A DNA stretch of 39,406 bases from a virus. Within the stretch, counting starts at the first letter, position 1. Each line of letters starts with the position of its first letter. Under the pieces are notes generated by a model. That model had not been told where the DNA came from. It saw only the letters and a program-made list of their open reading frames with translations, and searched no databases. Both the position numbers and the translations under genes were made by a program. Shown piece by piece: positions 1 to 39,406 of this stretch. The stretch is from positions 1 through 39,406 of the IMG/VR virus record IMGVR_UViG_3300031269_000034; one strand, 5' to 3'.

Positions 1-492
1 CTTGAAACGATCGAATTTGCAAACAATCAACAAAGCCTCGCCGAAAAGTTTGCTCTCCTAGAAAATAATCCAGCAACCAATCTTTACGACATGATCACCT
101 ATGACGACGAGTTTGGAGATCACGATCTCCTTGTGCTCAAACCCGCGTCTTCTCGAGATTCGTGGACACGTTATGGTGATCTTCTCGACGCTTATACTTG
201 GGAAGCACAATGCGCTGCCTCAGGCAACGACCTCTGCCAGACGTGCTGGATGCCCATTCCTACGCCACTTTACCCCTATGTGGGTTTGATGCGACCCAAT
301 GCAGATGAGCCTCTCGGGATCGAAAAGTATTGGGGGCCCTTCCACTCTGACGAAGAAGAGCAAAAAGAAAAGATTCCATGGGCGCCCTGGCACCTATGGT
401 TTCTCCTGCGCGCCGTCTTCGACCTCACCAACGAACAGACCACCCAGGCTTTTCTGTCATTGCGTCCGGGCGTTTACCGCTATTGGAGCTGA
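1..492 (+). CDS. Hypothetical protein, 5' end outside the window
   Basis: The reading frame is open from the first base of the window, with no stop upstream of the first Met codon at 91. The true start is therefore probably outside, and 163 residues are visible. The visible part is acidic and rich in Trp and Pro, with a Cys pair in NDLCQTCW and a Trp-rich stretch PWAPWHLWF near the C-terminus. No signal peptide or transmembrane segment is visible. The next gene starts three bases after its stop (TGA TCC ATG), so the two are probably translated from one message. I do not recognise the family. An alternative start at 91 would give 133 residues. Confidence 0.6.
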   Translation, partial: LETIEFANNQQSLAEKFALLENNPATNLYDMITYDDEFGDHDLLVLKPASSRDSWTRYGDLLDAYTWEAQCAASGNDLCQTCWMPIPTPLYPYVGLMRPNADEPLGIEKYWGPFHSDEEEQKEKIPWAPWHLWFLLRAVFDLTNEQTTQAFLSLRPGVYRYWS

Positions 493-495
493 TCC

Positions 496-765
496 ATGAA
501 CGACTTCATCTCTCTTCCCGGCCGCATTCTTCTGCGGGCATCTGGCGTCTTCAAGCAGGCCGATTTGTTTGGTTACAATGGTCGAATATTCGCCAAATAT
601 GGCCAAGGGTATATTGGTATCTCTTCCAACGGTGACACTTCCAAGCGCGGTGTCATGTGGACAGATCTCGAGCTCGATGTCGATTTCCATTTTCACATAG
701 GCAAGCTGGTTCTCGGAAGAGAGCTATTATCGCCAGGCAGTCGCAAAAGCTTAATTCATAGCTAA
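496..765 (+). CDS. Hypothetical small protein
   Basis: An 89-residue protein whose ATG lies three bases after the stop of the preceding gene, which suggests translational coupling; no strong ribosome-binding site of its own is visible. The sequence has alternating hydrophobic and polar residues (GRIFAKYGQGYIGISSNGD, then a His/Phe-rich DVDFHFHIG), compatible with a small beta-rich fold. No catalytic motif, signal peptide or membrane helix is seen. It is part of the packed row of small phage genes at the left edge. No family recognised. Confidence 0.6.
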   Translation: MNDFISLPGRILLRASGVFKQADLFGYNGRIFAKYGQGYIGISSNGDTSKRGVMWTDLELDVDFHFHIGKLVLGRELLSPGSRKSLIHS

Positions 766-827
766 TCCATGCAACTTTCACGTTGCCGTGGCTTCGGCCC
801 CAGCCCTTTATCCCAACGGAGAACACG

Positions 828-1247
828 ATGCCTGATTATTCTGACCTTGAGACGCTGGACGTGACGTTTTGTGAACTTCCCAGAAAAACGCAAAAGCGGC
901 TGGTAGTTGCTTGCTATGTGGACAAGAGAACCGTGGAGATTTACGGGGTCGGCGGCTGGCAAGAATTATCAAACCCGCAATTTTTTCTTAGTACAGCCTA
1001 CCGCCTCACGCCTTTGCCCAATCCCGCATTGACGCCTGACAGCATCAACTGGAGTCACGTCGCGCAGGGTTTAGACTACTGCGCGCGGGATAAGGGTGGT
1101 GCGGCATATCTTTCTCAAGATCTCCCAACGATAGCTTCTCACACATGGTGCGCCGCCCCCCACGTACGCGCCGATGCGTTTACTTCTTACCGCCCCGGCA
1201 CTGTTGATTGGCGCGACAGCCTTATCACCCGACCCGGAAAGGAATGA
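828..1247 (+). CDS. Hypothetical protein
   Basis: A 139-residue protein. The frame is open further upstream to a TTG at 783, but the ATG at 828 is preceded at a good distance by GGAG (818-821), so 828 is preferred. The N-terminal half has the pattern of a small beta-strand domain (LDVTFCELPRKTQKRLVVACYV); the C-terminal half has scattered Cys, Trp and His without a recognisable metal motif. It ends three bases before the next gene. No family recognised; function unknown. Confidence 0.6.
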   Translation: MPDYSDLETLDVTFCELPRKTQKRLVVACYVDKRTVEIYGVGGWQELSNPQFFLSTAYRLTPLPNPALTPDSINWSHVAQGLDYCARDKGGAAYLSQDLPTIASHTWCAAPHVRADAFTSYRPGTVDWRDSLITRPGKE

Positions 1248-1250
1248 CCA

Positions 1251-1718
1251 ATGACCCTTCCCAGCACCGCTCGTATAACGCTCGACCGACTAGCAGACGC
1301 TTGTGACCAACAGCGCGTCATCTTTCAGGAGCTTTTCCCAAATGGATTTGAAGCGACAAGCGAGGCTGAATGCGTCTCTGCTGCCCGCAAACATGCGTCC
1401 GACTTTATCTGGGGGTGGGCTGCGTCAAGGCTATTAACTGGCCCGGCGAGGAAAGCCTACAAGGCAGCCGAGCGCTCAGCTTGGGAAGCCTATGAGGCAG
1501 CCGATCGCTCGGCGTTGGATGCCTATGAAGATGCCACGTACTCAGCTTGGGAAGCCTACAAAGATTCTATGCACTCGGCTCGGGGAGCCCACGAAGATGC
1601 CGTGTACTCGGCTCGGGGAGCCTATGAAGCAGCCGAGCGCGTGGCGCTGAAAATCTACAAATCAGCCTGCGCTGAAGCCTTTGGGCGCGCGTTTTGGACA
1701 CAGGAGAGTACGCAATGA
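1251..1718 (+). CDS. Hendecad-repeat protein A (tyrosine every 11 residues)
   Basis: A 155-residue protein, paralogous to the next gene. Both share an N-terminal domain of about 65 residues (ARITLDRL, then a FPNGFEATS core, then AASRLLTGP) and a C-terminal block resembling YKSxCAxAFxRAFWxQE. Between them lies a helical repeat with aromatic residues at Tyr70, Tyr81, Tyr92, Tyr103, His114, Tyr125 and Tyr136, exactly 11 residues apart. The middle repeats are net acidic (units like AWEAYEAADRS). An 11-residue period is three turns of a helix, typical of hendecad coiled coils. The start has an upstream AAGGAATG context and follows the previous stop by three bases; the stop overlaps the next start (ATGA). 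Function unknown; a helical assembly or binding role is inferred only from the repeat. Confidence 0.7.
   Translation: MTLPSTARITLDRLADACDQQRVIFQELFPNGFEATSEAECVSAARKHASDFIWGWAASRLLTGPARKAYKAAERSAWEAYEAADRSALDAYEDATYSAWEAYKDSMHSARGAHEDAVYSARGAYEAAERVALKIYKSACAEAFGRAFWTQESTQ
1458..1660 (+). repeat. 33-nt coding repeats in hendecad protein A
   Basis: Imperfect 33-nt units encode the 11-residue repeats of the protein. Two neighbouring units around 1575-1640 are close to identical at the DNA level (shared core GCTCGGGGAGCC followed by a Tyr or His codon). This suggests recent unit duplication or slippage. Confidence 0.7.
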
Positions 1719-2137
1719 CCGCCCGTATAACGCTCGACCGACTAGAAGGCGTCTGCAAACAACAGCGCCTCAAGTTTCAGGAGATCTTCCCGAACGGCTT
1801 TGAAGCGACAAGTCAAGCTGAGTGCATCGCCGTTGCCCGCGAACATGTGCTTGCTTTTGACTGGGATTTGGCTGCGTCGAGGCTATTAACTGGCCCAGAG
1901 CGTAAAGACTACATATCAGTAGAGGCCTCAGCGTGGGAGGTCTACGACGCAGCCAAGCGCCAAGCGAGGAAAACCTACAAAGATGCCAAGCGCAAATCGC
2001 AGGAAGATTACGAAAATGCCAAGCGCCAAGCGCGGAAAGATTATGAAAATGCCAAGCGCCCGGTGATGAAAGCCTACAAATCAGTTTGCGCTGACGCTTT
2101 TGCGAGGGCGTTTTGGGCGCAGGAGACCAAGCTATGA
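1715..2137 (+). CDS. Hendecad-repeat protein B, paralogue of the preceding gene
   Basis: A 140-residue protein. The ATG at 1715 overlaps the stop of its paralogue (ATGA), with GGAG a few bases upstream; a start 21 bases further upstream is less likely. It shares the N-terminal domain (ARITLDRL, FPNGFEATS, AASRLLTGP) and the C-terminal block with the preceding gene. Tyrosines fall at 66, 77, 88, 99, 110 and 121, again every 11 residues. Its repeats are strongly basic (units like AKRQARKDYEN), the opposite of the acidic middle of the paralogue. This suggests, as inference, that the two proteins pair through oppositely charged helices. No known family recognised. The genes clearly arose by tandem duplication and then diverged in the repeat region. 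Confidence 0.7.
   Translation: MTARITLDRLEGVCKQQRLKFQEIFPNGFEATSQAECIAVAREHVLAFDWDLAASRLLTGPERKDYISVEASAWEVYDAAKRQARKTYKDAKRKSQEDYENAKRQARKDYENAKRPVMKAYKSVCADAFARAFWAQETKL
1910..2077 (+). repeat. 33-nt coding repeats in hendecad protein B
   Basis: Tandem 33-nt units encode the basic 11-residue repeats. Units near 2010 and 2043 share a nearly identical core (GAAAATGCCAAGCGCC). The period equals that in the paralogue, but the encoded charge is reversed. Confidence 0.7.
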
Positions 2138-2883
2138 TGAAATTATCCGACCTTCTCGATCTATGGGCCACTGACGAGGGCAAGCCCTACAAAGAGTCGC
2201 TGATCGACATGGACGCTTGGGAGTCGAACCCTGACGACATTGGCTGCATGTGCGCGCAAGGTCAGGTTCTGCACCTTTTGGGCGGATGGACCCCGGAACA
2301 GCTGGACAAAACAATCCAATATGAGGCGGACAGAAAAACCGCCGAGCTGTTGAACATCAGCCGTGCTCATGCCGTCTTGTTGCGTCAAATCAACGATAGC
2401 GCCGAAGGCGCCCCGGCCATTGTTTTGACTGACCCCAGTAAGGTTCTTGGTGAAAATTGGTCAACAGTCCTCGATTTCTGGTACGCGCTGGACAAGCCCC
2501 AACCTACCACAGGGAAAGACGCACTAGCCGCCGCAAGGGAAGCTGCATGGGAAGTTGTAGGGAAAAATGCATGGGATGAAGCACTGGCCGCCGCAAAAGA
2601 AGTTGCAGGAGCCTCCGCAAAGGAAGCTGCAGGAGCCACCGCAGAGGAAGATGCATGGGAAGCTGCATGGGGCGCCGCATGGGGCTATGCAGGGGAAGTT
2701 TCACTATATACTGCATGGGCCTCCGCAGGTGGATCCAACGAAATTCAAGCAGCCAAAATCTTCCGCCGCGACGGTAGGGCTTTCTACTTCCTGCCTCTGT
2801 TTGGTTTCGCCACCCCAGAAGATATCCCCGCGCGACCTGATGACTACGGGGTGGAATTATACTCACAGAAGAACACGCTATGA
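2134..2883 (+). CDS. Ala/Trp-rich repeat protein
   Basis: A 249-residue protein starting at tandem ATG codons (2134, 2137), overlapping the previous stop, with AGGAG near 2121. Residues 1-125 look like a globular helical domain (LLDLWATDEGKPY near the start). Residues 129-199 are a low-complexity helix rich in Ala, Glu, Gly and Trp (for example EAAWGAAWG). All six Trp residues there (139, 147, 175, 179, 183, 195) fall in one register modulo 4. Residues 205-249 form a C-terminal tail with RRDGRAFYFLPLFGF. Similar Ala/Trp repeats are known in uncharacterised phage proteins, but I cannot assign a function. It probably belongs with the two repeat genes before it. Confidence 0.7.
   Translation: MMKLSDLLDLWATDEGKPYKESLIDMDAWESNPDDIGCMCAQGQVLHLLGGWTPEQLDKTIQYEADRKTAELLNISRAHAVLLRQINDSAEGAPAIVLTDPSKVLGENWSTVLDFWYALDKPQPTTGKDALAAAREAAWEVVGKNAWDEALAAAKEVAGASAKEAAGATAEEDAWEAAWGAAWGYAGEVSLYTAWASAGGSNEIQAAKIFRRDGRAFYFLPLFGFATPEDIPARPDDYGVELYSQKNTL
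2518..2730 (+). repeat. Short-period Ala/Trp coding repeat
   Basis: GC-rich, low-complexity DNA with recurring GAAGCTGCA and GCCTCCGCA units encodes the 4-residue periodic helix of the enclosing gene. Trp codons recur at multiples of 12 nt. Confidence 0.6.
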
Positions 2884-2946
2884 TCGCCGGCGCATTGGTG
2901 ATCACCTCTGTGCTTCTTTAACAGAATCAAGGAAAGTTCCAGTAAT

Positions 2947-3210
2947 ATGGCAATGACTCAAGACAAAGCCCGTGCGCTGATGGCGCGTGTCGACGCTGCT
3001 CTGCTCAAGATGAAAGACGATACTGACTTGGAACCAGTAGCCATTAACTGGGGTGACATATCGTCTCGAGATGTCATCGAAGAGCGTAGCGTCCTAGACG
3101 GCATCTCGATCTTTTATGTCCATGTCGAAGAAGCGTCTCCAGAAGCTGCATATAGCATCTGGAACTACATGGGCCGGCCTGACGATCTCAACATCCGAAC
3201 CGAATGGTGA
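2947..3210 (+). CDS. Hypothetical small protein
   Basis: An 87-residue acidic protein. The ATG at 2947 has a purine-rich AAGGAAAG about ten bases upstream, and a 63-base gap separates it from the preceding gene. The N-terminal part is an amphipathic helix (KARALMARVDAALLKMKDD), followed by a mixed segment with SIFYVHVEE. No catalytic motif or membrane segment is present. The next gene begins a few bases after its stop. No family recognised. Confidence 0.55.
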   Translation: MAMTQDKARALMARVDAALLKMKDDTDLEPVAINWGDISSRDVIEERSVLDGISIFYVHVEEASPEAAYSIWNYMGRPDDLNIRTEW

Positions 3211-3214
3211 CGTC

Positions 3215-3505
3215 ATGGCTCTCTACCACATGCACTCAGACGTCCTCGGTGGCTTCTACCAGAGCGATGTCTTCGTTTACGCTCACAGCACCCCTGACGC
3301 CATCGACCGAGCCAGGAAGGCTTATGAGACCTGGCTCAAAAACGATGGCTTCATGAAGGTCGTAGATCAAGACCACTGGGTCGTTTTACCTGATGAACCC
3401 GGCTTCAAGATTGCCCTTGAGACGCAAATTCTGCGCTTTGTCAAAGAGCTTGAAACCAAACTTAAAGTCGTGACCGAGAACGCTATGATTATGTATTCGA
3501 TCTGA
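3215..3505 (+). CDS. Hypothetical small protein
   Basis: A 96-residue protein. The frame is open further upstream inside the previous gene, but the ATG at 3215 starts just after that gene's stop and fits the packed layout. The sequence reads as an alpha/beta domain: MALYHMHSDVLGGFYQ, then VFVYAHSTPDAIDRARKAY, then a C-terminal helix LRFVKELETKLKVV. Its stop is followed by TCC, as in several genes here. No family recognised. Confidence 0.55.
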   Translation: MALYHMHSDVLGGFYQSDVFVYAHSTPDAIDRARKAYETWLKNDGFMKVVDQDHWVVLPDEPGFKIALETQILRFVKELETKLKVVTENAMIMYSI

Positions 3506-3585
3506 TCCACCCCACTTAAAGGCTGGATATGGTTTTCGGATCATGCCTATATCAGGCCACCATCATATCAGAGCAGGTCAAAAAA

Positions 3586-3786
3586 ATGCCCTTGGATCAA
3601 GTCGACGAAGCCCAGATTATCCAGGAAACCCACATCAGTGCAGCTCTTTCAAATCGAAACAAGTTGACAATCCCGTTCTCGGGACGCTGCATGTGCTGCG
3701 ACGAACCAGTCGATCAACGTCGCTTCTGCGACGCCGACTGTCGGATTTCCTATGAAAAGGAACTGATTCGAACTTCTCGTATCTAA
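3586..3786 (+). CDS. DksA/TraR-type C4 zinc-finger protein
   Basis: A 66-residue protein. Its C-terminal half has the arrangement CxxC then CxxxC, visible as CMCCDEPVDQRRFC and CDADCRISYE. This matches the C4 zinc finger of small phage and plasmid DksA/TraR-like proteins. The N-terminal helix (LDQVDEAQIIQETHISAAL) fits the short helical arm of that family. The frame is open to an ATG at 3529 (85 residues), but 3586 gives the family's usual length and has GAGCAGG upstream. Family members bind the secondary channel of bacterial RNA polymerase and change promoter response. Whether this short version does so is inference. It lies directly upstream of the helicase gene. Confidence 0.7.
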   Translation: MPLDQVDEAQIIQETHISAALSNRNKLTIPFSGRCMCCDEPVDQRRFCDADCRISYEKELIRTSRI

Positions 3787-3841
3787 TCCAGCACTGGATC
3801 CAAACTCATCATCCCCACACACCTCAAGGATCCCCAACCCC

Positions 3842-5167
3842 ATGAACCAGACCATTGCAGAAACTACCGATTATCTTTCCGATTTGAACCCTGGACAGCG
3901 CCTTGCTGCCGAGAAGATTCGCCGCTTTCTACTCAGCCGAGACAAGGAATTCGTTCTTTCTGGAGCCGGCGGCACCGGCAAGACTTACTTGACCGAGAAA
4001 ATTATCAAAGATGTTCTTCCCCAAGCCAAGCAGGTTGCCAAGCTAATGGGCAACACGCTGCCTGACTGGGATGTCTGCCTCACCGCCACGACCAACAAGG
4101 CAGCTACTGTTCTCGCGTCAGCTACAGGCCGAACCGCGGGCACCATCCATTCCCACATCTCCGTCAAGCCCTACACGGACTACCAGACCGGACAAGTGAA
4201 GCTGAGCCCACGCAAGAACGTCTGGCGTGTTCTTTCCAATCAGTTGATATTCTGTGACGAAGCCTCGATGATCGAAACCTCTCTCCTGAGCTGGATCCGC
4301 AAGAGCACCGACGACAGCTGTAAGATCATCTTCATGGGCGACCACTGCCAGATGGATCCCATCGGGGAATCTTTCTCGCCTGTCTTCAGCAACCCAAAGA
4401 ACTTCGCCGTCCTCGACCAGCCCATGCGCAATTCCGGGCAGCCCGCTTTGATCCGCCTCTGCGCCCAGATGCGCCATGCCGTCGAGCATGACGAATTCTT
4501 CCCCATTCCCTCCGTTCCAGGCGTGATTGATCACCTAAACGCCTCACAAGCTCAGGCCGAAGTCGAATCCCACTTTGCCACAGAGCGAGAATATTCCCGA
4601 ATACTGGCCTACACCAATGATCGTGTGAACTACTACAACGACTTCATTCGACCTCTTCGCGGCCGACCTGACCGCTTGGTCAAAGGGGAATGCGTCATCA
4701 ACAACTCCATGGTTCAATTCAAGAATAGTATTCTTCATCCAGAGATGGAACTCAAAATCATCAATGTTGATGAGCGGCCTTTCGTGATTTATTTCTCACG
4801 CTCTAAAAACCCAGTCAAACTCGAATGCTATTCCGTTTCCTTGGAGTCAGAATGCAAAGATCGCTACAACAATGTAAGCGTTCCTGTGAACAGGATAGAT
4901 TACAAGAATGCTCTCAACGTCCTCAAAGGAAAAAAAGACTGGGCGTCTTATTACTATCTCAAGGAGAGCATTCCCGATCTTCGTCCCCGAGATTCTGCCA
5001 CTGTCTATAAAGCACAAGGATCTACCTATGATACCGTTTATGTGGATCTCCAAGATCTTAGCAAATCTCAGACACGTCTTCACCTGGCGCGTATGCTCTA
5101 TGTCGCCGTTTCCAGAGCACGCCAACGCGTTGCTTTCTTCGGTGAGCTCCCGAACCACATCTACTGA
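3842..5167 (+). CDS. SF1 DNA helicase, Dda/RecD-like
   Basis: A 441-residue superfamily 1 helicase. Visible motifs in order are: Q-motif-like NPGQRLAAE (16-24), Walker A GAGGTGKT (41-48), Walker B LIFCDEASM (around 137-143), motif III MGDHCQMDPIG (around 165), motif V TVYKAQGSTYDTVYVDL (around 388-404) and motif VI LYVAVSRARQ (around 420). This set matches the T4 Dda/RecD group of 5'-3' helicases. Length equals that of Dda. It probably unwinds DNA at phage forks. N4-like phages carry a helicase of this type upstream of the DNA polymerase, which fits this position. AAGGA lies a little over ten bases before the start. The next small gene follows after 13 bases. Confidence 0.92.
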   Translation: MNQTIAETTDYLSDLNPGQRLAAEKIRRFLLSRDKEFVLSGAGGTGKTYLTEKIIKDVLPQAKQVAKLMGNTLPDWDVCLTATTNKAATVLASATGRTAGTIHSHISVKPYTDYQTGQVKLSPRKNVWRVLSNQLIFCDEASMIETSLLSWIRKSTDDSCKIIFMGDHCQMDPIGESFSPVFSNPKNFAVLDQPMRNSGQPALIRLCAQMRHAVEHDEFFPIPSVPGVIDHLNASQAQAEVESHFATEREYSRILAYTNDRVNYYNDFIRPLRGRPDRLVKGECVINNSMVQFKNSILHPEMELKIINVDERPFVIYFSRSKNPVKLECYSVSLESECKDRYNNVSVPVNRIDYKNALNVLKGKKDWASYYYLKESIPDLRPRDSATVYKAQGSTYDTVYVDLQDLSKSQTRLHLARMLYVAVSRARQRVAFFGELPNHIY

Positions 5168-5180
5168 GAAAGAGAATTCT

Positions 5181-5417
5181 ATGGTCGATATCTCATCCAT
5201 GTTTGAAATGGATCGCATCGATGATCCGGAAATGGAAATCGAGCATTATCTGGCTGAATTATCTAACGTGATTATCGACAAGTCGATATCTGAAGACAAC
5301 GACTTGATTTTTGGTTTTAATATAAGTAACGCAGTTGCCGTTCGCATGGCTGAACTCATTCTGACTGGTCTCGATCTTGAAGCCGACATGCGTCGTGAAA
5401 ACAAAAAGAAGCTTTGA
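5181..5417 (+). CDS. Hypothetical acidic small protein
   Basis: A 78-residue acidic protein following the helicase gene by 13 bases. The frame extends upstream inside the helicase gene, but the ATG at 5181, with the purine-rich GAAAGAGA upstream, is the natural start. It is mostly helical (VAVRMAELILTGLDLEADMRREN). Its stop overlaps the next start as TGATG, so the two are translationally coupled. No family recognised. Confidence 0.55.
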   Translation: MVDISSMFEMDRIDDPEMEIEHYLAELSNVIIDKSISEDNDLIFGFNISNAVAVRMAELILTGLDLEADMRRENKKKL

Positions 5418-5689
5418 TGACTTCCCATATCACGGTCAAGACGACTCAGGTCTCTCCTTACATCACTCGTCAGGAGCATGTTCTTGCTTCTGCTATTGTG
5501 GATGACGAGTGGTATCCCATGACCAAGAAACCTCGCTCATGGTCAGATCTCGTTGTCCGAATTGCTGATGGCACCGAATACTCTCGTCTCTTTTCAGATG
5601 GTGAACGTGAGATCCGAGAAGTCTTCAACATGACCCTCATCAAAACCAAACTCAATCTCGAAGGGGCAGTCTGGAGGTATGAAACATGA
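5417..5689 (+). CDS. Hypothetical small protein
   Basis: A 90-residue protein whose ATG overlaps the previous stop (TGATG) and whose stop overlaps the next start (ATGA). This makes three genes in a coupled chain. The pattern is mixed alpha/beta: HITVKTTQVSPYITRQEHV, DDEWYPMTKKP, then FSDGEREIREVFNMTL. No motif recognised. The tight overlap on both sides is the best evidence that it is real. Confidence 0.55.
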   Translation: MTSHITVKTTQVSPYITRQEHVLASAIVDDEWYPMTKKPRSWSDLVVRIADGTEYSRLFSDGEREIREVFNMTLIKTKLNLEGAVWRYET

Positions 5690-6018
5690 GCGGCTTCCAC
5701 AATTCGACAAATGAGGTCCGCATCCAGAAGATAATCGAGATTCTGGCTCTGCTCGAGAAATCAGCCGCGTCTAACAAGGCCACCCAGGAAGAATGGTGGG
5801 AGCTCCTGGCGCCCGTTGTGAACGCGATCCAATCCATCCTGGACCCGGAGGCCCGTCCAACCCAAGAGACCTCTCCTGAGCCTACTCCTGTTGCTTCCCA
5901 GAGTCGGGAAGATACTCTTCATGCTCTGGGCCCTGAGCTTAACGACATACTTAATGCCTTGAACGATGAAGCTTATGCTGACGCTCACGACGTTCTAATT
6001 CGTCTTCTCGGATCCTGA
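5686..6018 (+). CDS. Hypothetical protein with Pro/Thr linker
   Basis: A 110-residue protein, coupled to the preceding gene by an ATGA overlap. An N-terminal helical segment (IQKIIEILALLEKSAAS, then EEWWELLAPVVNAI) is joined by a Pro/Thr/Ser/Glu linker (residues about 57-72) to a C-terminal helix ELNDILNALNDEAYADAHD. Two small helical domains with a flexible linker suggest an adaptor or interaction role, but this is inference. No family recognised. Confidence 0.55.
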   Translation: MSGFHNSTNEVRIQKIIEILALLEKSAASNKATQEEWWELLAPVVNAIQSILDPEARPTQETSPEPTPVASQSREDTLHALGPELNDILNALNDEAYADAHDVLIRLLGS

Positions 6019-6047
6019 CCCAACCTCACTCAGCAGAAAGACTTATC

Positions 6048-6362
6048 ATGACAAGTGAAGAACAAATCGAAATGCAGATTCAAGCCGCCGGTAAAATCGC
6101 TCCCAGAGTGACCAGTAATTTGATCAACAATACTATTGTTGATGAAGATTATCACAACTTTCCTGGCACCAGCTTGACAATCTGTGCGCTTACTTTGCGC
6201 AATGGCTTTGTCGTCACCGGTGAAAGTGCTTCAGCTTCGATCGATAACTTCGATCCTGAAATCGGACGCCGCATCGCTCGAGACAATGCTCGCCATAAGA
6301 TCTGGGCACTTGAAAGCTATCTCCTTCGTGAAAGCCTCTTTCAACAATCCCTTCTAGAATAG
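6048..6362 (+). CDS. N4 Gp49/Sf6 gene 66 family protein
   Basis: A 104-residue protein with the hallmark segment of the phage N4 Gp49/Sf6 gp66 family: TICALTLRNGFVVTGES, then NFDPEIGRRIARDNA, then KIWALESYLL. The length is normal for the family. The role is unknown; it is a common accessory protein of tailed phages and is also found in prophages. A purine-rich AGAAAG lies upstream of the ATG. Here it sits in the packed small-gene run just before the DNA polymerase. Family recognition is from the conserved motif, not from a search. Confidence 0.85.
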   Translation: MTSEEQIEMQIQAAGKIAPRVTSNLINNTIVDEDYHNFPGTSLTICALTLRNGFVVTGESASASIDNFDPEIGRRIARDNARHKIWALESYLLRESLFQQSLLE

Positions 6363-6371
6363 GACATCCCC

Positions 6372-6881
6372 ATGCGCCCGATTGACATCAAGCCGATGAT
6401 GAGCTTCACTCCAATCGTTCATCAGCTTATCGAGGAAGAAAGAGTTGGTATTAACAACTCGATTGGGCGCCTGGTCAACGACAACTCTAACAAAGGGGGT
6501 CATCCAGACGCCTATCGCTATGACGGCAAAATCTGGAGCGAAAAGGCGCCGCATCATCTTCGTGGAGCCAGGATCCTCCAGATCGATCCTGTCCTAGAGC
6601 GACAGGCAGCTGCAATCTCTCACAGAACCGCGCGAATCAAGACCGACGCCGTTCTACTCAAGCATGCTCTTTCTACCGTCTCGGTTCGTTGCACCAATCG
6701 TCAGCAGCTCCGTGATGTTCTTCCCGACTGTCTCGTGCGCCGCATCGACGTTCTTGCTAACCTTAATCGGACAAACTCTGTCGGATACATCTTCGAAGGT
6801 GATGTCGCTCTTCAGAAGCAATTCTCAGACGCCGTGGTTATCGCTCTGCGGCTGGAAAGCAATCGACTAATCAACGTTTAA
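6372..6881 (+). CDS. Conserved hypothetical protein upstream of the DNA polymerase
   Basis: A 169-residue basic protein starting nine bases after the previous gene, with AGGA close upstream. It is helical throughout, with an Asn/Gly-rich turn (NDNSNKGGHPDAYRYDGK) near residue 40 and many Arg in the C-terminal half (VRCTNRQQLRDVLPDCLVRRID). It ends 17 bases before the DNA polymerase gene, the place where N4 has a small gene of unknown function (gp38), so it may be its counterpart by position. No catalytic motif seen. Confidence 0.6.
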   Translation: MRPIDIKPMMSFTPIVHQLIEEERVGINNSIGRLVNDNSNKGGHPDAYRYDGKIWSEKAPHHLRGARILQIDPVLERQAAAISHRTARIKTDAVLLKHALSTVSVRCTNRQQLRDVLPDCLVRRIDVLANLNRTNSVGYIFEGDVALQKQFSDAVVIALRLESNRLINV

Positions 6882-6898
6882 TTCGGAAACTTTTCGTC

Positions 6899-9676
6899 AT
6901 GGCCAAGACCCAGTCTTCCAGCATCAATCCGGCAGATCACCTGTTTTCCATGACCTTCGATGAGAATGTTGGTCAGCTGTTCGATGTCGCCTTTCTAGTT
7001 CCAACACTGAACGAAATCGATATGACGCGGCACTACATGACACCCCTGGGTGCCCTGGATCTCAACATCCTTTCTCGCGTCATCGGTATTTCTCTCTACA
7101 AAGACAAAAAGACCGCCCGGGTCGACGCCAAGGCTTATCTCGATTATGTTCTGCCTCAGCTCCAGGGGCTGGGTATCAAGTATCTCATGGTCGCAGATGC
7201 AGAGTATTTTCGGATCCTGTCCGGAAACCAGAGCGCAGAAGCCAACCTTGGGCACGTTCTCGACAGCCCTGATGCCTGGCCTGGCTTCAAGATCATCTAC
7301 TGCCCCAACTATCGCTTGGCCTTCACGGCTCCCGATAAGACCACAACCCAAGTCACTCAAGCGTTGCACACATTAATAAGCCACATTCGGGGCAAGTATC
7401 ACACTCCTGGCAAGAGCATCGTTCACTTTGAAGCCTATCCCAAGACCCTCAAAGAAATCACCAGCTGGCTCCAGAAGCTCTTCGACACAAACTGTGATCT
7501 CACCGCGGACATCGAAGGCTTCAGCCTCAAACACTACGACGCAGGGCTGGGCTCCATTAGCTTTGCCTGGAGCCAGCACGAAGGTATTGCCTTTGCCGTG
7601 GACCTCACCCCCACCGGAGAGGATCCAGAAGAGCTCCGGGCCATCCTGCGGGCCTTCTTCGAAGCCTGGGCCGAGCGAGCCAAACGCCTCCATGCTCAGG
7701 ATCGCACAGCTCCCCGGATGATCTGGCACCATGCCGGCTTCGACCTGACCGTGCTGATTTATCAGCTCTTCATGTCCGATATCCTGGATCAAGAAGGGCT
7801 TCTGCACGGTCTCGATGTTATGACAGCGTCCTTCGAAGACACCAAGATCATCGCCTATCTCGCCACCAACTCTTGCGCCGGCAACACGCTGGGCCTCAAA
7901 GAGCAAAGCCAGGAGTTCACCGGCAAATACGCGATTGACGACATCACCAACATCCGAGCAGTCCCACTGCCCAAGCTCCTCCGCTACAACCTGATGGACA
8001 CGCTGGGCACCTGGTTCGTCTACAACAAGCACTACCACCGGATGATCGAAGACGAGCAGCTTCATGTCTACAACACGCTGTTCAAGCCTTCTCTGATCGA
8101 CATCATCCAGATGCAGCTGACCGGTCTTCCTCTCAACATGGATCAGGTCAACCTCATCGAGGTCGTCCTGAAAGCCATTCAAACCTATGCTCTCTCCGAA
8201 ATGCAGACAGTTCCCATGCTGTCCTTTTTCGAGTTCGAGATGCGAAAGAAAGCGGCCGAGAAATACAACGCAACTCATGTGAAGAAGACCAAGGATCCAG
8301 CAGATTACGCAGATCCAGCTTTGAAATCCTATATCGCCTTCAACCCCGGATCGCCCATCCAACTTCAGGAGTTCCTATACGACAAAAACTGGCTTCATCT
8401 GCCCGTCCTGGGAACCTCCAACAGTGGAGCTGCTTCTACTAAAGGTGATCTCCTGGATCGCCTTCAGTTCCACACGAACGATCCCATGGCTAAACGCTTC
8501 CTAGAGGCGCTCACAAACTACAAGGCCGTGGCCAAGATCCTCCAGGATTTCATCCCTAAGTTTCAGGCCGCTCCCCTGGGTCCGGACGGATGGCACTGGC
8601 TCTTTGGTTTCTTTAACATTGGAGGGACCAAGAGCGGTCGCCTTAGTTCTTCAGGTCCCAACCTTCAGAACCTCCCGTCCAACGTCGTCATGGCCATCTC
8701 ACAGGCCTTCCTTGATCTCCTGGACGACGAGATGCGAGCTTTTGTCCAGCCCTTCATCAAGAAAGGAAACCTGCTTCTCGGCAAGCTCATCAAAAGTGCG
8801 TTTGAAGCTCCACCTGGCAAGCTTCTTGTCGGTCTAGATTTCGCGTCCCTAGAGGATCGGATCTCAGCGCTTCAGACCCGGGATCCAGCTAAATTGCGAG
8901 TCTATACAGATGGCTACGATTCTCACTGCCTTCGAGCCTATTACTACTTCGAAGAGGAGATGCCTGACATCGACCCCAACAGCGTCGAGTCTATCAACTC
9001 GATCGCCAGCCGCTACAAATCCCTGCGCCAGGACAGCAAGACACCTACTTTTCTTCTGACCTATGAAGGCACTCATTTCGGCATCGTCGAACAGGTGGGT
9101 TGGGATCTGGAGAAGGCCAAAAAAGTCGAGGCCAAATACAACGAACTCTACGCCGTCTCCAAGCAATGGGTCGAGGATCGCAGGGAAGAGGCCGGACAGC
9201 TCGGCTATGCCGTCCTGGCTTTCGGTCTGCGCCTTAGGACTCCGGTTCTCCAGCAGGTCGTCATGGGCAACCGCAAGACGCCCTACGAGGCCAGACAGGA
9301 AGGTCGAACCATGGGCAACGCCCTCGGGCAGTCCTGGGGTCTTCTCAACAACCGAGCCAGCGTCGAGTTCATGGGCAAAGTCAGGGCAGATCCGAAGATG
9401 CGCCTGATTATTCGTCAGTCTGCGCATATCCACGACGCCCAATACTTCGTGATCGACGAAGACATGGCTGCTATTCTCTTCATGAATGAGCATCTCGTGC
9501 GTGCGGTGGAGTGGCAAGAAGATCCGCTGATCTACCACCCCAAGGTCAAGCTTGGAGGGGAAGTCTCAATCTTCTATCCCAACTGGTCCGAAGAACTGAC
9601 CATCCCAAACGGAGCCACCCAGGCCGAAATCGAAAAGCTTGCGTCCGATCACATCTCGGATCTTGCTACAGCGTAG
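6899..9676 (+). CDS. DNA polymerase, family A, with 3'-5' exonuclease domain
   Basis: A 925-residue replicative polymerase. The proofreading exonuclease shows Exo I DIEG (Asp204, Glu206), Exo II HHAGFD (Asp282) and Exo III YNLMDT (Tyr363, Asp367). The polymerase domain shows a GTKSGRLSSSGPNLQNLPS segment (about 580-600), motif A LDFASLEDR (Asp647), motif B with Arg710, Lys714 and Tyr722, and motif C IHDA (Asp846). Motif C has Ala847 where Pol I and T7 have Glu. It is longer than T7 polymerase (704 residues) and close to N4 gp39; about 160 extra residues precede the exonuclease. It copies the phage genome with the helicase, primase and SSB encoded nearby. A GGAAAC lies upstream of the ATG. Confidence 0.95.
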   Translation: MAKTQSSSINPADHLFSMTFDENVGQLFDVAFLVPTLNEIDMTRHYMTPLGALDLNILSRVIGISLYKDKKTARVDAKAYLDYVLPQLQGLGIKYLMVADAEYFRILSGNQSAEANLGHVLDSPDAWPGFKIIYCPNYRLAFTAPDKTTTQVTQALHTLISHIRGKYHTPGKSIVHFEAYPKTLKEITSWLQKLFDTNCDLTADIEGFSLKHYDAGLGSISFAWSQHEGIAFAVDLTPTGEDPEELRAILRAFFEAWAERAKRLHAQDRTAPRMIWHHAGFDLTVLIYQLFMSDILDQEGLLHGLDVMTASFEDTKIIAYLATNSCAGNTLGLKEQSQEFTGKYAIDDITNIRAVPLPKLLRYNLMDTLGTWFVYNKHYHRMIEDEQLHVYNTLFKPSLIDIIQMQLTGLPLNMDQVNLIEVVLKAIQTYALSEMQTVPMLSFFEFEMRKKAAEKYNATHVKKTKDPADYADPALKSYIAFNPGSPIQLQEFLYDKNWLHLPVLGTSNSGAASTKGDLLDRLQFHTNDPMAKRFLEALTNYKAVAKILQDFIPKFQAAPLGPDGWHWLFGFFNIGGTKSGRLSSSGPNLQNLPSNVVMAISQAFLDLLDDEMRAFVQPFIKKGNLLLGKLIKSAFEAPPGKLLVGLDFASLEDRISALQTRDPAKLRVYTDGYDSHCLRAYYYFEEEMPDIDPNSVESINSIASRYKSLRQDSKTPTFLLTYEGTHFGIVEQVGWDLEKAKKVEAKYNELYAVSKQWVEDRREEAGQLGYAVLAFGLRLRTPVLQQVVMGNRKTPYEARQEGRTMGNALGQSWGLLNNRASVEFMGKVRADPKMRLIIRQSAHIHDAQYFVIDEDMAAILFMNEHLVRAVEWQEDPLIYHPKVKLGGEVSIFYPNWSEELTIPNGATQAEIEKLASDHISDLATA

Positions 9677-9756
9677 GTATACCCCTAAGCATGTCAAACA
9701 TCATTATGATCCGTAGTCCACATGCGGGGCATATTCCCAAAATATGAGGACAATCC

Positions 9757-10053
9757 ATGACCACTCGCAAAGAATTCTTTTTCAACGTGTCTGCTTCACT
9801 GACATACCGATCCGAAACCGGCTTCGAATCCTGCTTAAAAAGCGCCCTGGTCTCTGTTCCTACTAAGTCAGTTCCGTCTTCCGCTCTGAACCATGCCACA
9901 CGTGTGATGATCCAGCAGCTGGTCCAAACCCAGGAAATCGACCCCATCATGATCAGCGATATCGCTATCGTCTCGGTGTCGCCTCTAGGCCTTATGTCAC
10001 CTTTGGAGTTCTACGACCTCTCCGGCAAACCCACCAATCAAACAGGACATTGA
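9757..10053 (+). CDS. Hypothetical protein
   Basis: A 98-residue protein with GAGGA before its ATG, after an 80-base gap downstream of the DNA polymerase. The sequence has a beta-like N-terminus (KEFFFNVSASLTYRS), a central helix (ATRVMIQQLVQTQ) and a segment IAIVSVSPLGLMSPLEFYDL. No membrane helix or catalytic motif is clear. Its stop is followed by TCC and then the next ATG (TGATCCATG). No family recognised. Confidence 0.55.
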   Translation: MTTRKEFFFNVSASLTYRSETGFESCLKSALVSVPTKSVPSSALNHATRVMIQQLVQTQEIDPIMISDIAIVSVSPLGLMSPLEFYDLSGKPTNQTGH

Positions 10054-10056
10054 TCC

Positions 10057-10278
10057 ATGGAAAATCCCATCGAACGTAAAGTTACTGGCTTTCTACCTAA
10101 CGGAGAAACAATCTACCTTGGTAAGATCGAAATGACTGATGAACATCTCTCCGTTTATCTTAAAAGAATTGCAGAAGGGTACGACTGCCTTAGTGGTGGA
10201 TCTTTCCGCGTCAACGGAGGTGTTTTTTCAACTATGTCCTTCATTGGTGTCCACGTATCGCCTCCCCCCAAATCCTAA
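10057..10278 (+). CDS. Hypothetical small protein
   Basis: A 73-residue protein starting three bases after the previous stop, so probably coupled. It has a beta-hairpin look (VTGFLPNGETIYLGKIEM) and a Gly-rich C-terminal half (CLSGGSFRVNGGVFS), ending in a run of Pro. No family recognised. It precedes the nuclease gene by 18 bases. Confidence 0.5.
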   Translation: MENPIERKVTGFLPNGETIYLGKIEMTDEHLSVYLKRIAEGYDCLSGGSFRVNGGVFSTMSFIGVHVSPPPKS

Positions 10279-10296
10279 TTATCAGGAGATCCCGTT

Positions 10297-11295
10297 ATGG
10301 GTTCAAGTATCACGAACAACAGCGGGATCAGCCTACCTCTTGCCGTCTGGCTTGCCGTGGATCCCTACACCAACGGAGCCGATCGTCCCGAGTATCAGGG
10401 CCGCAACCTGATCTCGGTGACGTCCCTTCTAAAGCCCGTGCGACAGACCGTTCTCTCTTCCCGGCTTGATCCAGAAGATGCTCCCGTGGACATCATGAGC
10501 CGGGTCAAATCCCGCATCGGCCATGCCATCCACGACAGCATCGAGAAGGCCTGGACCGACGATCCCAAAGCTCGGGAACAGGCTCTCGTCGCTCTTGGTA
10601 TCCCGTCCAAAGTGGCTCAGAAGCTTGCCATCAATCCCGAGGTGCCGGCAGACCTCTCGCTCTACATGGAGCAGCGGCATTTTCGGGAAGTGGACGTCGA
10701 CGGCTTCAAGGTTGTCGTCTCCGGACAGTTTGATATGGTTCTCAACGGCCAGAACAACGACATCAAGGTCACGTCGACCTTCACCTATACCAGCGGCAAC
10801 AAGGACGAAGACTACTCCCTCCAAGGATCCTGCTATCGCTGGTTGGCTCCTGACATCATTACGTCCGACACAATGATGATCCAACACATCTTTACAGACT
10901 GGATCGCCTCCCGTGCGCGAGCGACGGAAGAATATCCTTCGAGTCCAGTTCTCGACACTCCTTACGAGCTGATGCCCCTTGACGAAACCGAAGCCTGGAT
11001 CAAGTCCCGCATTCGTGAGGTCATCAAGAACCAGAACCTGCCCGAGCAGGACGTCGTTCGCTGCACCGACAAAGAGCTGTGGCGAACGCAGCCTTCCTAC
11101 AAATACTACACTGATCCTGACAAGGCAGCCCAGGGTAGACGGGCAAGCAAGGTCTTTTCTACATCCGCCGCGGCTCACAGACATCGAGCCGAAAAAGGGA
11201 AAGGTACGGTTCTGACCATCCCCGGACAGGTCAAGGCCTGTGGATACTGCCCCGCTTTTACCCTCTGTTCCCAGAAAGATATGTACGAGCTTTGA
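10297..11295 (+). CDS. PD-(D/E)XK nuclease, N4 gp42-like exonuclease
   Basis: A 332-residue protein with a PD-(D/E)XK nuclease pattern: SGQFDMV (Asp about 144), then DIKVT (about 155-159, giving D-x-K in place of ExK), and QGSCYRWL (Gln and Tyr of motif IV, about 179). An upstream HAIHD fits the N-terminal helix of Cas4/RecB-type nucleases. The C-terminus has three clustered cysteines (CGYCPAFTLC, about 315-324), as in nucleases that hold an iron-sulfur cluster, but a clear fourth partner is not obvious. N4-like phages have a nuclease of this type (gp42) between the polymerase and primase genes. It probably processes DNA ends in recombination or replication. AGGAG lies upstream; the next gene starts two bases after its stop. 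Confidence 0.75.
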   Translation: MGSSITNNSGISLPLAVWLAVDPYTNGADRPEYQGRNLISVTSLLKPVRQTVLSSRLDPEDAPVDIMSRVKSRIGHAIHDSIEKAWTDDPKAREQALVALGIPSKVAQKLAINPEVPADLSLYMEQRHFREVDVDGFKVVVSGQFDMVLNGQNNDIKVTSTFTYTSGNKDEDYSLQGSCYRWLAPDIITSDTMMIQHIFTDWIASRARATEEYPSSPVLDTPYELMPLDETEAWIKSRIREVIKNQNLPEQDVVRCTDKELWRTQPSYKYYTDPDKAAQGRRASKVFSTSAAAHRHRAEKGKGTVLTIPGQVKACGYCPAFTLCSQKDMYEL

Positions 11296-11296
11296 C

Positions 11297-13546
11297 ATGA
11301 AAGACATCATCCCCCGTCTGACCCCTGCTGACATCGAAGACGCTGTTTCCACACGCCTCTCTCTCGAGGATCTAGATCAGCTGCCGCGTCATGCACTTCT
11401 CGAGCGCATCACTGATGCCGCTTGTGCCAACGTGAACTCTGTCGATCGCAACTTCATGCGCACCTTCGTCATTGGCCTTCTCAATCCTTTGCCAGCCATG
11501 ATGCGTGCCACTATCGACACCGAATATCCGGACAGCACCGTGCCCATCAACGGCTTCGTCGGCTGCCTGGGTGAATCCGGTATTGGTAAGGGCAAGACGC
11601 TCAAGCTGATTGAGCAGACCCTGCTTCGTGGCTTCTACGAGCGCTTCACCAAAGAGACTGTTCCAATCGCTTTGGAAAACGCCCTTTGGGAACGCGCCCA
11701 ACGTGAAGCCGGCTGGTCCGGTAAAACCGACCAGGAAGAGTATGATCGCTTCAAGACCATCTTCCGGCGCCAGGGCACGCTTCGCACATGCTCTCGAACC
11801 ATCACCGAAGCTGCCATCATCCAGATGCGCAACAAGTCGATCCTCAGCAACTCCTGTGCCGTCAACCTACAGGTCGACGAGATCGGTCAGAACCTCTCCA
11901 ACGTGAGCGGTCAATATGGCCCTCTCAACATGTTCTTGGAGCTCTATGACGGTGGCTGGATGAAAGAATCCGCCACCAAGTCAGGCAAAGACGGAGAGCG
12001 CGAAGAAGAGATCCACGGATGGGTGCCTGCCACCTTCCTGTTCTTCGGATCGCCCTCTGCCCTGCTCGACGGTGGTAAGCGCCAGCAGGACTTCATGAAT
12101 CTGCTCGAAACCGGATACATGCGACGGACCCTCTTTGCCTATGCGGACAAGAAGACCGTGACCCAAACCTCTGCCAGGGCCCGGCTCGATGCCGTTCGCT
12201 CGAAGCAATCAGTCTCAGACATTCGCAAGCTACAGGCCCATTTCGATGGCCTAAGCCACATCGATCGTCTTAACTGGCATGTCACTCTCGATGAAGATGT
12301 GCTGGTGACGTATCTTCAGTACCAGATCGATTGTGAGCTTCGTGGATCTAAGCTCACCTCAGAGCACGATATCTTGCGCTACGAGATCCAGAACCGTCAC
12401 TTCAAGGCGCTCAAACTAGCAGGTGTGCTCGCCTTCATCGACGAGAGCACGGTCTGCACCCATGACCACTTTGCCTGTGCCGTTCGCATTGTAGAAGAAG
12501 CCGGCGAGTCAGCCGTGAAGATCCTCTACCAGGAAGAAGCTCACGTCCGATTGGCCAAGTGGCTCGCCACCAAGAAAGACTCCGTCACGCTCGCTGACAT
12601 CCACGAACAGCCCTACATGAAGCAGCTCACCCAGCAAGTCAGAAAAGACAAGATCGAGCTGGCCACATCTTGGGGATATACCAACAATGTGATCATCAAG
12701 CGTTTCATGGCCGAGACCGTAGAAATGTATTCTGCCGACACTCTGGAAGAAACCGATCTTGACAATATGCAGCTCAGCTACTCCAACGACATCGCTCGAG
12801 ACTACGTTCCGATGTCCAATGTTCCTTGGGACAAGATGAATGAGCTGGTAACAGCACCAGATCTTCACTGGTGCAACCACATGTTCGAGAACGGTCATAG
12901 GCTTCGAGACAACATGATCCCTGGCTTCAACATGATCGTTCTCGATTGTGATGGAGAGGTGGCGCTCGAAACCGTGCATGATCTCTTTAATAAAGCCCGC
13001 TTCATGACCTACACCACGAAGCGTCACCAGACCGACGGCACCGACCGTTTCCGCTTGATCCTCCCAACTAACTTCAAGCTGCATCTCGATGCAAATGATT
13101 ACAAGGAGTTCATGTCCGACGTTCTTGACTGGATGCCTTTCTGGTCCAAAGAGACCTCCGATGGTGGACCCAAGCAGCCTGAGAAAAAGTGGCTCACCAA
13201 CCCAGACGCCCTAGTTCACTTCAATGAAGGCGAGCTCTTTAACGTGCTTCCCTTCATTCCAAAAACCCGGGACAACCGCAGCCACAAAGCTGCGGCCGAA
13301 CCTCTTCGGGACATGGGCAATCTCGAGCGCTACTTTCTTAGACAGATGAGTGAAGGCAACCGCAATAACAACTTTGCAGCCTACGCTTTCGCTCTCGTCG
13401 ACACCGGCATGAGCCTTCAGGAGATCGAAGGCCGCGTGCGGGGGTTGAATGCACAACTAATGAGTCCGTTGTCTATCGACGAGCTGACCTTCACTGTCAT
13501 CAAAAGCGCGTCCATCCGCTGCGCACAGCGAGATTACGCCGCCTGA
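11297..13546 (+). CDS. Primase-helicase, N4 gp43-like
   Basis: A 749-residue protein. The frame is open upstream to 11240, but the ATG at 11297, two bases after the previous stop, fits best. The N-terminal part is a P-loop ATPase: Walker A GESGIGKGKT (about 93-102) and Walker B LQVDEIG (about 190-196). The C-terminal part has features of an archaeo-eukaryotic primase/PrimPol fold: IVLDCDGE (about 548-555, D-x-D metal ligands) and TTKRHQTDGTDRFRLILP (about 573-590, the xxH motif followed by the RFRLILP strand). The ATPase precedes the primase, the reverse of many phage fusions. It probably primes synthesis and unwinds DNA for the polymerase. N4 gp43 is called a primase in the literature. The domain assignment is from motifs only. 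Confidence 0.75.
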   Translation: MKDIIPRLTPADIEDAVSTRLSLEDLDQLPRHALLERITDAACANVNSVDRNFMRTFVIGLLNPLPAMMRATIDTEYPDSTVPINGFVGCLGESGIGKGKTLKLIEQTLLRGFYERFTKETVPIALENALWERAQREAGWSGKTDQEEYDRFKTIFRRQGTLRTCSRTITEAAIIQMRNKSILSNSCAVNLQVDEIGQNLSNVSGQYGPLNMFLELYDGGWMKESATKSGKDGEREEEIHGWVPATFLFFGSPSALLDGGKRQQDFMNLLETGYMRRTLFAYADKKTVTQTSARARLDAVRSKQSVSDIRKLQAHFDGLSHIDRLNWHVTLDEDVLVTYLQYQIDCELRGSKLTSEHDILRYEIQNRHFKALKLAGVLAFIDESTVCTHDHFACAVRIVEEAGESAVKILYQEEAHVRLAKWLATKKDSVTLADIHEQPYMKQLTQQVRKDKIELATSWGYTNNVIIKRFMAETVEMYSADTLEETDLDNMQLSYSNDIARDYVPMSNVPWDKMNELVTAPDLHWCNHMFENGHRLRDNMIPGFNMIVLDCDGEVALETVHDLFNKARFMTYTTKRHQTDGTDRFRLILPTNFKLHLDANDYKEFMSDVLDWMPFWSKETSDGGPKQPEKKWLTNPDALVHFNEGELFNVLPFIPKTRDNRSHKAAAEPLRDMGNLERYFLRQMSEGNRNNNFAAYAFALVDTGMSLQEIEGRVRGLNAQLMSPLSIDELTFTVIKSASIRCAQRDYAA

Positions 13547-13562
13547 TCCAAGCCACACTCAT

Positions 13563-13590
13563 TCGTCGGCTTTGGGGATGAGGCCGACGA
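13563..13590 (+). other. Hairpin downstream of the primase gene
   Basis: A perfect 8-bp stem (13563-13570 with 13583-13590) and a 12-base loop start 17 bases after the primase stop codon. It has no T-run of its own and stands just before the terminator hairpin, so it may assist termination or protect the RNA 3' end. Confidence 0.55.
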
Positions 13591-13596
13591 ACACAA

Positions 13597-13633
13597 GAAG
13601 GCCCGGTCGTAAGATCGGGCCTTCTATCATTTT
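13597..13633 (+). terminator. Intrinsic terminator after the primase gene
   Basis: A perfect 9-bp GC-rich stem (GAAGGCCCG at 13597-13605 with CGGGCCTTC at 13616-13624) and a 10-base loop, followed by a T-rich tail (TATCATTTT). It ends the polymerase-nuclease-primase transcript and leaves the ATPase/SSB genes to a separate promoter or to readthrough. Confidence 0.85.
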
Positions 13634-13650
13634 CACATGTGAGCAAGATT

Positions 13651-13663
13651 ACCAGAATCTGGT
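13651..13663. repeat. Small inverted repeat in the intergenic region
   Basis: ACCAGAATCTGGT has 5-base arms around a 3-base centre. It lies in the 229-base gap between the terminator and the ATPase gene, where a promoter for the next operon is expected. Its size recalls the hairpins of N4 early promoters, but the fit is weak. No convincing sigma70 boxes were found in this gap. Confidence 0.35.
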
Positions 13664-13739
13664 GGCTGTTTCACCTTGATATACAGCTAGAAATCATGTC
13701 ATCTGACCAGACCCGACAAGCTTTCTTCTTTCTCCACAT

Positions 13740-13750
13740 CCCCCCCCCCC
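13740..13750. repeat. Homopolymer run of 11 C
   Basis: Eleven consecutive C stand 25 bases upstream of the ATPase start codon, just before AAAAGGAG. No other run of this length was noticed in the window. It could alter spacing between promoter and ribosome-binding site by slippage, or be a sequencing error in length. Confidence 0.9.
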
Positions 13751-13775
13751 ACTTCAATCCATAAAAGGAGCACGC

Positions 13776-14537
13776 ATGTCAGACGATTTAAGCGCACCAC
13801 AAGATCAGGACATGAACGAGCAGCTCGTTCTGATCACAGGCGACAGCGGGGCCGGTAAATCCGCATCTCTGCGCAATCTTTCAAACCAAGAAAACTGGCT
13901 CTACCTAAACTGCGAAGTTGGCAAACGCCTTCCTTTCCGAAATCGTTTTAAGCAGACCAAGATCGAAGATCCCTTCTGGCTCTACTCTGCTTTTGACGCT
14001 TGCCAAAATGAGCCCAGTGTCCTCGGCGTCATCATCGATACTATCACGATGAACATGGATGCCTTCGAGGACATGTACATCAAAACTGCCGAGGACACTC
14101 GTGCCGCCTGGGGTGAATACGGCACCTACCTTCGCACTCTCATGCGCGAAAAGATCCAGCCTTTTGGCAAGCCTGTCCTTATTCTTGCGCACCGGACCCA
14201 GGTCTATGACGAGAAGAAGATGGAGCTGAGTTACCGCTGCGACATCAAGGGCGCCGTTGGCAAGGGCAAGGGCTTCGAGTCCATGTTCTCAACTGTCATC
14301 AATGCTCGCAAAGTCGATCTTAAAGAGCTCGAAGAGCATCCTGGCCAGCTGCTCACTATCACTGATGAAGACAAGTATCTCGGCTTCAAGCACGTCTTCC
14401 AGGTGCATCCCACCAAGGACACTCGCACCGATCGCATCCGTACTCCGATGGGCCTGTTTCCCCGCAACGAACCGTTCATGGACAACGACGCAGCTCTACT
14501 GCTGACCCAGCTGAACGACTATTACGGCAACGACTAA
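13776..14537 (+). CDS. RecA-like P-loop ATPase, N4 gp44-like (Sak4-type)
   Basis: A 253-residue ATPase with Walker A GDSGAGKS (22-29) and Walker B GVIIDTITM (about 84-92). Further along is LILAHRTQVYD, the usual sensor strand of phage RecA-fold ATPases annotated as AAA or Sak4-like proteins. The ribosome-binding site AAAAGGAG is the strongest seen in the replication region. The gene is first in the segment after the terminator and is followed by the SSB. Sak4 proteins assist single-strand annealing together with an SSB, and the pairing here fits that. Placement as N4 gp44 is by gene order. A general AAA role is the alternative. Confidence 0.75.
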   Translation: MSDDLSAPQDQDMNEQLVLITGDSGAGKSASLRNLSNQENWLYLNCEVGKRLPFRNRFKQTKIEDPFWLYSAFDACQNEPSVLGVIIDTITMNMDAFEDMYIKTAEDTRAAWGEYGTYLRTLMREKIQPFGKPVLILAHRTQVYDEKKMELSYRCDIKGAVGKGKGFESMFSTVINARKVDLKELEEHPGQLLTITDEDKYLGFKHVFQVHPTKDTRTDRIRTPMGLFPRNEPFMDNDAALLLTQLNDYYGND

Positions 14538-14553
14538 GATCCTGCTGCCGTGA

Positions 14554-14580
14554 CCTGGGTCTGTGATCCTTAGATCCAGG
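14554..14580 (+). other. Hairpin between the ATPase and SSB genes
   Basis: A 9-bp stem including one G-T pair (CCTGGGTCT at 14554-14562 with AGATCCAGG at 14572-14580) and a 9-base loop. No T-run follows, so it is more likely an RNA-stability or partial-termination element than a full terminator. The surrounding gap (14538-14647) shows nothing else clear except AAAGAAAGA before the SSB start. Confidence 0.45.
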
Positions 14581-14647
14581 CTCAACTTCTGATGGGGAAA
14601 TCAATACTCCCCTACCACTCTCCCAATCACTTAAAGAAAGACTTCCC

Positions 14648-15394
14648 ATGAGTAAGATGTTTGGCGCCTTTGACACGGACCAGCTTGACGAGCAGGCTCC
14701 CCGTCTCGGAGGCTACGCTCCTGTCGAGACTGACGGCTATGTCGGCACGATCAAGCTGGCATATGCTGGCAAATCCCCCAACTCAGATAGCCGGTTCGTT
14801 GAGGTTATCGCTGACATCAACGGCCAGGAATACAAGGAACGATTCTACATCTGTTCCAAGACCGGGCAGCCCTTCTACGAAGACAAAAAGGATCCTTCAA
14901 AAAAGCGTCCGCTGCCAGGCCTGGTTCACATCGACCACATGTGCCTTATGACCACTGGCCAAAAGCTCGCCGAGCAAGATGTCGAAGACAAGGTCGTCAT
15001 GCTTTGGGACACAACCGTAGGCGCTGAAACCCACCAGACCGTCCCAGTCCTTATCGACCTTCTTGGTAAGGAAGTCGGTCTCGCCATCAACAAGGTGACA
15101 CAGTGGAAGCAGAAGAAGGTCGACGGCCGCTATGTCGACTCCGACGAGACCCAAGACATCAACGAACTCGACTTCGTCTATCACCCGGAAAACAACATGG
15201 TCGTCGACGAGATTCGCCGCGAGGTCGAAGAAGCTTCTCACTACCCGGCCTGGATCGACCGCAACAAAGGCAAGACCAAGAACAAAACCAAGTCCAAGCC
15301 TGGCAAACAGTTAGTTGGTGGAGCACCACAGTCTGGCCTCGGCGCAGCTTCCAGCAACTCTACCAGTGGCAAATCCAATCCTTTCCTGAAGTGA
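14648..15394 (+). CDS. Single-stranded DNA-binding protein, N4 gp45-like
   Basis: A 248-residue protein resembling N4 gp45 SSB (265 residues) in size, position and layout. Residues about 25-175 form a beta-rich binding domain (GYVGTIKLAYAGKSPNSDSR, then QEYKERFYICSKTG). A Lys-rich stretch (about 215-228, KGKTKNKTKSKPGK), a Gly/Ser linker and the tail SGKSNPFLK follow. In N4, gp45 coats single strands in replication and also activates host sigma70 RNA polymerase at late promoters, a function that needs its C-terminal part. The same dual role here is inference. The AAAGAAAGA upstream of the ATG is a moderate ribosome-binding site. Next is the RuvC-like gene, only seven bases after its stop. Confidence 0.82.
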   Translation: MSKMFGAFDTDQLDEQAPRLGGYAPVETDGYVGTIKLAYAGKSPNSDSRFVEVIADINGQEYKERFYICSKTGQPFYEDKKDPSKKRPLPGLVHIDHMCLMTTGQKLAEQDVEDKVVMLWDTTVGAETHQTVPVLIDLLGKEVGLAINKVTQWKQKKVDGRYVDSDETQDINELDFVYHPENNMVVDEIRREVEEASHYPAWIDRNKGKTKNKTKSKPGKQLVGGAPQSGLGAASSNSTSGKSNPFLK

Positions 15395-15401
15395 GGAAAG
15401 T

Positions 15402-15914
15402 GTGTTTTTCATTGGGATAGACCCGGGTCATAAGGGAGCCATCGCGCTCCTGGATCCAGCAACGAATCATCTTCAGATCTGCGACATGCCCCTTCTGCCC
15501 AAGCCTAAGGGCACGAAGGGAGTGGAAACGGACTATGCGACACTTGGGGATGCCTTGTGCTTTCCTCCTGGTTTTCAAGTCCAAGCCATCCTGGAGCATG
15601 TCTGGTCGATGCCAAGAGAGGGTGTTTCATCTGCCCATGCCTTCGGGCGCAACGTGGGAGCCATTCGCATGGCTCTCGCGCTTAACAAGATCCCTTATCA
15701 CCTGGTCACAGCCGTCAAGTGGAAGAAGCACTTTGGCCTGTCCAGCGACAAGGACAGAAGCCGTGGTCTCGCCTCTCAGCGCTTCCCGGCCAACGCTTCC
15801 AACTTCACCCGCATTAAGGATGACGGGCGAGCTGAAGCTTCCTTGCTCGCTCTCTACGGAGCAGAGCTCCACTCTTCATCTACTCACGCAACCGCAAGAA
15901 AGATCTCTTCATGA
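15402..15914 (+). CDS. RuvC-like Holliday junction resolvase
   Basis: A 170-residue protein with the RNase H-fold pattern of RuvC: FFIGIDPGHKGAIAL with Asp7, then AILEHV with Glu65, and at the C-terminus KDDGRAEASLLALYG with Asp140/Asp141 and Glu145. RuvC is about 173 residues, so the protein is full length. It probably cuts four-way junctions made by recombination or replication before packaging. The start is GTG at 15402 with GAGGAAAG directly upstream. Its stop overlaps the next start (ATGA). Confidence 0.88.
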   Translation: MFFIGIDPGHKGAIALLDPATNHLQICDMPLLPKPKGTKGVETDYATLGDALCFPPGFQVQAILEHVWSMPREGVSSAHAFGRNVGAIRMALALNKIPYHLVTAVKWKKHFGLSSDKDRSRGLASQRFPANASNFTRIKDDGRAEASLLALYGAELHSSSTHATARKISS

Positions 15915-16450
15915 ATATCAAACAGAAAAACCTGATCACGGCCGAATTCTCTTGGGAGGACATGGAAGCTCTGCTTCTTGCCGAGATCGTGACCCAGACC
16001 GGACACAAGCTCACCGCGGCCGACGTCGCGTTCACTCGGGACGAAAACGGCATCTCGACCGAGATTGATTTGGAATCTCCTGCCAAGGGCTCCAAGACCA
16101 AGCGGAAATACAGCCGCAAGCCCAAGGCCCAGACCACCAAAGCAGAGGCTCCTGTAACCTCGGATACAGCTTCGGAGCCTGAGCCGGAGCCGGAGCTTGA
16201 GCCCGAATCTTCAACCACCACTGAAGAATCCGCTCCTGAGCCCGAGCTCGAGAAAACCACCACCGAGGAAAGTTCCCCGGATGTGGAAATCGAAACCGAG
16301 GCCACTGACACTGACACTCAAGAAGAGACCAAAAAAGCCGCGCCGGCCAAGCCTAAGTTTGCGTTTCCCAAGCCCACTTCTAACACTCCTACTGAGGCTC
16401 CCGCCAAGCCCGTGACCAAAGCAGGTGCAATCTTCAACTTTGGCTCGTGA
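15911..16450 (+). CDS. Hypothetical protein with long acidic tail
   Basis: A 179-residue protein coupled to the resolvase gene by an ATGA overlap. Residues 1-60 look globular (ITAEFSWEDMEALLLAEIV, then KLTAADVAFTRDENG). A basic patch KGSKTKRKYSRKPK follows. Residues about 80-145 are low complexity, rich in Glu, Pro, Thr and Ser. The C-terminus has KPKFAFPKP and ends AGAIFNFGS, possibly a short docking peptide. Such layouts suit a disordered hub that contacts replication proteins, but function is unknown. Position suggests a counterpart of N4 gp46. Confidence 0.65.
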   Translation: MNIKQKNLITAEFSWEDMEALLLAEIVTQTGHKLTAADVAFTRDENGISTEIDLESPAKGSKTKRKYSRKPKAQTTKAEAPVTSDTASEPEPEPELEPESSTTTEESAPEPELEKTTTEESSPDVEIETEATDTDTQEETKKAAPAKPKFAFPKPTSNTPTEAPAKPVTKAGAIFNFGS

Positions 16451-16632
16451 TCCTTAAGCTCAAGCAGACGGCCATGGTCATCTTCATCTTGATGCTCATG
16501 ATCGCTGCCTCAATAGCCCTTCCCTTGATAGTCCTTATCCTGACATGGGTTGGTGTCATGATCTGCCTGTTTGCTGTTGCAAGGTTTCTCTACCTTGTCG
16601 CTGTATTCGACGATGATCAAGACAAACACTAA
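16447..16632 (+). CDS. Small membrane protein
   Basis: A 61-residue protein with two closely spaced hydrophobic segments (about residues 9-31 and 33-52: MVIFILMLMIAASIALPLIV, then GVMICLFAVARFLYLVAVF) and a charged tail DDDQDKH. A GTG at 16447 overlaps the previous stop and leaves a basic N-terminus before the first helix. The ATG at 16474 is an alternative (52 residues); neither has a strong ribosome-binding site. It is the last gene before the terminator of the replication strand. It could be a holin-like or other inner-membrane protein, but no family is recognised and location near replication genes does not support lysis specifically. Confidence 0.6.
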   Translation: MILKLKQTAMVIFILMLMIAASIALPLIVLILTWVGVMICLFAVARFLYLVAVFDDDQDKH

Positions 16633-16650
16633 GCTTTTCAACAAGCTTTT

Positions 16651-16688
16651 GAACGGCGGATTTTATTCAAGTCCGCCGTTCATTTTTT
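16651..16688 (+). terminator. Strong intrinsic terminator at the convergence point
   Basis: A perfect 10-bp stem (GAACGGCGGA at 16651-16660 with TCCGCCGTTC at 16672-16681), an 11-base loop and a run of six T (16683-16688). It ends plus-strand transcription just before the convergent vRNAP gene. The flank that would serve the minus strand has no matching U-tract, so it favours one direction. Confidence 0.92.
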
Positions 16689-16716
16689 GTAACGAGTTCA
16701 ATGTTTTCTATTTGCT

Positions 16717-19700
16717 TTAGTTCGTGGCGTTGATCCATGGGTTCAGACCCGGACCCGAGAAAAGCATATTCAAGCCTAGGGAGTAGCCTGCCCGACCATC
16801 TGCTATCACCGACGCAGCGTTGTCCGTCATAGGAGAGCCCACGTTTATACCGGGTATGTTGGGCCCCCAAGGCATGCCCAAGCTAAGCAACATGGCTCGC
16901 ACAGGGTTGTCTCGCATCATTCTGTGAGCAACTTTAATCGAGCGCAGCTTGTAGGCCCAGAACCATGCCAGACCCATACTCTCCGCATAGTTGCGGACCC
17001 GACCTGGCAGTAGGTTGTAGTTCACAAACTCCTCAGTGATCTCTTCCATAGCTTCGTTTGAGGACTTGTTTTTCTGCTGAGTCAGATGATCGTAGAGCAC
17101 CGCCTTGGCCAGGAAGTCTCCATACTGCACTGCCCGGCTCATTCCCTGAAACAGGGCTGTGTCCCGTGTCACCATCGCGTAGCGTCCCACGGTGCCCAGC
17201 TTGGCCGGTATCCGGTCAGCCAGGTTCGTTAGATACTCTGCAAGATTTCCCTGACTGATCGCTGCATCCGCATCCGTCAGGCCCTCAGAAATCGTAGAAA
17301 ACTCTCCTGCTTCTACTAGATCCCAGATCGACATCCGGCGATCGGCCTCGTCAAGGCTACGCTCTTCGGCTTCCAGCTGTCTCAATTGGCTCAAGTCGTT
17401 CTTGGCCCGAGCATAAGATTTCTTTGCATCCAACTCTGCCCTGCGAGATTGGTGCTTAAGGAACTGATCAATTTCGACCAGCTTGTCTCGAAAGCCTTTC
17501 ACGACCATGCGCATAGGCACACCTCGCACCGCCAGCTGAATAACATTACTCACCAAGTTTGCGGCCGGTACGATCACAGAGCGGATGACGATCGTCGATT
17601 TGACCACACTCACGCCCGCTTGCCAGAAGCGCTCTGTTCTCACCAGCTCTCTGTAGAAACCAGTTCCGAACACTAGCTCGGCTGCGTCCTTGACGCTTTT
17701 TACTGTCTTCTCATCCAGATTAGAGGTGCCGTCCCAGATCGCTCCTACCGACATCATCCGATATCCCAGCGTGTTGTCGATCAAATCCCGGCGCACCATA
17801 AAACCATCTTCTCCGAACCTGCTCCGGATGTACTGCTTGGTCTCACGAGGGATCATCTTCCAGCTGCTCTCCCAAGCCTTGTCTTCTTGGCGAGCATCCG
17901 AGTCCGACAGATCGACATATCCATCTTTTCTGTTTTTCGACTTCGCTTCCTTCCAGAGCTCATAAGACCGATCAATCAGCTTGCGATTGAACCCTTCTGC
18001 CATTGCCTCTTCCGACTGCCGACCTTTCCAAGCACCGATCATGTCAGCAAGGTTCCGGTTCTGATCCAGGTACTTCGTGACCTCTGGATCCATAGATCGC
18101 TCGTATCCCACAATCAGGCCTGATCCATCGAAGACCGGCAGCAAAGACTGACCTTGATTACCTCGGCCCCTGGAGATGTCGTTCTGGATCCTCAGGAACG
18201 CCTCGTCAGAGATCCTGCCACCAGTTCGGACCACACCTGCATCGAGCGTCTGACCGGTCCTGACGTCGACCCCAAACGCCGTCTTCTGGACAGTCTGCAT
18301 GATTCCCTGGACGTAGGTGCCCGGTGATCCCACTGACGAGTGGTAATAGGCTCTCTGGCCTTTCTCTAGGCCTTTACCGCTGCCTCCGTCATACTCGGCC
18401 ACTTGGACGAAGCCTCTACGCAGCATGGTCGCGTGAGAGCGCTTGTCAGCCACCTCGATCCGGGCGCCCTCTGGGCTCTCGGCCGGGATGTATCCTTTCC
18501 AGCCGTTCAACTTTGCTTCACCCGTGCTGGCTTTGCGCATCTCGTCACTGCGAAGATCCGACAAATAGGCAATCGAATACTCGACCCCCGATCCTTCGGT
18601 CTCGTAGAGCTCTTTCAGACGAGTACTCAGCTCGGGCTTTTCCCAGGCCTGAACCTCGATTGCGTAGAGCGAAACCAGTCTGTCTATCCTCTCGACGACT
18701 TTCCGCTCTTTATCACTCAGAGGGACGTTGGCGCTGGATTTCTCTTGGCCGGTATTCCTTGGAGAAGCCAATCTCCAGATCGCTTCGGCATTGCGCAGAA
18801 GTCTGTGATTGCCCTTGCGCACGTTACCCGTGGCCAGAAGCACAGCCAAATCTTTAGCCGCTGCATCCCATGCGGCAAACTCGCTCGGAGCCATTGCATC
18901 TTTCTGAAGCGCCTTCTTGTGGTTATTGATCGACTTTTTCCGCTTTCCGTCATTTCGGAGTATTTCCAGAATCTGGTCAACCCGCATCACAGATCTCAGG
19001 GCCGCCACATCTACCTGTGCCAGACCTTCAAACAAGTCTTGCCAGCCCTGCTTCTTGATGTCGGTCTTGAACTGACGTGCCAGCTCTTCGGGCAATCGCT
19101 CGCGGTATTCCTGACGCACCGACGACACGGCGTATTTCACGCGGTTCATCAGCTCCAGAACCGAACGCCGGCTATCCGTCATACCCAGCACTTCGTTCAT
19201 GATTGACCAAGCCGTCTTTGGCACCAATCCACCCATGAACCCGTTCCAGTTACCATCCTCAACTTTCCGGGCCTGGCTTTCGTTGCCATAAGAGACAGCA
19301 GCATCCGCCATGGCCCGGCCTTGGTCTTTACTCATAAGAGAGCCAACAAGTGTCATGGATCCAGAGATTAGGATACTCGTTTCTTTCTTAATGCGACCGG
19401 TCTCTTCTTGACGTCTGGCATCAGAGATTGTCTGACCCAAGCGAACCAACTTGTCTCCATACTCCGACAGAACACCTGTAGCTTTACCATCAACCCATTC
19501 CATGGCGTTCAGGGTTTTCTTCTCAATCTCTGAGCGCGTGTCTCTTTCGATCGAGGACAGAGCACCCGCAATCATATCCAAAGCCTCATCTGCCCGGTTC
19601 GCCCGACTGGTGATTCGATCCGACAACGCATCCATGCTCTTCCGGCCAAGGCTTTCCAAACGCCTGTCCAACGAAGAAGAGTCATATTGCGCAGATTTGG

Positions 19701-22700
19701 GCTTCTCCATCCCGGCCAGCACAGCACGGAATTGAGGGTCAATTTGGCTCAAAGCAACAAATGCCGGGATGATCATCGACCTCCCCAAGTTGTCGGCCAC
19801 AATACCTGTTCCAGGGTCCGCAGCTGCCGGCGCCTCTTTGCCCAGCAGAAGGTTGTATCGCTCCTGGGCCCGGGTCATGTCAGGGCTTCCGGCCTCGGCA
19901 TCAGGATCCTCCTGGAAGTCCCGTGCCGAGAGATTCTTGACCACATGATTGTAGAGACGCGTGGCTTGGGTCATCGACCTTGCATCCATCTCCATGGATC
20001 CCGCCATCGCAGCCACGATTGTCTGGAACGTTTTACGATCGCTATGCGACCAATCATAAACGTGCCCAAATCCAAACAGCGCTCTTTTAGCTTTTTCGTA
20101 AAGCTTATCAGACTGCTCATTTTCCGTGAGCTCTGTATTCGCCCACTGTCTTGCTCTCAAATGACGGCCAATCCTTTGTTCAAATCGTTCCCGGATTGCC
20201 TCAACACGGCGACCGTCTTCCTGTGGATAGTTCGACCTGTCAGCCTGATCCAGAACAGCTGTGGCGCTACTTTCGAAAGCTGATCCAGACTGCTCCAGCT
20301 GCACTATTGCCGCGGTGTTCCACTGGATGTTTCCAAACAGATCCAGCGAAGCTTTTGCAGGCAGCCCCAGCAGACGACGAAGTCCTTTCAGAGCGCTGTC
20401 CACAAGGGTCGCCAGCTTTGACCGCGTGCGCGTCTTCTTCAATACCTGGATCAGGTTCTGGTTGGTCAGGGTCCAGGCGATGAACTCCTGGATCCCCCGG
20501 GCCCAACCTGCGCCTTTCGTGCCAGACGCATCTTTTGACAACGCCTGACGGATTTCATCCTGAAGACCTCGAGCAGCTTCTGCCACTGGCCGGGCTTCTC
20601 CTTCGAACTGGAGATCCAGGAACTGAGACATCAGAGCATCCAGGTTCTCGACGGCGTTTTTTTGGACGTCCTGAAGCTGGTCCGCATTCGAGGCATATGC
20701 GTAGATGGTGGCTGCCGTTGCCGCGTGCAGCATCTCATGCAACAGCGTCTCGCGGGTGAGATTGGAGATGTAGAGGATCCCGTTCTCAAGATCAGTCTGA
20801 CCCATCTGAATAGGTCTTCCCGGGCTACCGTCCGGCTTCGGATAATGACGATCCCTCCAGCTTTCCAGCTCTTCCTGCGTTCCCATAACGACGTTCCACT
20901 TTCCGAACGCTGCACTCAAACGGTTCGAAAGTGCATTGGCCAGATTTCTTTGCTCTGGAGACGTGTTCGATGGATCTCGGCTGTCGATATCAAGAAGAGC
21001 CATCAAAACAACAGAGTTGATTTTGCGCACACCTGTTGTGCCATCATCAGTCTCACCTTCCTGAAGGGGCTCAGCTGGTCTTGCGTAAGCCCGAATCTCC
21101 CTCGCAAACTCCTCGTTGCTGCCTGTTTCAGGGGTTTCCTGCACCGCGTCGCCAAGCTCTTCCCGAACCCGGCCAAGATCCTTCTCGATCTTCGTCTGGG
21201 CTTTCTCAAAGCGCCAGTTCATCTCTGCCACCAGTGCTTCGTCGTCCCCTTGCGGCACGGCGATCAGGTCTGCTTCCGTCCCGTAGTTCGCCGGGCTCTC
21301 TGCCGAGGCCATCTGATCCATAGAGAAGCCCATGCTCGCCAGCACATCTCTTCGGGCCTGTGCTCCTCTAGAAGACAGCTCCAGCTCTGCAGACAGATCC
21401 GTGACGCCTTCAAGTACACGCGTGCGAAGCTCTTCGTCTGTTTCATTATCTACACGGCCTTCACCCTGTGCCTCCGCGATCTTTTCAATCGTTTCGACAC
21501 TAAGGCCTTCAAGAACGTCGCCGTCCTTGTTTTGACGGATCCAGTCCGCGAAGCTGTCTGCCGCATCCCGCAAAGGGTTTTGGAAGATCGTTTCGATAAC
21601 GGCTTCGTTCATCGCCTCGGAGACAGTGTCGATCTCGTCAGCCGCAATTTCTTGGCCGTCATAGACCTGAAGTCCCCTCAGCGAGACTTTCTGGCCGGCA
21701 TAGTAATTGACCATCATCATCGCGTCTCCGCGCGAAATCGTCAGCATCGGCATCGCCGACACACCGGCCAGACTCGGGGTTCGCTCTGTACCTTTGCCTC
21801 CGAAAGTCGAATTCAGCGACCGGGAATAGATCTTGTTTCCGCGGCTGTTTTCGAGATCCGACAGGTTGATGTGATGCAGATCTTCAACCCCACCTTCGAC
21901 GGTTTCAATCACAGCTCCGAACTTCGCCATCTTTTTAAAGACGGCGTCGTAGTCTCGCTTCGACAGCGTGTCTCCTTCTTTGAGCTCTCCCACAGCCAGC
22001 TTCTCAGCAATCATGCGATCGACCTCAGACTTGAACCGAGCCTTGAACACCAATGACTGCGTCTGCGTGGCAACCTGCACCCGCTCCATGACGCGCTGAA
22101 CGCCCAGCGTCGTTTCAGCGATTGCTTCGGTCATCGGACCCACAAGGCTGTGCAGGATGTTCTCCGTAATCATTGACATGTGACGACCGTCGAGCTCAAA
22201 CCTTTTTAAGCTCTCAACATCCCTTCTCAGGGTAGGTGCATTGGAGAAGCTTAATCTTTTGTCTGTAGCCGTCAGTTCTCGTCCCAGGCGCTGCTGGTAG
22301 GACTTCTCCATAGGGCTGTTCTTCACAACCTTAGTAACGTTGTAGGTTCCCTTTCTCCTGTTGAACGTGATCCTCTGCGTCGACAGGGCAACAATATCTT
22401 TCCAGAGACCATCGTAGTAATCCGGGAATATTGCCCGAATGTGGTCATTGGTCATAGGCACTTCTGCCTGTTCAAGCTCCTGCATAGTCTTTGCAAACTC
22501 GCTCAGTCTTTGACCCAAGACATCCGCCATAGCCGACGCAATCTTACCTGCAATCCCTGTCTCACCGGATCCATAGATCGTGATTGTCAACGGGTTCTTC
22601 AGGACCGATCGGCCGATGATGAGTTTGCCTCCTTCAATTTCTAGATCGCCTAAGGTCGTCAGCACTCTGTAAACTCGATCAAACTGCTCGATCGGCAATG

Positions 22701-25700
22701 CAGTGTCAGAGTTTTTACGTTCCGTTGTCAGCCTCATAATGGCGGCAACAGCATCTTTCTTTTCTTGGGTCAGGTTTGACGAGGTTTGGTAAAGATCTCC
22801 GTCTAAGTCACCCGTCTCCGGTCCCAGTTGTGAGTTCAGTGTTTTACCTAGAACGTTCGGAAAGAAGCCACCTTTGCGCAGCATTTTAAGCTGCTTCTTC
22901 GAGAACCTACTGTCGAGAAACATCATCATCGCCATGAACGGGCCGTTGGTTTTGCCATCAGCTTCAAGGCTCAGATCTGTACTGAAGTTTTTGAACTCTT
23001 TGCTGTCTCTTCCATAGTTTTCAAGAACATAGTCATATTTGCCCACTGACATTAGCGCGTGCAAAAGCTTGTCGCTCACTACTTCTCCGAGACTAGTTCC
23101 CATCTCAGTCTTGATGGCGTCGATTTCTTCAGGGCTCATGGTGTCAATTTTTCCAAACTCAAACACTTCTCCTGCCATGTGAGAAAACATCTCTATAGTG
23201 TTTGGGTATTTGGATCTGATTTTTTCAATCGTCTCTTTTACAGCCACGCGCCTGCGCTTTAGCTCAGGCTTAGTTACATCCGCAGACTGACCTACGGTCA
23301 GCCAAAAAGCCTGAGATCCTTTCACAGTGCTCAGATCCAAGGTGCCTCGTGTGGCTATCATCGCTTCGCGCATCGCCTTGTCGGCCTGGGGATTGTGGCC
23401 TCGCATCATGATCCGGCCATTACGCGCCTGGACGAAGTCAAAATAGGTCGGCACCTCGTTTGGGATTATTTCTGTAACAGCTGAAAAAAGAGCCACCATT
23501 TTGTCATGTTCCATAGTCCTGTCATAGGACATCTCAAGCGTACGGTTCTTACCTTCAATCGAAGCCAGGTGGCGCACGTTGGTGATGGCCTTGTCGATTT
23601 GTTTCCAGCCACGCAGCTCTAGCCAGGCGTCTCGGCCCAGGGCGTTCATAAGGCCCAACATTAGAGGGTTGCGATAGAATACGGTGTCCCTGTGCTTCTC
23701 GATCGCTCGGTCCGTTTTGGATCCAAGCACACCCAGCAGGTTCCCCTTCTGAGTGCGATACTTACGCGGCGGCTTAGATCCGATGCCAACAGGTTCTTCA
23801 GGCTCAATCAGCATTGCCCGGCCCAGGAACCGGCGTCCGGCACCCATGCTCTTTACAAGCTCACGCGTGCTCTCATGCCCTAGCTTGACGACAGAACGCT
23901 CGCTGGTCCCTGTCTCCGACGATTGATCAGGGATCAATCCGTTGATCTTCGTGATCAGACGACCATCCATCACGTCGAGAAGATCAGCCGCTAGGCTTTC
24001 GCTGATGCCTCGAACCATGTTGGACGGGATCTCAGTGTTGCGCTGTGCGCCCCAGAACTGCTCAATGTGGCGCGCAAGGTTCTCTTTGGCGGTGGTTCCG
24101 TTGAACCCCTGCATCGACAGCGCCATCACTGACGCGTCCACCAGCTCTGTCGGAATGCCCCAATCCTTACCAATTTTCTCGGCGTCGGTTTCAGTGATCG
24201 TCTCAGCTGTCAGCGCCCAGTCGACAGCTGCCAAAACACCGGCTTCCAAAAACCGGGGCAGGTAATCCTTGGTCACGGGATCCACCAGATGCAAAGCAAA
24301 TGCCGACTGGAACTTATGAAACGGCACACCCTTCCTGCTCTTCGCCGTCAGTGCTTCAATAGGTGTCAGTTTTCTATTTAGATTTTTTGGGTCGCTCCAG
24401 ATTTTAGTCGGCTTTTTGAGACGGCCTCTCATCTCCTGAAGAAGATCCTGCGTCAGCATCTGAAATCCATTTGCCAGATCATTCGCATGACCCTGATCCA
24501 AAAACATTCCGATCTTGGTGTCAGGGAACATTTCTTTCAGGGCGTCGTTCCGCTTGGTCCACTGCCGCAAGAGACCTATCACTGCACTTGCTGGTTTGGC
24601 TGCACGGATGGCGATAGAGCGAGACGGATCGAACGAGAAGGCACGACCTAGATATCCCTCGAAGCCCTTGCTGACATCGTTTCCAATCTGCGCCCGTGTC
24701 TCTTCCAAAGGGTCGACAGAAGAGATCACATCCGAGACATCTACGTTCTCCTCGACGGCCTCGGCTTGTTGGGCTTCAGGGGCCCCATCCACTCCAACCG
24801 TCCCAGAGCGATTTCCCGACACGCCTCTGTTTTCGGTGTCTGTGGGTCCAGCTTCTTGAGGATCTCGTACTTCGCCCTCTTCCAAACGGCTCTCGTTGAT
24901 TTCCACGGCAGACGCCGTTCCGATAAACGATTCAGCATCCTGTTCCGCGCTCGTCTCAACAGTTGCCGTTTCCGCTTCTGTTCCGATTTGGTCTTCATAG
25001 TCGATCAACGAGTCCTTGGTCTTGGCTACAGCGTCTTTACGAATACGCCGTTCAGGAGGGGTCGGCCGCTCCCCTGAATAGCTGGCCAGGCCCTCATCGA
25101 GCCCCAATTCCTTTGCTTCCTTTTCGCTCAATTCAGTATCTTGAATCCTTTCTTCGGTCGGGTTCGCTTCCTGGGATTCCCGCAGCTGCTGCTCTGCGCT
25201 TTGAGTAGTTTCCTCAACTCGGTCATTGGCATTTCGGGTAGAGGCCCGCTCCAGCACCGGCTTGATGTCCTCAAAGGTCATCGCCTGCATCTCAGGCAAG
25301 CTTGCAGCCAGCTTGCGATAGAGCCCCTGCATTGTCCGGGCGTCGATCTCGACTTCCCGCGCAAACAAACGTCCGTTCTCTGAGTTTGGGTTTACGAAAG
25401 CCTTGCCCGCATTCTTGTGACTTGCCGGTATCATCGAACGACCAGTCCAGGTTGCAAACGACACTTGGTTGTTGTCGCCACGACCCATGGCCGCGGATTC
25501 CCGGGCAGCTTCCACCTTGTTGGTAAAGTGCTGCACGAAATTCCCAAGCACGTCCATTCGCTGCTGCGCCAGCAGCGTGTCACCTTGATCCAAGGCCTGA
25601 AGGATGCCTGCAACGTGCTGGCTCGCTCCCATCTGGCCTTTCAGATCTGCATGCTCGTTCCGGCCTGTTTCCAGGATCTGATTCCGAATAATGTCTATGC

Positions 25701-28008
25701 GCTTGCGGACAGCCTTCTTGCTAGGCCCCTCGCTGAATTCCTTGGCCAGTGCCTCGTTAGCAACGTCTGCTTCAGCCACGGTGTCTGTCACGGCTTTCGC
25801 CGATCTCAGGGCAGCCTTTGCCTTTGGACTCGCATTGACCCGATCCATTTGATCCAAGGCTTCACCTAGAAACTTCGGGTCGATGCCAGCCGGATTCGAG
25901 ACAGCCACAAGACCAGCCTTCTCGACAGCCTGGCTCACTTCGGGAGAGGCTGCGTTCTCGGCTGTTATCCGGGGCAGTGGAGCCTCTCCCATCACCGTTT
26001 CCATCGTGGCTCCCTTGGCTTCATCCAAGGCCGCCACAACACGAGGATCAGCTTCCAGCGCCGTCAGGGCCTCGAGGGCAGACTGCACTTTCTCGACCAG
26101 CGCAGGAGCCTCTGCGCTCATCGCCTCGAGATCCAGATCGCGCAGAGATTCCATCTGCCGCATCTGACCCGCCAGCCAGACCGCAGACTGCGACCGTTGG
26201 CCTTTACTGAACCGGGTTTCCCCAAGCTCGCCCAGCACCGTCTGAATAATCACCGACCGGTCAGCCTGGAAATCTGCGGGAATAGCTTCCCCGTCCTCGT
26301 TGACCATGCTCATGACACCGTCAGGGACCCCATTGAGCTCGTTGCCCGTGATCAGAGCAAGATCGGCAACCTTCTGCAGCGGATTTTCCTGTTCCACAGT
26401 TTCGGCAGATTCCCCGAATGTGATCTCGTCTTCAGCAACAGGGTCCGCGGGCAGAACAGTTGCCCGAGCTTCCGCCACGGCGTCTTGGATACTCGACAGC
26501 GCAGCTGTTGTAGCTTCTCCTCCGACACCACTCTGGGCCTCCAACTCTGCATCCAGTCGTGCCATAGCTTCGGACATCGCGTTACTTGCAATCCGAGAAC
26601 CGTCTCGCAGAGCGGCTGTGGGAACACCCGGGGCTCGCATGACACCAGCCATACCCACACCCGCCACAAGACCTTCGACCGCAGCTGTTCCGACACCTTC
26701 CATCGGATCTCGGTTCTCGTCTGCGTATCTTTGCACCATGGTTCCAGCAACCATCTCGCCGCTGATCCCCTGAAGGGATTCTTCCGAACCTTCTCTCAGC
26801 ACCGCCGATCCAAGACTTCTCAAGGACGTCACAAGCTGCGAGTTGCCTGGGGCTCCAGACCCTATGGCCGCACGGAACGGGTTAGCTTCCAGACGGCTCA
26901 CAAGCGTACCGGTTGCCGCACCAACGGCACCCTGGATCGCACCACCTTGAAGGGCCGCACTGTTGGCAATCTCGTCGCGTGCTTCTTCGTGGCTCAGATT
27001 TTCCGCACGCAGACGACGATAATCCTCCGAGCTCTCCATCAGCTCGAATTCATCCATTCTTTGGATTTCATTTTGGATCTGGGAGTAAGCTCCGCCACCT
27101 TCCAGTAGACCAATTGCAGCCGGCATCGTGCCCGCATTGATGCGACTCACTAACTCTCGGCCGGCTGGGCTTGCCATGAACGCTCTTGCTACTTCGTCAC
27201 TGGCTCCTCTCCGTTTTAGGAGAAGCTTCGCAACACCCTTAGAAGCAACACCACCAATACCCGCTGACACAACCAGAGAACCAATGCCCTCGCTGACTAA
27301 TGTTCCCGTGGCAGACGGATCATTAGCTAAATCTTGAGCAGCCAGCACAACTTCTTGACCGAACCGCTTTAGTCCAGCTTTTTCGTCACCTTCTCTGACA
27401 TTTTGGCTGTAGGTCGAGGCAACGTCTTCCCTATCCAATTGACGACGAACGTCTCTTGCGTCCCTTTGCTCGTTACGCCAATCGCTTCGATTGTCACTGA
27501 GCCAGGTTCTTGCTTCGTCCGTCCATTCAGCAACTTCTGCGCCTGCTCGATCGTTGATCATACCGGCCCCAAGGCCAGCAATTCCACCCACACCTCCAAC
27601 TATTCCGGCGCCGATGTCTCGAGCTGTGTCCCCGATCAGTTGATCTGTTGTTCTGCTAACTAACTTTCCGCGGCGAATGCGATCCATTTCGCTACGGACA
27701 GCTGTCGCCATTGAAGCAGCATCCGGACCATAAGTCCTTTCCACGTCGACTAGGTTGTCTTCCGAGAACGACCTCAGGATCTCGCTGTTGGCCAGGTTGT
27801 TCCCTTCCAGAACAGCCGTTGCCATCCTGGTCGCGTCACCGCTGTTCTGTTGCCACAGCTGATCGGCTTCCGACGCTCGTACTTGTCGTCCTGCAGCCGC
27901 TTCTCGAATGCCCAGAGGATCAGCAGAGGCGGGAGCAGGCTTAGGCTCTTGATAGGTTCCGCTCAAGCGCGACAGGAAAGTGGATGTGGGGAGATCGAAC
28001 TCTGACAT
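16717..28008 (-). CDS. Giant virion RNA polymerase, N4 gp50-like, with HExxH motif
   Basis: A 3763-residue protein (N4 vRNAP is about 3500). Residues about 130-470 are Gly/Ala-rich with hydrophobic helices; 900-1150 is acidic and disordered. The polymerase domain spans about 1150-2150: ARNGRIMMRG (Arg1532), SLEADGKTNG (Asp1684), LKNPLTITIYG (Lys1804, Tyr1812) and ISRGDAMMM (Asp2095). N4 mini-vRNAP has R424, D559, K670, Y678, D951. The gaps are 152/120/8/283 here against 135/111/8/273 in N4. Beyond it lies HEMLH (His2424, Glu2425, His2428) with Glu2508 in QEFIAW, a zincin-like pattern. The C-terminal about 450 residues have hydrophobic helices. In N4 the protein is packaged and injected to transcribe early genes. 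It is the last gene of the structural strand and follows a terminator. Confidence 0.93.
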   Translation of the reverse strand: MSEFDLPTSTFLSRLSGTYQEPKPAPASADPLGIREAAAGRQVRASEADQLWQQNSGDATRMATAVLEGNNLANSEILRSFSEDNLVDVERTYGPDAASMATAVRSEMDRIRRGKLVSRTTDQLIGDTARDIGAGIVGGVGGIAGLGAGMINDRAGAEVAEWTDEARTWLSDNRSDWRNEQRDARDVRRQLDREDVASTYSQNVREGDEKAGLKRFGQEVVLAAQDLANDPSATGTLVSEGIGSLVVSAGIGGVASKGVAKLLLKRRGASDEVARAFMASPAGRELVSRINAGTMPAAIGLLEGGGAYSQIQNEIQRMDEFELMESSEDYRRLRAENLSHEEARDEIANSAALQGGAIQGAVGAATGTLVSRLEANPFRAAIGSGAPGNSQLVTSLRSLGSAVLREGSEESLQGISGEMVAGTMVQRYADENRDPMEGVGTAAVEGLVAGVGMAGVMRAPGVPTAALRDGSRIASNAMSEAMARLDAELEAQSGVGGEATTAALSSIQDAVAEARATVLPADPVAEDEITFGESAETVEQENPLQKVADLALITGNELNGVPDGVMSMVNEDGEAIPADFQADRSVIIQTVLGELGETRFSKGQRSQSAVWLAGQMRQMESLRDLDLEAMSAEAPALVEKVQSALEALTALEADPRVVAALDEAKGATMETVMGEAPLPRITAENAASPEVSQAVEKAGLVAVSNPAGIDPKFLGEALDQMDRVNASPKAKAALRSAKAVTDTVAEADVANEALAKEFSEGPSKKAVRKRIDIIRNQILETGRNEHADLKGQMGASQHVAGILQALDQGDTLLAQQRMDVLGNFVQHFTNKVEAARESAAMGRGDNNQVSFATWTGRSMIPASHKNAGKAFVNPNSENGRLFAREVEIDARTMQGLYRKLAASLPEMQAMTFEDIKPVLERASTRNANDRVEETTQSAEQQLRESQEANPTEERIQDTELSEKEAKELGLDEGLASYSGERPTPPERRIRKDAVAKTKDSLIDYEDQIGTEAETATVETSAEQDAESFIGTASAVEINESRLEEGEVRDPQEAGPTDTENRGVSGNRSGTVGVDGAPEAQQAEAVEENVDVSDVISSVDPLEETRAQIGNDVSKGFEGYLGRAFSFDPSRSIAIRAAKPASAVIGLLRQWTKRNDALKEMFPDTKIGMFLDQGHANDLANGFQMLTQDLLQEMRGRLKKPTKIWSDPKNLNRKLTPIEALTAKSRKGVPFHKFQSAFALHLVDPVTKDYLPRFLEAGVLAAVDWALTAETITETDAEKIGKDWGIPTELVDASVMALSMQGFNGTTAKENLARHIEQFWGAQRNTEIPSNMVRGISESLAADLLDVMDGRLITKINGLIPDQSSETGTSERSVVKLGHESTRELVKSMGAGRRFLGRAMLIEPEEPVGIGSKPPRKYRTQKGNLLGVLGSKTDRAIEKHRDTVFYRNPLMLGLMNALGRDAWLELRGWKQIDKAITNVRHLASIEGKNRTLEMSYDRTMEHDKMVALFSAVTEIIPNEVPTYFDFVQARNGRIMMRGHNPQADKAMREAMIATRGTLDLSTVKGSQAFWLTVGQSADVTKPELKRRRVAVKETIEKIRSKYPNTIEMFSHMAGEVFEFGKIDTMSPEEIDAIKTEMGTSLGEVVSDKLLHALMSVGKYDYVLENYGRDSKEFKNFSTDLSLEADGKTNGPFMAMMMFLDSRFSKKQLKMLRKGGFFPNVLGKTLNSQLGPETGDLDGDLYQTSSNLTQEKKDAVAAIMRLTTERKNSDTALPIEQFDRVYRVLTTLGDLEIEGGKLIIGRSVLKNPLTITIYGSGETGIAGKIASAMADVLGQRLSEFAKTMQELEQAEVPMTNDHIRAIFPDYYDGLWKDIVALSTQRITFNRRKGTYNVTKVVKNSPMEKSYQQRLGRELTATDKRLSFSNAPTLRRDVESLKRFELDGRHMSMITENILHSLVGPMTEAIAETTLGVQRVMERVQVATQTQSLVFKARFKSEVDRMIAEKLAVGELKEGDTLSKRDYDAVFKKMAKFGAVIETVEGGVEDLHHINLSDLENSRGNKIYSRSLNSTFGGKGTERTPSLAGVSAMPMLTISRGDAMMMVNYYAGQKVSLRGLQVYDGQEIAADEIDTVSEAMNEAVIETIFQNPLRDAADSFADWIRQNKDGDVLEGLSVETIEKIAEAQGEGRVDNETDEELRTRVLEGVTDLSAELELSSRGAQARRDVLASMGFSMDQMASAESPANYGTEADLIAVPQGDDEALVAEMNWRFEKAQTKIEKDLGRVREELGDAVQETPETGSNEEFAREIRAYARPAEPLQEGETDDGTTGVRKINSVVLMALLDIDSRDPSNTSPEQRNLANALSNRLSAAFGKWNVVMGTQEELESWRDRHYPKPDGSPGRPIQMGQTDLENGILYISNLTRETLLHEMLHAATAATIYAYASNADQLQDVQKNAVENLDALMSQFLDLQFEGEARPVAEAARGLQDEIRQALSKDASGTKGAGWARGIQEFIAWTLTNQNLIQVLKKTRTRSKLATLVDSALKGLRRLLGLPAKASLDLFGNIQWNTAAIVQLEQSGSAFESSATAVLDQADRSNYPQEDGRRVEAIRERFEQRIGRHLRARQWANTELTENEQSDKLYEKAKRALFGFGHVYDWSHSDRKTFQTIVAAMAGSMEMDARSMTQATRLYNHVVKNLSARDFQEDPDAEAGSPDMTRAQERYNLLLGKEAPAAADPGTGIVADNLGRSMIIPAFVALSQIDPQFRAVLAGMEKPKSAQYDSSSLDRRLESLGRKSMDALSDRITSRANRADEALDMIAGALSSIERDTRSEIEKKTLNAMEWVDGKATGVLSEYGDKLVRLGQTISDARRQEETGRIKKETSILISGSMTLVGSLMSKDQGRAMADAAVSYGNESQARKVEDGNWNGFMGGLVPKTAWSIMNEVLGMTDSRRSVLELMNRVKYAVSSVRQEYRERLPEELARQFKTDIKKQGWQDLFEGLAQVDVAALRSVMRVDQILEILRNDGKRKKSINNHKKALQKDAMAPSEFAAWDAAAKDLAVLLATGNVRKGNHRLLRNAEAIWRLASPRNTGQEKSSANVPLSDKERKVVERIDRLVSLYAIEVQAWEKPELSTRLKELYETEGSGVEYSIAYLSDLRSDEMRKASTGEAKLNGWKGYIPAESPEGARIEVADKRSHATMLRRGFVQVAEYDGGSGKGLEKGQRAYYHSSVGSPGTYVQGIMQTVQKTAFGVDVRTGQTLDAGVVRTGGRISDEAFLRIQNDISRGRGNQGQSLLPVFDGSGLIVGYERSMDPEVTKYLDQNRNLADMIGAWKGRQSEEAMAEGFNRKLIDRSYELWKEAKSKNRKDGYVDLSDSDARQEDKAWESSWKMIPRETKQYIRSRFGEDGFMVRRDLIDNTLGYRMMSVGAIWDGTSNLDEKTVKSVKDAAELVFGTGFYRELVRTERFWQAGVSVVKSTIVIRSVIVPAANLVSNVIQLAVRGVPMRMVVKGFRDKLVEIDQFLKHQSRRAELDAKKSYARAKNDLSQLRQLEAEERSLDEADRRMSIWDLVEAGEFSTISEGLTDADAAISQGNLAEYLTNLADRIPAKLGTVGRYAMVTRDTALFQGMSRAVQYGDFLAKAVLYDHLTQQKNKSSNEAMEEITEEFVNYNLLPGRVRNYAESMGLAWFWAYKLRSIKVAHRMMRDNPVRAMLLSLGMPWGPNIPGINVGSPMTDNAASVIADGRAGYSLGLNMLFSGPGLNPWINATN

Positions 28009-28036
28009 GGTGCGCTTTCGCTTTCAGCTACATGAG

Positions 28037-28066
28037 ATAACACCGTCTCAAGATCATGCGCATCAA
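28037..28066 (-). promoter_or_regulatory. Possible sigma70-like promoter for the vRNAP gene
   Basis: On the minus strand, TTGATG and TGTTAT are separated by 18 bases, each with four of six consensus matches. It lies after the terminator and before the vRNAP start. The match is weak; N4 late promoters are also poor sigma70 sites that need SSB help, so a weak fit is not excluded. Confidence 0.2.
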
Positions 28067-28111
28067 GGGCTAGGATCATGATGATGAGTGTGTTCTATCA
28101 TCTGATTTCAC

Positions 28112-28148
28112 AAAAAGAGAAGCGGGTCCACTGTCATGTGAACCCGCT
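28112..28148 (-). terminator. Intrinsic terminator between the M15-domain gene and vRNAP
   Basis: Read on the minus strand: an 11-bp stem with one mismatch (28138-28148 with 28121-28131), a 6-base loop, then TCTCTTTTT (28112-28120). It follows the stop of the upstream gene by 24 bases, so vRNAP would be made by readthrough or from its own promoter. Confidence 0.8.
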
Positions 28149-28172
28149 ACATATTTTAGGAATATGCCTAGA

Positions 28173-30938
28173 TTACTGACTACTGAGATCTACACCAAAA
28201 GTCTGCTCAATCTGCATCAAGCGCTCCTCAGCTTGCTCTGGTGTTATCATGGACAACCGGATCATGTTATCGATCTGATCCAGCATAGCTTCCACCTGCC
28301 TTTGATTTGCTGGTGACAGCTGTTCCATACCTGGAATATTTGAACTCCGTGTTTGTTCTCCTGGCTCTGCCTCTTGTCTCAAAATCTCCTCTGCCCTAAG
28401 TTCTACCGCCGTTGGACTGTTACCCACCACATCACGCACGGTCCTTGGACCTGAGTTAAAGAAGTCTCGACCGTCCCTTTCCGTGAATCTATTTCTGACA
28501 TCAGAAGTCTGGAACTGCGTGTCCCTTTCGATTTGCTGTTGTATGGCTAGATCTGCCGGAGCCGCTTCAGAACCTAAGGAAGCCGACAGTTCATTCATTG
28601 CCCTCTCTCGTGCTTCAGCTGCGTTCTGATCCCGCGTGTTTATATCAGCCGACCTCGCCGCCTGATTGGTCAGATCATCTATCTGCTGTTCCAGAGCCCT
28701 TTGCTCATTTTCCAGTCCTTTACTTTCCAGACCCCTTTCGGCAGCGTAAGCCAGCTCTCGATTAACCTGCTGATACTGACTTTCCAGCGACGTGAGGTTT
28801 TCTCCTCGCGCTCTGCCCTGAAAACCCTGCTCTCTCAAAGAGAGAAGCTGATCTTCATTCCCTTTCATGTAAGGGCTTAGAAGATTGTCTAGCATTTCCT
28901 GATCAATAAATTGATCAGAAACACCAGGCAAATTTCCAAAAGTACTAGGACGCTGTGCGTACTGAATTGCAATTTGAGCTACAATGTCTTCAGGAATACC
29001 TGTCTTTTGAGCAGACTGCCTGATTGTATCGTAAAATTCGCCGTAGCTCTGTAAACCTCCGTCGTTTCCAATCGATCCTCGGTCAACACTTTCGTTGTAG
29101 CTGTCCCAAATCTGACGAACAGTCTGACGCTGATTTCCTCCGCCAGATGCTCCATCACCTCCTTCGGATCCAGCAACACCAGCGTTTCCGTCAATGGGAA
29201 TTGTCCCTGTCTGATTAGGACGTGTCGCAGCGTCGATCTGCTGAATAACCCTCATCTGAGGATCAGCCATCCCGATGTCGTTCTGGCCCTGAGCCTGTCT
29301 AAAGATTGCGTCAACGTCACCAGTGCTTGGCACAGATGTTGGCGCCAGTGTCCCATCACCAATTGCCTCTCTCTGGGCAGCGTAACTCGCCGCGTATGCC
29401 TCCCTCTGAAAGCTCGGGATAATGTCTTCCCTGCCAGGAGCTATGCCATCCATAAGGATTGATCGACGCACTTCTTCAGCAGGCTGAATACCACCTGCCA
29501 GAACAGAACGTCTGATCTCGTCCGATGACGGCGCAATAGAGCCTTCCAGTCGTGCGTCCAAAGCTGCCGTGTAGGCTCTCTGATCTGCTTGAGACATACC
29601 CAGCTGACCGATCATACCAACACCAGATTCCCGACGATTGGCTGGATCCAGGCTTGCCATGATCCCTGCCGTGAACTCATCGGCCTGGTTGGTCACAGCC
29701 GTGTTCCGGTTTGTCGTCGCCCTGTCGTTGATCGAGTCTCCTTTCCCAATCAAATCCAGAAGCTGATCGGGAGATATGTCGAGCTCACCGTTTGCGATGG
29801 CTGCCAGAAGATCATTCACGCCCGCGTTGACAGTGCCCCTTTCAGGTGTTCCTACACCCTGAGACCTGCGGTTCTGAGGCATACCAGAGGCTTGGATTGC
29901 AGCAGCTTCCCGAGTAGGACCCACAGTAGACGGTATGTCGCCACTACGCGCACCAGCTTCTTCCACCTGCCAAGGTTCCCACGACATCGGAACTGCCAGC
30001 CCGAACCTCTTAGCGTTTTCACGAACCCAGTTCTGCACTTCGGGAGAAGCCTGATCCAAGCGCACCCCGTTGAACTTCAAATCTGCGGCCTGTCCACTGT
30101 TGTGACGAGACAGGCCCGGAGGAGCGACCCATTTCCTGGCAGCGGATGTACTCCCATACTTTTTCAGCGCATCCTGAAACAGTTGATTCTGAAGCTCTTC
30201 CGAACGATAACCCGAGTAAACCTGTAGCTTACCTCCTAGTTCTGCCTCTGCTGCCTCGAGCATCTCGTAAAGGCCGTCTTGCATTCCCGGTGTCATAGCA
30301 TTGAAGCTGTCGGGTCTCTTGGCACCTCCAATTGCAAACCGCGACCAGTTCCTGTTGGCGCGTCCTTCACCGGTGTTCACGCCAGGAATAGTAGCCGGCG
30401 ACAAAGCCGCGTTAGCCAGCATACCAGATGCAGTGAATCTGTCGTCTTCCTGGTTTATACCACGGCGATGGATTTCATTGACCCGCGAGTTGTCGTCTCG
30501 AGCATTGACGGTTCTCTGACCCACCAGCCCAGTGTTCGCATTCGTCAAGCCGACATTGGCATAAGCCAGATCAGTGTTGGCTCCCGTCAGTCCGGTTTGT
30601 GCGTTCTTGAACCGGACATCTGCCCTTCCCTGATCGTGCCCAATCACCTTGTCACGACCGCCCTGGATCGCTTCCATGAGCCGTGCGTCGATATCTTGCG
30701 GATTGATCTGACCCGACATACCAGACAGCATTTCGCTGAACTCGGCTTCGTTCGAAGCACCAGCTAGTTTCATAAGCTGGGCCGTCGATCGGTCACGCCT
30801 TTGAACGTCCTTGAACCCAGAGATGCTACTTCCGAGCCCTTTAAGACTGTTGCTGAGATTGGCCCCCGACTGGGCCAGAAGCTGACCTGCCTGACCCATG
30901 CCGGGCGCCTCGACGTTGCGCCATTCAAGTCTGCTCAT
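28173..30938 (-). CDS. Large virion protein with M15 peptidase-like domain
   Basis: A 921-residue protein. Residues about 215-330 match D-Ala-D-Ala carboxypeptidase/endolysin family M15: LQVYSGYRS, then PGLSRHNSGQAADLKF (His279, Asp286), then SWEPWQVE (Glu321). The third zinc ligand, usually His, is Gln324. The N-terminus has short helical repeats with NTGL/NTDL units (about 112-140). The remainder is Gln/Arg-rich and helical, with no membrane segment. By position it corresponds to N4 gp51, an internal head protein. A peptidoglycan-cutting domain in an injected protein would help DNA cross the cell wall; this is inference, and the Gln replacement leaves activity open. GGAGATAA is upstream of the ATG. 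Confidence 0.8.
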   Translation of the reverse strand: MSRLEWRNVEAPGMGQAGQLLAQSGANLSNSLKGLGSSISGFKDVQRRDRSTAQLMKLAGASNEAEFSEMLSGMSGQINPQDIDARLMEAIQGGRDKVIGHDQGRADVRFKNAQTGLTGANTDLAYANVGLTNANTGLVGQRTVNARDDNSRVNEIHRRGINQEDDRFTASGMLANAALSPATIPGVNTGEGRANRNWSRFAIGGAKRPDSFNAMTPGMQDGLYEMLEAAEAELGGKLQVYSGYRSEELQNQLFQDALKKYGSTSAARKWVAPPGLSRHNSGQAADLKFNGVRLDQASPEVQNWVRENAKRFGLAVPMSWEPWQVEEAGARSGDIPSTVGPTREAAAIQASGMPQNRRSQGVGTPERGTVNAGVNDLLAAIANGELDISPDQLLDLIGKGDSINDRATTNRNTAVTNQADEFTAGIMASLDPANRRESGVGMIGQLGMSQADQRAYTAALDARLEGSIAPSSDEIRRSVLAGGIQPAEEVRRSILMDGIAPGREDIIPSFQREAYAASYAAQREAIGDGTLAPTSVPSTGDVDAIFRQAQGQNDIGMADPQMRVIQQIDAATRPNQTGTIPIDGNAGVAGSEGGDGASGGGNQRQTVRQIWDSYNESVDRGSIGNDGGLQSYGEFYDTIRQSAQKTGIPEDIVAQIAIQYAQRPSTFGNLPGVSDQFIDQEMLDNLLSPYMKGNEDQLLSLREQGFQGRARGENLTSLESQYQQVNRELAYAAERGLESKGLENEQRALEQQIDDLTNQAARSADINTRDQNAAEARERAMNELSASLGSEAAPADLAIQQQIERDTQFQTSDVRNRFTERDGRDFFNSGPRTVRDVVGNSPTAVELRAEEILRQEAEPGEQTRSSNIPGMEQLSPANQRQVEAMLDQIDNMIRLSMITPEQAEERLMQIEQTFGVDLSSQ

Positions 30939-30956
30939 GTGCGTTTATCTCCAGCC

Positions 30957-31430
30957 TTATAGGCGGTTCTTGTTGATGTATTCCTGGGTTTTCTGAAGAC
31001 TATCGCCCTGCGTGAACCCGCGGGCTGTCGCTCGATCTCCCAGAGCCGTGTTGTAGGACTTGGTCTGGTTTCCGAGATTGGTCTCATAGGACTCCCTCTG
31101 GAACGCTAGCTGGTCCTTGGCTAGACCCAGGCCTTTCAGTGAGGTGTAAATCCCTGCCAGATCTCCAATACCACCCATAATCTGACCGAACCCGTCGGCC
31201 CCACCAATCTTGTTCCACATACCTCCTATGCCCAGACCGTTTGCTCCCAGCTGGCCGGGTTGCCCCGTAGGGTTCATCCCAGGAATCGTAGGACCAACAT
31301 TCGTGCCCATGGGACCACTCCCAGATACCCCTGTAGACTGACCCAGCTGTGCCAGCTGTAAGGCGTTTAGTTGCGTTCCGTTCACGGGAGACTGACCCGG
31401 AAGAAGGTTGTTTTTCAGAAAATTGAACAT
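30957..31430 (-). CDS. Small Gly-rich virion protein, N4 gp52-like by position
   Basis: A 157-residue protein. The frame is open further upstream, but the ATG at 31428-31430, preceded by GAGG, starts after the previous gene's stop and gives a sensible N-terminus (MFNFLKNNLLPGQ). Residues 25-75 are Gly/Pro/Asn-rich. A Gly-rich helix (IMGGIGDLAGIYTSLKGLG) follows, then a Gln/Asn-rich amphipathic helix (QRESYETNLGNQTKSYNTAL). This pattern is common in small internal virion proteins of podoviruses encoded beside large ejection proteins. The role is probably structural; inferred from context. Confidence 0.65.
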   Translation of the reverse strand: MFNFLKNNLLPGQSPVNGTQLNALQLAQLGQSTGVSGSGPMGTNVGPTIPGMNPTGQPGQLGANGLGIGGMWNKIGGADGFGQIMGGIGDLAGIYTSLKGLGLAKDQLAFQRESYETNLGNQTKSYNTALGDRATARGFTQGDSLQKTQEYINKNRL

Positions 31431-31449
31431 TTTAGCCTCGTTGGATTTC

Positions 31450-34215
31450 TCATTCGATCGCTTCGGGAAGAGCACGGCTCATTTCTGGAAAGTGCTCGAT
31501 CATCCCCAGACTTAGGGACGCGATATCTGATCCAGTCAGAAGGGTGCGCTTGAGAAAAGTGGCCTGGGATTCGATGCCGCGATTGTCCGGCTCTCTTTCC
31601 CCCACTGATGTGAACATTAACGGATCAATGACGACTCCGCTAGTGAGCTCTTTCATTAGATTTTCAATTCTATCCAGTTCACTTTCGTAGCCTTCGACAT
31701 CTTTTTCGAAGTTATCCATCATATCCGTCATGCGGACCTGGGAATACTGCTGTATCCCACTCGACAGGGAAGAAGTCATGGCCAGAAGGTTGTCCGCCTT
31801 CATCATGTTGCCCCAGTTGATGGAGATGCTTCCGGCCCCGGTCAGATCAAAGGTCATCTGTCCGACCACAAATCCGGCAAGTGCCGAAATTATGGCCCCC
31901 CACTCTTCTCCAAAAACAGCCACGAACACGGGCTGGAAGGCCAGTCCTAGCACAATCCCCACGAAGGCATTAAGGGCAGCTCCAGCTACCAGAGCCGCTG
32001 TTCCTGTGAACCCTGCGGCCGTGCCCACGGCAAAGTTGGATCCAAGAAAACCACCCGCGGTTGGGAAAATTACAGAAACCACAACAGCCGCGACGATCGA
32101 GATTATGATCTTCCAAAAGCCCCTTTGCCACCATTTTGTTTTCACCACCTCATAGCTGTTGAAAATGATGTAGCGGTTCCAGCAAGCCATCTCGTTTTGC
32201 CAGACCAGCGGAAGCTTCTTCAGCGTCGTGTAATGCAACGGGACAATGAATCCCGTCTCTTCATTGATATCGTCAATTCCCTGGGGTTTGGTTAGAGCCG
32301 GATCTGTCACAACGCCTTGGTCGAGGGCCGTGATAAGCGTGGTGATCGCCTTGCCCTTGTAGACATGGTTGATGTGCTCGGCCCCGTAGATCGTCAGCCG
32401 GCGCCATGTGTTCTCTCCGCTCTGCCAGTTCAGCTGCACACAACTGACCTGTTGCGGCCCTCGCCATACCGCCCAGTTCCACCCACTGCTATCCCTGTCT
32501 GGGGGAACCCATGTCGGATCCCTCAAAGCCGGTAGCTTTGTCCACCAAAATTCGTTTTTCTTTGCCCCTGACCTTCCTAGACCGCTGAAGACTTCTTCCT
32601 CGATTGCCCTCCAAGTGATCTCGGTCTCGTATCCTAGTTCAAGAGGATCTCCCGACCCATCCAGACTCTCAAGATCGTTCACGGCCTTGATCACCAATGT
32701 GGTTTGGTCGGGTAGGCTTTCAGGCGCTGGAGCCACGGGTTTGGGCGTCAAGTATCTTACGTTGATCGGGTCATATACCCCATCCATCCATTCCAGCAGA
32801 TCTACCTGATACTGTGTCCATGCTGTCTGCTGTGACCATGCCACGACATCAGCGGCAGTACCGGTCTGGCTTGCCATCAACGTCCTGAAGAACTCATAGA
32901 TGTAGCGCTGGCCTTCTCGTTCCTGAGTGTTCACCTCGACGCCCAGAACCATGTAGGTATGGTCAATGTCATCGACCGCATCGAGTTCTTCGATGGATTC
33001 CAGCACATCGTCCATCTTTTTCCCAAAGAGCTTCCGGAACGCTTTTTGGAAACTCTCAAAATCCGGTGCGTAGAGAGGATCATCCACAGGAAGGTTCTCT
33101 CGCCTCAGCATGATGACTGGGTAGAATTCCGGGAACGCAGTTGTTTGGCTCAGCAAGGCATCAAGGCTCGCCGATCCAGATCCAATCTCATAGATGTGGA
33201 TCCCCCGGGTCGAGAAATCCGCGGCCACGTCCCTGCGGAACTCCCTCACCATATCGAGCCTGGATTGAACCGTCTGGGTGACAGTCGTCGTCCGCCTCGT
33301 TGTCCCGGCCACAGGCGTGTCCGGCTCCGTCAGGACAACGGTATCCTCAACGATCACCTGGTTGTCCGTCAGAGTGATTTTCTCTTCATCCTGAGCCACC
33401 AGACCGCTTTCGGTAGGCAGGACCACCGTTCTTTCCAGAACTCGTGTGATGATGTCTTCGGACACATTCTGAGAAGATGTCGTGTTGCTGGTTTCCACCC
33501 ATCCCGAGCCACTGTCCTCTTCGACAACCTCTGTCGTATCCAGCGAGAAGGCTGTCGACACTGTCGTGTTGGACGTCTCAACCCATGCGGGTGTGTCTCC
33601 AGACAGATCTGGATCGGACGGGAGACCTGTTTCGCTCGACACCTGGGTCCAGGGGCCTAGGCCGGTCGGAGCCTCAATATTGTAGTAGATCATGATGTAT
33701 CGGGCTGACGGATCAAAATCAGGAACCGGTAGAAGGACACTCGTCGTGTCCTCAAACAAGATCTGCATCTCACCTGTCGCCGGCACATAATCCGAGACCC
33801 AGTCTGTCTCCATCAGCTCAGGGTAGGTCTCGATCATGTATCGCTCTGCGAAGTAGGCGATGTCTGCACGTGACTGGAACGCGAGATCCACCGAGACTGT
33901 ATGACCCGGTGGTTTAGTAATAATGTTTGCGGCCTGAGCAACTTGAGTCGCATTCAGAGCCTGGAACCCTGATATGCTGCCTGTGACCTCTCCTTGTGGA
34001 TAGTTGTTGCGAGCCCATCTGAACCAGGATCTCTGGTCCATAGTCGGACCATCAAACTGGCCTTTTACTATGCTGTCAGCGATTGATGGTTCGTTCGCCA
34101 GCACGCTCCTAGCTACGGTCGACTTTAGATACTCTACAAACTCACTTGCTTCCCCGGCCATGTTGTAGGCCGAGGAAGAGACATATGTCTGCTTCTTGGA
34201 TGAGAACAGTCCCAT
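31450..34215 (-). CDS. Large virion protein with hydrophobic C-terminal segment
   Basis: A 921-residue protein, the same length as the M15-domain protein two genes on but not similar. Residues about 1-450 look beta-rich, with the octapeptide WVETSNTT appearing twice (about 205 and 238) in a Thr/Glu/Val-rich stretch. Residues about 500-670 have many Trp. Residues about 695-785 are strongly hydrophobic and Gly/Ala-rich (FWKIIISIVAAVVVSVIF, then GTAALVAGAALNAFVGIV), able to form several membrane-type helices. A coiled segment ends the protein. By gene order it corresponds to N4 gp53. Hydrophobic internal proteins next to the vRNAP could insert in the inner membrane to form part of an ejection channel (inference). 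The ATG has AAAGGCGGG upstream. Confidence 0.72.
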   Translation of the reverse strand: MGLFSSKKQTYVSSSAYNMAGEASEFVEYLKSTVARSVLANEPSIADSIVKGQFDGPTMDQRSWFRWARNNYPQGEVTGSISGFQALNATQVAQAANIITKPPGHTVSVDLAFQSRADIAYFAERYMIETYPELMETDWVSDYVPATGEMQILFEDTTSVLLPVPDFDPSARYIMIYYNIEAPTGLGPWTQVSSETGLPSDPDLSGDTPAWVETSNTTVSTAFSLDTTEVVEEDSGSGWVETSNTTSSQNVSEDIITRVLERTVVLPTESGLVAQDEEKITLTDNQVIVEDTVVLTEPDTPVAGTTRRTTTVTQTVQSRLDMVREFRRDVAADFSTRGIHIYEIGSGSASLDALLSQTTAFPEFYPVIMLRRENLPVDDPLYAPDFESFQKAFRKLFGKKMDDVLESIEELDAVDDIDHTYMVLGVEVNTQEREGQRYIYEFFRTLMASQTGTAADVVAWSQQTAWTQYQVDLLEWMDGVYDPINVRYLTPKPVAPAPESLPDQTTLVIKAVNDLESLDGSGDPLELGYETEITWRAIEEEVFSGLGRSGAKKNEFWWTKLPALRDPTWVPPDRDSSGWNWAVWRGPQQVSCVQLNWQSGENTWRRLTIYGAEHINHVYKGKAITTLITALDQGVVTDPALTKPQGIDDINEETGFIVPLHYTTLKKLPLVWQNEMACWNRYIIFNSYEVVKTKWWQRGFWKIIISIVAAVVVSVIFPTAGGFLGSNFAVGTAAGFTGTAALVAGAALNAFVGIVLGLAFQPVFVAVFGEEWGAIISALAGFVVGQMTFDLTGAGSISINWGNMMKADNLLAMTSSLSSGIQQYSQVRMTDMMDNFEKDVEGYESELDRIENLMKELTSGVVIDPLMFTSVGEREPDNRGIESQATFLKRTLLTGSDIASLSLGMIEHFPEMSRALPEAIE

Positions 34216-34245
34216 AACGGGCCCGCCTTTCTGGTCAACTTGAGA

Positions 34246-35544
34246 TCAGGTGGGCAGGCCCACTTCCGCACGCATCGCTGCCAGCACTTGGTCGATCTCT
34301 ACGTTGGTATATTCCGAGGGAGCCAATAGACCTTCGTCGAGAGTCTTCTGAGCAATCCAGCTGTCAGAGTAGAGCTTAGTTACTTTGTAGCTCATGTCCT
34401 GTTTATAGGACGTGATTTGCTGCGTGTAGAGGTCTTTCTGTTTTCCGACCATACCAGAGACAGCAGTGTTCCCATCCAGACGAGTATCCGAAGTCTCTGC
34501 ATGCTTGGCTTCAGTCTGCTCTTCAACCAGCTTCAGCTGTGCAGGCAGCTGGTACTCCAACTGGTATTCCTTGATCCCAGTGTCTGCGATCGCTGATTTT
34601 ACTTGCTGAGGAAGAATTTCTAGAGTCGTCACTGACGCCTGCTTAGCCTGTTCTTCGACCAGATTCGTTTGAGCTCGCGCACCTTCTATCTGCACTGGCA
34701 AGTACTGTCTTAGATTGTAATCAGCCGTGTTTGTTTGAACTTCCAAAAGGCGATTTTGCTCCAGCTGCTGATCCAATTGTGCTGGAAGCAACTGGATCGT
34801 CGTAAACACAGCCTGCTTCAAGCTTTCCTCTTTGATCAAGCTGTCTGCAATTACACCTTGCAGCTGCTCGTCAGTCAGCAATTTCTGAGATTCAGCCAAG
34901 CTGGTTTGGGCTTTCGTCAGTTTGGTTTGTGTTTGCATCCCGCTCAGCTCTGCCGGCAGCATGAACTCACCGCGGTATTCCAGCTGCGACAGCTCTTCCC
35001 GGCCAACATCAAAACGAACTTCTTCGTTGGCCAGCTGCATCTTTGCCAGGGCTACCTGCGCGCTGGCTCCCAGAGCCTGGTACTGGGAGATAATAAGTTG
35101 AGCCTTGGCCATCTGGATGCTCACAGCTGCCTGGATGGCTTGGTATTCCATCATCTGGGCCTGAGCCTGGATCAGCCTGTTCTGCCACAAGGCCTGCTCT
35201 TTAGAGACAATCAGCTGCACGCCAGAAGCCAGAGCCGACGTTGTCAGCTCGACATAGGCCTTGGCATACTGATCTCCGGAGATCCTTCCTTCGTCGAATT
35301 CTTCCCGGAGATGCGTCCGGTTCGACTTCATTATCTTGTCGAAATACCCTTCACCCCCAGGCGACCCTTCTGTCAGCTCTGAGATGTTGAAGGATTTAAC
35401 TTTTTCATACAGCGGGTTACTGTCTTTTGAAGGAACGTCAAACGCAAGACCATCAACATTTATGTTCTCTAGCTTGTCCTCGAAGTCTTCCTTCAAGGCC
35501 TCATAAAGCTCTTCAGCCCGATTTTTGGCAGTGATTTCAGACAT
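34246..35544 (-). CDS. Gln-rich helical repeat virion protein, N4 gp54-like by position
   Basis: A 432-residue, almost wholly helical, Gln-rich protein. Residues 100-190 are a long amphipathic helix rich in Gln and Ala (NRLIQAQAQMMEYQAIQAAV). Residues about 196-350 hold tandem repeats starting with LPxQ/E: prolines at 197, 254, 283, 312 and 334, so spacings of 57, 29, 29 and 22, that is, a 29-residue unit with changes of whole heptads or one residue. N4 gp54 lies at this place and is an abundant internal head protein. The present protein is longer. It probably forms a coiled structure inside the capsid. The ATG has GAGGA upstream. Confidence 0.7.
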   Translation of the reverse strand: MSEITAKNRAEELYEALKEDFEDKLENINVDGLAFDVPSKDSNPLYEKVKSFNISELTEGSPGGEGYFDKIMKSNRTHLREEFDEGRISGDQYAKAYVELTTSALASGVQLIVSKEQALWQNRLIQAQAQMMEYQAIQAAVSIQMAKAQLIISQYQALGASAQVALAKMQLANEEVRFDVGREELSQLEYRGEFMLPAELSGMQTQTKLTKAQTSLAESQKLLTDEQLQGVIADSLIKEESLKQAVFTTIQLLPAQLDQQLEQNRLLEVQTNTADYNLRQYLPVQIEGARAQTNLVEEQAKQASVTTLEILPQQVKSAIADTGIKEYQLEYQLPAQLKLVEEQTEAKHAETSDTRLDGNTAVSGMVGKQKDLYTQQITSYKQDMSYKVTKLYSDSWIAQKTLDEGLLAPSEYTNVEIDQVLAAMRAEVGLPT

Positions 35545-35572
35545 TCCACATTCCTCAAGTATTATGCTTATA

Positions 35573-35598
35573 TGCCCGGGGCTTTCTCACCCCGGGCA
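35573..35598 (-). other. GC-rich intergenic hairpin
   Basis: A perfect 9-bp stem (35573-35581 with 35590-35598) and an 8-base loop lie between two structural genes. On the minus strand it is followed by AT-rich TATAAGCATAATAC and not by a T-run. It is more likely an RNA-processing or stability element than a terminator; the AT-rich part could hold a -10 box for the next gene. Confidence 0.6.
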
Positions 35599-35615
35599 CT
35601 GTCCATCGGTTCTGA

Positions 35616-36248
35616 TCAAACGCCTACGCGTTCCGAGGCTTCCTGAGCAAGTCGCAGCTCGGCCAGCTCTTCTTTGGTCAGCGGAGGCATGTCGACGATG
35701 TTGTATTCGTGGACCCAGGTGCTCTTTGGGGTGGTCGCCCCGTTGTCCCTGTTCCGAACAAGACGTATCTGCTGAAACTTCTTGTTCTTCAGATAGTCGT
35801 AGATCACCTGCTCGACATGCGTTCCGTTCTCGGTCAGTTCACCAAACGGAACCATCCGACGAACCGTTCCGATGAAGCGGTTGCCCACCGTGATAATCTC
35901 ACCGGTCAGGTCAGCCTTGCGCGGGTTCAGGTTGTGGATCTGCACACGCTTCAAGGCCATACCTTTGCGCTTGGCTTCATCCATCATATTCTGACGCATC
36001 TCTGCCTTGGTCATAGGTGCCTCGTCGGCCTCGTCTTCATCTTCATCGGTGTCTTTTTCTTCTGGTTCACCGGCCATCTTGGCTGCGATCTTATTGCGCA
36101 GGGTCTCGACTCCCGGGTTACCGCGGAAGGCAATGCCCATTTCCCGGGCCCGTTCCTTGAGCATCTCGAGCTCGTCGATTGGCTTGGGGGTTTCCTGGCT
36201 GAAGACGGGGCCTTTGATGTTCTCGGGGGTCTTGTTTTCTTCGGTCAT
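35616..36248 (-). CDS. Structural protein with SAP/HeH-like N-terminus, N4 gp55-like by position
   Basis: A 210-residue protein. Residues about 27-58 have the short helix-extended-helix pattern of SAP/HeH motifs (EMLKERAREMGIAFRGNPGV then ETLRNKIAAKM), which often bind DNA. A run of Glu/Asp (EEKDTDEDEDEADE, about 62-75) follows. The C-terminal domain (about 80-200) is basic and beta-like (GEIITVGNRFIGTVRRMVPF, then HEYNIVDMPPLTKEELAEL). It lies just after the major capsid gene, matching N4 gp55. A head-internal or decoration role is inferred. CGGAGA stands upstream of the ATG. Confidence 0.7.
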   Translation of the reverse strand: MTEENKTPENIKGPVFSQETPKPIDELEMLKERAREMGIAFRGNPGVETLRNKIAAKMAGEPEEKDTDEDEDEADEAPMTKAEMRQNMMDEAKRKGMALKRVQIHNLNPRKADLTGEIITVGNRFIGTVRRMVPFGELTENGTHVEQVIYDYLKNKKFQQIRLVRNRDNGATTPKSTWVHEYNIVDMPPLTKEELAELRLAQEASERVGV

Positions 36249-36265
36249 TGTGATCTCCGGTCTCT

Positions 36266-36312
36266 TGGATCTTGGGGCAATCTCTCGGACCTGCTTTTCG
36301 GGTCAAGATCCA
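36266..36312 (-). other. Structured leader before the SAP/HeH-like gene
   Basis: A perfect 9-bp stem (36266-36274 with 36304-36312) with a 29-base loop that has a competing small inner stem (36288-36291 with 36301-36304). It lies 17 bases upstream of the ATG at 36248, close to the ribosome-binding site, so it could affect translation. Confidence 0.5.
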
Positions 36313-36349
36313 GATTGCGGGAATGTTAGGGGAATGTGTCTCAGTGGTA

Positions 36350-36373
36350 GAAGAGGCCCCGCAGGGCCCCTTC
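36350..36373 (-). other. Hairpin directly downstream of the capsid gene
   Basis: A 10-bp GC-rich stem with one mismatch (36350-36359 with 36364-36373) and a 4-base loop lies 16 bases after the capsid stop codon. No T-run follows on the minus strand. It could stabilise the capsid message end or reduce downstream transcription. Confidence 0.6.
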
Positions 36374-36388
36374 CATTGTCAGGCTCGA

Positions 36389-37582
36389 TTACTGGCGAGC
36401 GACCGTCTTGATCACGCCCATGCGCTCCGGACGCATGTCCATGAAGCCGTACCAGAACTGAAGGGAGCTGAAGCCCTTCTTCCCGTAGGGATCGTCCCGG
36501 TCGGCGGTCTTCTCGCCCGGCATCTTGGTGATCATCTTGAACTTCACCGTCTTGCCGTCGGTCTGGAAACCGATCGTGGTGAAGCTCTCGTCGCCGACAC
36601 AGAGCATCGGGTAGATGTCGTAGTTGCCCGAAGATTCCCGGTAGCCTGGGTTGGTGCCGACAGCAGCGCCCGCGCCGGCCCAATTCAGCATCTCCGGAAC
36701 CACGACAATCCGGAACTTGTGGACCTTGCCGATCTCGCCGTTCATCACGGTGCCAGCGGCAGCGTAATGCTCGATCGAGACGAAAGCCGGGTTGCCGAAC
36801 GGATCCAGGATCCGGTTGACGGTCGATTCCATCTCGGTGCCGATGTAGAGCACCCGACCACCGTCCACGACCTTCGTGTCGATCATCCGCGAACCCGTGA
36901 TGACCTTGGTCTGCTTGGGCGTGCGGTTGTCGTTCAGGATGGTGTGGAGACGCTCCAGATCCTCGTACTCGACAATGGAGGCCCCGGCACCCTCAGCCGT
37001 GATCTCGCTGTCCTGGGTCGCAGCACCGGCGTAGACGACGACGCCAGCAGCGGCCAGAAGGTCCTTCTGGAGCATCGCTTCGGACATTTGGGTCGCACCC
37101 GTGACCAGCTCGCGCGACAGGTGGCCGTAGAGCTCGCTGTCGGAGTCGAACTGGAAGCTGTCCTCGGTGAACTCCATGAACAGGCCGAGGTTGTAGATCG
37201 ACCCTTCCCGCTCGAGACGGGTGAAGCCAACGCGGTTCACGCGGCCACCGTTCTCCTGGAGCAGGGGCAGGCGGCTGTCGATCCGACCCACGTCGCGCGA
37301 GGAACCATAGAGGTTGCCCCAGGCCGTGGTCGCACCAGCAGCGTCGATGCCCTGGTCGTTCACGTTGCGGTCGTCCAGCAGCGGCACGTACTGATACACC
37401 TTGATCTTCTTGCCCATATGCTTGGGCATGTTGATCACGGAAGCCAGTGGCGTGAAGAACATTTCTTTCTTCGCGTCGAGGATGGCTTTCCGGTGCCAGT
37501 AGAATTCGTTGAACTGAGTGGCACCGACAGTGGACTGCGTCCCACCTGCCGGGTCGTTATACTGCATCATCGCGTCGGGCAT
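36389..37582 (-). CDS. Major capsid protein, N4 gp56-like
   Basis: A 397-residue protein; N4 gp56 is about 400. The N-terminus ([20 protein letters not shown], then [20 protein letters not shown]) and the Gly/Asp-rich body fit HK97-fold capsid proteins of this phage group. Codon choice is strongly biased toward C- and G-ending codons, more than in the neighbours, as expected for the most abundant protein. Such bias also opens a long false frame on the other strand. It sits directly after the scaffold-like gene, and AAGGAAGAG stands upstream of the ATG. No delta domain is visible. It forms the shell of the head. Identification is from length, position and resemblance, not from a search. Confidence 0.87.
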
Positions 37583-37630
37583 TGGATCTCTTCCTTAACT
37601 GCCTGATTGTCTGTTCAAGCCGCTTGCCAC

Positions 37631-37652
37631 AATCTCGGAATATTCAGAGATT
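37631..37652. repeat. 22-bp near-perfect palindrome at the scaffold/capsid boundary
   Basis: All base pairs of the 22-base inverted repeat match except one (37637 against 37646). It covers the last two codons and stop of the scaffold-like gene and lies about 50 bases before the capsid start. It could fold in RNA or be a protein-binding site. Confidence 0.65.
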
Positions 37653-38972
37653 ACGACCAAAGTCGGCCTTCTCGAAATCCTCATCCGACATTTCCAGAAA
37701 GTTGATTTGCTTCCTGGGAGCCGGCTTCGGTTTGCTTCTCGTGGATGCTGCCGCTCGTGCCCGATCGTTCTCTGAGACAGCAGAACGCGTTTGACCGGTT
37801 CGTGTCTCGAGGTGACGTTTGACTGTCTGCGGCTGCTGGGCTGTCTCAGAGACTTCACCCGATGTCCCAGGAGCTGGAGTTTGAACTAGAGCACCTTGGG
37901 ATTTGAGAAACTCGCCCACTTGATGGTAGGCGGCCAAGAACGGAACATTGACCAGGTTGCCCAGGGTTTGCTGTCGTTCGATCTCGGAAGTGATCTTGTC
38001 GTAGATCCCTTCCGACTTGTGTTCTGCCATCACACTCATGATGTTTGGGTCGGCCCACAAAGCTTGTTTGCTTTGCTCGTCCCAATTCCGGTGAATGGAT
38101 CCAATGACTTCTTGCCCACCTGGAGTAGAACGAACGTCTGCCAGGGTTTGGGTGAAGGTCATTTCAGCGTCACTGACACTGTAATTGCCTTGCTTGTACC
38201 CAGAATCTTTTGACGTGTCCATATCCATTGGATCCAGACCCGCATCTTTCACGAGTTTCTGGATTGCCTCGGGATTCTTTTTGTCGATGTCGATCAGATA
38301 ACTGAGACGATTTTCGTCCAGGAGATTGTTGTTCTCCAGCATTCGAATCATCTTTAGATGGGGTTTCATCGACCGCATCTTCTGATGGTAATTCGCACCC
38401 ATTTGCATAAGTCGCACGACTTCGTCGGGATCTTTCATCTGGATCTCGCGCCCGTTCGCTTTGAACGGAGCCATGATCTTCTTGTAAACTTCCTCGTAGT
38501 TCACGGGGGCTTCCGACGACTCTGTCGACGTGGTCTTTTCTGTGTCCTGATCCACGCTCTTGGAGGCTGTCTCCAGAGCCTTCGAGGCATCACCAGCCTT
38601 GGCAGGGTTGTCTTGTGGCTTCTGGTCCCCTTCGGAGCCCTCAGCAGGCGTCTTCGAAGCTTCCTGTTGCTCCCCTGACTTTTCGAATTCTTCGTCGGTC
38701 TGATTCACGTCGGAGGACGTAGCATCCCCTTCCTGGTCTTCTTCGGAGCCTTCTTGCTCTTCTTCTTCTGTGTTTTCTTTTACCGTGTCATTCTCGGCCG
38801 CGGCATCGGAAACACCTTCGTGTGTTTCTTCTTTGGACGTCTCTACAACCTGCTCCTGGGAAGTTTCTTTCGAAGCGGAGCCAAGAAATGCCTCAGGACC
38901 GATCAGATTCCCGATTTCTTCGTCGCTCATTTCCAGGAACGAGCTTTCGCTCTTCTCATCGTTCTGGGACAT
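37644..38972 (-). CDS. Acidic scaffold-like head protein, N4 gp57-like by position
   Basis: A 442-residue protein. Residues about 30-170 are an acidic, disordered Glu/Ser/Thr region. Residues about 175-370 are helical (YEEVYKKIMAPFKANGREI, then DPDEVVRLMQMGANYHQKM). Residues 370-420 form a Pro/Gln/Arg-rich linker. The motif FLEMSDE occurs near both ends: residues 12-18 and 425-431. Acidic helical proteins encoded just before the capsid gene are usually scaffolds, and their terminal helices bind capsid subunits. The helical core with NYHQKMRSMKPHLKMIRML is common in phage head-assembly proteins. No protease motif is visible. AAGGAAAC lies upstream of the ATG. The palindrome described above overlaps its 3' end. 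Confidence 0.75.
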   Translation of the reverse strand: MSQNDEKSESSFLEMSDEEIGNLIGPEAFLGSASKETSQEQVVETSKEETHEGVSDAAAENDTVKENTEEEEQEGSEEDQEGDATSSDVNQTDEEFEKSGEQQEASKTPAEGSEGDQKPQDNPAKAGDASKALETASKSVDQDTEKTTSTESSEAPVNYEEVYKKIMAPFKANGREIQMKDPDEVVRLMQMGANYHQKMRSMKPHLKMIRMLENNNLLDENRLSYLIDIDKKNPEAIQKLVKDAGLDPMDMDTSKDSGYKQGNYSVSDAEMTFTQTLADVRSTPGGQEVIGSIHRNWDEQSKQALWADPNIMSVMAEHKSEGIYDKITSEIERQQTLGNLVNVPFLAAYHQVGEFLKSQGALVQTPAPGTSGEVSETAQQPQTVKRHLETRTGQTRSAVSENDRARAAASTRSKPKPAPRKQINFLEMSDEDFEKADFGRNL

Positions 38973-39007
38973 TTCTTGTTTCCTTGCTTATCTATGTGGG
39001 GGTCTAA

Positions 39008-39406
39008 TTAGTCTTCGTAGTTTTCCGAGCCGGTCACGAACGTGTCCTGAGATGCTTGCACCTCAGCCAGTTCTTCTTCGTGCTCTTCGATAGATTGGCG
39101 GGCGTTGTAACCGGCCATTGAGGTATGGCGCAGGAACCGTTGAAAGCTACCGATTGCCTCCAGATCCCGTTGCACGCAGCTACGCTGGTGATCGGTGAGA
39201 TTGGGCTCGGAGACCAGCATACCCAGACGCACGACTTCGTTTTCGAAGTAATGCTTCATGATGAGATCTTCGAAATCCTTGTTTTTAATCAGACGCTCGA
39301 CGCGATCACCCGTGTCGACGAGCTTCTGCATTTCCTTGATGGTGACTTCGATTTCTTCGATCTCGCTGCTGACAGCATCGATTATGCTCTGGGAGGCTTC
39401 TTGCAT
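39008..39406 (-). CDS. Conserved phage structural-region protein, start at the window edge
   Basis: At least 132 residues. The first ATG coincides with the last base of the window, so the real start may be there or outside. The sequence is helical and acidic: a coiled N-terminal part (EIEEIEVTIKEMQKLVDTGD), the core FEDLIMKHYFENEVVRLGML, then RSCVQRDLEAIGSFQRFLRH and a helical tail. The core pattern (HYFENEVVRL followed by an AIGSF helix) recurs in small proteins encoded between portal and scaffold genes in podoviruses. By order it matches N4 gp58, so the portal gene should be next, outside the window. Function not known. Confidence 0.65.
   Translation of the reverse strand: MQEASQSIIDAVSSEIEEIEVTIKEMQKLVDTGDRVERLIKNKDFEDLIMKHYFENEVVRLGMLVSEPNLTDHQRSCVQRDLEAIGSFQRFLRHTSMAGYNARQSIEEHEEELAEVQASQDTFVTGSENYED

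Follow-up and report, generated by a model that had tools for sequence, protein, structure and literature searches.

The HExxH motif in the virion RNA polymerase of an N4-like phage fragment is very probably the active site of the described C1 metallopeptidase domain

The link between the virion RNA polymerase (vRNAP) of phage N4 and metallopeptidases is not new. Iyer et al. (2017) assigned residues 2130-2448 of the N4 protein to the zincin metallopeptidase (MPTase) superfamily. The assignment was made by profile-profile comparison, and the relation to lethal-factor-type enzymes was found by HHpred (PMC5512222). N4-like RNA polymerases are there described as always (elsewhere: almost always) fused to an MPTase. 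The same work sorts the MPTases of phage polyvalent proteins into 12 clades, and describes cases with more than one zincin per protein. The roles discussed there are self-processing, either in the head or after injection, and targeting of the host (PMC5512222).

A 2021 review shows the MPTase for N4 and Cbunavirus (PMC8472413). Bellis et al. (2025) then provided a cryo-EM structure of N4 gp50, in which the C1 domain spans residues 2124-2375 and carries a 'conserved HExxH motif' (PMC12633501). The C-terminal domain (CTD) is said there to autoinhibit transcription, and proteolysis is not assigned. At least one phage record labels the whole vRNAP 'metallopeptidase'. The N4 vRNAP literature cited here reports no peptidase activity, zinc content or substrate for C1.

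The DNA analysed here, called the window below, is the whole stretch of 39,406 bases. It encodes a giant protein that matches PHROG 2206, 'virion RNA polymerase', over residues 49-3762 with E=0. Pfam finds three N4 vRNAP domains in all, including N4_RNAP_helical and vRNAP_dom. Neighbouring genes match major head protein, structural, primase, DNA polymerase and SSB families. A giant protein with N4 polymerase domains, the C-terminal region and virion genes as neighbours is what marks an N4-type vRNAP of the Schitoviridae, and the window is a fragment of an uncultivated N4-like phage. The features of the vRNAP gene are collected in Table 1.

Table 1 Features of the vRNAP gene in the window.
Feature	Position	Strand	Basis
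vRNAP (virion RNA polymerase, N4 gp50 homologue), 3763 aa	16717..28008	-	PHROG 2206 and Pfam
Single-subunit (T7-like) RNA polymerase domain, ~aa 1122-2279	21172..24645	-	Pfam PF21867, PF21894, PF21769 at aa 1434-2234; polymerase alignment
C1 zincin-like metallopeptidase domain, ~aa 2320-2571	20296..21051	-	Homology to N4 gp50 C1 2124-2375, AlphaFold2, Foldseek
HEMLH, aa 2424-2428: putative zinc ligands H2424 and H2428, putative general base E2425	20725..20739	-	Invariance
E2508, putative third zinc ligand in QEFIAW	20485..20487	-	Invariance; helix 2500-2515 in the model
C2 domain, ~aa 2600-3763; large and helical in N4	16720..20211	-	Identity to other vRNAPs

A first-pass annotation of this DNA had pointed out an HExxH motif, HEMLH, in the vRNAP, and translation of the open reading frame places it exactly as claimed. 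The protein has no other HExxH. The sequence around it reads LTRETLLHEMLHAAT (20760-20716, minus strand). The candidate third ligand lies in IQEFIAWTLTN, residues 2506-2516.

The C1 domain of N4 gp50 (PDB 9pnr, 9pnt and others) occupies the equivalent place between polymerase and C2. Its HELVH and NEFMAW stand in register with HEMLH and QEFIAW of the window. The two proteins do differ: identity within C1 is about 25%, the N4 protein has 3500 residues against 3763, and the window has QEF where N is usual before the Glu. Like the polyvalent-protein MPTases, for which N4 vRNAP was a starting example, the window C1 is of zincin type, pairing an HEXXH with a Glu that lies on the conserved helix after it (PMC5512222). 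Compared with these MPTases, nothing was found that marks it as a new class.

The same annotation held that N4 vRNAP is not usually described as a fusion of injected polymerase and protease. This is mistaken, as the motif or the fusion is already present in all three publications (PMC5512222, PMC8472413, PMC12633501). With the domain described in 2017 and its structure solved in 2025, the motif is ordinary here, and the finding is the rediscovery of a described, family-wide feature. Few positions anywhere in the vRNAP are as constrained as the four site residues.

How constrained they are can be seen from the relatives. Viral contigs were gathered by their polymerase domain, and separately by their C2 domain, so that the motif itself was no selection criterion. 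One set of 95 loci consists of the window, 14 loci from named phages and 80 contigs selected by polymerase. A C1 profile matched in 83 of them, and every one of these 83 has the HExxH. The remaining 12 comprise seven cuts at contig ends, four divergent named phages and one true absence (L074). A divergent HExxH...E was found after the polymerase in Pseudomonas ZC03, Vibrio 2.130.O, pVa5 and PJN101, beyond the reach of the first C1 profile. A scan of genome contigs with the C1 domain returned three relatives only.

Several candidates for a vRNAP lacking HExxH were dropped. L016, L037, L051, L053, L061, L064 and L078 are truncated at contig ends. In L020 the frame is broken just after the motif. 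Among 150 C1 profile matches, HE..H is missing from a single one, a fragment with a broken frame.

In an alignment of 94 non-redundant C1 domains, exactly four columns are invariant: H2424, E2425, H2428 and E2508. The HE..H was required of every row in this alignment, whereas rows were admitted regardless of the third Glu. Nor do these four residues vary in any of 82 divergent full-length vRNAPs, and loci picked by polymerase or by C2 agree. The vRNAPs of N4, Achromobacter Axy10, Rhizobium X2_28B and Pseudomonas Zuri are 25-28% identical to that of the window, and both their HExxH and their downstream Glu align with it in register. Conservation in other schitovirus vRNAPs, a check that the annotation had asked for, is family-wide, with L074 as the one true absence. 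Its choice of E2508 as candidate third ligand was also the right one: this Glu is invariant in 94 of 94 domains and sits on the next conserved helix of the model. The distance from the first His to this Glu varies from 67 to 93 residues over the 94 domains, and is 84 in the window. The residue before it is N in 87 of the 94 (NEFxAW in the family).

An AlphaFold2 model of C1, made from the 94-row alignment, has a mean pLDDT of 86.2 and a pTM of 0.84. It predicts a helix at 2351-2367 followed by three short strands (2372-2375, 2403-2406 and 2411-2414). The HExxH helix then covers 2419-2444, and the putative third ligand lies on a helix at 2500-2515. This is the zincin topology, with the HExxH on one helix and E2508 on the following conserved one. 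In the order of its elements, the model also corresponds to a three-stranded sheet and N-terminal helix ahead of two C-terminal helices.

Foldseek searches with the model gave N4 gp50 as top PDB match (9pnr, E 4.8e-6). Among natural proteins, those ranked next are lethal-factor-type zincin metalloproteases; these matches are weak (E around 0.2, probability at most 0.75) and agree with the published HHpred link (PMC5512222). Structurally, the model also matches other phage polyvalent proteins.

Pfam says less. A scan of the entire window vRNAP detected no metallopeptidase domain, and none of the curated Pfam metallopeptidase models scored above cut-off on the window C1 (SprT-like: E 0.14, 12.5 bits versus 25.6). 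No Pfam model for the C1 clade turned up. Over the 94 C1 members there are weak signals, with the HExxH family SprT-like first (39 of 94) and Tox-MPTase4 and Peptidase_M91 among the next.

What identifies C1 is its sequence and conservation, the fold predicted for it, its homology to the N4 domain of known structure, and the earlier description. HEMLH is very probably the active site of C1, a metallopeptidase domain of the zincin type with Glu as third ligand, found between polymerase and C2 in nearly every Schitoviridae vRNAP. This degree of confidence applies to what C1 is; what it does is graded separately below. The earlier reading of HExxH...E as the zincin type known from phage polyvalent proteins is borne out by the topology of the model and by the earlier classification of the homologous region of N4. 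As read from the sequence, C1 would bind zinc and would act as a peptidase. One zinc ion would be held by H2424, H2428 and E2508, with E2425 activating the attacking water.

As to role, the peptidase would pass through the tail together with the polymerase and, after ejection, act in trans on a protein of the host or of the ejectosome. This is the most likely role for C1, put forward tentatively and at somewhat less than an even chance. A co-delivered protease of this kind might disable a host or envelope factor within the first minutes of infection, as opposed to processing vRNAP itself. That would fit with some lineages adding a second zincin and one being able to lose C1; we consider it possible, if doubtful.

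C1 could instead be directed at its own vRNAP, which it would cut either within the head or once ejected, freeing the polymerase or other modules. Self-processing of polyvalent proteins was suggested by Iyer et al., who cite P1 DdrB as one that is processed (PMC5512222). In N4 a flexible linker adjoins C1 (PMC12633501), and given that the N4 CTD inhibits the polymerase, its removal would activate transcription. Against this, N4 vRNAP is packaged without processing (PMC5512222), and full-length recombinant gp50 was purified without degradation (PMC12633501). Over the 82 full-length vRNAPs, the linker between polymerase and C1 is among the least conserved stretches, and no motif-like island was found in it. 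Finally, the vRNAP of L074 still has polymerase and C2 in one frame with C1 absent. Together these observations weaken the suggestion, made in the first-pass annotation, that C1 cleaves the giant protein to release the polymerase, and they favour action on another protein after ejection. Self-processing is accordingly judged unlikely. A conditional, one-off form of it following ejection would be the next choice after a trans-acting peptidase, with a similarly low probability.

The site might also hold a metal without any proteolysis, as a structural zinc or in other HExxH chemistry. The N4 structure paper points out that HExxH occurs in alpha-ketoglutarate hydroxylases too (PMC12633501), and protease activity of C1 is undocumented in the cited literature. 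Yet the general-base Glu is invariant along with the ligands, a constraint not needed by a purely structural site and one that argues for catalysis; four site residues forming the only invariant columns is the pattern of selected catalysis. The predicted topology is that described for zincins (PMC5512222), and HExxH folds of the alpha-ketoglutarate hydroxylase kind have no match among the PDB hits listed. A non-proteolytic site is therefore quite improbable.

About 0.03 HExxH motifs are expected by chance given the composition of the window vRNAP, and the invariance of the four site residues indicates that the HExxH...E is not accidental; a chance motif in an unrelated helix is as good as ruled out by the family-wide invariance and the modelled fold.

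The one vRNAP without C1 deserves a closer description. In L074 (IMGVR_UViG_3300049933_000037, 1-6633) the polymerase and C2 are joined in frame by about 28 residues, compared with about 321 at this place in the window. It is the single true absence among about 107 distinct long vRNAPs. Among open reading frames with both polymerase and C2, C1 is absent only in this contig (seen as L074 and L179), three divergent Vibrio phages aside. C1 is therefore not strictly required everywhere, and L074 offers a natural comparison for what C1 is for. The contig starts inside the vRNAP gene, and the part of the gene that is cut off may encode an N-terminal zincin; the C1 profile, run over the full record without a positive control, found no zincin. 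A wider search for relatives of L074 lacking C1 returned only the contig itself and one fragment that starts inside C2.

The C2 domain matched more phage records (456) than the polymerase domain did (240). Conservation over the last 200 residues of C2 is among the highest in the vRNAP. The window C2 is 26-36% identical to that of four other vRNAPs.

A second HExxH precedes the polymerase in several vRNAPs, and in many of these a Glu follows it, as in a zincin. These include L006, L008, L012, L165, L171 and others, roseophages among them. In L006, the closest relative of the window, it is HELAH at 1040. The second zincins of EE36phi1 and Roseovarius Plymouth podovirus 1 resemble the window C1 in having HExxH and then a downstream E, but they precede the polymerase. 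The window vRNAP has no such zincin; its region N-terminal to the polymerase contains no HExxH, only a poorly conserved linker.

A different arrangement is seen in L238, which was dropped as a candidate for a vRNAP without HExxH. It keeps its HESIH (at 2229), and its C1, within residues 2143-2657 of the open reading frame, is split by a second, inserted zincin-like HExxH domain (HETIH at 2405). The insertion lies between the HExxH helix and the third-ligand helix of C1.
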